Source: Bifidobacterium breve
Lineage (GTDB): Bacteria; Actinomycetota; Actinomycetes; Nanopelagicales; Nanopelagicaceae
Direction of reading: 5' to 3'
DNA length: 64,000 bases
Assembly: GCA_945883725.1 (NCBI GenBank)
Contig: CAMCXZ010000003.1
Location: 1 to 64,000 of the forward strand
Shown here: piece by piece, positions 1 to 64,000 of the stretch
Layout: every line of letters starts with the position of its first letter
Numbering within the stretch: position 1 is the stretch's first letter
Program-made: the position numbers and the translations under genes
The notes under the pieces: model-generated
What the model was told of the DNA's origin: nothing
Databases searched by the model: none
The model's input: the letters and a program-made list of their open reading frames with translations, nothing else

Positions 1-1305
1 AATGCTTTTGATAGGGCACATCGGATTTTCTCAAAACTTAAATTCATTCTTCCGCAGGAGAATTCTAGAAAAGAGAAGGTTATTGGAATTAATGCTAATC
101 CGATTGATCATCGGCTGAGGCAGGATAGAAAGAATGCGCCAGATATCTCTACACTTTTTAAATATCTTGACAAGGACTTAATAAACTTTCCTCTGAATCC
201 AACTTCAAGTGCACACCACTTGGTTATTGCTGCGACTGGTGCTGGTAAATCGCACTTGCTTTCGCGTATGGGTGCATGTGCTCTTGATGCCAATTGGCGA
301 GTGGTATTTATTGACTTCAAAGGTGGACGTCAGGAGAGAGAATTATTTTCTGCAATTGGCTGTGACACCATGAAAACAAAGCCCATAGTCAAGAATTGGC
401 CAGGTGATCCAATTGATCTATTTCGTGGGAGCAAGGAAGATATAGCCGATCGCATTACTGGTTTTCTTCCAGCACCAACGCAAAGTGATGGAGATTTTTA
501 TCGAGCAAGAATGGTCAGAGCCCTTTGGGCAGTAATTGTTTACACATCTGCACCAGCACCTACTAACGTTGATGAAATCTTAACTCGCGTTAGAAACGGC
601 AATTCATTTGCAGAAAATCCAGAAGATCGTGCCATTTTCGCACAAAAGGAGAAGGGGATTCCGGTCGGTGAGGTTATTTGCGGCAGTTTGGCAAACTATT
701 TATCGCCACTCTCTGGCGTAGGACCACGAGCCACTCACTCAGGATTTAGTTGGAGTGATCCTTGGGAAACTGCTGTTTTTAGTTTGGATGCAACTAAAGA
801 ATCTGATCTAAGAATTGGTGCTGCTATTTTGCATGATTTTGATTCTTGGCTACGAACATCAATGCGACAAGATAATCCAAAGCCAATCCTCTTTGTCGTC
901 GATGAAGCAGGAGCCCTCGGAAGAATTAACACAACTCATACGCTTTTGAATCTTGTAGCCCGAGGTAGAAGTAGCGGAGTCTCAGTAGTTATTGCTTCTC
1001 AGACGTTAGGAAGTCTTGGTCTTACCGGGGAAGAGTTGCTTAACACCGGACCAATTAGATGGCTTGGCCAGACTCCATCGCCACAAGAAATGATTGATGC
1101 GACTGGAACTAAACATGTTGTTGAAACAAGTTATGGCGAAGGCGATCTGGGTTGGAATGGCAAACGATCTGGTCGTGCTCAACGGGCTTATTCAGTCGAC
1201 CCCGACGTGATTAGAGATCTTCCTAAGTTCTACTGGAATATAAGTGAAGGCGGCAAAAACATATATGCCTACGTGCCCCCGCTGGATTACCGGGACGGAC
1301 TCTAG
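1..1305 (+). CDS. FtsK/TraSA-like DNA translocase ATPase of an integrative element (5' truncated by window edge)
   Basis: Frame 1 is open from base 1 (NAFDRAHRIFSKLKFILPQ...) so the listed Met at 220 is probably internal; Walker A ATGAGKSH, Walker B-like ILFVVDEAG, late SxxVIASQT motif. Confidence 0.8.
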   Translation, partial: NAFDRAHRIFSKLKFILPQENSRKEKVIGINANPIDHRLRQDRKNAPDISTLFKYLDKDLINFPLNPTSSAHHLVIAATGAGKSHLLSRMGACALDANWRVVFIDFKGGRQERELFSAIGCDTMKTKPIVKNWPGDPIDLFRGSKEDIADRITGFLPAPTQSDGDFYRARMVRALWAVIVYTSAPAPTNVDEILTRVRNGNSFAENPEDRAIFAQKEKGIPVGEVICGSLANYLSPLSGVGPRATHSGFSWSDPWETAVFSLDATKESDLRIGAAILHDFDSWLRTSMRQDNPKPILFVVDEAGALGRINTTHTLLNLVARGRSSGVSVVIASQTLGSLGLTGEELLNTGPIRWLGQTPSPQEMIDATGTKHVVETSYGEGDLGWNGKRSGRAQRAYSVDPDVIRDLPKFYWNISEGGKNIYAYVPPLDYRDGL

Positions 1306-1311
1306 AAATCG

Positions 1312-1357
1312 GAACTCCCCACTTTTTGCTTTATATCCAGCAAAAAATGGGGAGTTC
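1312..1357. terminator. Long hairpin between convergent genes, likely bidirectional terminator
   Basis: GAACTCCCCAcTTTTTGCT / AGCAAAAAaTGGGGAGTTC near-perfect inverted repeat. Confidence 0.75.
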
Positions 1358-1364
1358 AATAAAT

Positions 1365-2609
1365 TCAGTTTGATTCCAGAGCAGTCCCAGTCATTCTCTC
1401 CAAAACACCTTGAGTGTTTCCCACATACATTTCCCAAGTAGTTAAATAACTCGCATGACCTGCTGTAGTGGAGATGTCTGTTATGAGCTTCTTTTCATTT
1501 ACCAAATAATAAGTACAGAATACGTGTCGAAGAGAGTGAAAATTCCAAAGATACTTTCCGCTGCCATCCTTCTGCCAACCAGCAATTTCTTGAGCAGGTC
1601 GGCGTACTCTTTTCCCAAAACTACTAGGACATAACCAGCCACCATCCTGATTTGGAAATAGCAGTTTGCGGGTACTTCCATCTTGTAGAACTGGAGTGTT
1701 AGTCATTTTATTCAACTCATTGATCCGCTTCTTTAAATTTGCCTTTAGCTTGTAGCCACTTGGAGTGACTTCGGGAAATACAGTTTCTCGCTGTGTATCC
1801 CATTTTGGAAGTTGTCGCGATTTATGGCCTCCATTACTGAGACATTGATAATCAACCTTTATTACTCTTTTATTCAAATTGATATCAGTTAAATCTAAAT
1901 CGCAGATCTCACCGAACCGTAAGCCTGAGTATGCGGCCAAATTGAACATCAATTCATACCACCAGATGTCAGTTACCTGAACGGCTGCTTTTGCTACTTT
2001 AGATACCATTTGATGAGTCGGTATCTGACGACTATCGACATGAAGTTTGCTCTCTCCCGCGGTTTTCGTCTTTCGCTTCGCGATTTTGTTCAAATCACTA
2101 AGAAGCATGTCTGAGTTCTGCAGAAGCCACCCTTTGGCACAACCCCATCGAATGAGCGTTGAGAGAGAAGCAGCTACGTGATCGCGTAAATCTACTGTTT
2201 TGCAGGATTCAATGATTTTCACTAAGTCCGTATTTGTTAATTTCATACATTTCTTGTCGCCTACAGCTTTGAGGATGTGATTCTTGAAAATAGATTCCTG
2301 ACTACTTGTGTGTTTAATCCCCCATTCAGCTCTGCTACCAGAATGAACTTTTGTCTTTTCTTTCACAAACTCAGTAATCATTTCGGAGACTGAATTGTGA
2401 GGAAGGTTTCCTACATTGTTCCTAAGAAGTACCTCAACATCAGCTGCTTTATCCAGTGCCATCCTCTCAGAAGTGGCCGTTGTATCTCTCAACTTTCCTT
2501 CTTGGTCTACATAGGAAATCCTCCAGTAGTTTTTGCCTGGTTTTGGTGCGTAAATTCTGATTCCAAAATCAGTTGTGTATTTTGCTTTATTTTTTTTATC
2601 AATAGTCAT
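1365..2609 (-). CDS. int: Tyrosine recombinase / site-specific integrase
   Basis: GLRFGEI (Arg I), HSLRH box, TTAGHAS...WEMYVG (catalytic Tyr region); next to xis and tRNA. Confidence 0.9.
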   Translation of the reverse strand: MTIDKKNKAKYTTDFGIRIYAPKPGKNYWRISYVDQEGKLRDTTATSERMALDKAADVEVLLRNNVGNLPHNSVSEMITEFVKEKTKVHSGSRAEWGIKHTSSQESIFKNHILKAVGDKKCMKLTNTDLVKIIESCKTVDLRDHVAASLSTLIRWGCAKGWLLQNSDMLLSDLNKIAKRKTKTAGESKLHVDSRQIPTHQMVSKVAKAAVQVTDIWWYELMFNLAAYSGLRFGEICDLDLTDINLNKRVIKVDYQCLSNGGHKSRQLPKWDTQRETVFPEVTPSGYKLKANLKKRINELNKMTNTPVLQDGSTRKLLFPNQDGGWLCPSSFGKRVRRPAQEIAGWQKDGSGKYLWNFHSLRHVFCTYYLVNEKKLITDISTTAGHASYLTTWEMYVGNTQGVLERMTGTALESN

Positions 2610-2944
2610 TACTCGCCCTTTCTGAAGCGCACGCCATTCATTACAAAGACCTTGCCTTTTGGTGAGATCTGTTTTTCTCTTTTAGGTTTTAATGAAGATT
2701 TTCTTGAAAGTAACCACTGTTCGAATTCGGTGGCTTCCCACCTCAAATTTCGAGAATTGATGGCAATGGGAGCCGGGAAGGAGGGTTCGTGTATCAGGGC
2801 GTAGACCGCCGAGCGACTAATTCCCAGCCTGGCTTGGATATCTCTAACTTTCAGTAACTCGTTCATTACGAGAGATAGTGCGAAGATGTGAAAATTCTGC
2901 ACACGAATTTTTGAGTCTTTGGGAAAGTCTTTGGGAAAGACCAT
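2609..2944 (-). CDS. Excisionase / AlpA-type helix-turn-helix protein (alternative start at 2866, MNELLKV)
   Basis: KVRDIQARLGISRSAVYALIHEPSFPAPIAINSRNLRWEATEFEQWL is a typical HTH_17/AlpA domain; adjacent to int. Confidence 0.8.
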   Translation of the reverse strand: MVFPKDFPKDSKIRVQNFHIFALSLVMNELLKVRDIQARLGISRSAVYALIHEPSFPAPIAINSRNLRWEATEFEQWLLSRKSSLKPKREKQISPKGKVFVMNGVRFRKGE

Positions 2945-2995
2945 TAGCGGTAGGTCGCAATTAGAAAAAAATTGCGTGATAGTATTGATTAATGC

Positions 2996-3071
2996 TGGTG
3001 TCCTCGGCCGGAGTCGAACCGGCGACCTACCGCTTAGGAGGCGGTTGCTCTATCCACTGAGCTACGGGGAC
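2996..3071 (-). tRNA. tRNA-Arg(CCU), encoded CCA, element attachment site
   Basis: Cloverleaf: anticodon loop CTCCTAA, T loop TTCGACT, acceptor GTCCCCG/CGAGGAC (one C-A mismatch). Confidence 0.92.
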
Positions 3072-3180
3072 CTGCATTAATAGGTGAAATCTACCTTCCC
3101 ATAAGGTTGGCAGATCACGCTCATAAGGGTAGCCTCGGACTTCTACCGAGATGGAGTTTTTTCCTCATGAGAGGCCAACA

Positions 3181-4428
3181 ATGAAAGCGCTAGTAATAGG
3201 CGCTGGTGGCGTCGGTAGAGCAATTGCCAACATCGCATCCCGCAGAAGTTTTATCTCTTCTATGGTTATTGCGGATCGTAATTTTGCTCGAGCCGAAGAA
3301 GCAGTCGCCCGCGTCAAAGATGCCCGTTTTTCTGCAGCTGAAGTTAATGCTGCCGAACTAGAAGATATCCGTGCGTTAATTCGCAAAGCTAAGCCCGATG
3401 TGGTGATCAATGCAGTTGATCCACGTTTTGTAATGCCAATTTTCTTGGCTTGTGAAATTGAGAATACTAATTACATTGATATGGCGATGTCGTTATCGCG
3501 CCCGCATCCGCATTATCCAAATACTGAAACTGGCGTGAAGTTAGGTGACGAGCAATTCGCACGTGACTGGAACTGGGGTGAGCGCGGCATTTACGCACTC
3601 GTTGGCATGGGTATCGAACCCGGCATGAGCGATGTTTTTGCTAAGTATGCATCTGACTATCTATTTAATCGTTTAGATTCAGTAACTGTTTTTGACGGTT
3701 CAAATTTAACAGTTGAAGGTTTTGATTTTGCGCCTTCGTTTTCTATTTGGACAACCATTGAAGAATGTTTGAATCCGCCACTAATGTGGGAAGACGGTCG
3801 TGGTTGGTATACAACAGAACCATTTAGTGATTTAGAAGTATTCGATTTCCCAGAAGGTATTGGGCCGGTTGAATGTGTAAACGTTGAGCATGAAGAAGTT
3901 GTACTTATCCCCCAGAAAGTTGATGCGAAGAAAGTTGCCTTCAAGTACGGCTTAGGTGCGCAATTCATCACAACGCTAAAGACAATTCACATGTTGGGCA
4001 TGGATCGCAAAGATACGGTTGATGTCCAAGGTGTTGCAGTTTCACCACGTGATCTATTGGCAGCTGCTCTACCTGATCCAGCAACGCTTGGTTCGCGCAT
4101 GAAGGGTAAAACTTGTGCTGGGACTTTGGTTAAAGGGTTAGATAAAGAAGGTAAGCCGCGCGCTGTATACATGTACAACGTGGTTGATAACGCATGGTCG
4201 ATGGAAAATTACGGAGATCAAGCAGTTGTTTGGCAGACCGCAATTAACCCAGTTATTGCTATGGAGCTAATCCATAAAGGTATTTGGCAGCCAGATGGTG
4301 TTAATGGTCCAGAGTGGTTTGATGCAAAACCATTCTTAGATCTGCTCGAGGAATATGACAGCAGTTGGCATATCCGCGAAGAATCAACCGATGGAATAGT
4401 TCCTGATGATGCGGCTTCGCTCGCATAA
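3181..4428 (+). CDS. Saccharopine dehydrogenase family NAD(P)-binding protein
   Basis: MKALVIGAGGVGRAIANIA Rossmann motif and saccharopine dehydrogenase-like body; start moved to 3181 behind SD-like GAGAGG. Confidence 0.8.
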   Translation: MKALVIGAGGVGRAIANIASRRSFISSMVIADRNFARAEEAVARVKDARFSAAEVNAAELEDIRALIRKAKPDVVINAVDPRFVMPIFLACEIENTNYIDMAMSLSRPHPHYPNTETGVKLGDEQFARDWNWGERGIYALVGMGIEPGMSDVFAKYASDYLFNRLDSVTVFDGSNLTVEGFDFAPSFSIWTTIEECLNPPLMWEDGRGWYTTEPFSDLEVFDFPEGIGPVECVNVEHEEVVLIPQKVDAKKVAFKYGLGAQFITTLKTIHMLGMDRKDTVDVQGVAVSPRDLLAAALPDPATLGSRMKGKTCAGTLVKGLDKEGKPRAVYMYNVVDNAWSMENYGDQAVVWQTAINPVIAMELIHKGIWQPDGVNGPEWFDAKPFLDLLEEYDSSWHIREESTDGIVPDDAASLA

Positions 4429-4445
4429 CTGAATTGACGGAGATC

Positions 4446-5225
4446 ATGAGCAATCAAGGTAAGTGGGCACTAGTTACTGGCGCTTCTTCAGGAATTGGCG
4501 AAAGTTTTTCGCGCTTACTTGCAGAGCTTGGTTTTAACCTTGTTCTAGTTGCTCGTGATCTACCGCGCTTGAATGAGCGCGCTGCTGCGCTAGAAGCAAA
4601 CTTTAAAGTTAAGACCAGAGTTATAGCTGCCGACCTAGCTACAGATTCTGGATGTAAAACAATTGAAGATTTCATTGATGCCAATGAAGTTGAAGTATTA
4701 ATCAATAATGCTGGTTTCGGAATTAATAAATCATTCTTGGTAAGTGATATTGCTGCGGAACAGCAGATGTTTGATGTTTTAGTTCGCACCCCGATGCGCT
4801 TGATGCATGCGATCTTGCCCGGCATGAAAGAGCGTAATTCTGGCACGTTGATTAATGTTTCATCCGTTGCCGCCTGGATGGCGGGTGGAACTTATAGTGC
4901 GAGCAAGTCTTACTTAACTGTTTTAACTGAATCGCTGCATGCTGAATTAGCTGGTACGAATGTAAAAGTATCCGCACTTGCTCCTGGGTTCACGCGTACC
5001 GAATTTCACCAGCGTGGCCGCATGAAGATGAATGGTTTGCCAAATTTCATGTGGCTTGACGCTGATGTGCTCGTGGCAAAAGCTTGGTCAGATGCGCAAA
5101 AAGGTGAGGCGGTTTCTGTTCCTGGCTGGCAATATGTTCTTTTGAGTTCGTTCTTGCGCTTTGGGCCAAGACCGCTAGTTCGCAAACTTGGCATGAACGT
5201 TCGTGTCCGTCAGCGCAACAAGTAA
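4446..5225 (+). CDS. SDR family oxidoreductase
   Basis: TGASSGIG, NNAGFG, YSASKSY motifs. Confidence 0.9.
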   Translation: MSNQGKWALVTGASSGIGESFSRLLAELGFNLVLVARDLPRLNERAAALEANFKVKTRVIAADLATDSGCKTIEDFIDANEVEVLINNAGFGINKSFLVSDIAAEQQMFDVLVRTPMRLMHAILPGMKERNSGTLINVSSVAAWMAGGTYSASKSYLTVLTESLHAELAGTNVKVSALAPGFTRTEFHQRGRMKMNGLPNFMWLDADVLVAKAWSDAQKGEAVSVPGWQYVLLSSFLRFGPRPLVRKLGMNVRVRQRNK

Positions 5226-5319
5226 GTTCTCACACCAATTTCGCAGGCATTTCCCGCGTTACAGGCAGGTGCTTCTAATCTGTTTCGGTAAGATTGCCAC
5301 ATAATCTATGGAGGTCAAT

Positions 5320-6246
5320 ATGTTACGTAAGGTTTCTACACTCTCTATTGCTGGGGCGCTTATCGCTGGGATGCTGATTTCAACACCCGCATATGCTGCT
5401 GTTAGCAATGGCTCGACCTGCACCGTAGTTAATAAGACCACCAAGGTAGGCAAAATTACTTATAAATGTGTAACTGCGGTTAAGTCCACTGTCAAGCTTA
5501 GCGGCAATAATGCCACAATTTATATACCAGCAACTGCGTCAACTAAGAACGCCAAGAAGTACTACTTAGCTAATGATTGCATTACCAAATCAGCTTTTTA
5601 CGCGATATCAGTAAAAGACCTAGCAACTCTTGAGAAAGATACTGCAGAGGTAAATCTTGAAATTGATGCTCAAATTGCTGATCTGAATAAATCTAACGCG
5701 AGTACGCAGACCCAGATCGAAGCTCTAACTAAGGAAAACGCTGATATTGCCCTCAAGATTAAAGAGAATGAATTAGCTTTAACAGAGAATAAACAGAAAG
5801 TTACAGACTTAACTGCCAAGATTGCAGGCATTACGAAACAAATTGAAGATTTCACAGTTACTTTAAATGACTCAAAAACAAAGCTGGCAGCGCTAAAGGC
5901 TGATACAGCTAATGCTACTAAGAATGCAGCCAATATCACTAAGTTATCTACTGCAATTAGCCAACTATCAAGTGCTATTAATTCGTTGAAATCTTCTAAT
6001 ATATTTACAAAGCTTCAAATGCAATCACTTAGTAATTCGGTTAGCGAATACACCACTATAATTTCGCAGTTTAAGGGCACAATCACTAAGAATTTAGCCA
6101 CGATCGAAAGTTCTAAAGAGCTTGGCACCTCTGTTACAACTCTTAATGAAAATAAGAAATTATCGTCTAGCCAGTTGCTACAAGCAAAGAGTGCGCTTGC
6201 GCTGACAAAGAACTCGCGTGACCTACTTTGTCGCTTAGGTAAATAA
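5320..6246 (+). CDS. Secreted coiled-coil protein of unknown function
   Basis: Signal peptide MLRKVSTLSIAGALIAGMLISTPAYAA; long heptad-like coiled coil; GGAGG just upstream of 5320. Confidence 0.7.
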   Translation: MLRKVSTLSIAGALIAGMLISTPAYAAVSNGSTCTVVNKTTKVGKITYKCVTAVKSTVKLSGNNATIYIPATASTKNAKKYYLANDCITKSAFYAISVKDLATLEKDTAEVNLEIDAQIADLNKSNASTQTQIEALTKENADIALKIKENELALTENKQKVTDLTAKIAGITKQIEDFTVTLNDSKTKLAALKADTANATKNAANITKLSTAISQLSSAINSLKSSNIFTKLQMQSLSNSVSEYTTIISQFKGTITKNLATIESSKELGTSVTTLNENKKLSSSQLLQAKSALALTKNSRDLLCRLGK

Positions 6247-6260
6247 GTAATTAATTAGCA

Positions 6261-6306
6261 GAATAGGGCTGGCTGGGTAACTCTGGCTAGCCCTATTCTT
6301 TTCCCC
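6261..6306 (+). terminator. Rho-independent terminator
   Basis: GAATAGGGCT...AGCCCTATTC stem followed by a T-rich tract. Confidence 0.75.
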
Positions 6307-6331
6307 TTTCGCAAGTATTTAAAGTTTTGAG

Positions 6332-7702
6332 ATGGATGCCTCTAAGTTTTTCCGAATTGGCAGCTTGGCTTTTGTTGTGGCTACCTTTATTTTCGGGTCA
6401 AGCACAGATCGACCTGATTTTCTTAATGATCTAGTGCTTTATAACAGTGTTTCGCTGGGTTTATTGGTTTTAAGTATCTTTGCGCTTAAGGCTGAAGATT
6501 TACGTACTCGACTTTCACTCGAATTAGCGCTCTTTTTCTGGTTTTCCGGCTCTGTAATCTCTTCATTAACTGCCGTTTACTTGCTTCCGAATAATCTGCA
6601 AGTCATCTCTGATTTTCTCTACCTCCTCTTTTACCCCTTTATATTTATTGCTATCCCCCGTCTACTGCGTACAAATATCTCTAGCACCATACTTGAAAAT
6701 ATTGATGCTGCAATCGTTGCACTAGGTGTTAGCGCTCTTGCTACGGCTTTGCTCATGAAACCAGTTTTACCGAATTACAGCAGTGACCAATTAAAGACAT
6801 TTTTTGCTGTAATTTTTCCAGTTGCTGACATTGTGCTAATTGCATTAATAATTTCGCTAAACCCATTTCAGCGGATTAACTGGCGAAACTTTATTCTCTC
6901 GCTTGGTATTTTGGCATTTGCAGCCGCAGACTTTATAAATCTTTGGTTGAGTCGTCACGGTAAATATAAATTTGGCAGTTGGACTGATTCACTTTGGTTG
7001 ATGGCGCTATTTCTTATTGTCGAATCAATATGGCATAAACGCGATGAAGATGATTCGCGAGTGCCAACACATCCAGTATTGATTGCTGTCGCAGTCCTAT
7101 TCAGCGCGATACTTTTGTCTCTACTTGCTCTAAAGCCAGGATACTTGCCAGGATTTATTGTCGGTCCAGCAATCGCCACCCTATTTCTAGCTTTTATCCG
7201 AATGGTTGTTGCGCTTAGACAAGCTCAAGAAATTGGCACAGAGCGAACTTTGGCCCGCACTGATGAATTAACTGGCTTGCCGAATCGACGAAAATTTATG
7301 GCTGAGCTAATTGAATTTTCTAACACACAAGGTGCGTTATTACTTCTTGATCTAAATGGATTTAAACCAATCAATGACCGATACGGCCACGAGGTAGGTG
7401 ATCAACTGTTGCGCGCAGTCTCGCAACGATTCCGACGCTCATTACCGAGTCATTCCACGCTGGCGCGGTTGGGTGGCGATGAGTTTGGCGCCCTGATTTC
7501 AGGTGACTTTGAAAGCACGATGGAGGCTGCTTTAGCGCTTCATGCCAGTGCTAGTTACCCATTTTCGATAGCTGGTGAAACGATAATGATTGGCGTCAGT
7601 GTTGGTTTTGTAACAAATGATGGTACTCGCGACATGATGCATCGCGCAGATCAAGCAATGTATAAAGCTAAACGCGAGGATCTAGGGGTTTGTCAGCTTT
7701 AA
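6332..7702 (+). CDS. Membrane-anchored GGDEF-domain diguanylate cyclase
   Basis: Multiple N-terminal TM helices; DELTGLPNRR and LARLGGDEFGAL motifs. Confidence 0.9.
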   Translation: MDASKFFRIGSLAFVVATFIFGSSTDRPDFLNDLVLYNSVSLGLLVLSIFALKAEDLRTRLSLELALFFWFSGSVISSLTAVYLLPNNLQVISDFLYLLFYPFIFIAIPRLLRTNISSTILENIDAAIVALGVSALATALLMKPVLPNYSSDQLKTFFAVIFPVADIVLIALIISLNPFQRINWRNFILSLGILAFAAADFINLWLSRHGKYKFGSWTDSLWLMALFLIVESIWHKRDEDDSRVPTHPVLIAVAVLFSAILLSLLALKPGYLPGFIVGPAIATLFLAFIRMVVALRQAQEIGTERTLARTDELTGLPNRRKFMAELIEFSNTQGALLLLDLNGFKPINDRYGHEVGDQLLRAVSQRFRRSLPSHSTLARLGGDEFGALISGDFESTMEAALALHASASYPFSIAGETIMIGVSVGFVTNDGTRDMMHRADQAMYKAKREDLGVCQL

Positions 7703-9020
7703 TTTCAGCAAGGCGTGCGAGTGACTCAATACGCTCGGCAGCATGATCCACAATTCGCTCTGCATACCCATTGCTATAACCATCTAGATACAGCCAAGGT
7801 TCGTGAATTTCAGCTGCTGATAAGTGTGCCAGCTCTGGCACAAACTTTTTTATGTAATCTCCGTCGGCATCAAAACGTTTGCCTTGCTCAATTGGATTAA
7901 AGACGCGGTAGTAGGGTGAAGCATCGGTGCCGCAACCGGCTGTCCATTGCCAACCATGTGAATTAGAAGCAACATCATAATCAATCAGATGCTGTCCAAA
8001 GAATCTTGCGCCGTGTTGCCATTCCAGATGTAAATCTTTAACTAAGAATGAAGCAACAACCATACGTGTGCGATTATGCATCCAGCCAGTTTGCACAAGT
8101 TGTCGCATCGCGGCGTCGACAAACGGGTAGCCGGTCTTGCCATCGCACCAGGCGCTAAATTTTGAATTCGGTTCTTCATACCGCATCTCTTTGAAACGAG
8201 GTGCGTAATAATCCCAAGTTGTATGCGGGTTATGATGAAGTACGTCAGCATAGAATTCGCGCCAAGCAATTTCTTTGCGGAAAACATCATGCGCTTTACT
8301 ATCGCCTAACTTTGCTAACAGAGTTCGTGGGTGGATTTCGCCCCAACGTAAGTGCGCACTTAAACGACTAGTGCCATCAATTCCGGCAAAGTTGCGATTC
8401 TCATCGTAGATATCTAAGCCTTTACGTTGAAATTCTTGCCAACGATCAAGAGCTACGCTCTCGCCGGCTTCTACATCAATATCGGCGCTCCAGTCAGGAA
8501 AATTACGATCGCCAGCAAGTGGCTCAGCGGCATTGATTTGCTTAGGTTTTGCAGCTGGTGCGCGCCATCCATGAGTACACCAAGCACGATAGAAAGGCGT
8601 GTAAACGCGATACGGGGTTTCATCACTCTTGCGTACCCGCCCAGGTGCAACTGCGTAAGAACTACCACTATGAATTAACTCAATTCCATTTTCGATTACT
8701 TTGGCATCACGCGCAACACCATAAGGTGTGTAATCAGTACTAACGTGAACTGAAGTTGCGCCATACCGACTCATGACATCCTTTAGAACCTTACTGGGGT
8801 CGCCTGAGATGACAAGTAATTTCTCACTTAACGAAGTGTCAAGAGCTCGTAAACTTTTTGCCAAGTAAGCCTGGCGATTCGCACCAGCCTTATTAGCAAC
8901 CTGGTCGTCCATTATAAAGAGCGGCACGATTTCATCAGATGCTTCGATGGCAGCCAGTAGCGCTGGGTGATCAGAAATACGCAAATCACGGCGGAACCAG
9001 ATAATTGCTCGTGAACTCAT
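7668..9020 (-). CDS. phrB: Deoxyribodipyrimidine photolyase
   Basis: IIWFRRDLRISDHPAL, WREFYADVLHHNP, HGWQWTAGCGTDASPYYRVFNP; in-frame Met also at 9032. Confidence 0.93.
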   Translation of the reverse strand: MSSRAIIWFRRDLRISDHPALLAAIEASDEIVPLFIMDDQVANKAGANRQAYLAKSLRALDTSLSEKLLVISGDPSKVLKDVMSRYGATSVHVSTDYTPYGVARDAKVIENGIELIHSGSSYAVAPGRVRKSDETPYRVYTPFYRAWCTHGWRAPAAKPKQINAAEPLAGDRNFPDWSADIDVEAGESVALDRWQEFQRKGLDIYDENRNFAGIDGTSRLSAHLRWGEIHPRTLLAKLGDSKAHDVFRKEIAWREFYADVLHHNPHTTWDYYAPRFKEMRYEEPNSKFSAWCDGKTGYPFVDAAMRQLVQTGWMHNRTRMVVASFLVKDLHLEWQHGARFFGQHLIDYDVASNSHGWQWTAGCGTDASPYYRVFNPIEQGKRFDADGDYIKKFVPELAHLSAAEIHEPWLYLDGYSNGYAERIVDHAAERIESLARLAEIKADKPLDPRV

Positions 9021-9037
9021 GGCATTATTCAACCACT

Positions 9038-9859
9038 ATGGAGTTAATTAAGAGGTATCAAGTTCGCGGCGTACCGGGTGAGGTCAGCCGAGTTAATTCG
9101 GCTGACCGTATAGTGGACTTTTGGATTCCTCATGGAACTACCCGGCATTTATTGATCGCACATGATGGCCAGAATGTGTTCGATGGCAGGACCTCAACTC
9201 ATCGTCGCAGCACATGGGAGATGGCTCAAAGCGCGATTCGGGTATCTGAAAAACTTGGCACTACCCCACCAGCCATTATTGCGATCTGGCACGGTGGCAG
9301 TAAGCAAGATGAACATGGTCGGGCAAAGGATTTATCTCCGCAAAGGTTATTTCAAGAAGATGTTCCCGTAAATTTAGCTAACGTAGTAAAAGCTGACTTA
9401 ACTCAATTACGCGGCGATCGATATCTGAATATGATTTTTGATCAAATAGTCCCCGAAATTCTCAGCGCTTATGAACTTGAAATCCCGGTCTCAAATCGCG
9501 CAATGATTGGCGCAAGCATGGGTGGCTTATCAACTCTTTACGCTGGAATTCAACGTCCTGAGCAGATCAGTGCATTACTGGCACTTTCTCCACATTGGAC
9601 TATCGGTGGCAATCGCTTGGTCGAGCGTACTGTTGAAGAGCTACCAAAGCCGGGCACGCATAAAATTTGGATGAGCCGCGGAACAAAAAGCCTAGATGCC
9701 GATTACAAACCTTTCCAAGAATTGGCTGATCACTTAATGAAAGATAAGGGTTATCGAATCGGGCAGGACTTTGTATCTAAGGTTTATGAAAAGACAAGTC
9801 ACAACGAAAGATCTTGGGCAAGTTATTTAGACCAAGTTTTAAAATTTTGGCTAGCTTAA
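9038..9859 (+). CDS. Alpha/beta hydrolase, esterase (enterochelin-esterase-like) family
   Basis: GASMGGLS nucleophile elbow, LLIAHDGQNVFDG. Confidence 0.8.
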   Translation: MELIKRYQVRGVPGEVSRVNSADRIVDFWIPHGTTRHLLIAHDGQNVFDGRTSTHRRSTWEMAQSAIRVSEKLGTTPPAIIAIWHGGSKQDEHGRAKDLSPQRLFQEDVPVNLANVVKADLTQLRGDRYLNMIFDQIVPEILSAYELEIPVSNRAMIGASMGGLSTLYAGIQRPEQISALLALSPHWTIGGNRLVERTVEELPKPGTHKIWMSRGTKSLDADYKPFQELADHLMKDKGYRIGQDFVSKVYEKTSHNERSWASYLDQVLKFWLA

Positions 9860-9863
9860 ATTA

Positions 9864-11960
9864 TTAATTACTAATTTTGTATTTAACAATTTTTGAAACT
9901 GCAGTTTTATTGGAAGCGTTCCTTAAAACTGAGACAATCTCTAGATTAGTTCCGTCTGGGTATTTCTCTGGATCGATAAATACGCGGTATAAACCAGCTG
10001 CTGCAGTATCACCTTTAACTGTGCGATGATCAGAGGTTCCAACATTTTCCCAACTCTGACCCTCTGCGCGGACCAAAAATGTTACTTGGTTATATTCATC
10101 GCCCCTTACGCTTGAGCTAAGTTCGATAAAGTCATCCATCGTAAAGTCAGGGCGCGGTGCATTCATAGTTACAGCAGGTGCCAACTTTGCCTTAAATTTA
10201 GCTGCAGCTTTGAGAACTACATAACTCTTACTACCAACTTTTACCGTTGCGTTAGCGCCGGAGACCGATGAGGAAAGAGCGGCACCAAGAATTGGTGTCC
10301 ACTTAGAACCAGTAGTACTAACGTTGAACTTAACTTCCTGGGCAGTATTGCCGGCATTAAACACAACTGCATATTCTTGACCGTTTAAATAACGAGTGAC
10401 CACAAAAACTCCTGCTTTAGCATGGCGAATCTGCTGCGTGCCTGAACGAAGCGCAGGGTTAGCTTTAATGACTGCCTGCATCTTTGTTATCTGATCTTCA
10501 AGTGGGTTTTGGAGATTAAAGGAGCTACGGGTGCCAATAGGGCCTGAACCAATGCGATTCTCGTCTTGCCAATAGGAAACTTTGGTAGCGAACATGTCTT
10601 GGCGCGCAGCCTTATCTCCGCCTCTACCGATCATGCCCTTTTCGTCACCATAATAAAGAGCTGGACCACCGCGCAAAAGGAATAGCAGCGCATTTGCTAC
10701 TTTTGATTTCGCTAGCGCATCGGCATCATTTTTAGATACATCATCAATAAACATTCCTATGCGACCCATGTCGTGATTGCCTAGGAAAGTTGTTAGCCCA
10801 TATGCCGATGTTGTCGATGTTGTGTAGAGATCGTCAGCGTTAAAGAGTTCTACTAATTTCTCTGCCTCGGTTCCTCTAGTGATAAAACGAGACACTGTGC
10901 CTTGAAACCCAAAATCTAAGATGCCAGGAAAAGATTGTTCTCTGACAAACATGGCGGTTTTGCGCGGATTCCCATCATATATTTCTCCATAGATTGGAAA
11001 ATCATTTTTCCCGGCAGCTTTAGCTACCTTTAAAATTGCTGGGATAAATGCTTGCCAAAATTCAGGATTAACGTGTTTCGCGGTATCGATACGAAAACCA
11101 TCAACACCAAATTTAGTAATCCAGGTACTCCAAACATCGATCCAGCCTTTTACAACTTCTGGTTTTTCGGTAAATACATCATCTAATCCATAGAAGTCAC
11201 CATCTAATACCGAAGTGCCGGACCAATTGGAATTACCACGATTATGGTAATTAGTTAGGTCATTTAAAAATGCTGGTTTCTTTATATTCGCATTAGTCGC
11301 ATCAACCGATGGTTGCTTAGCGAATGAAATCTTGGCATCTAATTTAGGAAAAGGATCCTTCCCGGCCACAAGTTTTAGTTCAAATGGATTTCCAGCTGCG
11401 TCTAGATAAGGGAAATCATCATGGCTAACGTAAGAATTGTTATCAGCATATTGAATTACATCTGCAGTGTGATTAACCACGATATCGATAATGACTTTTA
11501 AGCCAATTGCATGAGCCTTAACCACGAATTCTTTAAAGTCATACTCGGTACCAAAATGCGGGTCAACAGTCGTGAAATCTAAGCCCCAATAGCCGTGATA
11601 AGCAGCTGAATTACCCTGTACTGCTTGCTGCTTAACGGGTGGGGTCACCCAAATCGAAGTAAAACCCAGCTTCTTAATACGATCGAGGCTGTTTGTAAGG
11701 CCTTTAAAGTCGCCACCATGGAACATGCCGTGATCAGATGGATCAAAACCTGCCTCATATGCGCCGGCTTTTAGGCCCCCGTTGTCATTTGAACTGTCGC
11801 CATTTGCGTATCGATCAGTCATGACAAAGTAGGCAGATTCATCACTTTGAGCGCCTCGAGCGATATTTGTGGCAAGAGCTGCGATGTTTTCAGCCGCCGA
11901 GCCGCCAGTAATTGAAAGCCCCAGAATTGCCAAAGTAATTACCGCTATAACTTTTTTCAT
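9864..11960 (-). CDS. Secreted GH13 alpha-amylase family enzyme
   Basis: Signal peptide MKKVIAVITLAILGLSITGGSAA; DIVVNHTAD, DGFRIDTAKHV, FLGNHDMGR GH13 motifs. Confidence 0.9.
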   Translation of the reverse strand: MKKVIAVITLAILGLSITGGSAAENIAALATNIARGAQSDESAYFVMTDRYANGDSSNDNGGLKAGAYEAGFDPSDHGMFHGGDFKGLTNSLDRIKKLGFTSIWVTPPVKQQAVQGNSAAYHGYWGLDFTTVDPHFGTEYDFKEFVVKAHAIGLKVIIDIVVNHTADVIQYADNNSYVSHDDFPYLDAAGNPFELKLVAGKDPFPKLDAKISFAKQPSVDATNANIKKPAFLNDLTNYHNRGNSNWSGTSVLDGDFYGLDDVFTEKPEVVKGWIDVWSTWITKFGVDGFRIDTAKHVNPEFWQAFIPAILKVAKAAGKNDFPIYGEIYDGNPRKTAMFVREQSFPGILDFGFQGTVSRFITRGTEAEKLVELFNADDLYTTSTTSAYGLTTFLGNHDMGRIGMFIDDVSKNDADALAKSKVANALLFLLRGGPALYYGDEKGMIGRGGDKAARQDMFATKVSYWQDENRIGSGPIGTRSSFNLQNPLEDQITKMQAVIKANPALRSGTQQIRHAKAGVFVVTRYLNGQEYAVVFNAGNTAQEVKFNVSTTGSKWTPILGAALSSSVSGANATVKVGSKSYVVLKAAAKFKAKLAPAVTMNAPRPDFTMDDFIELSSSVRGDEYNQVTFLVRAEGQSWENVGTSDHRTVKGDTAAAGLYRVFIDPEKYPDGTNLEIVSVLRNASNKTAVSKIVKYKISN

Positions 11961-13780
11961 TAGGCAACTTCCCAAATAGCGGTTAAGCCATTCCTCGATT
12001 TTAACTTCAAGCGCGAACCATTCGCTGCAGGACCGAAGTGAGTTCCAATAATTGAATACCCGTACTTGCTTAGATCGACATCAACTTTAGTTTTATCTCG
12101 TGCTACCAGAATAAGTAAATTTTGGTCGACAGCTTCGCGCAAGAACAGTAAATGATCATCTTGCACATCAACCCAACGCAGACCACCTTCGATTAGTGCT
12201 GGCGATGTGCGGCGTAACTTAACAAGTTCTTTTACTGACCCTAAAAATTTATAATCCCAGTTGTGAGCATCGTCCCAAGTCATGGTGCGGCGAGCATCTT
12301 CGCCCGAAACACCTTCCAGACCGATTTCATCTCCAGCAAATATAGATGGCACTCCCGGGTATGTAAGTAATAACCCCATGGCTGCCAAGTGCTTCTCTTT
12401 ATCGCCGCCAACTACATTGCGCATGCGTGCGGTGTCGTGCGAATCAAGAAGCGTCATGCTGTCAATCAGATTGCGCCACGGAATTGAAGAGCTAAACACC
12501 GTCATTGCTTTAACAAATTGCGCACCCGTTGTTTTAGGAATTGCAATTGGTAAACCGTGGAATCCGCCAGATTCAAGGTTTGGATTGTGATTAAACCAAG
12601 CCCAAAGTGGCCGCATGAATCCGTTGTAATTCATGGTGCCATCCCAGCCAGTACCATCTAAATCAGTTGGCCACATATCGGCATTTTCAGCTACTAACCA
12701 AGTATTTGGCTTCATTTTATCCATTGCGATACGAATATCGCGCATAACTTCATCATGTATATCAGCTTCGCGATAACGGCCAGTTTGATTACCGACATCA
12801 ATACGCCAGCCATCTAGGCCATATTTTGGTGATAACCACTTTTGAATAACTGAGTTCTTCGCTTCATAAAATCGCTTACGCAACTCGGCGGAGGCAAAAT
12901 TTAACTTAGGCATCTGCTTGACGGCATAGAAAGTGGCGTAACCAAATAGCGTCTTCTTATCCCAATAAAAAAATTTATTCTCTTTCGAACTCTTATTCTT
13001 CTGAGCCGTTAAGAACCAAGGATGTTCATTGCTACAGTGATTTGTGGTGATATCGCCCAATACTTTTATCTTGGCTTTCTTGGCTGCCTTCATAAATTCA
13101 AAAAAAGCTTTATCGCCACCTAACAGCGGATCAATCTTGTCAAATGAGGTTGCGTCGTAACGGTGACAAGATTTCGAAGGAAAAAATGGTGTGAAATAAA
13201 TTCCATTAGCACCTAATTCGATTACATGATCTAGGTTCTTTGTAATTCCTTCAAAATCGCCACCATAAAATTCGATGCTGGTAGTTGGACCGCGACCATG
13301 TGGCAGTGCATTCCACTTCATTGGTATTGACCATTCAGGTGCAGCTCGTTCCACGCCCTTGGCAAAGCGATCTGGGAAAATTTGGTAGAAGACTGAACTT
13401 TTTAGCCAATTAGTTGTTCGTGGTCGGGCAATGATTCGGAAATCTTCATTGCTATGAACATCATGGGCAAATAAACCTGAAGCATTTAACCATTCATATT
13501 TTCCGGTGCGTGAGAAAAGAAAGCGATACTTGTTGTCATAGTTTTTGACGATAATTTTTACTGACCACCAAGATTCAACTTCGCCATCAGCCTCTTTCAC
13601 CAACTGCGCGACAGATGCTTCGCTATCGAGGTAATAACGCACTAAGCCAATATCGAAGGTGTAGGAATTAGGTATACGCACTCTTAAGGTGACTTCAGAA
13701 CCAATCTTTGGTGCATCAGAACTTACATATAGCTGTGATCCGTCATGGTGTGGTTTTGTAGCAGAATCCATAAAGGACAT
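11960..13780 (-). CDS. GH13 cyclomaltodextrinase/neopullulanase-like enzyme
   Basis: VFYQIFPDRFA, DITTNHCS, DGWRIDVGNQ, LDSHDTAR; N-terminal beta-domain. Confidence 0.88.
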   Translation of the reverse strand: MSFMDSATKPHHDGSQLYVSSDAPKIGSEVTLRVRIPNSYTFDIGLVRYYLDSEASVAQLVKEADGEVESWWSVKIIVKNYDNKYRFLFSRTGKYEWLNASGLFAHDVHSNEDFRIIARPRTTNWLKSSVFYQIFPDRFAKGVERAAPEWSIPMKWNALPHGRGPTTSIEFYGGDFEGITKNLDHVIELGANGIYFTPFFPSKSCHRYDATSFDKIDPLLGGDKAFFEFMKAAKKAKIKVLGDITTNHCSNEHPWFLTAQKNKSSKENKFFYWDKKTLFGYATFYAVKQMPKLNFASAELRKRFYEAKNSVIQKWLSPKYGLDGWRIDVGNQTGRYREADIHDEVMRDIRIAMDKMKPNTWLVAENADMWPTDLDGTGWDGTMNYNGFMRPLWAWFNHNPNLESGGFHGLPIAIPKTTGAQFVKAMTVFSSSIPWRNLIDSMTLLDSHDTARMRNVVGGDKEKHLAAMGLLLTYPGVPSIFAGDEIGLEGVSGEDARRTMTWDDAHNWDYKFLGSVKELVKLRRTSPALIEGGLRWVDVQDDHLLFLREAVDQNLLILVARDKTKVDVDLSKYGYSIIGTHFGPAANGSRLKLKSRNGLTAIWEVA

Positions 13781-13826
13781 TATCTCCTCCTACTAATTAC
13801 AAAACCAGATAAACACTGGTCGGGCG

Positions 13827-14678
13827 CTAACCCTTAACCGAACCTGCCGTTAATCCACTAACGATGTACTTCTGTAGCGATAGGAAGATAATCACAATTG
13901 GAATTGAGGCAAGGATTGATCCAGCTGCGAATGGACCCCAATTTTCTGAGTATTGGCCACCAATAAACTGCTGCAGCCCAACAGCCACAGTTCTGCTCTC
14001 CATATCTACCAAGAACAAGCGAGCCAAAATAAACTCATTAAAAGTGCCGATAAAACTCAGAAGTGCAACTACAGCTAGAACTGGTGAGGCAAGGGGCACA
14101 AAGATCAACCAGAATGTTTGAACTGACGATGCGCCATCAATCTTGGCAGCTTCATCCAGCTCGGCCGGAATTGAATCCACAAACCCTTTGAGCAACCAAA
14201 TGTTTACGCCCATCGCTCCACCTAGGTAAACCAGCAAAAGACCTGACTGAGTGCCTAAACCAATCTCAGGAGCGAACTTATATACGCGTTCCATAATTAC
14301 ATACACCGCTGAGATGGCAAGAATCGCTGGAAACATTTGAACTAGGAGCAGAAGTTGAATGCCGAGCTTGCGACCCTTGAACTGCAGACGGCTAAAAGCA
14401 AATGCCGAGGCAGAGCCAATCGCAACCGATAGGACAGCAACTGCGCCGGCGATGATTAGTGAGTTCTTAACCCAAGTTAAATATGGAATTGTTGGGTCGC
14501 TGAATAACATTTTGTAGTTACTGAACGAGATCTCAGTCGGAATAAATGAAGTTAGTTGCAGACTTCCAGACGAGTTGAAGGAAGAAATAACAACTAAATA
14601 CAGTGGGAAGAGAGAGAATAAACAAATTGAGATGCCTATCAGGTGGCGCCATAAATTTTGTCTTAGCCAGATTTTCAT
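13827..14678 (-). CDS. malG: Maltose/maltodextrin ABC transporter permease, MalG type
   Basis: EAA loop ELDEAAKIDGASSVQTFWLIFVPLASPVLA; multi-TM. Confidence 0.85.
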   Translation of the reverse strand: MKIWLRQNLWRHLIGISICLFSLFPLYLVVISSFNSSGSLQLTSFIPTEISFSNYKMLFSDPTIPYLTWVKNSLIIAGAVAVLSVAIGSASAFAFSRLQFKGRKLGIQLLLLVQMFPAILAISAVYVIMERVYKFAPEIGLGTQSGLLLVYLGGAMGVNIWLLKGFVDSIPAELDEAAKIDGASSVQTFWLIFVPLASPVLAVVALLSFIGTFNEFILARLFLVDMESRTVAVGLQQFIGGQYSENWGPFAAGSILASIPIVIIFLSLQKYIVSGLTAGSVKG

Positions 14679-16213
14679 GCGAAAGACTCCAATACTTTCG
14701 ACTTTCTCAAACTATAGAGAGAAATTGATGCTACTAGAACAAAAATTATCAAGGAGATAGCACTTGCTAAACCCAGATCCTGGGTTTCGGAGCCGAATGC
14801 GATCTTATACGTGTAGCTGATTAAGATATCTGTTGCGCCAGCAATCTCACCATCAAGGTTATTGCGCGGTCCACCACCGGTAAGTAAGTAAATCAAGTTA
14901 AAGTTATTGAAGTTAAAGGCAAAAGAGGCAATCAGAAGCGGTGAGAGAATTTGCATCAGAAGCGGCAAAGTTATCTTGCGGAAAATTTGTCGCGGATTTG
15001 CGCCATCAATGGCGGCAGCCTCTTGCAGCTCACTAGGAATTGCCTGCAGCGAGCCACTTGAAATTAAATAAAAGTATGGGAAACCTAACCATAAATTAAC
15101 CAGAATCACAGCCGTTCGGGCAAAGTTCGGATCGCTGAACCAGGCTATGTCTGTGCCAAACAAAGTATTGATTGCACCGAATTCGGTGTTAAACATTCCG
15201 CCCCAAATTAAAATACTCATCACGCTCGGCATCGCATATGGAAGCACCAGGATTGATCGATAGATACGACGGCCACGAATTGGCTTGTTTAGTGCCAGTG
15301 CTAGCAATAGGCCGAGTGCGAAGGTTGTAATCACGGTTAACAAAGCAAAAGTTATTGTCCATAAAAAAACTCGAACTAACGGCTCGCGCACTCTAGGGTC
15401 TGTAAATATTTTTGAGTAGTTCTCGAACCAAATTGGTGCACGCCAACCTGGTTCTAATATTGTCGATTCATCATTTACCGAAGCGTAATTTCCGCGGCCA
15501 TTATCTTTATACAAAGTGCCGTCAACTAAATTAACAAATTGATCATTTGTGGCTTCGTACTTCAAGACTTGCTGAGAAACTATTCCGGTCTCTAAACCCT
15601 CCAAAGCGATAAAGAAGTCACCATCATATTTAAACTTGATTTCCGAATAAGACTTGTCGGCGCCGCTTAGTTCAGAATCATCTAGCGAGGTAAAGTTAGG
15701 CGCAGCGATTGCTACCCCGTATTCATTGAGAGTTACATCGGCTGGATTAACTTCGGTTCGAGTTTTTCCAGTTGAAACAAAGTACTTTAAGTTTGTTACA
15801 TCTGAAACTAATATTGCTTGCTCGCTACCAATTCTGCCAAGCGCTAAATCAAAAGCAATACCATCTGGGCTAGCTTCAGTTCCTTCTGCTTTGATCAATT
15901 CAATTGCTTCTGTTTTAGAGATGATATTGCCAGTTTTGTAATTAAATCCTGACATGCCGACCGTATAGAGAATTGGGCCAATAACAAAGGCGGTTAGTAG
16001 CAAAATTCCGGGAATAAAAAACTTAAGTGGAATAGAAATTTTTGTTAAATAGGTAAGGGCCAGGATAAGAACCGAAATGGCCAAGTATGCGGCTATTACA
16101 TATTCGCGCTGAGCAAAAGCGCTTTGAGTAAGCATTAGCAAAATTGCTGACAAAAGACTGACAATTACTATTTTTAAAACTAGTGCGACTCTGCCTCTAA
16201 TCAGAAAATTCAT
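14675..16213 (-). CDS. malF: Maltose/maltodextrin ABC transporter permease, MalF type
   Basis: EAA loop ELQEAAAIDGANPRQIFRKITLPLL, large N-terminal TM/periplasmic domain. Confidence 0.85.
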   Translation of the reverse strand: MNFLIRGRVALVLKIVIVSLLSAILLMLTQSAFAQREYVIAAYLAISVLILALTYLTKISIPLKFFIPGILLLTAFVIGPILYTVGMSGFNYKTGNIISKTEAIELIKAEGTEASPDGIAFDLALGRIGSEQAILVSDVTNLKYFVSTGKTRTEVNPADVTLNEYGVAIAAPNFTSLDDSELSGADKSYSEIKFKYDGDFFIALEGLETGIVSQQVLKYEATNDQFVNLVDGTLYKDNGRGNYASVNDESTILEPGWRAPIWFENYSKIFTDPRVREPLVRVFLWTITFALLTVITTFALGLLLALALNKPIRGRRIYRSILVLPYAMPSVMSILIWGGMFNTEFGAINTLFGTDIAWFSDPNFARTAVILVNLWLGFPYFYLISSGSLQAIPSELQEAAAIDGANPRQIFRKITLPLLMQILSPLLIASFAFNFNNFNLIYLLTGGGPRNNLDGEIAGATDILISYTYKIAFGSETQDLGLASAISLIIFVLVASISLYSLRKSKVLESFA

Positions 16214-16250
16214 TACTAACGTTCCCGTCTCACTAAAAATCTATCTCGAA

Positions 16251-16287
16251 TGAATAATGCGGGCGAGAAACTCGCCCGCATTATTCA
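16251..16287. repeat. Perfect 17-bp stem, 3-nt loop hairpin between malE and malF
   Basis: TGAATAATGCGGGCGAG-AAA-CTCGCCCGCATTATTCA. Confidence 0.95.
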
Positions 16288-16320
16288 ACTTCGTTAATTA
16301 ATTTGAGTAAACCAAATTAA

Positions 16321-17580
16321 TTATAGGTCTTTCTTGCCGGCAACTACGTTTGCCTTCCAGATTAGGGAAAGCTTGGCAGCTTCCTTAATTGGATCTTTGC
16401 CATCTACTAGTACAGCTGTCCAGTAAGCAGGAGCTGACTCCCAGTAGCTAGCGCCACCTGAGGTGTTGCCTAAGAAGGCACCAATCTCTGGAATACCTGC
16501 AAGGGCTGCTGCGGCACCGAATCCGCGTTGAGCAGCAGAAACTGATTTATCAGCTTGTGCGCCCTTTTCAGCTGGTGGACGCTTTTCAATTGCTTGATAA
16601 CGTACCTGACCGTCGGTTGATCCAAAGAAGTTAACAAGAAGTGACTTTGCGCCAGCTTCTGTTCCGTGCTTCGCGGCAAAAGTTGTTAGTAGCGCGCCAC
16701 TAACAGATCCGAACATCTTTGCGTATGTTCCAGCCTCAACACCAGGAACTGGCATTACATTCATTTCGAATCCCTTTGCTGTGTAATCTTCCCAATCCCA
16801 GTTACCGATAACTGCGTAAGGAACTTTTCCGGCTAGGAAGTTATCTTTACAGCCAACATCTGTGGCTGGGTAGAAGCCATTGCTCTTCTTGCCATCCATT
16901 AAGTATTTACGAACATTCGTGCCAAATACTGTTGGCGTAAATCCACGTCCATAAATAATTTCGTCACGTGAGTTATATCGGAACGCATCTGCACCAAGTG
17001 CTGAGAATACTGAGTGACCACCCCAAGACATTCCACCGCCGGCAATACAAAGACCAGCTTTTAGACCCTTTGAGGTCTTAAGTGACTTGTAAACGTCAAC
17101 CATCTCACCAAAAGTTTTTGGTGCAGTTTTAACAAGATCCGTGTTATAGATCATTGCAACGTTGTTAACATCTACTGGGATTCCGTACAACTTCTTTTTG
17201 TATGAAAGTTCCCATAGCTGAGTTGCGTTAAAGCGTGCTTTTACAGCAGCTGTCAGAGTGAGGGGAGCGAGCTTTCCATCTTTAGCAGCTGCTGACACCC
17301 AGCTATTTGGACCAAGAACGATATCTGGACCAGATGCAGCTGTTGCCTTATCGAACGCTTCTTTTAGCGCATCGAAGGTTGAAAAAGCTTGAACCTTTAC
17401 TGTGTAACCAGTAACCCAGTCACCCTTAACTGCTAATACTTTCTTTAGGTTTGCACCGCGAGTTTCATCTGCCCAAACTACAATTTCTGTTGTCGCATTA
17501 GCACTTGGTGCTACTAGGGCTGAAACTGCAAGAGCGAAAGATGCAACCACTCCGGCAAAGCCGAGACGCTTTTTATTCAT
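16321..17580 (-). CDS. malE: Maltose/maltodextrin ABC transporter substrate-binding protein
   Basis: Signal peptide and MalE-like body (IVVWADETRGANLKKV...); adjacent to malF. Confidence 0.88.
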   Translation of the reverse strand: MNKKRLGFAGVVASFALAVSALVAPSANATTEIVVWADETRGANLKKVLAVKGDWVTGYTVKVQAFSTFDALKEAFDKATAASGPDIVLGPNSWVSAAAKDGKLAPLTLTAAVKARFNATQLWELSYKKKLYGIPVDVNNVAMIYNTDLVKTAPKTFGEMVDVYKSLKTSKGLKAGLCIAGGGMSWGGHSVFSALGADAFRYNSRDEIIYGRGFTPTVFGTNVRKYLMDGKKSNGFYPATDVGCKDNFLAGKVPYAVIGNWDWEDYTAKGFEMNVMPVPGVEAGTYAKMFGSVSGALLTTFAAKHGTEAGAKSLLVNFFGSTDGQVRYQAIEKRPPAEKGAQADKSVSAAQRGFGAAAALAGIPEIGAFLGNTSGGASYWESAPAYWTAVLVDGKDPIKEAAKLSLIWKANVVAGKKDL

Positions 17581-17604
17581 CTATTTCCTCCATGGATGGA
17601 ATTG

Positions 17605-17621
17605 AGCACACAACGTGTGCT
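17605..17621. promoter_or_regulatory. Palindrome in malE leader (operator or RNA hairpin)
   Basis: AGCACAC-AAC-GTGTGCT, nested inside TGGAAT (17597-17602)...ATTCCA (17633-17638). Confidence 0.5.
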
Positions 17622-17825
17622 TTCGTGGCCCCATTCCACATGCCTTCGAGCTATTAAGCAAACCAATTTGCGTATTTTTAGGCCATTTATCTAGCGGTTT
17701 ATCGGATTGTTATAAAAGTAAGTCGTTTCATCGCTGTTTACGGAAAGGCTGAAAAGTGGGGCCAATTTATATTTTGACCCATTACTAAAACGCTTTCGAG
17801 TTAGCCGTAACTGCAGTGTTGGTAA

Positions 17826-19478
17826 TTAAGCCTGTAACCAAATAGTTGTTTCACCTGGTACTTGATTTTCACTTAACGACTGACTGCTAAGTAAAACTTT
17901 TCCAGTCGGAAGTTTTACTGGCGACTTTCCAAAGTTAGTAAATGATTGCCAACCATTTGGCCGCGCAAAATGAAACACGCTGCGATTCCAATTGAAAATA
18001 AATTTAATTTCTTCAGCACATTGCAAACCTTTGCGCATAGCTATCGCAGCGCGGTAAAGATTAAGCACTGAATTTGCGTCAGCATCATTGGCTGCCACTG
18101 AATACTTTCCGAAATCACTTGGCTGAGGCAAGTGTGAACCACTAGGGCCGAAGCCGAAAGAGGAGCCGGTCGACGTCCAAGGTAATGGAATTCGGCAACC
18201 ATCGCGGCTGCGAGATTTGCCCGGGTTTCTAAACCATTGTGGGTCTTGCATCGCTTCGCGAGGAGTGTCAGATACTTCAAATAAACCAAGTTCTTCGCCT
18301 TGATAAAGATAGGTAGAGCCAGGAAGTGCGAGAATCAACATTGTTGCTGCACGCCCGCGATCTATTCCTTGCTTAACATCAAGAGGAACAGATTTTCCTT
18401 CCGAGATGTACCACTTAACTAAATCAGTTTTATCGGGTAAGCCATAACGGGTTGGGTGACGGACTACGTCGTGATTAGACAGTACCCAAGTATTTGAAGA
18501 GCCAGATTTCCCTGCGCGCTTCATGCTGTTGCTAATTAAATTCTTGAAGCGTTTAGCATCCCAATCGGCATGCAACAGATCGAAATTAAATGCTTGTCCG
18601 AGTGTTTCTTCGCTGGCATAAGCACCCAGGCGGTGCGCTGGCGCACTTGCTTCAGCGACCGCGACTCGTGGCGGGTCGTATTCGTTAAATACTTTGCGCC
18701 ATTCGCGGTAAATCTCATGCACCTCATCGCGATCAAATAGCGGGTCACTACCATCGGGCTTCTTTGGATCAATTTCCATGGTTTCGCGCGCGGGTAGACC
18801 ATCGGAGAAATCTTTAGTTAGGGCATGTGCAACATCGATACGGAAGCCATCGACGCCACGATCTGACCAGAAGCGCAGAGTTTTAATAAAGTCATCGCGC
18901 ACTTCTTGGTTATCCCAATTGAAATCAGGTTGTTCTGGTGCAAAGAGATGCAAATACCACTGACCTGGTGTGCCATCTGGTTCGGTAACGCGAGTCCAGC
19001 CAGTTGGGCCGAAGTGGCTAACTAATTCTGAAGGGCGAATATCACCATTCTCGCCAATGCCATCGTGGAAAATATAGCGATCACGTTCTGGCGAACCGCG
19101 GCCAGCTTTAAGGGCAGCTTGAAACCATTCATGCTGATCTGATGAATGGTTTGGAACAATATCTACGAATACTCGAATTTCAACTTTGTGTAACTCTTCA
19201 ATTAACTTATCAAACTCTTCAAGTGTGCCAATGCGTGGATCAACGTTGCGGTAATCGGCTACGTCGTATCCGCCATCAGCTAATTCAGATGGGTAAAAGG
19301 GGCTGAGCCAAACTGCGTCAATATTTAGTGACTTTAGATATGCAACCCGATCGATCATGCCAGCTAAATCACCAATGCCATCACCATTTAAGTCGGCGAA
19401 GCTTCGTGGGTAGATCTGATAAACGACAGCTTGTCGCCACCATTTTTTATCACCGGCAATAAATTTATAGTCAGACAT
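17826..19478 (-). CDS. GH13 alpha-glucosidase / oligo-1,6-glucosidase-like
   Basis: WWRQAVVYQIYPRSFADLNGDGIGDL, DGFRIDVAHAL, VLSNHDVVR. Confidence 0.92.
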   Translation of the reverse strand: MSDYKFIAGDKKWWRQAVVYQIYPRSFADLNGDGIGDLAGMIDRVAYLKSLNIDAVWLSPFYPSELADGGYDVADYRNVDPRIGTLEEFDKLIEELHKVEIRVFVDIVPNHSSDQHEWFQAALKAGRGSPERDRYIFHDGIGENGDIRPSELVSHFGPTGWTRVTEPDGTPGQWYLHLFAPEQPDFNWDNQEVRDDFIKTLRFWSDRGVDGFRIDVAHALTKDFSDGLPARETMEIDPKKPDGSDPLFDRDEVHEIYREWRKVFNEYDPPRVAVAEASAPAHRLGAYASEETLGQAFNFDLLHADWDAKRFKNLISNSMKRAGKSGSSNTWVLSNHDVVRHPTRYGLPDKTDLVKWYISEGKSVPLDVKQGIDRGRAATMLILALPGSTYLYQGEELGLFEVSDTPREAMQDPQWFRNPGKSRSRDGCRIPLPWTSTGSSFGFGPSGSHLPQPSDFGKYSVAANDADANSVLNLYRAAIAMRKGLQCAEEIKFIFNWNRSVFHFARPNGWQSFTNFGKSPVKLPTGKVLLSSQSLSENQVPGETTIWLQA

Positions 19479-19535
19479 AATATGCGAAGGCTAACAGACA
19501 CAATCTGTTAATTTGCTGCTTTCGTACAAATGTAA

Positions 19536-19563
19536 ATGCAGGTAACAGAATAGTTACCTGCAT
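19536..19563 (-). terminator. Hairpin downstream of citrate synthase, probable terminator
   Basis: ATGCAGGTAAC-AGAATA-GTTACCTGCAT perfect 11-bp stem; weak T tract. Confidence 0.55.
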
Positions 19564-19584
19564 GTACATCTTTTACATTTTTAA

Positions 19585-20700
19585 CTAGTTATGAATCATT
19601 CCAACGGTCTCATCCCAGCCAGCAACATCTTCTGGGCGACGAGCAGGCTTACCAACATAGCGAGCTGATGGACGAATTAAGCGTCCTGTGCGCTTTTGTT
19701 CGAGGATGTGTGCAGACCAACCTGCAGTGCGTGCTGCAGTAAACATTGAAGTAAATAGTGGCGCTGGAACTTCAGCAAAGTCGAGCACGATTGCGGCCCA
19801 GAATTCCACATTCGTCTCTAGAACTCGATCTGGTTGACGTTCACGAAGTTCCTTAAGTGCTGCTTGCTCAAGTGCTTCAGCAACTGCATATCGAGGAGCA
19901 TTAAGTTCTTTTGCAGTACGACGCAATGTGCGGGCACGTGGATCTTCGGCGCGATAAACACGGTGACCGAATCCCATTAAGCGCTCTTTGCGATCAAGCA
20001 AGCCTTTTACATAAGTTTCAGCATTGCCAGATTTCTCAACATCTTCAATCATGGTTAACACGCGTGCTGGTGCGCCACCGTGAAGTGGGCCAGACATCGC
20101 ACCGATCGCACCTGATATTGCTGCAGCAACGTCAGCGCCAGTTGATGCAATAACACGAGAAGTAAATGTCGAAGCATTCATTCCGTGTTCAGCAGCTGAT
20201 ACAAAGTAAGCATCGATCGCGCGAACGTGAAGTGGGTCGGGTTCTCCGCGCCAGCGAATCATCATTCGCTCGACAACAGTATGTGCCTTATCAATTTCTG
20301 ATTCTGGAACTACCGGTGCCACAATTCCGCGAGCTGCTTGTGCCAAATAAGAAAGAACCATCACTGAAGTCCGCGCTAAGTCGCTGCGAGCTTCTTCATC
20401 AGAAATATCTAGCAGTGGTTTGAATCCCCATGCTGGTGCCAACATCGCAATTGCAGATTGCACATCTACGCGAACATCACCTGAGTGAACTGGAAGTGGG
20501 AATGACTCTGCATTTGGCAGACCTGGATTGAAGAGATCATCAACCAAGAGGCCCCAAACATTTCCGAAAGTTACGCGACCGACTAGATCATCAATATTCA
20601 CGCCGCGGTAACGAAGCGCGCTACCTTCTTTATCGGGTTCAGCAATTTCTGATTCAAATGCGATTACACCTTCAAGACCTGGCTTGAAATCATCAGACAT
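19585..20700 (-). CDS. Citrate synthase (actinobacterial citrate synthase 2 type)
   Basis: GPLHGGAPARVL, MGFGHRVYRAEDPRA. Confidence 0.9.
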   Translation of the reverse strand: MSDDFKPGLEGVIAFESEIAEPDKEGSALRYRGVNIDDLVGRVTFGNVWGLLVDDLFNPGLPNAESFPLPVHSGDVRVDVQSAIAMLAPAWGFKPLLDISDEEARSDLARTSVMVLSYLAQAARGIVAPVVPESEIDKAHTVVERMMIRWRGEPDPLHVRAIDAYFVSAAEHGMNASTFTSRVIASTGADVAAAISGAIGAMSGPLHGGAPARVLTMIEDVEKSGNAETYVKGLLDRKERLMGFGHRVYRAEDPRARTLRRTAKELNAPRYAVAEALEQAALKELRERQPDRVLETNVEFWAAIVLDFAEVPAPLFTSMFTAARTAGWSAHILEQKRTGRLIRPSARYVGKPARRPEDVAGWDETVGMIHN

Positions 20701-20840
20701 GTTGAACTCCCTTTAGCTGATTCGCGTTTGGCTCGCTTTGCGAACCGCTCTTATGGGGTAATTCTGCCCCTTAGGTGGGGGTACTTTCTACCACGTGGGC
20801 TAAAGATGCTTACTTGCCGAAAGTGACGTTAGATACAGCT

Positions 20841-21503
20841 ATGGACAATTCATTAACCCGAGCCGAAATCTCAGCCATGCGCCGCTCATATAGTGAGGCT
20901 GGATTAGAGACATTGCCCGCTGACCCTTTTGAGGCATTCATGACCTGGCTGACCGAAGCGCGCGCCAATCCGGTAATTGTGGAAGCTAATGCGATGGTCC
21001 TTTCAACTCTCGGTGGTGATGGCGATATTTCCACTCGCACTGTTTTATTAAAAGACGTCTCCGAAGGTGGATTTACTTTCTTTACCAATTACAACTCCCG
21101 CAAAAGCCATGACATCGAAGTTAACCCGCAAGTGACATTGCTCTTTCCTTGGTTTGCCATGGAAAGACAAATCTCAATTAGTGGAACTTCGGAAAAAATT
21201 GCGCAATCTGAATCAGCAGAATACTTTGCGACCCGACCTTGGGCTAGCCAAATTGGCGCATGGGCAAGTCATCAATCAGCACCACTTGCTTCGCGCGAAG
21301 AATTAGAACAACGTTGGCGAGGCGCTGCTGAAAAATGGCCGGAAGGGTCAGTGGTTCCGCTTCCACCACATTGGGGTGGCTATCGCGTGATGCCTAAGAA
21401 CATTGAATTTTGGCAAGGCCGCTACTCGCGATTGCATGATCGCTTGCGTTATGAGTTAGATGCCACAAGTAATGATTGGGCGTTAAACCGCTACTACCCT
21501 TAG
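20841..21503 (+). CDS. pdxH: Pyridoxamine 5'-phosphate oxidase
   Basis: TRTVLLKDVSEGGFTFFTNYNSRKSHDI; C-terminal FWQGRYSRLHDRLRY; start moved to MDNSLTRAEI. Confidence 0.93.
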   Translation: MDNSLTRAEISAMRRSYSEAGLETLPADPFEAFMTWLTEARANPVIVEANAMVLSTLGGDGDISTRTVLLKDVSEGGFTFFTNYNSRKSHDIEVNPQVTLLFPWFAMERQISISGTSEKIAQSESAEYFATRPWASQIGAWASHQSAPLASREELEQRWRGAAEKWPEGSVVPLPPHWGGYRVMPKNIEFWQGRYSRLHDRLRYELDATSNDWALNRYYP

Positions 21504-22628
<1,125 letters not shown>

Positions 22629-22631
22629 TAT

Positions 22632-23789
22632 ATGACGTTGCAGCGCGATCGAATTTTTTGGACAATCTCAGCCCAGATCGCACTAGTTAATTTCTATCTA
22701 GGTGGTTTTGGCCCTGCTCAACCGTTGCTACGTGAAGATCAAGGCACTTCACTTACAGTTGCTGGACTTCACGGAACCGCAATGGGACTTGCTTCAATTA
22801 TTGCTGGCGCACTAAACCCATATTTAGTTCATAAATTTGGCCGTAATCGTGCGTCCTGGTTAGGTCTGGGGCTTTTTGCGGCAGGAATCGTGATGTTTGT
22901 TTATTGTCCACCAGTTCAATTAACGCTGCTAGCAACTCTGTTGGGTGGCATTGGCACATCAACAGTGATTAACAATATGGTGACTTCGATTTCACATCAT
23001 TACAAGGAAGATGCCGCAATTGCGCTTCCGCAATCAAACTCAATTGGTTCTGCTGGCTATGTACTCGGAACTTTATTAGTAGGCACTTTAGCTGGCACTT
23101 CACTTAGTTGGCGCTACGGACTACTTCTAGCGGCGCCTCTTTCGTTGATTCTCTACATCTTTGGCCGCGAAAAAGGCACTGAAGAACATGTGCCCGATCA
23201 AGATGGTCCGCAACGTGGAAAGCTTTCACCACAATTTTGGTTAGCCTGGATTGGTTTCGTGGCCTGTATCTCAAGTGAATTTGCTACAACTTTCTGGGCA
23301 GCTGCCCTGCTGCGAGACCGAGTTGGGTCAACGGCTGCAATCAGCACTGTGTGCATTGTGGCTCTCGGAACCGGAATGGGTATCGGGCGCTGGTTCGGTG
23401 GGCCGGCGCTAAAGCGATTCAAATTAGATCATCAATTGCAGATTTTAATTGGTACTCAATTTATTGGATTTGCAATTTTCTGGTTCTCTCATAATTTAGC
23501 GCTTTCATTATTTTCACTTCTGGTAATTGGCCTAGGTATTTCGATGCAGTTCGCGCTGGCTTCAATTCGGTTAATTGGCCTTAGCGATAACCGCCCCGAT
23601 TTAGCCATTGGTAAGAGTTCATTGGCTGCCGGAATAGCTATTGGTGGGGCGCCATTCTTGCTGGGAGTTCTCGGAGATTCATTAGGGATTAGCCGGGCTT
23701 ACATAATGGTCCCGGTACTAATCGCCATCGCCATGATAATCATTGTAAAAGTACCATCGCATGAAGATACGAATACAATTAAGTCATGA
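22632..23789 (+). CDS. MFS transporter
   Basis: 12-TM-like hydrophobic protein with MFS-like repeats. Confidence 0.8.
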   Translation: MTLQRDRIFWTISAQIALVNFYLGGFGPAQPLLREDQGTSLTVAGLHGTAMGLASIIAGALNPYLVHKFGRNRASWLGLGLFAAGIVMFVYCPPVQLTLLATLLGGIGTSTVINNMVTSISHHYKEDAAIALPQSNSIGSAGYVLGTLLVGTLAGTSLSWRYGLLLAAPLSLILYIFGREKGTEEHVPDQDGPQRGKLSPQFWLAWIGFVACISSEFATTFWAAALLRDRVGSTAAISTVCIVALGTGMGIGRWFGGPALKRFKLDHQLQILIGTQFIGFAIFWFSHNLALSLFSLLVIGLGISMQFALASIRLIGLSDNRPDLAIGKSSLAAGIAIGGAPFLLGVLGDSLGISRAYIMVPVLIAIAMIIIVKVPSHEDTNTIKS

Positions 23790-23866
23790 GCTACAAGACC
23801 CGTCGAATAGTGACTTTGGTAATTCTCTTTGGACTTGTGGGAATGGTTCTTTTAAGCGGTCTTTAA
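23786..23866 (+). CDS. Putative 26-aa single-TM microprotein (below ORF-track cutoff)
   Basis: ATGA overlap with MFS stop; MSYKTRRIVTLVILFGLVGMVLLSGL. Confidence 0.45.
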   Translation: MSYKTRRIVTLVILFGLVGMVLLSGL

Positions 23867-25108
23867 CACTGCCGCAATTGAAATATCCGCCGGAACTGCT
23901 ATGCGATCCTTAAATTTTAACCAGATAAAAGTTGGTGCCAAAATTGTTACTGCGGCGCATAAAATAATGGTTTTGCGAACTCCAAAAGCTTCTGAGAAAA
24001 GACCAAGTAATGGTGTAACAAGAGGTGCTCCCCCAAGGAAAACAAATTGATAAATTCCCATTACCCGGCCACGAATTGCGCTATCCGAATTAGTCTGAAC
24101 TGTTGAGTTAGCGGCAATCATGGTTGTTAGAGCTCCAGCACCCGCAACTGGCAACAAAAGAATATAAGTTTCAAAAGTTGGCATGAAAGCAATGATCAAT
24201 AGCGAAAAGCCAAAGGCGAAAGCACTTGCAGTTACAAATTTAGTTGAGCGGTACTTTTCAATTCGTGGCGAGAAGAGCGCGGCGCTGAGTGATCCAATTG
24301 CAATAATAGTTCCCATTAATCCGAAAGTTGTTACGCCTTTATCAAAAACTTTAGTAGCCATTAGCGCATTAAATAATTGAAAATTCAGCCCAAAAGTTGT
24401 CACAAAGAAAACAACTGACATTACGACAAACAAGTCAGGGCGAGCCATGACATACCTGATGCCTTCGCGAATTGTGGTTGGACCTGGGGTGCGAGGTTCT
24501 CGAAACAGTTCAGCTTCGCGGATATTAGACATCACAATAATTACCAGTACATAGGTGAAAGCATTGATAAGAAAAGCTGGGCCAGTTCCAAAAGCGGCGA
24601 TTAGCAATCCTGATAGCGCTGGGCCAACTAGCCTTCCGAAATTGAAATTTGCCGAATTCAGACTAACCGCATTGGGCATATCAGTAATGCCCACCATCTC
24701 TGAAACAAAGCTCTGTCGAACTGGTTTATCAGTGGCATCTGCGAGGCCTAATACAAAGGCGATCACCATTACATGCCAAATTTGAACACTATCGGTGATT
24801 ACTAATAAGCCTAAGGAGAGTGAAGTCAGGCCAGCGATGAAGTTTGTAACAATCAATACTTTACGTTTATTGAATCGGTCGGCAAGTGCCCCACCTGGCA
24901 AACTGACAAACCAGACGGGCGCGAACTGCAGAGCGGTAACCAAACCTAAATAGAAACCGCTATTAGTTAATTCCAGGACCAGCCAATCTTGAGCAATTCT
25001 TTGAACCCAACCGCCAACATTGGAGGCTGCATTTGCTGGGTAGAGAATTCGAAAATTGCGGTGTCGGAGAGCGCGCCAGTTACCATCGCTCTTAACCGAA
25101 AAACGCAT
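23852..25108 (-). CDS. MFS transporter (MFS_3/enterobactin exporter-like)
   Basis: RNFRILYPANAASNVGGWVQRIAQDWLVLELT, GGALADRFNKRKVL. Confidence 0.85.
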   Translation of the reverse strand: MRFSVKSDGNWRALRHRNFRILYPANAASNVGGWVQRIAQDWLVLELTNSGFYLGLVTALQFAPVWFVSLPGGALADRFNKRKVLIVTNFIAGLTSLSLGLLVITDSVQIWHVMVIAFVLGLADATDKPVRQSFVSEMVGITDMPNAVSLNSANFNFGRLVGPALSGLLIAAFGTGPAFLINAFTYVLVIIVMSNIREAELFREPRTPGPTTIREGIRYVMARPDLFVVMSVVFFVTTFGLNFQLFNALMATKVFDKGVTTFGLMGTIIAIGSLSAALFSPRIEKYRSTKFVTASAFAFGFSLLIIAFMPTFETYILLLPVAGAGALTTMIAANSTVQTNSDSAIRGRVMGIYQFVFLGGAPLVTPLLGLFSEAFGVRKTIILCAAVTILAPTFIWLKFKDRIAVPADISIAAVLKTA

Positions 25109-25120
25109 TACTCTGCTCTC

Positions 25121-25324
25121 ATGTCAGATCAAAACTTAGATCGAAAAGTTCGAACAGTGGTAATTCTAGTCACTATTGGAACTATCGCGTGGCTTATCGC
25201 AGGCATAGTTGCAGTTGTAATAGGCACAGATACCAAAATTATTTGGACATGTGTCTTTGGTGCAGCACTTGGTGCTACTGGTGTGCGTTATTCAATTCGT
25301 CGCGCAAAGCGCAGCGGAATTTAA
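25121..25324 (+). CDS. DUF2530-like small membrane protein
   Basis: MSDQNLDRKVRTVVILVTIGTIAWLIAGIVAVVIG...; start corrected from 24989. Confidence 0.7.
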   Translation: MSDQNLDRKVRTVVILVTIGTIAWLIAGIVAVVIGTDTKIIWTCVFGAALGATGVRYSIRRAKRSGI

Positions 25325-25704
25325 GCTTCGAGTTGCGCAGCAATTCCGCGCAATACGCGACCTAGACGTTCTGCTTCAGCAGCAGTTGGGCGACGGCCAT
25401 GACGTAAACCATTTCCAACTTTGTCTAACATTTTGATCGAATCTTCAATAATCGCCGCTAAATCATCTGGATTAATGCGATTGTTTTCAGCTAATGAAGG
25501 TGGCGCATCAATAATTACGACAGAGAGCGCTTGTGGGCCACGACGACTATCGGCAACGCCAAACTCAAGTTTGGTACCAGGCTTAACTGTGGTTACTCCA
25601 GCTGGAAGAGATGATGCTGCAAGATAAACATCTTCGCCTTCATCGGATGCGATAAAACCGAAACCTTTTTCCAGGCTGAACCATTTAACGCGGCCTGATG
25701 GCAT
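25321..25704 (-). CDS. Cold shock domain protein with C-terminal extension
   Basis: MPSGRVKWFSLEKGFGFIASDEGEDVYLAASSL. Confidence 0.9.
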   Translation of the reverse strand: MPSGRVKWFSLEKGFGFIASDEGEDVYLAASSLPAGVTTVKPGTKLEFGVADSRRGPQALSVVIIDAPPSLAENNRINPDDLAAIIEDSIKMLDKVGNGLRHGRRPTAAEAERLGRVLRGIAAQLEA

Positions 25705-25788
25705 TTGGGGTCTCCTTCAACATTTATAAATTTGAGTTTTCAAACTCTAGTAATCGTTTAGCCGCGGTTGCGGACAGGAGGCTAGTTT

Positions 25789-25819
25789 ATCGCACTTAAC
25801 TTGGGGCGTGAAGTGCGAT
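25789..25819 (-). terminator. Hairpin downstream of DUF3027 gene, terminator-like
   Basis: ATCGCACTT...AAGTGCGAT 9-bp stem; no clear T tract. Confidence 0.4.
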
Positions 25820-25826
25820 TATTCGC

Positions 25827-26489
25827 TTAGAAAGTCGCTTCGGAGTGAGCTCCGCAGCCATGTGCAGCCGAAACTACGCGGCCATCTTCAGGTGAGATCG
25901 CATTAGCGCAAGCACCAAAAGCGCTGCGCATTGATCCGGCAATTGGAATAAAGAAGCCACATGAATTGCAAGGCTTGGGTGCCATCTGTGCCATTGGTGA
26001 ATTCGGCCCACGTTCACCATCATGCCAACGCTTAGCTGCTTGATCGCGACCTTCAATTGATAAAACCCGAGTGCGACCTAAACCTAATTCAAATGCTAAA
26101 CCTGGATCTAATTCTTCATCAGCCGGAAGTGCGGCCTCACCAGTTGTTAAGCGAGTGTCATCTAGCGATGAAGGAACGATGTCACCAACGCCGACATCAC
26201 CTGGCTGCAAACGATCACGGTATGGAATCCACTTTGGTGGAACAAGTGCATCGGGGCCTGGTAATACAACTACATCACAAAGAGTGGCAATAGATTTGCT
26301 ATCAACTTTAGAAACAGTTACTGCCCAACGCCATCCGCGATAGCCAGTTAAATTCGCTTCGAATAAATAAGTTGCAATGCGATCTTCATCATCAAAATCA
26401 ACAGTAACAAAATCGCCAACTAACTTGGCATCGCCGGCATCTTCAATCGCGGCGGCGTGTGCTAAATCGCGGGCATCCCATTTACTCAT
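25827..26489 (-). CDS. DUF3027 family protein
   Basis: YLFEANLTGYRGWRWAVTVSKV, KPCNSCGFFIPIAGSMRSAFGACAN. Confidence 0.8.
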   Translation of the reverse strand: MSKWDARDLAHAAAIEDAGDAKLVGDFVTVDFDDEDRIATYLFEANLTGYRGWRWAVTVSKVDSKSIATLCDVVVLPGPDALVPPKWIPYRDRLQPGDVGVGDIVPSSLDDTRLTTGEAALPADEELDPGLAFELGLGRTRVLSIEGRDQAAKRWHDGERGPNSPMAQMAPKPCNSCGFFIPIAGSMRSAFGACANAISPEDGRVVSAAHGCGAHSEATF

Positions 26490-26509
26490 GGGCTAAGAGT
26501 AAAGCAGAA

Positions 26510-26538
26510 CGCCACCTTCGAGGTAATCGAAGGTGGCG
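26510..26538 (-). terminator. Hairpin downstream of groEL
   Basis: CGCCACCTTCGA-GGTAA-TCGAAGGTGGCG perfect 12-bp stem. Confidence 0.65.
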
Positions 26539-26578
26539 CTTTACTTACTAAATGCTGTACGGGCGTACTAAATAGGCT

Positions 26579-28222
<1,644 letters not shown>

Positions 28223-28246
28223 TCATTGCTAGTCGTTTAGGGCGTT

Positions 28247-28273
28247 TTATCACTCACGCCCCTCGAGTGCTAA
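28247..28273. promoter_or_regulatory. CIRCE element (HrcA operator) upstream of groL
   Basis: TTATCACTC-N9-GAGTGCTAA, one mismatch from consensus TTAGCACTC-N9-GAGTGCTAA. Confidence 0.9.
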
Positions 28274-28354
28274 CGCCAAATCTACGCAGAATTTTTCGCC
28301 CGCGCAAAACGAGGGCAGCTGTGAAACTGGGGCCAATTGAGGTTAAAGGCGGGT

Positions 28355-28618
28355 TTAGCGGGCCGAACGAGCCTGAGTGCGGGCCTCACGAAGGCGGCGG
28401 AGGCGCTTAACTAGCATTGGTGAGGCAGCTAGGGCATCTTCGCGGTCAATCAAATCATTTAGCAGGCGGTAATACTTAGGCGCATCCATATCGAAGAGTT
28501 CCTTGATTGAGGACTCTTTGGCACCGGCATAACGCCACCAATTTCGTTCGAATTCTAGGATCGCCATTTCGAGGTCGGTCAGATTTACCGAGACCGAGTG
28601 CTGTTCTTGAGCGGACAT
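28355..28618 (-). CDS. DUF3263 family protein
   Basis: LTDLEMAILEFERNWWRYAGAKESSIKELFDMDAPKYYRLLNDLIDREDAL. Confidence 0.85.
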   Translation of the reverse strand: MSAQEQHSVSVNLTDLEMAILEFERNWWRYAGAKESSIKELFDMDAPKYYRLLNDLIDREDALAASPMLVKRLRRLREARTQARSAR

Positions 28619-28669
28619 AAGGAGAATCTTACGTAACGCAAGTGAAAAAGTGTGGGAACTTCAAGTGAT

Positions 28670-30016
28670 TTATAGCCGCTGCAAAATCAGATCAATATCA
28701 CTGAATTTTGTCCACGGGTTGACTATGGCAAATCGCAAAATTGGCTGACCATCATGAGATGACGGTGGAATAAAGCCAACTTGGTCCGTTAACAATTTAT
28801 CACTCCACTTTTGATAATCAGATGTGGTCCAACCAGTGCGAGTAAATGCAACTATGGAAAGCTCTGGTTCGCAAAGTAAATTTAAATTTGGATGTTTGCT
28901 AACTTTTTTAGCCGCATATTTTGCAACTACCAGAGATTGTTCCATTGCTTCGGAATATGCATCGGTACCGTGCGCTGCGAGTGAAAACCAAAATGGTAAA
29001 CCGCGCGTGCGACGTGTTAACTGGATTGCGTAGTCTGATGGATTCCAATTTCCATCGTGCAGCGTGTCAAGGTATGAAGCATGTTGAGTGTGAACTTCGC
29101 GCGCTAATTCAGGTGCCCGATAAATCAGTGCACAAGCATCGTATGGTGCAAACAACCATTTATGTGGATCAACAATTAATGAATCTGCATTTTCTATGCC
29201 GTTGAACTTTGCGCGAACTGACGGAGCGCATAAGGCCGCTATTCCATAAGCGCCATCGACATGGAACCAAATATCTCGAGTTTTCGCAACTGCACCAATA
29301 CCAGCTAAATCATCGATGATGCCAAGATTTGTGGTGCCTGCCGTAGCAACTACTGCAAATACTCGACGGCCACTTTGTCGGTGCAGCGCATCAATTTCTT
29401 TGCCGACTACATCGCCTTGCAGCTTGCCATTTTCATCAACTGCAATCTTTAAAACATCGACATCCATTACTTGCGCAGCTGAAGCGATAGATGAATGTGC
29501 TTGTTCGCTACATGCAATTACCCAGCGCGCAGTATCGGGGAAATTTTTACGGGCTTGAGCGCGCGCTACAACTAGCGCGGAAAGATTTCCAACCGTGCCG
29601 CCTTGCACAAACACACCACCAGAACTTTGCGGCAGACCTGCTAAATCAGCAATCCAACGCAGCGCTTGATTCTCGGCAAATACCGCTCCAGCACCTTCTT
29701 GCCATGAGCCGCCATACAGAGCGCTAGCTCCAACCACTAAATCAAAGAGGTTTGCATATTCACTCGGGGCTGATGGAATGAAAGCTAAATTGCGTGGGTG
29801 ATCCGTTGAGATACAAGCTTTTGCTAAAACAGAAGTAAAAACATCAAGTGCTTCTTTACCACCTAGACCTTTTGCTGTAATTGTGTTTCCGACTTGGGCA
29901 AAAAGTTCAGCTTCTGAAAGCGGGCCATCTAAGGGTGGGTCACTCTTTAACCGCTCGAGGCTATAAGCCAGTACCTCATTGGCGAGCGCTTCGACTTCAG
30001 GTGTGAACTCATGCAT
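28670..30016 (-). CDS. PLP-dependent group II decarboxylase-like protein
   Basis: FHVDGAYGIAALCAP, SLIVDPHKWLFAPYDACALI. Confidence 0.85.
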   Translation of the reverse strand: MHEFTPEVEALANEVLAYSLERLKSDPPLDGPLSEAELFAQVGNTITAKGLGGKEALDVFTSVLAKACISTDHPRNLAFIPSAPSEYANLFDLVVGASALYGGSWQEGAGAVFAENQALRWIADLAGLPQSSGGVFVQGGTVGNLSALVVARAQARKNFPDTARWVIACSEQAHSSIASAAQVMDVDVLKIAVDENGKLQGDVVGKEIDALHRQSGRRVFAVVATAGTTNLGIIDDLAGIGAVAKTRDIWFHVDGAYGIAALCAPSVRAKFNGIENADSLIVDPHKWLFAPYDACALIYRAPELAREVHTQHASYLDTLHDGNWNPSDYAIQLTRRTRGLPFWFSLAAHGTDAYSEAMEQSLVVAKYAAKKVSKHPNLNLLCEPELSIVAFTRTGWTTSDYQKWSDKLLTDQVGFIPPSSHDGQPILRFAIVNPWTKFSDIDLILQRL

Positions 30017-30048
30017 GCTGAGAGTCTGCCACTAATTGAGAAATTTAG

Positions 30049-31542
30049 TTAACGAATATTGCGTTGGGTCTTTTTAACTATGTTGCGCAACATAGTTGGA
30101 AACACAAAGGTGTGAAATGGCAGCACTGAATACCAATACAACTGCCCACCTAAACCATTTGGCGTAAAGGTTGCCTCCTGCACGATGTGAGTTTTGCCGT
30201 CTACTTCACTCACTCTAAATTCCAGCCAAGCCTTTCCTGGTAAGACCATTTCAGCATATAAGCGCAATACGGATTCGCGTTCGATTTTCTCAACGCGCCA
30301 AAAATCTAAACTGTCTCCGACTCGTAAATGATCTGGGTCTCGCCGCCCTCGACGTAACCCAACGCCGCCAAACATGCGATCTAAAAGACCTCGAGCAAAC
30401 CAGAGGAAATCTGATCCATACCAACCATGCTGGCCGCCAATGCCTTCAATAGTTTTCCAGATCTGCGCTAACGGAATATCAGTTGTAGTTTCGCGGAAAT
30501 CTTTAAGAGTCATTTCACCGGCCCAGTCGGGATCTCCCTGAGCTTTCTGCCATGGCGCAGTTGGATAAGAAGCATCAGACCATCTGCTCTCTACTTGGCC
30601 ATCACTAGTTTTGGAAAGAGCGTAAGTAACTGCACTCTCGACATTGAGTAAGCCTTCGGGTGGTGGCGGTATCAAATCATTAATACTCTTTTTTGGATCT
30701 GCGACAACTTCATTAATCAACGAACCAACTAGTGGGCGAGCGAGTGCAGTCGGAACTGGAGTTACAAGCCCAATCCACAAACTTGATAGCTCTGGTGTTA
30801 GCACTGGAACTCTAATTATCCATCGGCGCGGCAAGCCGGATAACTTGGCAAATTTCTGCATCATGTCAGCGTAGGAAAGTATCTCGGGTCCACCGATATC
30901 GAAAACTTTATTTACTGGAACTTCAAGAAGCGCCGCATTTCGCAAATAATGAAGAACATCTCTAATCGCAATTGGGTGCGTCAAATTTGAAACCCATTTC
31001 GGCGTTGTCATGATTGGAAGTCGGTGAGTTAAATGACGCAACATTTCAAAGGAGGCAGAACCTGAACCAATAATAATTCCGGCACGTAGTTCTAAAACTG
31101 GGACAGTGCCAGAAGCTAATTCAGCCCCAGTTTGAACTCGCGAGGCTAAATGTTGGCTGGATTTTAGATCATTTGCGATTCCGCCTAGATAAACAATTTG
31201 TGATACCCCTGCTGCTTGCGCCGCTTGTGCAAATCCGCGCGCCATCACAGCTTCAATATCATCAAAATTCTTTCCCAAATTAATAGAGTGCAGCAAGTAG
31301 AAAGCGGTATGAATCCCAGTTAATGCTGCGATTAAGTCAGGTTGCGAATTGGCATTGCCTTCGACAATCTCAACGTGGTTAACCCAAGGTTGACCAGCTA
31401 TTTTATTTCTATCGCGCACCAAAACCCGGACCGATAAATCTTCATTCAATAGATTGCGGACTAATCGTCCTCCAACATAGCCAGAAGCCCCTGTTACAAG
31501 GTACTTGCGGTCTTTGGTCTGCGGCTCCATGTGATAAACCAT
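30049..31542 (-). CDS. NAD(P)-binding SDR-like protein with C-terminal DUF2867 domain
   Basis: LVTGASGYVGGRLVRNLL; C-terminal SDFLWFARGLLDRMFGGVGLRRGRRDPDHLRVGDSLDFWRVE. Confidence 0.85.
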   Translation of the reverse strand: MVYHMEPQTKDRKYLVTGASGYVGGRLVRNLLNEDLSVRVLVRDRNKIAGQPWVNHVEIVEGNANSQPDLIAALTGIHTAFYLLHSINLGKNFDDIEAVMARGFAQAAQAAGVSQIVYLGGIANDLKSSQHLASRVQTGAELASGTVPVLELRAGIIIGSGSASFEMLRHLTHRLPIMTTPKWVSNLTHPIAIRDVLHYLRNAALLEVPVNKVFDIGGPEILSYADMMQKFAKLSGLPRRWIIRVPVLTPELSSLWIGLVTPVPTALARPLVGSLINEVVADPKKSINDLIPPPPEGLLNVESAVTYALSKTSDGQVESRWSDASYPTAPWQKAQGDPDWAGEMTLKDFRETTTDIPLAQIWKTIEGIGGQHGWYGSDFLWFARGLLDRMFGGVGLRRGRRDPDHLRVGDSLDFWRVEKIERESVLRLYAEMVLPGKAWLEFRVSEVDGKTHIVQEATFTPNGLGGQLYWYSVLPFHTFVFPTMLRNIVKKTQRNIR

Positions 31543-31591
31543 AGACTTAACCCATAACTTTTGCAGTTTCGAACTTGGAAGGAGGCGCTAA

Positions 31592-32815
31592 ATGGCCAAG
31601 CCTCGCGTAGTTATTTTAGGAGCCGGCTTCGGCGGTTTAACGGCTGCCCGCGAATTAGCTGGAAAAGCTGATGTGACGTTAGTCGATCGCCATAACTTTC
31701 AAACTTTCCTGCCTCTTCTCTACCAGGTAGCGACTGCTGGGTTAGCGGCTGATCATGTGGCTTATCCAGTTCGAAGCGGTCTGCGCAAAAGCGATATCAA
31801 ATTTCGTATGGGTTCACCGATCGAAATCGATCACAAAAACCAAGCAATAAAACTAGACAGCAGCGAAGTTCTACATTTTGATCACTTAATTTTTGCGCTG
31901 GGATCTGCAACAGCAGACTTTAATATTCCAGGAGTCAGCGAACATGCACTTGGCATGAAGAGCGTTGCCGATGCGATTAATATTCGAGCCGAAATCATGC
32001 GTAGATTTGAAGATCTCTGTCGCTTTGAAGATGACACTGTTCTTTCTTTAACCGTGGTCGGTGGTGGACCAACGGGTGTTGAGATGGCTGGTGCGTTAGC
32101 CGAACTAATTTCGGGTCCGCTCATGAATGACCACGAACATGCGGCAAAACATATGAAGATTAATTTAATTGAAGCTGGACCACGTCTGTTGCCTACTTTT
32201 TCAGCCAAGTTATCCGATCGGACTAAACGAGATTTAGAAAAGATGGGCGTTCAGGTTTTCCTAAATACTGCCGTAGCAAAAGTTGCGCCACGTAAAATCT
32301 CAATCAAAGATGGTGCTGATATCCCGTCTGAAGTAACTATTTGGGCTGCGGGTGTGCGCGGTGAACCAACTGCAGAAGCGCTAAAACTGCCAATTGTTAA
32401 ATCAAGAATTGATACGACACCTACATTGCAGGTAAATCATTACCCAAATATTTGGGCAATCGGTGACATTGCAGGCTTGACTGATGGAAACGGCAACTTA
32501 CTGCCCATGGTTGCTCCAGTTGCACTTCAACAAGGTGCTTGGGCAGCTAGGCAGATTTTGAATCTAAGCAATGGTCGCCCAACGCAAGATTTCAAATATC
32601 GCGATAAAGGTTCGATGGCCACGATCGGTCGCCATAAGGCTGTAGTTGAAGTTAAAAATCTTAAACTTACCGGAGTTCCTGCTTGGTTTATCTGGATTTT
32701 CCTCCATCTCTTCTATCTATTAGGTGGTCGCAATAAGGTTGGCACAATTGCAGACTGGACCTGGAACTACTTAACTTTTGATCGAGGAAATCGCCACATT
32801 ATGGATATTGCGTAA
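31592..32815 (+). CDS. ndh: Type II NADH dehydrogenase
   Basis: RVVILGAGFGGLTAARELAGKADVTLVDRHNFQTFLPLLYQVATAGL. Confidence 0.92.
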   Translation: MAKPRVVILGAGFGGLTAARELAGKADVTLVDRHNFQTFLPLLYQVATAGLAADHVAYPVRSGLRKSDIKFRMGSPIEIDHKNQAIKLDSSEVLHFDHLIFALGSATADFNIPGVSEHALGMKSVADAINIRAEIMRRFEDLCRFEDDTVLSLTVVGGGPTGVEMAGALAELISGPLMNDHEHAAKHMKINLIEAGPRLLPTFSAKLSDRTKRDLEKMGVQVFLNTAVAKVAPRKISIKDGADIPSEVTIWAAGVRGEPTAEALKLPIVKSRIDTTPTLQVNHYPNIWAIGDIAGLTDGNGNLLPMVAPVALQQGAWAARQILNLSNGRPTQDFKYRDKGSMATIGRHKAVVEVKNLKLTGVPAWFIWIFLHLFYLLGGRNKVGTIADWTWNYLTFDRGNRHIMDIA

Positions 32816-32828
32816 TCGAAAGTCGCAA

Positions 32829-33602
32829 ATGAAATATTTAAGTGTCTCTGGCTACCCACTTTGGAGTTTCGAGTGGGCCAATAATGGCGAAGTTGTACTT
32901 CTACTTCATGGCGGTTTAAGCGATACCGATTCTTTTGCCGATGTAATGGTTGAGCCTCTGCAAGATTCATTTCACTTATTCGCATATGACCGTGCCGGGC
33001 ATGGTCGCAGTGCTGATCAACCAGGCAGTTTCTATTTTGATTTTCAACGCGATGAAGCAATTGCATTTATCTCTGAAGTAATTAAGCAACCAGTTCATTT
33101 AGTTGGTTATAGCGATGGCGCAAATATTGCTCTAATGGTTGCTATTGCCCGGCCCGATCTAGTTAAATCGATTGTTTCAATTGCCGCTAACTTCAATCCT
33201 GATGGAATTGTTGATTTGCCGGAATTTGATCCGGCTGGAATCAGCGATGAATATCGAGCTTATTATTCTGAAATGTCGCCTGATGCCCCTGAAACGCTAG
33301 TTGTAAAGATCACAAAAATGCTTGAGATATGGAAGGTTGAACCAAATATTGATCTCGCAGATATCGCGCAAATAAATGTGCCAACGCTAGTAATGGCTGG
33401 CGATGATGATGTTGTAAAGCATTCACATTCGATTGAACTTTTTGAGGCTCTACCGCTTGGACAATTAGCGATTGTGCCCGGTACTTCGCATGGTTTAGTG
33501 AAAGAGAAACCTGAAATTGTTACTGCAATTATTAAAAGTTTCTTAAACGATCAGTCTTATCCGGTAACTCGGCAACCAATTCGCCGAACTAATCCTGCTT
33601 AA
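32829..33602 (+). CDS. Alpha/beta hydrolase
   Basis: VVLLLHGGLSDTDSF, LVGYSDGANIAL; start corrected from 32778. Confidence 0.85.
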   Translation: MKYLSVSGYPLWSFEWANNGEVVLLLHGGLSDTDSFADVMVEPLQDSFHLFAYDRAGHGRSADQPGSFYFDFQRDEAIAFISEVIKQPVHLVGYSDGANIALMVAIARPDLVKSIVSIAANFNPDGIVDLPEFDPAGISDEYRAYYSEMSPDAPETLVVKITKMLEIWKVEPNIDLADIAQINVPTLVMAGDDDVVKHSHSIELFEALPLGQLAIVPGTSHGLVKEKPEIVTAIIKSFLNDQSYPVTRQPIRRTNPA

Positions 33603-34111
33603 TTATCGATCGGTTCAATCTTGCCGGTTGCTACATGGTAAATCCCACCACTAACAATTACATTTTTAGGTATTAGCGGAAAAGCACGAATACGCGAGAG
33701 ATCTTGGCTTAGGGCAGCGCGCTGATCAACCACGGTATTAAACTCAAGTGAGCGAGTATCTACGCCATGTTTTTCTTCAATCATGGCATGAATAACTTCT
33801 TCATCCTCTTGGGCCATTCGACAATCGGTATGTGGCATCACCAAAATGCGATCAACACCGAGTAAGTAGGTCGCTAGAACTAAGGTACGAAGTACATCTT
33901 GAGTAACGCGAGCTCCAGCATTGCGCAGGATCTTGGCGTCTCCTGATTTCATTCCGACGACTGAGAGCGGATTGATCCGGGAATCCATGCAGGTAACAAT
34001 CGCTAATCCGCGAGCTGCTCGTCCAGTTAGTTCGCTATATTTAAAGTTTTTCACATAATCTTCATTAGCGCGCCAAAGATCTTCAAAGCCAGGATTAATT
34101 GGTTCGCTCAT
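33599..34111 (-). CDS. Beta-carbonic anhydrase
   Basis: IVTCMDSRINPL, ILRNAGARV, VMPHTDCRM. Confidence 0.9.
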   Translation of the reverse strand: MSEPINPGFEDLWRANEDYVKNFKYSELTGRAARGLAIVTCMDSRINPLSVVGMKSGDAKILRNAGARVTQDVLRTLVLATYLLGVDRILVMPHTDCRMAQEDEEVIHAMIEEKHGVDTRSLEFNTVVDQRAALSQDLSRIRAFPLIPKNVIVSGGIYHVATGKIEPIDN

Positions 34112-34155
34112 AACTCAGAGTCTAACAAATTAGGCAACTAAGCAGGATTAAAAAC

Positions 34156-34230
34156 TGGAGCCCCCCGTCAGGATTGAACTGACGACCTACGCATTACAAG
34201 TGCGTTGCTCTACCACTGAGCTAGGGAGGC
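34156..34230 (-). tRNA. tRNA-Thr(UGU), encoded CCA
   Basis: Cloverleaf: anticodon loop CTTGTAA, acceptor GCCTCCC/GGGGGGC (one T-G wobble). Confidence 0.95.
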
Positions 34231-34330
34231 CTTTACTTACATCGCTGCAAGGTTCGCAATTATGGCAGGAGATTGGAAAATTCAGAAATCGTTAACCATG
34301 TACCCAGCAAAACCCCTGTAGATTGCGCCT

Positions 34331-35248
34331 ATGCGACTCGGTGTTCTAGATCTCGGATCGAACACTATCCACCTACAGGTAGTAGATGCCCATCCAGGGG
34401 CGCGGCCTAGCCCGACCACAAATCAAAAGGTCGAGCTGCGCTTAACTGATTACCTTAATAAATCTAATGAGATCACTGAGGATGGGATTGCGCTGTTACA
34501 CCAAGCTATCTCTGATGCCGTAGATCATGCCCGCGAATTTAAAACTGATGAGATCTTAGCTTTTGCAACGTCTGCTATTCGAGATGCTCGCAATGGTGCA
34601 CGAATCTTGACCAAACTAAATGAAGAATTTGGCATTGAGATAAATATTCTTTCCGGCGATGAAGAAGCAAACATGACTTTTCTAGCGGCTCGGCGTTGGT
34701 ATGGCTGGTCAAGTGGTCGACTATTGGTAATTGACATTGGTGGTGGCTCGCTAGAAATTGGTATAGGCGATGACGAGCATCCTGAAGCGACTATTTCGTT
34801 ACCTCTAGGCGCTGCTCGACTTACGCGAGAATTTTTAGATAACGATCCTTACACAGGCAAGGAGATCAGAAACTTAGAATCAAAAGTACGCGAATTAGTC
34901 GTTTCTGAACTACCTGAGGAAATTGTTGAACATGCTGCTGATCAATTTGTTGCAACAAGTAAAACTTTTCGAACCCTTGCCCGGTTAGGTGCTCATTGGT
35001 TTAAAGGTGATCCAAATGTTCTAGAGCTAAGCGCCCTAATGATGATGATTCCTAAATTAAGTGAGATGACAGATAAATCTCGCGCAGAACTTCCGGGGGT
35101 ATCAGCCAGTCGCGCAAAACAAATTACTGCCGGTGCAATAGTTGCGCGAACCGTAATGGAAAGATTGCATATTACTCAGATTCAAATTTGTCCTTGGGCG
35201 CTACGCGAAGGCATTGTTTTACGCTGGTTAGACTGGATGGAACGCTAA
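34331..35248 (+). CDS. Ppx/GppA phosphatase family
   Basis: MRLGVLDLGSNTIHLQVVD, LLVIDIGGGSLEI. Confidence 0.92.
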   Translation: MRLGVLDLGSNTIHLQVVDAHPGARPSPTTNQKVELRLTDYLNKSNEITEDGIALLHQAISDAVDHAREFKTDEILAFATSAIRDARNGARILTKLNEEFGIEINILSGDEEANMTFLAARRWYGWSSGRLLVIDIGGGSLEIGIGDDEHPEATISLPLGAARLTREFLDNDPYTGKEIRNLESKVRELVVSELPEEIVEHAADQFVATSKTFRTLARLGAHWFKGDPNVLELSALMMMIPKLSEMTDKSRAELPGVSASRAKQITAGAIVARTVMERLHITQIQICPWALREGIVLRWLDWMER

Positions 35249-35252
35249 AGAA

Positions 35253-36146
35253 TTAAACGGCTGGTGCTTCGATCCAGTCAACGGCAACAACTTCGCCATC
35301 GCGATGATGCAGAATGAATGCCTCTCCTGGTTGTAGCTCAACTTCGATCTTCTTAAAATTCTTCTTTCCAATCAATTTCTTCACCAAATTAGGCAGAATT
35401 GGATTATGGCTACAAACAACCGCATTTAGATCAGGCTTTAGTAGGCTCCATACGTAATCAAGTGGCGCTTCTTTATCTTTTTCATATCTGTATTCGGATA
35501 AGTCTCGTGAAAATATTGGAACTAGCTTCATAGATTTAGCCATAGGGTCGATTGTTTCAATGCATCGTTGCGCGTCGGAAGTATGAATTTCGGTAATGCC
35601 ATAATTTTGGTAAATCGAATGCATCCGCTTTGCTTGACGTTGACCTTTGTTATCTAGCGGACGATCGCCATCATCGCCTTCCCACTCTTCACGTTTTAGG
35701 GCTTTAGCATGTCGAAGTAACACTATCGGAGTGGTATTAATGCCAAAACTTTCAAAAAACTTAATTATCTCGCGATCATCATCGACACTGACTTTTTTCT
35801 TAGCATCTGAAACTGAAAGCCAAATTACTTGGTCGACTTCATGAGTATCTCTTGGTCCAATTGATTTACCAGTTGCTTTAGCCGACCAATAACGAACTTC
35901 TTTAGGAGTTCCTTCGGCTAGATATTTGGCAATGCCAATCTCAGGACCCAATACTGGTTCAAAACCAGTTTCTTCCATGGCTTCTCGAGCAGCACAAGCT
36001 AGGTGTGTTTCACCTTGTTCTACTTTTCCTTTGGGTAAAGACCAATCATCATATTTTGGGCGGTGAACCAAAGCGATTTCAGTAGTTTTCTTAGTTACTC
36101 GCCAAAGAACAACACCAGCACCTTGAATAACTTCGGTTTCGCTCAC
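35253..36146 (-). CDS. NUDIX hydrolase-histidine phosphatase two-domain protein (MutT1-like)
   Basis: Nudix box AAREAMEETGFEP; RHAK histidine phosphatase motif (VLLRHAKAL). Confidence 0.9.
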   Translation of the reverse strand: MSETEVIQGAGVVLWRVTKKTTEIALVHRPKYDDWSLPKGKVEQGETHLACAAREAMEETGFEPVLGPEIGIAKYLAEGTPKEVRYWSAKATGKSIGPRDTHEVDQVIWLSVSDAKKKVSVDDDREIIKFFESFGINTTPIVLLRHAKALKREEWEGDDGDRPLDNKGQRQAKRMHSIYQNYGITEIHTSDAQRCIETIDPMAKSMKLVPIFSRDLSEYRYEKDKEAPLDYVWSLLKPDLNAVVCSHNPILPNLVKKLIGKKNFKKIEVELQPGEAFILHHRDGEVVAVDWIEAPAV

Positions 36147-36148
36147 AG

Positions 36149-38206
36149 TTATCCGTTCAGATACTTCTGCATTAGTAGCTCCTGAATATCTTGGCCGCTC
36201 TTATGACGCTTCCACTCGGTACCTAATTGGTGCCAAGCACTGGTGTCAGGAGATAAAGAGACTTCAAAGATCTCACGCAAGATATCTTTATGTTGGGCTT
36301 TTTCGATACGTAGCAAACTTTCGACTCGACGATCTAAATTTCGATGCATTAAGTCAGAGCTGCCGATCCAATATTCATCATCGCCGTTATTCACAAAGTG
36401 ATAAATACGCGAATGCTCAAGAAATCTACCCAGAATTGAACGCACTGTTATATTTTCAGAGAGACCTTTGATGCCCGGTCTAATTGATGAGATGCCACGA
36501 ATTACCAGGTCAACCTTAACGCCAGCGTTTGATGCTCGGTAGAGCGCCTCAACAAATTCTTCATCAAGTAGTGAATTCAACTTAAATTGAATTCCGGCAG
36601 GTAAACCTGCTTTGCAGTTCGTAATCTCGTTCTCAATTTTTTCAAGTAATCCTGTACGCAAACTACGAGGCGCAACAAGCAAGCGTGAATACGTTGAAGC
36701 TGGCGCTAAACCAGATAGTTGATTAAATAACTTACTTAAATCTTCTGTCAGAGTTTGGTCTGCACTAATTATTCCTAAATCCTCATAGAAACGTGCTGTC
36801 TTTGGGTTGTAATTTCCGGTGCCGACGTGGCAGTAACGACGCAAACCATTGGCTTCATCTCGAATAACTAGTGATAACTTTGCATGGGTTTTTAAATTCA
36901 TTAAGCCGTAAACCACATGTACACCGGCTGCTTCCAGTTTTCTTGCCCAGCGCACATTTGCTTGCTCATCAAAGCGTGCTCGAATTTCAATAACTGCCAA
37001 AACTTGTTTGCCTGCTTCAGCTGCTTCAATTAGTGCTTCGATAATTGGTGAATCACCTGAAGTTCTATAAAGAGTCTGTTTTATCGCGAGCACTTGTGGG
37101 TCTTGTGCCGCATTTTGCAGGAATTGAACTACTGAACTGGTGAAAGATTCATACGGGTGGTGCAGCAGAATCTCACCCTGGCGAATAGCTGCAAAGAATA
37201 GCTCAGGGTCACCGAAATCAACTTCGCTAAGCGAGGCAGCAGTACGCGACTTAAAGCGATCGAACTTCAATTCTGGAATATCAAGATCGGCAATACGATT
37301 TAAATCAGTTAAATCTAGTGGTGTGGCGAGTGAAAAAACACATTCGCGATTAATCGAAAGTTCTTCGCAAAGTCGCTCGAGCAGCGCCTGATCAATTCCT
37401 TCTTCAATTTCTAGCCTAACTGGTGGGCCAAATCTACGTCGCGCTAATTCTTGCTCAAGTGAAGTTAAGAGATCTTCGGATTCTTCTTCTTCAAGTTCTA
37501 AATCTTCGTTTCGAGTGACTCGGAAGGTGTAGTGATCTTCAATTAACATTCCGGGAAATAGCTCTTGTAGGTGAATTGCGATTACATCTTCTAGTGGGAT
37601 AAATCGGCGAGAACCAGTTGAAGAAGTTGCGATAAATCTGGAAAGAATTGGCGGCACCTTAACTCTGGCGAAAGATTCTTCGCTAGTAGAAGGATTCTTT
37701 AAAATTACTGCCAAATTCAGTGATAGACCAGAGATATATGGGAATGGGTGCGAAGGATCTACTGCCAGTGGAGTTAATACTGGATAAATACGTTCGCGGA
37801 AAAGTTTTGAGACATAGTTACGTTCATCTTCAAGTAATTCGTTCCAGTGAATTAAATCAATTTTATGCGCTTGCAACGCTGGCAGAACTTCGGTTTTAAA
37901 TAGATTCGCATGGCGGCTCGCCAGAGCTCGAGCTTTATCGGTTACAGCAGTTAAAAGTTGTGGTGGGGTGTAGCCGGCTGTGTTGGTAGAAGTTATCTGA
38001 TTTTCTATTTTTCCTAAGATTGAAGCCACGCGAACCATGAAGAACTCATCTAAATTGTTAGAAAAAATAGCCATATAGCGAAGTCGCTCAAGTAGTGGAA
38101 CTTCTTTATCTTCGGCAAGTTCAAGAACTCGCTCATTAAATGAAAGCCAGCTGATCTCGCGATCAATTAACTCATCCGCCTTTGGCATAATCACATTTTC
38201 TCTCAT
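36149..38206 (-). CDS. ppk: Polyphosphate kinase
   Basis: REISWLSFNERVLELAEDKEVPLLERLRYMAIFSNNLDEFFMVRVA; HAKLSLVIR. Confidence 0.96.
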   Translation of the reverse strand: MRENVIMPKADELIDREISWLSFNERVLELAEDKEVPLLERLRYMAIFSNNLDEFFMVRVASILGKIENQITSTNTAGYTPPQLLTAVTDKARALASRHANLFKTEVLPALQAHKIDLIHWNELLEDERNYVSKLFRERIYPVLTPLAVDPSHPFPYISGLSLNLAVILKNPSTSEESFARVKVPPILSRFIATSSTGSRRFIPLEDVIAIHLQELFPGMLIEDHYTFRVTRNEDLELEEEESEDLLTSLEQELARRRFGPPVRLEIEEGIDQALLERLCEELSINRECVFSLATPLDLTDLNRIADLDIPELKFDRFKSRTAASLSEVDFGDPELFFAAIRQGEILLHHPYESFTSSVVQFLQNAAQDPQVLAIKQTLYRTSGDSPIIEALIEAAEAGKQVLAVIEIRARFDEQANVRWARKLEAAGVHVVYGLMNLKTHAKLSLVIRDEANGLRRYCHVGTGNYNPKTARFYEDLGIISADQTLTEDLSKLFNQLSGLAPASTYSRLLVAPRSLRTGLLEKIENEITNCKAGLPAGIQFKLNSLLDEEFVEALYRASNAGVKVDLVIRGISSIRPGIKGLSENITVRSILGRFLEHSRIYHFVNNGDDEYWIGSSDLMHRNLDRRVESLLRIEKAQHKDILREIFEVSLSPDTSAWHQLGTEWKRHKSGQDIQELLMQKYLNG

Positions 38207-38244
38207 TTTGGTGAACAGGAAGCATCGATTAGGTGGATTGGCGC

Positions 38245-39024
38245 TTAACTAAGCGGCCAAGTAGTTGGGTTTGGATACTTTGCGCTGCGCCCATCGCCCG
38301 ATGATTTGCCACGAATTCTTCGCCAAATCCACGGTAAGGCAAAGCTAAAAAACCAAGCAACGCTGGTTGCTTTCTTGACCAACCAAGGAGTTGGTTTGGC
38401 AGCTGGCAGTGGCAATCGCCAATTTGGATCAAACGGCATACCAAGAACTTCAAGCACGCCTTGCGCTACACGATCGTGACCAAGTGAATTTAGATGCAGT
38501 CGGTCGAATGCTAATAAACGTCGATCGGATAAAAATTGTTTCTCGTTCGCATCAACAATAATTGCGCCAACTTCTTTTGCAATGGTGCGAATATTCTTAT
38601 TGAAAGTACTAAACCGCTCAGCCCACATATCGGCAGTCTTGCCAGTATTTCCAGTTCGCTCTAGAACTGTAAACAACATTAGCGTTGCCCCAGTTGCAGA
38701 TAATTTTCTAACTGCATCGTTATAAATCGGGAATACATTTTCTGGGCGATAGCCAGGTCGCAAAACATCATTTGCGCCAGCATGAAAAGAAACTAAAGTT
38801 TCTTTGCCTGTGATTAGTGGAATTGCTTGTGGTACTTGATCGGCAGTAACTTGGAATACCAGTTTGCCGCGAATCGCTAAATTCACATAAGTAAAATCTG
38901 GTGATTGAGTTGTTAATACATCAGCAACCCGATCAGCCCAACCACGGAAATTTCCATCAATGATCTCATCGGTCATGCCTTCGGTGAATGAATCACCGAG
39001 TGCAATAAATCTTTGATAAGTCAT
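38245..39024 (-). CDS. SGNH/GDSL hydrolase
   Basis: FIALGDSFTEGM, SFHAGANDVLRPG, FDRLHLNSLGH. Confidence 0.9.
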   Translation of the reverse strand: MTYQRFIALGDSFTEGMTDEIIDGNFRGWADRVADVLTTQSPDFTYVNLAIRGKLVFQVTADQVPQAIPLITGKETLVSFHAGANDVLRPGYRPENVFPIYNDAVRKLSATGATLMLFTVLERTGNTGKTADMWAERFSTFNKNIRTIAKEVGAIIVDANEKQFLSDRRLLAFDRLHLNSLGHDRVAQGVLEVLGMPFDPNWRLPLPAAKPTPWLVKKATSVAWFFSFALPWIWRRIRGKSSGDGRSAKYPNPTTWPLS

Positions 39025-39026
39025 GA

Positions 39027-40013
39027 TTATTTCGTTCGACGTTGCTCGTCTACCCAGAAGAGAGCAATCGAGGTTGCCACGCTTGCATTAAGGGATTCAG
39101 TAGCTGAATTCATTGGAATTGAAACAACTAGATCGCATTTCTCACGTACTAGTCTAGAAAGGCCTTTGCCTTCACTGCCAACTACGATCATTAGCGACTC
39201 GGTAGCAACTTTCATGCCACTAAGTGATTCATCGCTTTCGCCATCTAATCCGATTACAAAGCAGCCTAATTTCTTAGCTTCTTCGATGGTGCGAGCCAAG
39301 TTAGTTACTTGGGCAACTGGCATGCGTGCAGCAGCTCCAGCTGATGCTTTCCAGGCTGAAGCAGTCATAGCAGCTGCGCGACGTTCAGTCATTACAACAC
39401 CATTTACTCCGAAAGCTCCTGCGCTACGGATGATCGCACCAAGGTTTCGTGGATCAGTAACACCGTCTAGTGCCACAATTAACATTGGATTCTTTGCGCG
39501 TTGAGTTATCTCTTCGAAGCTTGAATATTGGTAAGGCTTGATTGCCAGAATGATGCCTTGGCTATTTGGTGAGATTCCTTCAACTTCGGCGCGGTGAACT
39601 TCGCGAATCGGCAGTTGTAAGTGCAGCGCCAATTGTAGTGACTCTGCAACGCGATCATCGATATCAATTCCGCGAGCAACCAGTACTTCAGTTGCCGGAA
39701 CTGAGGCGCGTAGCGCTTCAAGTACTGCGTTACGACCTGCGACAATTTCACCCTTTGGTTTATCAATTCTTGAATTGCGACCAGCTGAACTTCGTGGAGT
39801 TGTTCCGGTACGAGGAGTTGTACCCGCGCGCGGATTAGCTTTTGCTTTCTCAGCAGCTTTCTTACGCTTGGCAGCTGCGTGATAAGGACGGTCTTCGGCT
39901 TTTGGAGTCGGACCTTTACCCGTTAAACGCTTTTTATTCTTACCACCGGTACCGGTTGTTGGACCTTTTTTAGATCCACGTATTGCGCCTTTGCGCTCTG
40001 AATTACCGGCCAT
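39027..40013 (-). CDS. rlmB: 23S rRNA (guanosine-2'-O-)-methyltransferase RlmB/TrmH family
   Basis: LDGVTDPRNLGAIIRSAGAFGVNGVV, VVGSEGKGLSRLVREKCD; basic disordered N-terminus. Confidence 0.92.
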   Translation of the reverse strand: MAGNSERKGAIRGSKKGPTTGTGGKNKKRLTGKGPTPKAEDRPYHAAAKRKKAAEKAKANPRAGTTPRTGTTPRSSAGRNSRIDKPKGEIVAGRNAVLEALRASVPATEVLVARGIDIDDRVAESLQLALHLQLPIREVHRAEVEGISPNSQGIILAIKPYQYSSFEEITQRAKNPMLIVALDGVTDPRNLGAIIRSAGAFGVNGVVMTERRAAAMTASAWKASAGAAARMPVAQVTNLARTIEEAKKLGCFVIGLDGESDESLSGMKVATESLMIVVGSEGKGLSRLVREKCDLVVSIPMNSATESLNASVATSIALFWVDEQRRTK

Positions 40014-41423
40014 TTAATTGCTACCTTCTGAACGAGAGATCGACCAACGTGGTCCTTGAGCTGTGTCTTCAATTGAAATACCAAGTGCGATTAAGCCATC
40101 GCGAATTTGATCGGATGCGGCAAAATCTTTGCGGTCCCTTGCTGCGGTTCGTTGCGCAAGAACTAAAGTAATAACGCCATCTAGCGCGACAGTTAGTGAC
40201 TCGCCCTGTTCTCCGCTGGCAAATGCTGGATCAAACGGGTCGCAACCAAGTACTTCAAGTGCACCACGAATAAAGCTGGCCGCGCTTGCAATACCTGCAT
40301 TGTCATTCTCGGTTATTGCGCTATTTCCCAAGCGTAATTGCTCTGAAATTCCAGCCAGTGCTTGCGGAACTGCTAAATCTTCATTCATCGCAGCCACAAA
40401 ATCATGAGATAAAGCTGGTTCTGGCTGACTACCTAAAATTTCGGTCGCGCGCATTAGAAAGTTTTCTATCCGGCGGAAACCAACTGCTGACTCTTCCAGG
40501 GCCGCCGGTGAGTACTCGAGCATTGATCGGTAATGAGCGCTGCCTAAATACCAACGTAGTTCAATTCCGCGAACGCTCTTTAATAATTCAGTAACTTGTA
40601 GAGAATTACCAAGTGACTTAGACATTTTTTCACCAGATGCGGTTACCCAAGCATTGTGTAACCAACGTTTGGCAAAGCCATATCCAGCTGCTTCAGATTG
40701 CGCAATTTCATTTTCGTGATGTGGAAAAATTAAATCTAGCCCACCACCGTGAATATCAAACTCAGCACCAAGATAAGCATGTGCCATTGCCGAACATTCA
40801 ATATGCCAACCTGGTCGTCCGTCACCCCATGGTGTTGGCCAAAATGGATCACCAGCTTTAGCAGCTTTCCAAAGCGCAAAATCTCGCACATCTCGCTTGA
40901 AAGTTTCGTCAGCATCTTGCGCTGGTAATAAATCATCAATATTTTGGTTTGAGAGAGTTAAGTAAGAATTTAACTTGCGAACTTCTAAATAGACATCGCC
41001 ATTACCAGGCGCATATGCGTAGCCTCGCTCAATTAAAGATGCAATCAAATCAATCATTTGGGTGATGTGACCGGTTGCGCGCGGTTCGTAAGTTGGTGGT
41101 AAAACATTTAGCGCTGTATATGCATCAGTGAATGCGCGCTCGTACTTAAGGGCAACTGCCCACCAAGGCGCTTGTTCGTGAACTGCCTTATGTAAAATCT
41201 TGTCATCAATATCTGTTACGTTGCGAATAAAGGTGGTTTGGTAACCTGACTTAACTAACCAACGTCGCAAAATATCGAAGTTAACGCCGCTACGAATGTG
41301 GCCAATATGTGGCGGCGCTTGAACGGTGGCACCGCACAGGTAAATACTCGCTTTGCCCGGCTGCAGTGGAATAAATTCTGAGACGGTTCGCGACAACGTG
41401 TCATATAGCTTTAGCGAACTCAT
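40014..41423 (-). CDS. cysS: Cysteinyl-tRNA synthetase
   Basis: YLCGATVQAPPHIGHIRS, WHIECSAMA, GGGLDLIFPHHENEIAQSEA, GEKMSKSLGN. Confidence 0.96.
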   Translation of the reverse strand: MSSLKLYDTLSRTVSEFIPLQPGKASIYLCGATVQAPPHIGHIRSGVNFDILRRWLVKSGYQTTFIRNVTDIDDKILHKAVHEQAPWWAVALKYERAFTDAYTALNVLPPTYEPRATGHITQMIDLIASLIERGYAYAPGNGDVYLEVRKLNSYLTLSNQNIDDLLPAQDADETFKRDVRDFALWKAAKAGDPFWPTPWGDGRPGWHIECSAMAHAYLGAEFDIHGGGLDLIFPHHENEIAQSEAAGYGFAKRWLHNAWVTASGEKMSKSLGNSLQVTELLKSVRGIELRWYLGSAHYRSMLEYSPAALEESAVGFRRIENFLMRATEILGSQPEPALSHDFVAAMNEDLAVPQALAGISEQLRLGNSAITENDNAGIASAASFIRGALEVLGCDPFDPAFASGEQGESLTVALDGVITLVLAQRTAARDRKDFAASDQIRDGLIALGISIEDTAQGPRWSISRSEGSN

Positions 41424-41446
41424 TAGTGAAGTCTATCGGTCGTTTC

Positions 41447-42577
41447 TCAAACCTTAAAAACGAGCGCTGAAGCAATGGCTGCGATGCCTTTACCTTCACC
41501 TGTTATGCCAAGTCCATCGGTAGTTGTGGCTAATAGTGATACTGGTGCTCCATTTAGTGCAGCAGAAAGAGCGGCAATTGCTTCTTTACGGCGTCCTGCC
41601 AACTTCGGACGATTACCGATTACTTGAATTGAAACATTTGAGATGGCAAACCCGGCTTTAGTAATTATCGAAAGTGTCTCTGACAATAATTTTGCGCCAC
41701 TCGCGCCAGCATATTCAGGTCGATCGGTTCCAAAGTTTGAACCTAGATCGCCTAAACCAGTTGCCGCAAAAAGTGAATCGCAAATTGCATGCGCAGCAAC
41801 ATCACCATCGGAATGTCCAGCAACACCAACTTCACCTGGCCAATTAATACAACCTAACCAAAGTTCACGTCCAGCTTCGAATGCGTGCGCATCAACACCT
41901 ACACCAGTTAAGAATTCTTTATTTGCGCCAAGGAAGTTGTATGCAGTTGCTAAATCTACCGGCGTCGTAATTTTCAATGCGCGTTCTTCGCCGGCTATTA
42001 CCAAAACTTTAAATCCGGCACTTTCAACTAGGGCCGCATCATCAGTACCTTCAGCATTTGTGGCATGTGCTTTTTTGAGCGCAGAAAATTCAAAGCCTTG
42101 TGGGGTTTGGATATTACGTAAGTCTGCGCGATTAGGAGTTGTGGTTACATATCCATCTGCATCAACACTCTTGATCGTATCTACTTGAGGCACGCCAGGT
42201 ATTACCGCTACTTCTCCAGTTTGCAGAGCTGACAAAATGCGATTAGTTAAATCTGTTGTTGCTAAAGCGCGAGCAGCATCATGAATCAATACATATTGCG
42301 TATCACTTGAAATCGCGGCCAGACCAGCCCTAATTGATTCTGAACGAGTTGAGCCGCCAACTACAACAGTTACGGCATCACCTAGAAGTGTTTGAAATTG
42401 ACTTAGATGAGAAGCCGGAGCTGTAACGATTACTTGATCGACAGCTGGTGAAATTGCGGCCACCGCATGTTCGATTAAAGTGCGATTACCCAATTGAATC
42501 AAAGCTTTTGGAAGATCAGCACCGAATCTAACGCCGGATCCGGCAGCAGCAATAATTGCTGCAACATGGCCAGACAT
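41447..42577 (-). CDS. ispDF: Bifunctional IspD-IspF
   Basis: N-terminal IspD ([30 protein letters not shown]) fused to C-terminal IspF ([36 protein letters not shown]). Confidence 0.95.
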
Positions 42578-42599
42578 AAGTGCTCCGATCGAGCTTAAA

Positions 42600-43106
42600 T
42601 TAAGAAGCTAAGACCTCGTCGAGGATAACTGATGCTTTTTCTTCATCGGTGCGCTCAGCGAGAGCTAGTTCAGAAACCAGAATCTGCTTTGCCTTAGAAA
42701 GCATGCGCTTCTCACCAGCAGAAAGACCACGGTCAAGATCACGGCGATAAAGATCGCGCACAACTTCAGCAACCTTGATTACATCACCGGAAGCTAATTT
42801 TTCAAGATTTGCCTTGTAGCGACGAGACCAGTTTGTTGGCTCTTCGGTATAAGGCTGGCGTAGAACACTGAAAACACGGTCAAGCCCGGCGCTATCTACA
42901 ACATCGCGCACTCCGACCAGGTCAACATTTTCAGCTGGCACTCGTACCGTTAAATCGCCTTGGGCCACCTTTAAAACTAAGTAGGTTTTTTCTTCGCCCT
43001 TTATCACTCGAGTTTCAATTGCCTCGATTAGCGCTGCGCCGTGATGAGGGTAAACAACAGTTTCGCCTACTTTAAATGACATTGGGAGCCCTTCGTTAGG
43101 GGCCAA
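42600..43106 (-). CDS. carD: CarD family transcriptional regulator (start probably at 43082, [15 protein letters not shown])
   Basis: [31 protein letters not shown]. Confidence 0.93.
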
Positions 43107-43230
43107 TCATACCAGCAACTAGTGAGGGTAGTCACCTTGGGTATTGAGCCTGTATTTCACTGGCTTTAGCCGCTATTTCTCATGAGAGAATAAGCGTGCA
43201 TTGTTGAGCAAATAATTCTTGGGAGAAAAA

Positions 43231-43716
43231 ATGCAATTACGTAAGGTTGCGATCAGTTTAATAATTACTGCTTCTCTCTCGACTTTAACTGCATGCGGTG
43301 CTGGCGAAAATGCAGCTGCTCGCAACATCACTAAAGTTACCGATGGCGCAGAAACTGAAGTCTTAACTGATACCAGCGCGCTGAAGCTTCGCGGCTTCTT
43401 ATTGGTTGCTCAGCCAGATGGCAGCGCAGTATTAGTTGGCACCATTATTAACGCAAACTCAACATCTGATTCATTGCTCGGAATCTCAGTAAATAATGTA
43501 CTTGCCACACTTGCCACTGAATCGAATGTGATTTCTGAAAATTTCCCAATGATTTTCGAAGGCGACTCAGCAAATGCAAAAGCAGTAATACCTGGCCTGG
43601 GCGTAAAAGCTGGCAACACAGTTGATGTTTCTTTCTTCTTTAATACTGCTGGCGTAGTTACCGTAAAAGCTATTGTGCGCGACAAGCGCGATACTTACGC
43701 CGGCGTAACTGCTTAA
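43231..43716 (+). CDS. Predicted lipoprotein of unknown function
   Basis: Lipobox LTAC in MQLRKVAISLIITASLSTLTACGAG; GGGAG just upstream of 43231. Confidence 0.75.
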   Translation: MQLRKVAISLIITASLSTLTACGAGENAAARNITKVTDGAETEVLTDTSALKLRGFLLVAQPDGSAVLVGTIINANSTSDSLLGISVNNVLATLATESNVISENFPMIFEGDSANAKAVIPGLGVKAGNTVDVSFFFNTAGVVTVKAIVRDKRDTYAGVTA

Positions 43717-44399
43717 GCTTCTAGTTTGTAACCAAGCCCGCGAACGGTCTGAATAAAAACTGGATTCGCTGGATCTGATTCAATTTTTGCACGCAAGCGC
43801 TTGATGTGAACGTCAAGCGTTTTGGTATCGCCCACGTAATCGCTTCCCCAAACCCGATCAATTAACTGCATACGTGTTAATACTCGGCCCGAGTTGCGCA
43901 TCAAGAATTCAAGTAACTCAAACTCCTTGAGCGGTAATGAGATTGATGCGTTATTGACGCTTACTTGGTGGCGGTCAACATCCATACGGACTGGCCCAGC
44001 AACGAGTGAGCCATTGTCTTCAGTAATTTCACCTAGGTCACTATGTCGGCGCAATACTGCTCGAATACGGGCAATTAGCTCTCGTGATGAATATGGCTTG
44101 GTGACGTAATCGTCGGCACCGAGTTCAAGCCCAACCACTTTATCAATTTCAGCATCTTTGGCAGTCAACATAATGATTGGTACCGCAGATCGGGTGCGTA
44201 ACTGCTTGCAAACTTCAGTTCCAGATAAGCCTGGCAACATCAAGTCAAGTAATACTAAATCGGCGCCATGCTTATCAAATAGTTCAACAGCTGCTGTACC
44301 AGTGTCGGCTACGACAACATCAAAGCCTTCTTTACCTAACAGATAGGCCAACGCCTCAGAAAAAGATTCTTCATCCTCGACCACTAAAATTCGGGTCAT
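43713..44399 (-). CDS. regX3: Response regulator, RegX3-like
   Basis: Receiver + OmpR winged helix (MTRILVVEDEESFSEALAYLL... VWGSDYVGDTKTLDVHIKRLRAKIE); next to senX3 and phoU. Confidence 0.9.
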   Translation of the reverse strand: MTRILVVEDEESFSEALAYLLGKEGFDVVVADTGTAAVELFDKHGADLVLLDLMLPGLSGTEVCKQLRTRSAVPIIMLTAKDAEIDKVVGLELGADDYVTKPYSSRELIARIRAVLRRHSDLGEITEDNGSLVAGPVRMDVDRHQVSVNNASISLPLKEFELLEFLMRNSGRVLTRMQLIDRVWGSDYVGDTKTLDVHIKRLRAKIESDPANPVFIQTVRGLGYKLEA

Positions 44400-45484
44400 T
44401 ATTTTTCCTCCTGGTTGGTTGATTGATAACTCTCAGATTCAATGAATTCTGGCAATCTGATTGTGAATGTGCTTCCGGAGCCTTCGCTGCTCCAGACCGA
44501 GATATCTCCGCCATGATTAGTGGCCACGTGCTTAACGATCGAAAGTCCTAGTCCAGTTCCGCCAGTTGCTCGCGAACGCGCCGGATCTACTCGATAGAAA
44601 CGCTCAAATATTCGTTCGATTTCTTTCTCTGGAATTCCAATGCCTTGATCGGTTACCGAGATCTCGACTAAATTATCTTTGCATGTTAACACGATCGCTA
44701 CTTGAGTTGAATCTGGGCTGTAGTTGATGGCATTTTCAATTAAATTGCTAATCGCCATCTCTAATTGACTGCGCTCGCCTAAAACAAAATGATCTGCGAT
44801 TGGCAGAAATACCAAAGATATTTTTCGTTTTTCGGCAGTTAGTCGAGATTCATCTATCGCTTCATTAATTAAGTCAGTCATTGAGTAAGGTTGTGCATTT
44901 TTAAGCGGGTCGCCATCTTGCAGGCGAGATAAGTTAATAATCTCCTGAACTAAATCAGTTAGACGCTTAGCTTCGATCTGCATTCGGCCGGCAAATTTTT
45001 CAACAGCTTCTTTATCGTCACTCGCTTCGAGGACTGCTTCACTTAAGATTGAAAGTGCTCCGATTGGAGTTTTAAGTTCATGCGAAATATTTGCCACAAA
45101 GTCACGTCTAATCGCATCGAGACGGCGGAATTCACTATCATCGAAAATTAGCGCAACGATTAATCCTTCAGAACCGATTGGTGAAACACGAACCAATAGA
45201 TCATGGGTTCCTTGGCCAATCGGACCACGTGGTAATTCAACGGTTGCTTCTTGATAAACATTTGAGCGGCGCACTGCGCGCACTAAATTAAGAAGTGGCG
45301 TCGAAACCAGGCGACCATCGCGAATCATTGATAGTGCGCCAGTGCCGGCAGAAGAGGAAAGTACTTGCTCACCCGGGGCGAGAATTAAATACTCAGCATC
45401 GAGAATTTCCAATAGCTCAAGCAATGAATCAGGAATTTCCCAGCCGCTTTCGACTGCTACTTCCTTATCTCGGCGCCAGAACAT
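44399..45484 (-). CDS. senX3: Sensor histidine kinase, SenX3-like, no N-terminal TM segments
   Basis: RRDFVANISHELKTPIGALSILSEAV; HATPase GIGIPEKEIERIFERFYRVDPARSRATGGTGLGL. Confidence 0.9.
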   Translation of the reverse strand: MFWRRDKEVAVESGWEIPDSLLELLEILDAEYLILAPGEQVLSSSAGTGALSMIRDGRLVSTPLLNLVRAVRRSNVYQEATVELPRGPIGQGTHDLLVRVSPIGSEGLIVALIFDDSEFRRLDAIRRDFVANISHELKTPIGALSILSEAVLEASDDKEAVEKFAGRMQIEAKRLTDLVQEIINLSRLQDGDPLKNAQPYSMTDLINEAIDESRLTAEKRKISLVFLPIADHFVLGERSQLEMAISNLIENAINYSPDSTQVAIVLTCKDNLVEISVTDQGIGIPEKEIERIFERFYRVDPARSRATGGTGLGLSIVKHVATNHGGDISVWSSEGSGSTFTIRLPEFIESESYQSTNQEEK

Positions 45485-45531
45485 AGCCTTATCGTAGAGA
45501 AGAGATCACTTGGAGTACTACCTAATCAGCC

Positions 45532-45588
45532 ATTTACACCCCTTTCACCCAGATATTTACCTCGGATTTGCGACCCGTTCACTTAATA
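45532..45588. promoter_or_regulatory. Array of five phased TTYAC-type motifs, candidate Pho/RegX3 box
   Basis: TTTAC 45533, TTCAC 45544, TTTAC 45556, TTTGC 45567, TTCAC 45578; spacing 11/12/11/11. Confidence 0.6.
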
Positions 45589-45619
45589 ACCCGCATCCGA
45601 AGTGCTGAAGGTCTAAGTT

Positions 45620-46282
45620 ATGCCCATGCGCGATTCCTTTCATGATGACTTAGACGGCATTGGTACTTCCCTTGTCGAAATGGGCCATCTGGTCAATAAA
45701 GCAATGGAGCGTGCGACCACTGCCCTACTAACCGCAGACCTTAAAGTTGCCGAAGAAATCATTTCCGAAGACGATGCAATTGATGACATGCAGCATGACA
45801 TTGAGGCGCGAGCGATAAATTTGATGGCCCGTCAACAACCAGTTGCCGGCGACCTGCGTACTTTGGTTACATCCCTTCGCATGAGTGCTGACCTAGAGCG
45901 CATGGGCGACTTGGCACATCACGTAGCTAAGTTAACTCGCATGCGTTACCCAGCTGCGGCTGTGCCACCAGAGCTTGTTCTAACTTTGCAAGAAATGGGT
46001 AATGTGACAGCTCGCATCACTCAAAAAGCAATTGGCGTTATTGAGTCACGCAATCTTGAAGCGGCGCTACAACTTGAAAAAGATGATGACGAGATGGACA
46101 TTCTGCACCGTCGTTTATTTGAAATCTTGCTTGATGATTCTTGGCCATATGGAATTGAAACCGCTATCGATATGACTCTGCTTGGCCGCTATTACGAGCG
46201 TTGCTCAGACCACGCAGTTTCGATTGCCCGCCGTGTCTATTACTTAGTCACCGGCGAGTACGCAAATTCTGCAAATAATTAA
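45620..46282 (+). CDS. phoU: Phosphate signalling protein PhoU
   Basis: MRDSFHDDLDGIGTSLVEMGHLVNKAMERATTALL; RYYERCSDHAVSIARRVYYLVTGE. Confidence 0.95.
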   Translation: MPMRDSFHDDLDGIGTSLVEMGHLVNKAMERATTALLTADLKVAEEIISEDDAIDDMQHDIEARAINLMARQQPVAGDLRTLVTSLRMSADLERMGDLAHHVAKLTRMRYPAAAVPPELVLTLQEMGNVTARITQKAIGVIESRNLEAALQLEKDDDEMDILHRRLFEILLDDSWPYGIETAIDMTLLGRYYERCSDHAVSIARRVYYLVTGEYANSANN

Positions 46283-47032
46283 TTACTTCTTTCCTTGATT
46301 TGCAACTGCTTGAATTGCGGCAGCTGCGGCAGCTGGATCTAAATATTCGCCACCACGTTTAATTGGTTTCAAATCTGCATCCAATTTATAAAGCAGTGGA
46401 ATTCCAGTTGGAATATTTAGCTCAGCGATATCAGATTCTGAAATTCCGTCGAGATGCTTAACTAGCGCGCGTAATGAATTTCCGTGCGCAGTAACCAAAA
46501 CTCGCTTGCCAGCTCGTAGATCGGGCACAATATTGCCGGTCCAATACGGAATCATGCGGGTGACCACATCTTTTAAACACTCTGTTGCGGGCAGATCTGA
46601 ACCTAAGTCAACGTAGCGAGCATCACCGGTTTGGCTATATTGATCATTGGCATCAATTGGTGGTGGTGGCACGTCGTATGAACGGCGCCAAAGTTTAAAT
46701 TGTTCTTCGCCATAAGTAGCTAGCGTTTCTTTCTTATCTTTACCTTGCAGCGCACCGTAATGGCGCTCATTTAAGCGCCAAGAACGATTTACTGGAATCC
46801 AATGTCGATCGCATGCATCGAGTGCTAACTGCGAGGTATGAATAGCGCGACGAAGTAATGAAGTGTGAACTACATCGGGCAATAATCCATTTTCAGCGAG
46901 TAACTTTCCACCGCGAGTAGCTTCAGCTTCACCGGCAGCAGATAGACGAACATCTACCCAGCCAGTGAAAAGATTCTTGGCATTCCATTCGCTTTCACCA
47001 TGGCGCAAAAGGATTAATTCAAAGTTGCTCAT
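46283..47032 (-). CDS. gpmA: 2,3-bisphosphoglycerate-dependent phosphoglycerate mutase
   Basis: [39 protein letters not shown]. Confidence 0.96.
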
Positions 47033-47050
47033 ATCGCAATCCTAGATGAA

Positions 47051-47533
47051 TTAAATCAAATGTGAAAATGCTTCAAGATTTGCCAGCGATTCACCGCGCG
47101 AAACCCGCCATGCCCATTCCCTGCGGATAGCACTTGAGAAGCCAATCTCAAGTAAGGGGTTAAAAGAGGAATCTGCTACTTGTAATACGCTGCCAATTAT
47201 TCGATCAATCTCTTGATTAGTTACTGCGGTCAATGGCAGGCGGCCAACTAAATAGATATCTCGCAATTCGTTGATCGCAAAAGCTATTCCATAGAGCCCA
47301 GCGTTCTTCTGTAAGCACCAGGCGTGCACTTGATCTTCATGCTCATCAGGTTTACGGATGACGAAGGCATTGATACTTAATGAGTGGTCACCAATTATTA
47401 AAGCGCAATGCGTTTGTTGCTTCTTTTCACCAGGCAGCGTGATTAAAAAAGTACTTAAACTACTCTGCTCAAAAGATAAATCGTGAGACTCTAGAAATTC
47501 TAAAATAACTTCAGTTGGATTGAGCCCGCTCAT
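47051..47533 (-). CDS. YbjN domain protein
   Basis: YbjN-like length and context between mshA and gpmA as in other Actinobacteria. Confidence 0.75.
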   Translation of the reverse strand: MSGLNPTEVILEFLESHDLSFEQSSLSTFLITLPGEKKQQTHCALIIGDHSLSINAFVIRKPDEHEDQVHAWCLQKNAGLYGIAFAINELRDIYLVGRLPLTAVTNQEIDRIIGSVLQVADSSFNPLLEIGFSSAIRREWAWRVSRGESLANLEAFSHLI

Positions 47534-47536
47534 TAA

Positions 47537-48796
47537 TTATGCTCCAGCGATTTGTTCACGTGCAAGTTCAGATAAAACCCGATCATAAATATCTAAGGTG
47601 CCACGTGCTGTTGCATCCCAACCAAAGTGTGAAGCATGTTCGACTGCGCCCATTGATAGTAAAACGCGACGTTGCGGCTCGTTTAGTAAGCGTGCCAAAA
47701 TCGAAGACCAGGCACGCGGATCATGGCCGTCAACTAATACGCCAGAAATACCATCGGCAACCGCAGTACGTAAGCCACCTACAGCAGTTGCAACCACGGG
47801 AGTACCACATGCTTGTGCTTCAAGTGCAACCAATCCAAATGATTCGCTATAGCTTGGCACGCAAACCAAATCTGCACTGCGATACCAATCGGGTAAGTCA
47901 TTACGCGGAACAGGTTCAGCAAATTTAACTACATCAGAAATTGCCAACCAACCTGCTAACTCTTTAAGTCGCTCTACTTCAGAAGTATTTGAACCAGATG
48001 AACCACCAACAATATTTACAATTAAGCCGCTACGTAAAAGTGGCGAGTGATTTAACATTTCTGAGATAGCTCTAATTAAAAGTTCGGGGCCTTTATGGGG
48101 CTGAATACGACCAACAAAAGTAATTACATTGGCGTTCGTTGGAACGCTTAAGCGCTGGCGAGCGGCTTTCTTGCCATCACCTGGAATAAATTTATAAAGA
48201 TCAACGCCTGGCGAAACTACTCGCACATTATCGGGGCAGGCTTCATAAAGTGAAACTAAGCTAGCTGCTTCGGCATCAGTATTAGCAATTAGCGCATTAG
48301 CTGCAGCTACCACTTGGGTTTCACCTTGGACCCGAATCATTGGTTCTGGGGTTTCGCCTTCAGCCAAATTCAAGTTTTTAACTCGCGCCATTGTGTGCAT
48401 CGTATGAACGAATGGAATATTTAATGCCTTACTCGCATGCATAGCGACTTTGCCAGAGATCCAATAATGTGAATGAATCAGATCGTAATTGGTTTCACCC
48501 GAAAGCTTTTTCTTAAATTCTTCGGCGATTTCTGGAATTAATTTTGGTAACAATTCTTTAGTTACCCCAGTTAATGGACCAACATTTAACTGAATTACCC
48601 GAACTCCTGGTGAGACTTCGACAATATCTGCAACATCAGAATTGGTACGCCGTGTAAAAATATCTACCTCTACGCCCATTGCTGCCATACGTTCGGCGCT
48701 TTCAGCCACATAAATATTCATCCCGCCGGCATCGCCAATGCCTGGTTGATCCAGGGGCGAGGTATGCACCATCAAGGTTGCAATCCGTGCGTTCAT
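47537..48796 (-). CDS. mshA: D-inositol-3-phosphate glycosyltransferase
   Basis: SPLDQPGIGDAGGMNIYV, VRVVSPGVDLYKF, VPSYSESFGLVALEAQACGTPVVATAVGGL. Confidence 0.94.
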   Translation of the reverse strand: MNARIATLMVHTSPLDQPGIGDAGGMNIYVAESAERMAAMGVEVDIFTRRTNSDVADIVEVSPGVRVIQLNVGPLTGVTKELLPKLIPEIAEEFKKKLSGETNYDLIHSHYWISGKVAMHASKALNIPFVHTMHTMARVKNLNLAEGETPEPMIRVQGETQVVAAANALIANTDAEAASLVSLYEACPDNVRVVSPGVDLYKFIPGDGKKAARQRLSVPTNANVITFVGRIQPHKGPELLIRAISEMLNHSPLLRSGLIVNIVGGSSGSNTSEVERLKELAGWLAISDVVKFAEPVPRNDLPDWYRSADLVCVPSYSESFGLVALEAQACGTPVVATAVGGLRTAVADGISGVLVDGHDPRAWSSILARLLNEPQRRVLLSMGAVEHASHFGWDATARGTLDIYDRVLSELAREQIAGA

Positions 48797-48815
48797 GGTT
48801 AAAGGGTAACGCTGA

Positions 48816-49733
48816 TTAAAAGGTAGCGCTAAGTGAGCCGACTACGTTTCCGCCACCCAGCACATCAACTACTTCACCTTCAATATTGATGCCGAATTTA
48901 GCGAGTGCGGCTTTCATCATTGGGCCATTAACACGATTACTGCCATCAGAAATCTTCCAAGCAATCGCACCGCCATCAGCTAAAGATGCCAACATCACGC
49001 TTTCGGCACCACCTTTTACGAAGAGCCCAGGAACAGCGCGCATCATGCGAGTATCAAAAGCTCCTTCAGCCAGAATCATTTCCGGATGTTTTAGACAGGC
49101 ACTAATCACTTTTGTAAATACTGGATCAAAATCGATGCGCATTCTTCGAGCAGCCACTGCTATCGAACGAGTGCTCATTGAAAACAGTGGCGCACCGCAA
49201 CCATCGATACTTGTGCGATTGATTGGTTGGCCAGTTAAACCTTCAATTTCATTGGCAATTGCGATCTGGAGTGGGTGACTGGCATCCCGATAAGTTTTTA
49301 TATCCCAACCGTTAACAACGCACGTTGCCAACATTCCTGCGTGCTTACCACTGCAGTTTGCGGCTAAAGAGGTTGCTGGCTTATCGCCCCAAGAAATACG
49401 AGCGTTGCGATCTATTGGAAAATCAGGCGTATTTTGTAAATCTGATTCTGATAACCCAACGCTTTTTAAAATTTCCAGCGCAACTTCTTGATGACGATTA
49501 GTTCCACCATGACTTGCACAAACCAAAGCTAATTGCCCATCATTTAGTTTTAGCCCAGAGCGCACCATTGCTGTTGCTTGAAAAGATTTAATTGCTGAGC
49601 GCGGATAGATTTCGGCGTCAACTTCGCCAAGTGTCAACAAATCAGTTCCATCTGCTGCAATAAGGATTAGGTTGCCGCTGTGGGTTGATTCAACTAATCC
49701 GCTACGCACTAACTGCGCAAGAATAACGCTCAT
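48816..49733 (-). CDS. Asparaginase (L-asparaginase II-like)
   Basis: RSGLVESTHSGNLILIAADG, LVCASHGGTNRH, NCSGKHAGMLATCV. Confidence 0.9.
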   Translation of the reverse strand: MSVILAQLVRSGLVESTHSGNLILIAADGTDLLTLGEVDAEIYPRSAIKSFQATAMVRSGLKLNDGQLALVCASHGGTNRHQEVALEILKSVGLSESDLQNTPDFPIDRNARISWGDKPATSLAANCSGKHAGMLATCVVNGWDIKTYRDASHPLQIAIANEIEGLTGQPINRTSIDGCGAPLFSMSTRSIAVAARRMRIDFDPVFTKVISACLKHPEMILAEGAFDTRMMRAVPGLFVKGGAESVMLASLADGGAIAWKISDGSNRVNGPMMKAALAKFGINIEGEVVDVLGGGNVVGSLSATF

Positions 49734-49735
49734 TC

Positions 49736-50236
49736 TTAATCGTTAGAGCGCGGGCTAGTTGACCAAATGTGTGCTTGAAGTGTTTGTCCTTCGGCAGCCA
49801 TGTCATATGCGTAGAAGAGTTCACCTTCAACTAATCCATAAAGACGAACACCAGCAGTAACAATTTTTGCAGAAGGTGCGGAATAACCTTGATCCATTGC
49901 TAATTGAATTTTGGGCCCGTCGAAATGGCCAAGCCAACCTTCAGTTATTCCAGTGTTATGAGAAATTACAACTTCCAGTACATTATTTGGTTTGATCCGC
50001 CAAAAGCCTGCCTCGCTTGCACCGGGGCGAATAATTTCGCCTTCATCATCGACGATCCAAGAGCGTGAAAAGTAGTTTAGAAATGGGCGACCATCGTGGT
50101 TAAAAACGGTTTCGGAGATAAATTGGAAAGGCTTAATTGTTGGGTACTCGCCGTGACCCTTACCGCGCCATGTTCCAACTAGCCAAGCAAGTGGATTTAA
50201 ATCAGGGTGAAGTCCTTCGGGGATTGTGAAGACCAT
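49736..50236 (-). CDS. Nitrobindin/FABP-like heme-binding beta-barrel protein
   Basis: LHPDLNPLAWLVGTWRGKGHGEYPTI. Confidence 0.9.
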   Translation of the reverse strand: MVFTIPEGLHPDLNPLAWLVGTWRGKGHGEYPTIKPFQFISETVFNHDGRPFLNYFSRSWIVDDEGEIIRPGASEAGFWRIKPNNVLEVVISHNTGITEGWLGHFDGPKIQLAMDQGYSAPSAKIVTAGVRLYGLVEGELFYAYDMAAEGQTLQAHIWSTSPRSND

Positions 50237-50373
50237 TATCTGCCAGTTCGCTTTCTACTATCTCGGTAGCGAGCACTTTCGGGATCTCTGCGATTAGTAA
50301 ATGCATAGAACAATAATCCGGCGCCAATAACTAATGAAATCAGGCCAAGGAGAATTGAAGTTAAGAGCTCCAT
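50236..50373 (-). CDS. Putative 45-aa small membrane protein (below ORF-track cutoff)
   Basis: MELLTSILLGLISLVIGAGLLFYAFTNRRDPESARYRDSRKRTGR*; stop overlaps nitrobindin start (TAATG). Confidence 0.6.
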   Translation of the reverse strand: MELLTSILLGLISLVIGAGLLFYAFTNRRDPESARYRDSRKRTGR

Positions 50374-50394
50374 GTCGGAAAGTCTATCGGTTAG

Positions 50395-50469
50395 TTACAT
50401 CTTTCTTACGGCCCACATGATCGCGAGCCCTGCTAGCAAAGTGATTATTAACTGTCCGAGCAATTCCAT
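50395..50469 (-). CDS. Putative 24-aa hydrophobic microprotein
   Basis: MELLGQLIITLLAGLAIMWAVRKM*; AGG upstream; positioned between ygfZ and the 45-aa ORF. Confidence 0.4.
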   Translation of the reverse strand: MELLGQLIITLLAGLAIMWAVRKM

Positions 50470-50472
50470 TTA

Positions 50473-51381
50473 CTAATTACCTGCGGCTATTGCTTCTTGA
50501 GCAGCAGGAATCCCACCAACTGAGAGCGTTGCGTCTAACGGGGTATTGCGCTTAACCACGGCGAGTGCAATCGGGCCTAATTCATGATGCCTCGCAACAG
50601 TTCCTAAATAGCCGACAACTACCCCATCGTTTTCCACTGGAGTTCCAACTTTAGGAAAATTAACTTCAGTGCCATCAAGGTGCAACATAACTAAACGACG
50701 TGGTGGATTTCCTAGATTATTTATTTTCGCAACTGTTTCTTGGCCACGATAACAACCTTTATTTAGGTGTACCGCACTATTTAATAGTCCTAGTTCATTT
50801 GGAATAGATTTGTGATCAGTTTCAAAACCTATTCGTGGCAATGCCGCAGCTACTCGCATTGCATCAAGTGCCCAAGTACCTACTTGGGTTGCCACCGAAT
50901 TAAAAGTTTCGATCATGTTTATTAACTCGGATCTTGGCACAAGTGCATAGGGGCCACCAATTTCATCCATTTTGCCAGGCGCACGTAACACTGCATATTC
51001 TGAAGTAGCATCGTGAATTTCTACTTGAGCACGAAATTTCATTTTTCCAAGATGTAAAATTAATTCAGCGCTGCGACCCGGATTAACAACTAGCCAAGTG
51101 GTGTCACCATCATCTACCAAAAAGAATTGATGCTCAATATGTCCTTTCGGGTCTAAAATTAAAGCATGCTGCCATTGACCAGCTAATAAATTTTCATGAT
51201 CTTGAGTAGTTAAAAGATGCAGCCAGGTTAAACGTTCTGGCCCAGACAGTGCGACAACTTCGTAATGTGATAAGTCGGCCCAAGCGGTGCCAGCTTCTAG
51301 TGCACGTTGTTCTTTTACTGGATCACCAAAATGCCACACGGCGCCTTTATCTGGGCCGTCCTCCACGAGTACAGCGCTCAT
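50473..51381 (-). CDS. ygfZ: YgfZ/GcvT-like folate-binding protein
   Basis: NKGCYRGQETVAKINNLGNPPRRLV signature. Confidence 0.92.
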   Translation of the reverse strand: MSAVLVEDGPDKGAVWHFGDPVKEQRALEAGTAWADLSHYEVVALSGPERLTWLHLLTTQDHENLLAGQWQHALILDPKGHIEHQFFLVDDGDTTWLVVNPGRSAELILHLGKMKFRAQVEIHDATSEYAVLRAPGKMDEIGGPYALVPRSELINMIETFNSVATQVGTWALDAMRVAAALPRIGFETDHKSIPNELGLLNSAVHLNKGCYRGQETVAKINNLGNPPRRLVMLHLDGTEVNFPKVGTPVENDGVVVGYLGTVARHHELGPIALAVVKRNTPLDATLSVGGIPAAQEAIAAGN

Positions 51382-51800
51382 TACTTACTTTCAGCTGTGA
51401 AACATGCTGAGCAAGTGCCATAAACAGCAAAGTGTGTGACATCTGTTTTAAAACCATAATCATCGGCTAGAGCATTTACAAAGTTAGCCGCAACATCTAT
51501 TGGTGCATCTCCTACGGATCCACAAGTGCCACAAACTAAATGTAGGTGGGTTAACTCTTCGGCGGCATGATAGGTAGCCCCGCCGTGGCCCAAGTGAGTG
51601 TGCTGAACTAATCCCACGTTCTCGAGGGTTTCTAAGTTGCGGTATACGGTTGAAAGGTTGATTCCGGGATGAGTTTGGCGAACTTTCTCAGCAACTTCTT
51701 CTGGTGTGGCATGTCCTAGTTCGCGAACAGCAGCTAAGACTAATTCTCGTTGCGGAGTTAAGCGCAATCCCTTATCGCGTAATTCATGCTGATCAGCCAT
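51381..51800 (-). CDS. Fur family transcriptional regulator
   Basis: LRLTPQRELVLAAVRELGHATPEEV, STVYRNLETLENVGLVQ, CGTCG and CSAC metal motifs. Confidence 0.93.
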   Translation of the reverse strand: MADQHELRDKGLRLTPQRELVLAAVRELGHATPEEVAEKVRQTHPGINLSTVYRNLETLENVGLVQHTHLGHGGATYHAAEELTHLHLVCGTCGSVGDAPIDVAANFVNALADDYGFKTDVTHFAVYGTCSACFTAESK

Positions 51801-51849
51801 GAGTCAATCTTACTTAGATTCTCATAAAAAGGGTTATCTGGTCGGCCGA

Positions 51850-52287
51850 TTAGCGGCGAGCACGCAGAAGAATTAGGTAAAACTCGCAGCCTAAGCAGTA
51901 ATTAAAGGTTGCATTTAAAAAAGCGGCTGCAAGTGCAAACCCGGTTGCGATAGTGAAGACGATAGTGACTCCAGATAGCAACCCAGCAACAGCGATGGCA
52001 GCAAAAACGAAACCGACAGCTTGGGCAAATTGAGGTGGTCGCACATCTTCAGGAACAAACTCGCCCTTTAAACGTGGCTTGATCAAAGTTTTAAAGAGAA
52101 AAGCATAAGGCGTGAATTGTGGACCTCTAGTTGCGCCAATTAGAAACACTGCTAATTGAAAAACGATCAGAGGCAGTGATTGCGTTACCAGTGCGCTCGC
52201 TAATACAAAAACTGTAAGCGCTGCTGAGAAACGTGGACCACGTGCATCAATTACTATTGAGGTGTTTTTTTTATCTAAAGTTGTCAT
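51850..52287 (-). CDS. DUF4395 membrane protein
   Basis: RGPRFSAALTVFVLASALV, C-terminal ATFNYCLGCEFYLIL. Confidence 0.88.
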   Translation of the reverse strand: MTTLDKKNTSIVIDARGPRFSAALTVFVLASALVTQSLPLIVFQLAVFLIGATRGPQFTPYAFLFKTLIKPRLKGEFVPEDVRPPQFAQAVGFVFAAIAVAGLLSGVTIVFTIATGFALAAAFLNATFNYCLGCEFYLILLRARR

Positions 52288-52306
52288 CTGTTTCCTACTT
52301 TTCTTG

Positions 52307-52350
52307 GTTGTGGGTTACTAAAACTGGGTATTTTAAGTTTTAGTTACAAC
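52307..52350 (-). promoter_or_regulatory. Inverted repeat overlapping the Cys codons of the leader ORF
   Basis: Minus strand GTTGT-A-ACTAAAAC ... GTTTTAGT-AACCC-ACAAC. Confidence 0.5.
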
Positions 52351-52423
52351 ACAACGAGACAGCTAAACGTCCGTAATCAAGTACGCGACGCTTTGTGAAA
52401 AAGCTATCAAGTGCGAAAGACAT
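52340..52423 (-). CDS. Putative 27-aa leader peptide ending CCN
   Basis: MSFALDSFFTKRRVLDYGRLAVSLCCN*; TACTCT at -12..-7 from ATG suggests a leaderless transcript; upstream of DUF4395 gene. Confidence 0.7.
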   Translation of the reverse strand: MSFALDSFFTKRRVLDYGRLAVSLCCN

Positions 52424-52479
52424 GTAATAAGAGTAAAGAGGGCCGGTGAAAAAGCCTAATTGCGAGTCACTTGCAGGTG

Positions 52480-52908
52480 TCACTTTATAGCGGCGAGGGC
52501 GGCTAACACTTGGTCACGCTTAGGTGCGCCAATAGCTCGCCCCACTTCAATACCAAAGCTATTAAGAATCAGAGTGGTTGGAGTAGAGCGAATATCTAGT
52601 TTGCGTACTAACTCCAGATTTGTTTCAGCATCGATTTCAACATGTCGCACATCGCTTAAGTCGGTAACAACGTTTTCAAGCAGTGTGCGCGTTGCTCGGC
52701 AAGGGGTACAAAAGGCTGATGAAAACTGCACCAAAGTTGCCCGTGACCCAAGATCGCCACCGATAACTGATGCAGTTAAAGCCTTGCCGGAGATGGACTT
52801 GGCTTGAATCTTGCCCCGTGACTTTTGATACCAGAGGCCATAAGCGGTAGCAGCCCCGAGCACGATAAGAATTGGTAGGAAAGATTTCACGAGAGTAGTC
52901 TGTGCCAC
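52480..52908 (-). CDS. Thioredoxin-family protein with N-terminal TM anchor
   Basis: LVQFSSAFCTPCRATRTLL CxxC active site. Confidence 0.9.
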   Translation of the reverse strand: MAQTTLVKSFLPILIVLGAATAYGLWYQKSRGKIQAKSISGKALTASVIGGDLGSRATLVQFSSAFCTPCRATRTLLENVVTDLSDVRHVEIDAETNLELVRKLDIRSTPTTLILNSFGIEVGRAIGAPKRDQVLAALAAIK

Positions 52909-52946
52909 TTAACACCTAGAACGCAACTGGAAGCAGGTGAGCGCAA

Positions 52947-53660
52947 ATGGCAAGAGTGTTGCTACTTACAAACACTCTAGGCGCGAGCGTTGAAGTTCTA
53001 CCTTCGCTAGCTTTGTTGCAACATCAAGTAAAAATTGTTCCGGCTGAAGCTAGTGTTCTAATTGATGTTCCTGAAACAGACATTTTGTTATTAGATGCTC
53101 GTCGCGAAATTCCAGCTGCAAAAAATTTAGCTAAGTTGCTACGTACCACAGGTTCAGGTGCACCAGTTATTGTCATAACGACTGAAGGTGGTTTATCTGC
53201 ACTGAGTGCCGAATGGGGCATTGACGATGTAATCCTTGATACTGCTGGTCCTGCAGAAGTTGATGCGCGTATTCGAATTGCAATTGGTGAATATGCAGCG
53301 CACCTTGCTGAAACTGATCCTGCCTCTGGTGAAATAAGAACTGGTGAAGTTTCAATCGATGAGAATAGTTACACAGCACGCATTAAAGGCCGTGCGCTGG
53401 ATTTAACTTTCAAAGAATTTGAATTATTGAAGTTTTTGGCTCAGCATCCAGGACGAGTATTTACCCGAGCTCAGTTGTTGCAAGAAATTTGGGGTTACGA
53501 TTATTTTGGCGGTACTCGCACTGTTGATGTGCATATCAGACGACTTCGTTCAAAGCTTGGCCCTGAGCACGAAGCAATTATCGGCACTGTGCGAAATGTG
53601 GGATACCGCTTTACGGTAACTAGCGCCATGAAAGATGCCCAAGTATCTGAGCGGATTTAG
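52947..53660 (+). CDS. glnR: Orphan response regulator GlnR
   Basis: [75 protein letters not shown]; upstream of mshD-like gene. Confidence 0.88.
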
Positions 53661-53662
53661 TT

Positions 53663-54133
53663 GTGCGCACGATTCTAAAACTGCATCTCTCTATTGCCGC
53701 TGACTTACCAGAGCCAAACACTTCAGCCGAGATAAGCACTTTCAAGTCGACTGATGCCGACGAATGGTTAGCGCTAAATAACGAGATTTTTATCGTGCAT
53801 CCCGACCAAGGTGATTGGGTTATGCAGGACTTAACTAATCGCATTAACGAAAGCTGGTTTGATGCCGATGGCTTCTTTCTGGCTAGAGATAAGGGCAAAA
53901 TAATTGGTTTTTGTTGGACAAAAATCCATAACGACCGAGTAAATGAAGGCGCTATTGGGGAAATTTATGTAATTGGCGTGAACCCAGATTCACATAGCTC
54001 CGGACTTGGTAAAGCCTTATTGCTTACCGCTCTGCGTTTTTTTCAAAGTAAAGGAATTAAAGAATCAATGCTCTACGTTGACGCCGATAACCATGCCGCC
54101 CTAATTCTTTATAAGAAACTAGGCTTCAACTAA
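53663..54133 (+). CDS. mshD: Single-GNAT-domain MshD-like mycothiol synthase (GTG start)
   Basis: GAIGEIYVIGVNPDSHSSGLGKALLLTALRFFQSKG, MLYVDADNHAALILYKKLGF resembles the MshD C-terminal half. Confidence 0.75.
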   Translation: MRTILKLHLSIAADLPEPNTSAEISTFKSTDADEWLALNNEIFIVHPDQGDWVMQDLTNRINESWFDADGFFLARDKGKIIGFCWTKIHNDRVNEGAIGEIYVIGVNPDSHSSGLGKALLLTALRFFQSKGIKESMLYVDADNHAALILYKKLGFN

Positions 54134-55471
54134 CTCAGCGCACATTTTACGAAATGCCGCAGTGTGCGCATCAACATCAGCGCTTGTCGTGTCTGGACAC
54201 ATCAAGGCCATATTATGAAACGGCGTGATTAAGAAGCCATCATTTAACATTCGCAAATGAAGATACTGCTCTAACTCAAAGTCACCAGCGTTATTCGCAT
54301 CGGCGCCAGTTACAGGTGCGACTTTGCCAAAGATATATTCACCGCGTGCACCCAAACGATTACAGCTCCATGGCAAATCAAATTCATTAATCGCAGCATC
54401 TACGCCATCTGACCAGCGAGTGCCTAAATCGATCATGCGATCAAAGTTCTCTTTCGTTAGCACATGAGTAAGTGTTGCGCGCATCGCAGCAAGTGAGAGG
54501 GCATTTCCAGCCAATGTTCCACCAATGCCACCCGTATCAATAATTTCTAGCTCAACCATTTTGTTAATTGAATCAGCGATCGCTTGAGTCATGCCGAAGG
54601 TTCCAGTCGGAATTCCACCACCAATTGCTTTACCGATAGTTAAAAAGTCTGGTTTTAATCCGAGGTCTGCCGTCATCCCACCAACACCAACTGAGATCGT
54701 GTGAGTTTCGTCGATAATCAAAATAGTGCCGTATTTCTTTGCTAGTTCTTGCACTGCTTCTAAGTAACCTGCTTGTGGCAGAACAATTCCGACATTTGTC
54801 ATTGCCGGTTCCATCAGAATCGCTGCCACATCACCATGTGCTAATGCTTTTTCCATGCCAGAAATATCGTTGAACTCAACAACGCGGGTTGTGTGATCTA
54901 GCGCCACCGGTGCGCCAATATTTCCTTCGCGAGCTACCGTATTTCCAGCTGCATCTAAAGTGGCAAAGGTTTCATCTACTGAACCGTGATAACAGCGATC
55001 AATAACCACAATCTTTGAGCGGCCAGTTAGTAGGCGGGAATAGCGAATTACATGGCGATTGGCATCTGTGGCAGAGACCGTAAATTGCCAAAGTGGAAGA
55101 CCAAATCGGTTAGCCAGCTCAGCAGAAACAAGGGCTGCATCAGCAGTTGGCAACATCGCTGTAATTCCCTTACCTGCTTGTTCGCGAATCGCGGCAACTG
55201 TGGCATCTGGTGAATGGCCAGTCATTGAACCGGTATCACCTAAACAAAAATCAATATATTTGTTGCCATCAACATCGGTAAAGCGCGCACCCTTTGCTTG
55301 ATCAATAAAAACTGGGTAAGCGCCAGGCCATTTAGCCATCCAAGACATCGGAACTCCGCCGGGCATTGAAAGTTTTGCTTTTTCAAAGAGCTCGCCACTT
55401 TTGGGATGCAACTTTAAAAAGCGTTCTTCTTCGCGCGCAGTTAACTTGGCCAAGTGATTACGGTTGATCAA
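54119..55471 (-). CDS. Class III aminotransferase (glutamate-1-semialdehyde aminomutase-like)
   Basis: IDETHTISVGVGGMTADLGLKPDFLTIGKAIGGGIP; PLP Lys context. Confidence 0.87.
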   Translation of the reverse strand: MINRNHLAKLTAREEERFLKLHPKSGELFEKAKLSMPGGVPMSWMAKWPGAYPVFIDQAKGARFTDVDGNKYIDFCLGDTGSMTGHSPDATVAAIREQAGKGITAMLPTADAALVSAELANRFGLPLWQFTVSATDANRHVIRYSRLLTGRSKIVVIDRCYHGSVDETFATLDAAGNTVAREGNIGAPVALDHTTRVVEFNDISGMEKALAHGDVAAILMEPAMTNVGIVLPQAGYLEAVQELAKKYGTILIIDETHTISVGVGGMTADLGLKPDFLTIGKAIGGGIPTGTFGMTQAIADSINKMVELEIIDTGGIGGTLAGNALSLAAMRATLTHVLTKENFDRMIDLGTRWSDGVDAAINEFDLPWSCNRLGARGEYIFGKVAPVTGADANNAGDFELEQYLHLRMLNDGFLITPFHNMALMCPDTTSADVDAHTAAFRKMCAELVEA

Positions 55472-55492
55472 TTGATATTCCTTTTCCTTGAT

Positions 55493-56257
55493 TCATTCTT
55501 CGGTGAAAACAAATAGCGCTTCAATATAGTGCTCGCCAGTAATTCCTAGATTAGCCGCATCAGGTGGCGCAGTTTGTGGTTCGATGCAAACACCTTCCGT
55601 ATCTTCGCTATAAACCACCCACCAAGGTGCATCACATTCAATATCTATGCGAGCTACATCTTCCCAAATGATTGCAGGCGTCCCGATAATTCCGGTGAAA
55701 GCATCGTCCCAAGGTTCAGATGTTGGTCTAACTAATTCGCCAGTTGGTAGCCCATCTGAGCCACGTTGCAACATTTGATTTGCTGAAAAATCTATTACTG
55801 CGCTACCGCCTCGATCTAAGTCGCGAGCAAACCATGGATGTAAACCTAACCAAGCAGGTAGATCGCAATCACCTGGTTCGTATTCAAGTGACCAACGTAT
55901 CGCATCATCTAAGACTTCAATTGATTGTTCTATGGTTGCGCCACCATAAGGTGCTGGTAAATGTAATAGCGAACGCCCTGGGCCAATTTCTTGCCAAGAT
56001 GAGGTAAAACCAAAACCATGGAGTGCATTCGGTGGATCGAAGATTTGTGGCAGTTGGTGCTCTTGGCCATTAGCGCCAGTAATCAAGCCATCGCGTATGC
56101 GCCCAGCCCATGGACCCATGCCATACCAACCGTAATTTAAGGGCGTGCCACGGAAGGGCAGCGTGAACTGCATATCTCGCCAAATTAGCGAAGCAATACG
56201 TGCGCCTTGATCTAAATCAATATTTATTTGAAATTCAGCATCATCAATGAATTGCAT
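55493..56257 (-). CDS. Aldose 1-epimerase family protein
   Basis: LNYGWYGMGPWAGRIRDG, GLHPWFARDL, CIEPQTAPPDA. Confidence 0.85.
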   Translation of the reverse strand: MQFIDDAEFQINIDLDQGARIASLIWRDMQFTLPFRGTPLNYGWYGMGPWAGRIRDGLITGANGQEHQLPQIFDPPNALHGFGFTSSWQEIGPGRSLLHLPAPYGGATIEQSIEVLDDAIRWSLEYEPGDCDLPAWLGLHPWFARDLDRGGSAVIDFSANQMLQRGSDGLPTGELVRPTSEPWDDAFTGIIGTPAIIWEDVARIDIECDAPWWVVYSEDTEGVCIEPQTAPPDAANLGITGEHYIEALFVFTEE

Positions 56258-56259
56258 TG

Positions 56260-57177
56260 TTAGTTCCGCTCAAGTGCTTCAGTTAGTTCGAATGCGCGGG
56301 GTGGTTGTGCTCCGGCACGAGAACAAGTAATCGCCGCTGCAACTGCAGCGCGATATAGAACTTCACGCAATTTTGAACCAGCTAAGTTCAAAATGCCAAT
56401 CTGTATCAATGCTTCAACAATAATTGCGCCAACTGTATCGCCCGCGCCGACGGTATCGACAACGGCAACTTTTATGCCTGGAACTTCAACTACACCATCG
56501 GTAGTAACCCCAACTAAGCCATTTGCGCCGCGCGTGATTACAACTAACTGCACGCCTTTTTCAAGGCAGATTTTGGCAATACCTATTGGGTCCTCGTTTG
56601 GATAAAGCGCAGCGATGTCATCTTCGCTGAATTTCACAACGCTGCTGATCTTGATCCATTTTTCAACTTCATCGCGATACTTAATTAAATCTGGCATAAC
56701 ACTCGGACGAATATTTGGATCAAAGACAATTGGTGCGAATTCACTTACTTTTACTGCCCAGTCATAAAGCACCGAAGCGCCAGGTTCGATAATCGTAACT
56801 AGCGTTCCGATCTGTAAAACTTCTGGCTTATATTTTTCTGGATCAGGTAACCAAGAGTGATCAAAAGCAAAAGTCGAAGTGCTGTTAACTAGGAATTCAT
56901 AATTAGCAGAACCATCGCTACTTAATGAAACAGTTGCGGTACAAGTTGGTAAATCACTGGTTAGGGATAAATCTAAACCAACACCATCGCGGATTAATTC
57001 TGCTCGTGCTGATTTTCCATAAGCATCAGTTGAAATTCCATCAATGAATTGAACTTCGTGGCCCAACCGAGAAAGCGCTTTGGCAGTATTAGCTGGTCCA
57101 CCACCAACAACGGCAGTGCGCTCAGGGGTGCCTGGCAAAAGGTCGATTAAGACTTCACCACAAACCCAAATGCTCAC
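56260..57177 (-). CDS. PfkB-family sugar kinase (fructokinase-like)
   Basis: VVGGGPANTAKALSRLG, DTVGAGDTVGAII. Confidence 0.9.
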   Translation of the reverse strand: MSIWVCGEVLIDLLPGTPERTAVVGGGPANTAKALSRLGHEVQFIDGISTDAYGKSARAELIRDGVGLDLSLTSDLPTCTATVSLSSDGSANYEFLVNSTSTFAFDHSWLPDPEKYKPEVLQIGTLVTIIEPGASVLYDWAVKVSEFAPIVFDPNIRPSVMPDLIKYRDEVEKWIKISSVVKFSEDDIAALYPNEDPIGIAKICLEKGVQLVVITRGANGLVGVTTDGVVEVPGIKVAVVDTVGAGDTVGAIIVEALIQIGILNLAGSKLREVLYRAAVAAAITCSRAGAQPPRAFELTEALERN

Positions 57178-57245
57178 TGTTGTTCACCCTTGGTATCGAT
57201 CATGGGCTAATTATGCGGTCGCTGGCCCGATGCTCCAAGGTTTGA

Positions 57246-58727
57246 TTAATTCGCGCAGAAAAGTGCTGATTTAGGCGTTAACCCGGTTAATAAGTAGCGA
57301 TCTACTGCCGAATCCACGCAAGTTGAGCCACGACCATGACCTGTGTGGCCATCGCCATCAAGGGTAACTAGCACAGAACCAGAGAAGATTTTCGTTAATG
57401 CTAGCGCCCACTTATAAGGAGTTGCCGGGTCTCTAGTTGTTCCAATAATTAAAACTGGCTTTGTTCTCAACTTCTTAATTTCAATTTGTTCCACACTATC
57501 CAAGTTTGGCAAGTAGCGACAAGCTAAGCCGGCATATGCAAGATACGAACCAAATATTGGTGCTTTCTCTGCGAACTCAGCAACACCTTTTTTGAATGCG
57601 GAAATTGTTTCTATTTCTTTTTGATCAAGGCAATCAATTACTTGTAGCGCATCGTTTTCATTACTTAAGTAGCTCCCATCTTCTTGGCGACCAGAATACT
57701 GATCTGCCAAAGTTAGGAAGCTTTCGCCGCTGCCTAAAGTTGCTTCTTTAAACGCATCTCGTAAAGTAGGCCAGCCCGATTCGCTGTCATATAAAGCCGA
57801 TGCGATCCCAACTAGAACTAAACTTTCGGTTACTTCACGACCAGATTTACTCTTCAGTGGCGTGATAGCAGTCTTAGCGAGTAAACCAATTACTTGATTC
57901 CGGGCAGTTGGCAAATCTTTAGTTAAAGCACAATCACTTCGCTTTAAACAACTACTTATAAATGCATTTAGTGCGGATTCAAAACCAATAGCTTGACCGA
58001 GCGTGCCATCGCGATTAGAACTATTTGGATCAACTGCGCCATCTAATACAAATCGACCAACGTTTTCGGGAAACAACTCTGCATATAAAGTTCCTAGATA
58101 GGTACCATAAGATTTTCCTAAGAAATTTAACTTCTCATCACCAAGAACGGCACGTAATATTTCGAGATCACGTGCGCTATTTAGGGTGCTGTAATCAGCT
58201 AGGTGTTTAGTGTTCGCGGCACACTTTACGAAATAATCTCTCGCCTCACTAATTAATAACGCAAACTCGGTTTCGTCATCGGGCTTTGAATCAGAAGCAA
58301 AACTGGCATCGGTTTCCGAATCATTTAAGCATTTAATAGCAGCGCTATCGCCGACCCCACGTGGGTCAAAACCGACAATATCAAAACGCTCCAGAATTGC
58401 AGGGCTAACTATGTTCTCAGCGTTATAAGCGTAATTAACCCCTGATGCGCCTGGGCCACCTGGGTTTACGACCAAAGAGCCAATTCGACGATCCGGATCG
58501 AGGGCTTGAAAACGCAATAGCGCCAGTGAGAAAGCACCGACCGACAAGTCTGCATAGTTAATTGGAACCAATAAATTTGAGCATTGGTAATTTCCGTAGC
58601 AGCCTCGCCACTTAAGTTCTTGGGATTGATATTGGGCAAGTGAAGAAAGTGGATCGGGTTCTTTTGCCCCGCAACTTGTTAAAAGTAAAAGTGAAGCAAG
58701 TACTACTGCGATCTTTTTTTGAATCAT
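57246..58727 (-). CDS. Alpha/beta hydrolase lipoprotein with TAP-like C-terminus
   Basis: Lipobox LLTSC, NPGGPGASG, GKSYGTYLG. Confidence 0.9.
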   Translation of the reverse strand: MIQKKIAVVLASLLLLTSCGAKEPDPLSSLAQYQSQELKWRGCYGNYQCSNLLVPINYADLSVGAFSLALLRFQALDPDRRIGSLVVNPGGPGASGVNYAYNAENIVSPAILERFDIVGFDPRGVGDSAAIKCLNDSETDASFASDSKPDDETEFALLISEARDYFVKCAANTKHLADYSTLNSARDLEILRAVLGDEKLNFLGKSYGTYLGTLYAELFPENVGRFVLDGAVDPNSSNRDGTLGQAIGFESALNAFISSCLKRSDCALTKDLPTARNQVIGLLAKTAITPLKSKSGREVTESLVLVGIASALYDSESGWPTLRDAFKEATLGSGESFLTLADQYSGRQEDGSYLSNENDALQVIDCLDQKEIETISAFKKGVAEFAEKAPIFGSYLAYAGLACRYLPNLDSVEQIEIKKLRTKPVLIIGTTRDPATPYKWALALTKIFSGSVLVTLDGDGHTGHGRGSTCVDSAVDRYLLTGLTPKSALFCAN

Positions 58728-59878
58728 GCTTGAGCTAATTGGCACATGAGTGCTTCTAGCGTTAACAAAGGAGCTGCGTTATGACTTAAATTGGTACGAG
58801 CGGACATGATCGCATCTATTTTTGAAACGGTTTTGGCTGGTGGAATTCGCTCAGCCATCTTTGAAATATCTGAAGCAAATTCTTGATTAATCAAAGCACC
58901 TTGAGTTCCAGATTGAACAAACATCACATCGCGATACAAAGTGGCAATGTCAACCAGAGCGCCATCAATTGAATCTCGAATCATTCGAGTAGTTCGTGAC
59001 TTTTGCTCTTTCTCAAGATCCTTAATTGCTTTTGAACCACCGGTAGCCATTCCACGCCCAGTTGCTCCTTTGCCCCATGCTTCAGCTAATTCAGTACTCT
59101 CCTTTTCATCACGAGCACTTGCTGCTACCTCTGCTTCTTCGGTCGCTAAATTTAAAAGAGTTTCGGCAGCTTTAAATGCAGAAGCTACATCGTTGATCTG
59201 CATCGGTAACTTAATAATTGTATTGCGACGATTACGAATCGTTTCATCACTAGCTAGATACCGAGCACGTCCAATATGTCCTTGCGAAGCACGCGCGGCA
59301 TAATCTGCCATCGCTGGTGAAACGCCTTCACGATTTACTAAAACATCTGCCACATCTTTAGCGCTAGGTGTTACTAATTGCAGATGGCGACATCTTGAAC
59401 GAATAGTTGGCAAAACATCGTGCAAAGTTGGCGCACACAACAACCAAACTGTGCGATTGCCAGGCTCTTCGATAGCTTTAAGAAGCGCATTAGCTGCTGA
59501 TTCAGTCAGGCGATCAGCATCTTCCATAACAACTACTCGCCATCCGCCCATTGCTGGCGCCCATGCCACACGAGTTAGCAGCTCGCGAATCTCTTCGATC
59601 TTGATTGATAATCCTTCTGTGCGAATAATTTCCACATCGGCATGCGTGCCAGCTTTAGCCGCTCGGCAATCAGAGCAGGTTCCACAACCATCATTGCTAC
59701 AAATCAGCGCACAAGCGAAAGCAACGGCAGCCGATGATCGCCCACTTCCGGGAGGGCCAGTAAATAACCAAGCATGCGTCATCTCTTGTGATTCTTCACC
59801 ACTGCGAGCAGCAGCCACAGCACCTTCGAGAATTTTTACCAAATGGGCTTGACCAACTAATTGATCGTAAACTGACAT
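58724..59878 (-). CDS. holB: DNA polymerase III delta' subunit
   Basis: AWLFTGPPGSGRSSAAVAFA, C4 zinc motif CSNDGCGTCSDC, ADRLTESAANALLKAIEEPG. Confidence 0.93.
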   Translation of the reverse strand: MSVYDQLVGQAHLVKILEGAVAAARSGEESQEMTHAWLFTGPPGSGRSSAAVAFACALICSNDGCGTCSDCRAAKAGTHADVEIIRTEGLSIKIEEIRELLTRVAWAPAMGGWRVVVMEDADRLTESAANALLKAIEEPGNRTVWLLCAPTLHDVLPTIRSRCRHLQLVTPSAKDVADVLVNREGVSPAMADYAARASQGHIGRARYLASDETIRNRRNTIIKLPMQINDVASAFKAAETLLNLATEEAEVAASARDEKESTELAEAWGKGATGRGMATGGSKAIKDLEKEQKSRTTRMIRDSIDGALVDIATLYRDVMFVQSGTQGALINQEFASDISKMAERIPPAKTVSKIDAIMSARTNLSHNAAPLLTLEALMCQLAQA

Positions 59879-59880
59879 CG

Positions 59881-61989
59881 CTACTTCTTCTTTACTGTTT
59901 TGCGCGCAGTATTTCGAGCTGTTGTGGCAGCGCGACGAATTGGTTTCATAATGCGATTTCCTTGCGCATCGCGGATGTTGCGATGTAATCCAGGAATTTC
60001 ACCAACTCGAGCAATGATTTCACTATGAATCTCTTCAATAGTTTTGCGCCCATCGACAACTAAATAGCGCTCTGGATCAAGAAGAGTTAGCTGTAAATAC
60101 TCTTGACGAATTCTTTCATGGAAATCAATTGGCTCGACTTCTAACCGATCTTTACTCTTTAATCGGCCAAGCCCGATTTCAGCTGGTTGATCAATTAAAA
60201 TAGTTAAAGTCGGAAAAAGAGACTCGGTTGCCCATCGAGAAATACGTGCTACTTCACCTGATACTAGGACGCGACCAGCACCTTGATAAGCGATTGAAGA
60301 GTCAAAGTAGCGATCAGTAATTACAACTTCACCACGATCTAGCGCAGGGCGAATCTTTGAGAACACATGGTGCGCACGATCTGCTGCGTATAAAAGAGCT
60401 TCGGCTCGTGGTGAGATTTCACCAGTTGAATGATCGAGCAATATACGGCGCAAATCTTTACCCATTTCGGTACCGCCAGGTTCGCGACTAAGAAGTACCT
60501 CTTCACCTTCTTCTTCCAGCCACTTCTTTAGCAATTTACTTTGAGTTGATTTACCACTGCCTTCGCCGCCTTCAAAGGCAATGAAGATGCCCTTTGTTTT
60601 AGCTCCAGTAATTGAACCAAGTTCACCTTTAATCGCATTTGCGATATCACTCCAAATGGAAACATTTGGGCGGTCTTTCATCTGATGGTACGAAACTGCG
60701 CCAATTAAGATTGCAAACAAACCAGCGATTAACAAAGTGATTGCCGCACCGTTGTAAGCAACTTCAGTATTGCGAACTTTAATTCGGTATTCACCGATAT
60801 ATGCCGCAATGATTGGTGAAATTGCTAGAACTGCAACCAGTGTTACGCGAATAATTGATTGCATAAACGCAAATGTGCGACCACGAACATCATCGTGAAC
60901 TTCAAGACCTAGCATCGTAAATCCGGTTACCCAGCAAACGCCTGAGAAGGCACCCAAAATAATCACGATGAATACAGCTAAAGTGAAGTTGGGAATTGCC
61001 GCAAGTAAAACTAAGAAAGATCCTGCGACAGTTAACGAGGCGCCAAATAGCCGGCGGCGAGAGAATTGAGCGAATATTTTAGGACCAAATGCGATTCCAA
61101 TAGCTAGGCCAGTAAATACTGATCCGAAGAGCACGCCGTAGCCAGCATCACCGCCACCTAAGTCACCTACAAAGGTGCGTGCTAAGCCAATAACAGCACC
61201 CGCTGCGATAAAAGCACCAATCATTCCAACAATAAGCCCACGAATTATTTTTGAGCTGCTGACAACTTTATAACCTTCGATCAAAGATTTACCGACACTT
61301 GAGTCTGCCTGTTTGCCAGTTTGGTTTCGTTTAGGAATCTCGTGCAGATGAAAAATTGTCCAAGCGCTGAAGGCAAAACTTAAGGCATTTATATATAGCG
61401 CAATATCAATCGAAGTGCCTTTAAAACTTGGGAAAGCTGAAGCAATTGCACTACTTAATAGCGCCAAGATCGCGAAGAGTCCAGCTGCAATGGGCGCAGT
61501 TCCGTAAGCGGCAAAGAGTGAAACTTGGTTTGCGCTCTCGAGCTTTTCCTTCGGAACCAAATTTGGAACGCTGGCATCTTTAGCTGGTGACCAAAATAGC
61601 GAAACACATTCCACCAAGATAGTTGCGGTGTATAGCCAGAAATAGTTATTAACAATTGGTATAGAAATATATAGAGCAAAGCGAATTACATCAGCCACGA
61701 CCATAAGCATTCGTCGATCAAGTCGGTCGGCAATAACTCCTGCTAATGGTCCTAGAAACACAGCTGGTAGTAAGCGTGCGATGAAGACTCCAGCAATAGC
61801 AAAGTTAGCTGTCGCATAATTTCCACCTGATAATTGTTGAGCAAGCGCAGTTGTCGCAAGTAGCCCCAGCCAATCTCCAAGTGATCCAAATGCCATCGCT
61901 TGCCATAATCTGCGGAAAGCGGGAATTGCTAAAACACTTCGAGTCTCATCTGGTGCCGGCGCCGCCGGTCTTGGAAGAGTGTTGCTCAC
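59881..61989 (-). CDS. tmk: MFS domain-dTMP kinase fusion
   Basis: N-terminal MFS-like TM region then GIFIAFEGGEGSGKSTQSKLLKKWLEEEG and ITDRYFDSSIAYQGAGR. Confidence 0.93.
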   Translation of the reverse strand: MSNTLPRPAAPAPDETRSVLAIPAFRRLWQAMAFGSLGDWLGLLATTALAQQLSGGNYATANFAIAGVFIARLLPAVFLGPLAGVIADRLDRRMLMVVADVIRFALYISIPIVNNYFWLYTATILVECVSLFWSPAKDASVPNLVPKEKLESANQVSLFAAYGTAPIAAGLFAILALLSSAIASAFPSFKGTSIDIALYINALSFAFSAWTIFHLHEIPKRNQTGKQADSSVGKSLIEGYKVVSSSKIIRGLIVGMIGAFIAAGAVIGLARTFVGDLGGGDAGYGVLFGSVFTGLAIGIAFGPKIFAQFSRRRLFGASLTVAGSFLVLLAAIPNFTLAVFIVIILGAFSGVCWVTGFTMLGLEVHDDVRGRTFAFMQSIIRVTLVAVLAISPIIAAYIGEYRIKVRNTEVAYNGAAITLLIAGLFAILIGAVSYHQMKDRPNVSIWSDIANAIKGELGSITGAKTKGIFIAFEGGEGSGKSTQSKLLKKWLEEEGEEVLLSREPGGTEMGKDLRRILLDHSTGEISPRAEALLYAADRAHHVFSKIRPALDRGEVVITDRYFDSSIAYQGAGRVLVSGEVARISRWATESLFPTLTILIDQPAEIGLGRLKSKDRLEVEPIDFHERIRQEYLQLTLLDPERYLVVDGRKTIEEIHSEIIARVGEIPGLHRNIRDAQGNRIMKPIRRAATTARNTARKTVKKK

Positions 61990-64000
61990 GGCTCAATCGT
62001 AGTGGGCTTAGTTTTCGCTTTCCCAGTGGCTGCTTTTTTAGCAACTCGCTTAGTGGCGGCTTTTTTAACGGTTTTTTTCGTCAAAGTTGGTGCTGCTTTC
62101 GCTGCTTTTTTGCGACTTTTCTTAGGTCGGGCGGCTCCACCATTCTCAGCTTCCCAAGCTCGGCGGCCAGCTAATAATTCAAGTCCGCGTTCAATGGTCA
62201 TCGCTTCGACTGTGTCACCACGGCGAAGAGTCGCATTGGTTTCACCATCGGTTACATACATGCCAAAGCGACCATCTTTAATGATTAAAGGTTTCTCTGT
62301 AGTTGGATCAATACCCAATTCTTTAAGAGGTGGCTTGGCAACACCGCGACGGCGCTCTTTTGGTTTGGAATAAATCTCGAGCGCTTCATCTAAGGTGATT
62401 GAGAATAATTGATCTTCAGAAGTTAATGTCCGTGAATCGGCGCCTGCCTTTAAGTAAGCACCATAGCGACCATTCTGCACAGTGATGTCATCGCCGGCTG
62501 CATTAGTCCCGAGTGTGCGCGGCAAAGATAAAAGTTGTAACGCATCTTCGTAGGTAATCGTATCTAGCGTCATGGTTGAAAGAAGTGAAGCAGTTTTTGG
62601 TTTCGGATCATCTGCTTTTTTACGTTTCTTCTTAGCGCCTTCAACAACTGGTTCGACCGGGAAAACTTCAGTTACATATGGACCAAAGCGACCGCTCTTA
62701 GCGATGATCGGCAAATTAGTTGCTGGGTCAATTCCTAAATCACGTTCACCTGAAGGGGCAGCAAGTAGTTCAATTGCTTTAGCCAAAGTTAATTCATCTG
62801 GCGCTAGCGATTCAGGAACATTAGCTAACTTGCGAGTTTCGCCTTCACCCTCTTGAAGGTAAGCACCATAACGACCAACTCGAATTTCAATTTCTGGTGA
62901 AAGGCGCATGGTGTTAACTTCACGCGCATCAATAGCGCCTAAGTCAGCTGATAGTTCATTTAAACCTGGTTCGCCATCGTGACCGTAAAAGAAATCGCGT
63001 AACCAATCAACGCGTTTTGCTTGACCACTTGCGATCTTGTCGAGATCTTCTTCCATGCTGGCGGTAAATTCGTAATCTACTAATTTTGTAAAGTGTGTTT
63101 CGAGCAAGCCAGTAACTGAAAAAGCTAAGAAAGTAGGCACTAAAGCTCGTCCACGCTTTGAAACATATCCGCGATCTTGAATCGTTGCGATAATTGAGGC
63201 AAATGTTGAAGGACGGCCGATACCTAGTTCTTCAAGCTTTTTAACAAGCGTTGGTTCGGTATAGCGAGCAGGCGGCTTAGTTTCGTGCCCTTCGCAACTG
63301 TATTCCTCGACTTTTACGCTCTGCCCTACGTTCATTGCAGGCAAGCGCTTATCTTCGGATTCTTCGCCCTCTTTTTCATCAGCTAAATCATCATAGGCAG
63401 CTAAGAAGCCAGGGAAAGTAATTACCGAACCGTTAGCGCGGAAAATAGTTTCGCGGCTATCGCTAGTTTTCGCATCGAAGTCAACGCGCATCTGCATCTT
63501 CTTGGCATCTGCCATTTGCGAAGCCACTGTGCGTTTCCAAATTAAGTCATATAGCGCAAACTCATCGCGCGAAAGTTCTGGTGCTAATTCACCAGGAGTT
63601 TTGAAACTTTCACCGGCTGGGCGAATAGCTTCGTGCGCTTCTTGCGCATTCTTTGTTTTGCCAACATAAACACGTGGTGCATCTGCAACATGATCGGCGC
63701 CATAAAGTGCTTTGGCTGATTCACGTGCTGCAGTGATTGCTTGCGCCGAAAGATTTACGGAGTCGGTACGCATATATGTGATGTAGCCGTTTTCATATAA
63801 ACGTTGTGCGATACGCATTGTGATCTGCGCTCCCCAACCTAACCGACTACCAGCATCTTGCTGCATAGTTGAAGTTGTAAATGGTGGCTTAGGTCGCTCA
63901 GTTCGAGGCGATTCCTCCATTGATTTAACGACTAATGGCGCTGCCTTAAGAGCTGCAACTAAAGATCTAGCTGCTACTTCATCAAGTAATAAAATGTTGG
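61986..64000 (-). CDS. topA: DNA topoisomerase I (5' end beyond window)
   Basis: YMRTDSVNLSAQAI, EAHEAIRPAG, YTEPTLVKKLEELGIGRPSTFASI; reading frame stays open from 63920 to the edge; Lys/Ala-rich C-terminal tail. Confidence 0.95.
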   Translation of the reverse strand, partial: NILLLDEVAARSLVAALKAAPLVVKSMEESPRTERPKPPFTTSTMQQDAGSRLGWGAQITMRIAQRLYENGYITYMRTDSVNLSAQAITAARESAKALYGADHVADAPRVYVGKTKNAQEAHEAIRPAGESFKTPGELAPELSRDEFALYDLIWKRTVASQMADAKKMQMRVDFDAKTSDSRETIFRANGSVITFPGFLAAYDDLADEKEGEESEDKRLPAMNVGQSVKVEEYSCEGHETKPPARYTEPTLVKKLEELGIGRPSTFASIIATIQDRGYVSKRGRALVPTFLAFSVTGLLETHFTKLVDYEFTASMEEDLDKIASGQAKRVDWLRDFFYGHDGEPGLNELSADLGAIDAREVNTMRLSPEIEIRVGRYGAYLQEGEGETRKLANVPESLAPDELTLAKAIELLAAPSGERDLGIDPATNLPIIAKSGRFGPYVTEVFPVEPVVEGAKKKRKKADDPKPKTASLLSTMTLDTITYEDALQLLSLPRTLGTNAAGDDITVQNGRYGAYLKAGADSRTLTSEDQLFSITLDEALEIYSKPKERRRGVAKPPLKELGIDPTTEKPLIIKDGRFGMYVTDGETNATLRRGDTVEAMTIERGLELLAGRRAWEAENGGAARPKKSRKKAAKAAPTLTKKTVKKAATKRVAKKAATGKAKTKPTTIEP

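Follow-up and report, generated by a model that had tools for sequence, protein, structure and literature searches.

The operators closest to the one described here are known from Streptomyces, where PhoP binds the phoRP–phoU intergenic region at units that run in the phoU direction, the last of them 4 nt from the phoU −35 (PMC6283541). The phoRP–phoU units of S. filipinensis have Ri values of 3.3, 10.6, −2.8 and 6.3 bits (PMC6283541). For Mycobacterium RegX3, a core GT/GTCAcc-n4-cG reported by Glover et al. (2007) is quoted in PMC7884335. The E. coli PhoB pho box consists of two or more 11-nt direct repeats with the core CTGTCAT and is bound head-to-tail (PMC4415409).

The repeats considered here lie in a window of 64 kb (the whole stretch of DNA analyzed) that comes from a Nanopelagicaceae MAG assembly of 1.34 Mb in 61 contigs. 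This family (acI-type actinobacteria) is abundant in fresh waters, which are often short of phosphate. Among named sequences, the closest to this phoU come from MAGs of freshwater actinobacteria, several of them classed under Candidatus Nanopelagicaceae or Planktophila. An earlier note on this DNA had described five TTYAC motifs, spaced by 11/12/11/11 nt, between divergent senX3-regX3 and phoU. The sequence agrees exactly as to positions and steps (TTTAC 45533, TTCAC 45544, TTTAC 45556, TTTGC 45567, TTCAC 45578, with unit starts at 45532/43/55/66/77), and the motifs do lie between divergent senX3-regX3 and phoU. The TTYAC pattern holds for four motifs but not for the one at 45567, so that TTYRC is the better description. 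All five motifs are on the + strand, which is the phoU strand (Table 1). Chains of five TTYRC motifs with gaps of 11–12 occur once on the + strand of the window and never on the − strand. In simulations, no chain of four or five motifs arose on either strand of 150 first-order Markov windows of 64 kb, and 2.7 Mb of simulated sequence had no five-motif chain.

Table 1. Positions of the repeat units, the neighboring genes and their predicted promoter elements in the window.
Feature	Position	Strand	Remarks
Whole array, five 11-nt units	45532..45587	+	Steps 11/12/11/11; direct repeats pointing toward phoU
Unit 1, ATTTACACCCC	45532..45542	+	Weak, 0.7 bits; variable among near relatives
Unit 2, TTTCACCCAGA	45543..45553	+	Matches well (6.9 bits); carries a mutation in L154, one of the near relatives
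Three-unit core: unit 3 ATTTACCTCGG, unit 4 ATTTGCGACCC, unit 5 GTTCACTTAAT	45555..45587	+	5.4, −2.6 and 11.0 bits, respectively; top 3-unit site of the window
phoU	45626..46282	+	Most likely start ATG 45626 (MRDSFHDD...); ORF extends to first ATG 45620
phoU −10-like hexamer, TAAGTT	45614..45619	+	6 nt before ATG 45626
Inferred phoU −35 position, CCGCAT	45591..45596	+	3 nt past unit 5; departs from the consensus, position set by the distance to the −10
senX3	44399..45484	−	Sensor histidine kinase (HisKA/HATPase)
senX3 −10-like hexamer, TACGAT	45491..45496	−	6 nt before ATG 45484
regX3	43713..44399	−	OmpR/PhoB-family response regulator

PhoU scores above the equivalog cut-off of TIGR02135. The best solved relative of RegX3 is M. 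tuberculosis RegX3 (2oqr, E 6.8e-106), and the protein is 73% identical to the regulator adjoining Streptomyces phoU (L227, L228). Its recognition helix, TKTLDVHIKRLRAK, is near-invariant across family loci, and a divergent senX3 was detected at 107 of 109 phoU loci. The phoU start at ATG 45626 is favored because orthologs begin with MRD... and because TANNNT ends 6–7 nt ahead of the start in all 50 non-redundant family members (50/50); the same hexamer stands 6–7 nt ahead of the senX3 start in 44/50. With TANNNT at this distance from both starts, the phoU and senX3 transcripts are both probably leaderless. The intergenic space, from phoU ATG 45626 to senX3 ATG 45484, is 141 nt, in which the array spans about −94 to −39 relative to the inferred phoU start and about −48 to −103 relative to that of senX3. 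Window 52947–53660, about 8 kb from regX3, codes for a GlnR-like orphan regulator of the OmpR family; its best PDB matches are 8hih, 8hig and 8hml, which we take to be GlnR.

An 11-nt direct-repeat signal is kept in phoU upstream regions and is common to pstC and pstS promoters, as the proposal of the earlier note led one to expect. Pairs of GTTCACC units were scored in 59 non-redundant phoU upstream regions, and the best scores were averaged. The mean was highest at spacings of 11 nt (10.69) and 22 nt (10.63); at other spacings it was 8.7–9.1, and shuffled sequences gave 8.14 ± 0.12. Both peaks thus exceed the shuffled mean by over 20 of its standard deviations. The 3-unit score in the same regions was 14.25 vs. 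10.77 ± 0.14 shuffled. No 11/22-nt peak was seen on the strand opposite phoU in the 59 upstream regions, nor in 279 other segments taken at random from the same loci. The upstream regions of pstC and pstS show an equivalent 11/22-nt peak, those of this genome's relatives included.

The genome was scanned by pattern searches with a reversed-pattern control, and a matrix scan covered both strands of the 64-kb window. Degenerate arrays in the genome were no more frequent than in the control (15 vs. 16 matches), and a search for two GTTCACC units with 3 mismatches, too loose a pattern, gave 96 matches vs. 161 in the control. Since raw counts are not above control, significance rests on the positions of matches and on their conservation. 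The sole zero-mismatch TTYAYx3 array of the genome precedes pstC, and one-mismatch arrays precede pstS and phoU; about 0.0025 matches would be expected upstream of pstC, pstS and phoU (15 matches, about 450 nt, 2.68 million strand positions), and 3 were found. All of the exact TTYACx3 arrays found in 60 related genomes (4/4) sit before pstC or pstS. On the concern that random intergenic sites might carry such arrays at equal density, the raw degenerate counts do equal the control, but the best matches are pst/pho promoters. The matrix check proposed in the earlier note turned out in favor of the array: a matrix trained on the pstC and pstS sites only, with the phoU region excluded and units chosen by similarity to the Streptomyces consensus, puts the phoU array first in the window (3-unit, 13.9 vs. 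10.4 bits; 5-unit, 20.4 vs. 14.9).

The arrangement of the pst genes varies within the family. In this genome (C1:86030-90371; L001, L003), the pst gene order begins with pstC and ends with pstS, and each of these two genes has a PHO-box array of its own upstream. In one branch of the family (L067-L072, L074, L075), pstC lies directly 3′ of phoU; in the branch of the window, the pst genes are elsewhere with arrays of their own. Altogether, pstC follows phoU directly in 18/101 family loci. Where it does so, the gene order suggests that the phoU operator is probably the operator of the pst operon too, which would fit a role in phosphate uptake for this part of the family.

Taken together, the sequence evidence makes us highly confident that the array is a PHO-box operator for phosphorylated RegX3. 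It is built of 11-nt direct repeats with a GTTCACC-like core, one step being 12; a similar motif stands before other phosphate genes (pst); and a RegX3/PhoP-type regulator with a matching recognition helix is encoded. Units 2, 3 and 5 match the core at 6, 5 and 6 of 7 positions, and units 1 and 4 at 4 and 3 of 7; the score of unit 4, below zero, counts against this reading. The extended RegX3-type array suggested in the earlier note can be retained as a predicted operator, supported by conservation of the phoU region, by the signal shared with pst and by the pst-trained matrix.

Under low phosphate, SenX3 phosphorylates RegX3, as is established for the family. By analogy with Streptomyces PhoP and E. 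coli PhoB, RegX3~P would occupy the 11-nt units head-to-tail, starting with the strongest (3 and 5) and then extending cooperatively to the weaker ones. From there, directly 5′ of the −35 inferred for the probably leaderless phoU promoter, it would activate phoU, which is the best-supported consequence of its binding. The bound array probably activates senX3-regX3 as well, and such autoregulation is likely on the Streptomyces analogy. This effect is less certain than that on phoU because the array faces phoU.

Not all units are equally conserved. Among 8 near-identical loci, the array is variable at 8/56 positions and its flanks at 36/85 (Fisher p = 0.0004). In the same loci, the TTYRC letters are invariant in units 3, 4 and 5, and units 1 and 2 each vary. 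In more distant relatives, mostly the phoU-proximal part alone is recognizable and the distal pair is mostly absent. As judged from these comparisons, the conserved part of the predicted operator is the phoU-proximal triple (45555–45587), and units 1–2 are an extension specific to near relatives. The 12-nt step is, by the same comparisons, the apparent edge of the conserved core, and the extension beyond it would be young or dispensable. The earlier note had considered that the 12-nt gap may be a boundary between two dimer sites. This idea is only partly supported: the gap does split the conserved three-unit core from the distal pair, but, since that pair is confined to near relatives, a two-dimer boundary does not hold generally. 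Pair-spacing scores in the 59 non-redundant phoU upstream regions have no 12-nt peak, so that a 12-nt step conserved throughout these regions can be rejected.

The alternative that survives best is one of partial function: either the three-unit core or just units 3 and 5 would be the RegX3 operator, and units 1–2 would be chance TTYAC matches roughly in phase. We give it a serious, though minority, share of the probability. The low score of unit 1, the variation of units 1 and 2 in near relatives (the TTYRC of units 3–5 never varies) and the usual absence of the distal pair from more distant relatives all agree with it. However, unit 2 is a good match, the five-motif chain was never reached in simulations, and variation in the whole array is below that of the flanks. 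A core-only operator is the main reservation on the five-unit claim. It is rather unlikely, in our estimation, that the 12-nt step separates two operators, the conserved core driving phoU and the fast-evolving distal pair tuning senX3-regX3 autoregulation. If this were true, the feedback strength of the kinase/regulator pair could evolve independently of PhoU.

The RegX3 assignment itself also has a competitor, an operator for another OmpR-family regulator such as the GlnR-like protein or MtrA, whose sites are also able to repeat at about 11 nt. The genome has five OmpR-type DNA-binding domains, MtrA and the GlnR-like protein among them, and PhoP and GlnR share promoters in Streptomyces. The GlnR box has the consensus GTNAC-n6-GAAAC and the MtrA site is made of GTAAC-type repeats; however, neither GTNAC nor GAAAC occurs in the array on either strand, and neither does GTAAC. 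Because these half-sites are absent and the array motif also marks pstC and pstS, an operator of this kind is very unlikely; moreover, regX3 adjoins the array. Chance phasing in an AT-rich intergenic stretch, which the raw degenerate counts taken by themselves would allow, has a negligible probability and is ruled out by the simulations and by the strand and spacing controls, the strand-specific 11/22-nt signal being kept in orthologous regions and common to pst promoters.

Beyond phoU and pst, a four-unit 11-nt array (TTTGC, TTCAC, TTCAC, TTTAG) at L046:1501-1538 (genome C14:15653-15690) precedes the ORF of a family-4 glycosyltransferase (L046:1573-2727). A periodic signal is kept in 13 non-redundant orthologs of this gene (3-unit mean 14.23 vs. 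10.81 ± 0.28 shuffled), and we predict the glycosyltransferase to be a new Pho target, possibly serving phosphorus-free glycolipids. Another one-mismatch TTYAYx3 match, intergenic at genome C1:37517-37543 (L040), lies some 110 nt upstream of a gene of the WhiB family and may be due to chance.

A limited literature search found no description of a Nanopelagicaceae Pho operator. Operators of this kind, placed and oriented in this way, are already known from Streptomyces, as is the mechanism; what is new is the demonstration of one in Nanopelagicaceae sequence, the apparent core/extension anatomy, the putative leaderless geometry and the predicted family-4 glycosyltransferase target. A usable motif is also defined, 11-nt GTTCACC-like units that mark phoU, pstC and pstS across the family.

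In comparison with E. coli, the likeness to the PhoB pho box lies in the 11-nt direct repeats and the difference in its core, CTGTCAT; in E. coli, phoU comes at the end of pstSCAB-phoU, but here it is divergent from the kinase gene. Mycobacterium RegX3 is a closely related regulator (2oqr), and its core, in the form quoted, fits the 11-nt unit; the site so quoted is shorter than the present array. The resemblance to Streptomyces phoRP–phoU extends to the gene pair, the divergent layout, the 11-nt direct repeats with a GTTCACC core directed toward phoU and the mixing of strong and very weak units. As in the Streptomyces-type bidirectional promoter, the kinase-regulator operon is divergent from phoU and the repeat peak is on the phoU strand only. 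The last unit is 4 nt from the phoU −35 in S. filipinensis; in the present array, its distance to the inferred −35 is 3 nt. The array described here has five units and one 12-nt step, whereas Streptomyces phoRP–phoU has four units in two boxes. Other differences from Streptomyces are the 141-nt intergenic space, the inferred leaderless starts of both genes and some AT-richer units (TTTAC).

Follow-up and report, generated by a model that had tools for sequence, protein, structure and literature searches.

The window, by which we mean the whole 64,000-nucleotide stretch of DNA analysed, carries on its minus strand a thioredoxin-like gene (PF00085; 52480–52908) in the thiX position, a short open reading frame of 27 codons and a stop (MSFALDSFFTKRRVLDYGRLAVSLCCN*; 52340–52423) and a gene for a DUF4395 membrane protein (PF14340; 51850–52287), which has an invariant C-x-G-C-E and is the putative target of control. 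The short ORF had been picked out by an earlier, sequence-only reading, and it does lie at 52423–52340 between the two genes. Only about 50 nt separate it from the DUF4395 gene, whose ATG is preceded by AGGAAACAG and whose Shine-Dalgarno AGGA is at 52293–52296 (minus strand). Upstream and divergent are glnR (GlnR N-terminal domain) and an MshD-like gene. The latter (53663–54133, plus strand) encodes only 156 aa, matches the second half of mycothiol synthase and scores 157.7 bits against TIGR03448, whose cut-off is 163.1. A high-confidence predicted model of the DUF4395 protein (pLDDT 90.9) found no fold match in the PDB (best E 1.7).

We searched for DUF4395 in 60 relatives and in 298 genomes of the family, and read the upstream regions of about 110 loci, with an initial rule that required only KRRxxD in a short upstream ORF. 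Among named GTDB relatives, the genus of the window is placed with Candidatus Planktophila/Nanopelagicaceae. The leader is kept upstream of DUF4395 in most family members (freshwater acI, Candidatus Planktophila and relatives), and a recognisable form is found across the class; in most of the upstream regions it reads TKRR[VIH][ILV]D[YF]GR[LI]xxSLC[RCSLI]. For the peptide core, pN/pS rises from 0.03 within the window's own clade to 0.19 across the genus and 0.24 across the family. As judged from these alignments, the 27-codon ORF is a genuine conserved leader-peptide gene, and its peptide is under purifying selection.

The Cys at codon 25 (TGT; 52349–52351, minus strand), whose distance from the stop hardly varies, is present in all 72 family leaders compared. 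It corresponds to position 16 of the core, which, like Arg at position 10, is found in every one of the 72, in a comparison that itself required that Cys and Arg and that 77 of 79 detected leaders passed. The Cys at codon 26 (TGT; 52346–52348, minus strand) is replaced by Ser in most sister genomes. The window leader has two Cys, whereas 65 of the 72 relatives have a single one. In relatives, therefore, the ORF and one Cys are kept but the second is not, and the proposal that tandem Cys codons form a conserved sensor does not hold, since Cys-Cys occurs in just 4 of 72 leaders. This points instead to one invariant Cys together with the conserved KRRxxDxxR motif as the putative sensor.

A −10 hexamer of the TANNNT type (TACTCT; 52430–52435, minus strand) lies exactly at −12 to −7 from the leader ATG, as had been noted from the sequence, and is in the same place in most relatives. 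TANNNT stands exactly at −12 from 54 of 72 leader starts, compared with 3.3% of other ATGs. This geometry supports the suggested leaderless start, in which the first base of the leader ATG, at 52423, would be the +1. The Fur-family gene of the window (ATG at 51800) has TAAGAT at the equivalent place (51807–51812, minus strand; −12 to −7 from its ATG), and looks leaderless as well, with a promoter of its own. Given this putative promoter, an attenuator at the window locus would probably govern DUF4395 alone.

Where DUF4395 genes have no leader, TANNNT is found at −12 from the start of DUF4395 itself in 23 of 30 cases, suggesting that upon loss of the leader the DUF4395 ATG comes to occupy the leaderless position. 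In a phylogeny of 95 DUF4395 proteins (a short protein, with many weak forks) the presence or absence of the leader changes at least 13 times, 8 of these changes being forced by well-supported branches. Taken with the retained TANNNT, these changes suggest that the leader came and went as a unit while the promoter stayed. In one relative (G186) the leader is deleted and the promoter and the DUF4395 Shine-Dalgarno are left, a near-clean natural deletion; a Cys leader is still present at the sulfurtransferase gene of this genome. P. versatilis likewise has no leader at DUF4395, but it retains an exact copy of the KRRIIDYCR core found in a relative's sulfurtransferase leader.

The window's own genome contains exactly two matches to the DNA pattern for KRRxxD[YF][GC]R: the window leader and MYFTKRRVIDYCRITSTSC, a leader before an exported sulfurtransferase gene on another contig (G000:C4:49841 region). 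Here the transcript seems not to be leaderless, the second leader being preceded by a short 5′ UTR that carries a Shine-Dalgarno. Both Cys-leader loci, and their counterparts in relatives within the genus, share a 15-bp palindrome, TGCRA-N5-TYGCA, which matches at 8 to 10 of 10 fixed bases and starts about 40 bp from the −10 hexamer. The window copy (TGCAAGTGACTCGCA; 52461–52475, minus strand) lies 52 to 38 bp upstream of the putative +1, with the −10 at this fixed spacing, and the copy at the sulfurtransferase leader locus is at 1276–1290 of L228. The palindrome is a candidate operator of a sulfur regulon. It also precedes mec-cysO-cysM with the same geometry in the window's own genome; at that place it was seen in none of the relatives examined, and no wider regulon is claimed.

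The end of the leader and the spacer form a hairpin (52307–52355, minus strand), in which the Leu-Cys-Cys codons and the stop pair with the spacer. Its inverted repeat, GTTGTG..GT.ACTAAAACT / AGTTTTAGT.AC..CACAAC, takes in the first two bases of the Cys25 codon and the last two of Cys26, so that the Cys codons do lie, in part, in the 5′ arm, where they had been placed before. The interval from the Cys codon to the DUF4395 start folds more stably than it does once the spacer has been dinucleotide-shuffled (79 sequences, mean z −2.3, with p≤0.05 in 66%), and the Cys codon is paired in nearly all family members. A search of Rfam gave no match. Global alignment of 63 hairpin regions (MAFFT/RNAalifold) did not yield a consensus, as the loops and the upper stems vary by clade, and group alignments with an own-versus-foreign pairing test were used in its place. 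Own pairings between the coding end and the spacer beat swapped ones in 9 of 9 groups, foreign-clade spacers costing about 4.6 kcal/mol on average relative to the own spacer, and none of 20,000 permutations matched the own-spacer fit; in group g29/37 there was almost no margin. Between sister genomes of one group, TGTTGT/ACAAC becomes TGTCGT/ACGAC as the second Cys changes to Arg. These comparisons argue for a co-evolving hairpin tied to the Cys codons.

The repeat of the window's clade stops 19 nt short of the DUF4395 start codon and leaves the Shine-Dalgarno outside, so the ribosome-binding site would be little masked; placing a ribosome on Cys lowers its median opening energy from 3.5 to 2.6 kcal/mol. 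Occlusion of the Shine-Dalgarno is a weak effect here, and fits better in several sister clades and class relatives, where the pairing extends to the Shine-Dalgarno; in polycysteine relatives the Cys codons TGTTGCTG lie opposite CAGCAACAGGAG at this site. Of the earlier interpretation, a co-evolving hairpin that includes the Cys codons is supported; strong masking in the window's own clade is not.

Two other ways in which the leader could act bear on this region. Translation of the leader might govern transcriptional attenuation, Rho-dependent or intrinsic, and Rho was indeed proposed in 2005 for Cys leaders without obvious terminators (PMC1262725). However, a scan for promoter and terminator consensus sequences found nothing, including no terminator-like site in the interval, the hairpin is not followed by a U-run on its 3′ side, and it ends close to the ribosome-binding site; we regard control at this level as unlikely. 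Alternatively, the leader may simply bring ribosomes to DUF4395 or keep the mRNA open, with no sensing of cysteine. The shortness of the spacer agrees with this, and a role in handing ribosomes on to the following gene has been discussed for small leaderless ORFs (PMC4633059). Such coupling, however, leaves unexplained the invariant Cys at its nearly fixed distance from the stop, the Cys codon within a co-evolving hairpin, and the restriction of the leader to DUF4395 and sulfurtransferase genes, and we find it very improbable.

We compared the leader with known Cys leaders. The window peptide matches NF042933 (NCBIfam, the Ms5788A Cys-rich leader) with E=1.5e-4 and 21.3 bits, and its genus relatives score 19.6–29.4 bits; the curated NCBI cut-off is 45, so by this score the window peptide is no member. 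At E up to 10, NF042933 also matches in 8 of 14 control genomes, and weak genome-wide matches alone were therefore not used. Matches above the curated cut-off occur in 39 of 297 class genomes, and most of the readable ones among 30 such loci fetched precede DUF4395 or a rhodanese-type sulfurtransferase gene. Those before either gene carry the LTKRRAVDLCRV motif, and some class members have runs of up to seven Cys. The window leader, with its two Cys, does not have the run of several Cys codons typical of NF042933; it shares the locus and the motif, with intermediates leading to members above the cut-off. Since position, motif and intermediates agree, common descent with the Ms5788A leaders appears to be the simplest reading, and the proposed kinship with mycobacterial Cys leaders in a sulfur context is upheld.

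With the Ms5788A family (upstream of cysA2/Msmeg_5788) the window leader has in common the TKRRxxDxxR...C motif, a start that looks leaderless, the locus behind a thiX-like thioredoxin gene, the sulfur-linked downstream gene and Cys codons near the stop. Mycobacterial cysA2, too, presumably lies behind thiX (Rv0813c–Rv0819 order). The window leader differs in having one or two Cys and no Cys run, in its putative target, DUF4395, and in the AT-rich hairpin of its clade, which ends before the Shine-Dalgarno. In mycobacteria, a leaderless small ORF ending in Cys precedes cysA2 (PMC4633059). A second family, the putative leader peptide NF042934 (cis_reg_atten), is also short and has a similar R-x-x-D-x-x-R-x-x-S-x-x-C pattern; genus relatives reach 16–18 bits against it, below the cut-off of 27, and no match was reported for the window peptide itself. 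The LEU element upstream of leuA in Actinobacteria similarly pairs leader codons with the Shine-Dalgarno region of the gene that follows, but with leucine codons, a pseudoknot and a different gene, and its mutation data did not fit classical attenuation (PMC1262725). The window leader is best read as a single-Cys-type addition to the known Cys-leader attenuators.

The conserved ORF, the promoter geometry, the co-evolving hairpin and the kinship with Ms5788A leaders fit translational attenuation by a ribosome pause at Cys, as published for M. smegmatis (in passages of PMC9031893, PMC9094748 and PMC13236596 that cite Canestrari 2020). We consider it likely that the leader is a cysteine-responsive translational attenuator of DUF4395; that the ribosome stalls, that cysteine is the signal and that control runs in the direction described below is what we infer. 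As the promoter geometry suggests, the transcript would begin with the leader ATG itself, and ribosomes would load at this leaderless end and translate up to the invariant Cys codon, which in most leaders lies three codons ahead of the stop. With charged Cys-tRNA available, the ribosome would finish fast and the Cys/stop region would pair with the spacer again, the refolded hairpin disfavouring DUF4395 initiation. Under cysteine shortage the ribosome would dwell on the Cys codon and hold the hairpin open, allowing translation of DUF4395; a ribosome short of cysteine would probably, in this way, switch on a gene for a sulfur-linked membrane protein. Since a ribosome that has reached the stop codon opens the hairpin to much the same extent as one on Cys, the model rests on dwell time.

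A single conserved Cys codon would be a weak sensor of charging, which speaks against the attenuator. Judging by the spacing of residues, a leader reduced to one Cys and constrained at KRRxxDxxR might instead sense through its nascent chain: with the KRRxxDxxR stretch in the ribosome tunnel while the Cys codon is read, the peptide would cause a cysteine- or thiol-dependent arrest, with the Cys codon as the site of arrest rather than a meter of charging. Residues 6, 9, 12 and 13 before Cys are invariant while synonymous sites vary, the coding stretch for KRR..GR shows just a mild preference for RNA structure (mean z −0.82), one Cys suffices in most leaders, and the motif is seen again ahead of an unrelated gene. 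The published mycobacterial response, however, is ascribed to contiguous Cys codons (in the part of PMC9031893 that cites it), and KRRxxDxxR could be inherited without a role in arrest. We hold nascent-chain sensing to be doubtful, and charging-dependent attenuation remains our preferred reading.

A broader scenario, which we put forward tentatively, is that in streamlined freshwater Actinobacteria the polycysteine tract was cut to one Cys and sensing shifted to the nascent chain, as a cysteine- or thiol-dependent arrest peptide with a KRRxxDxxR tunnel motif. This peptide would act alongside one transcriptional operator common to the two sulfur loci, and would have given way several times to plain leaderless translation. 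The several lineages that have lost the leader in nature but still have the promoter provide ready-made comparisons, and the single-Cys form makes codon sensing versus peptide sensing directly testable.
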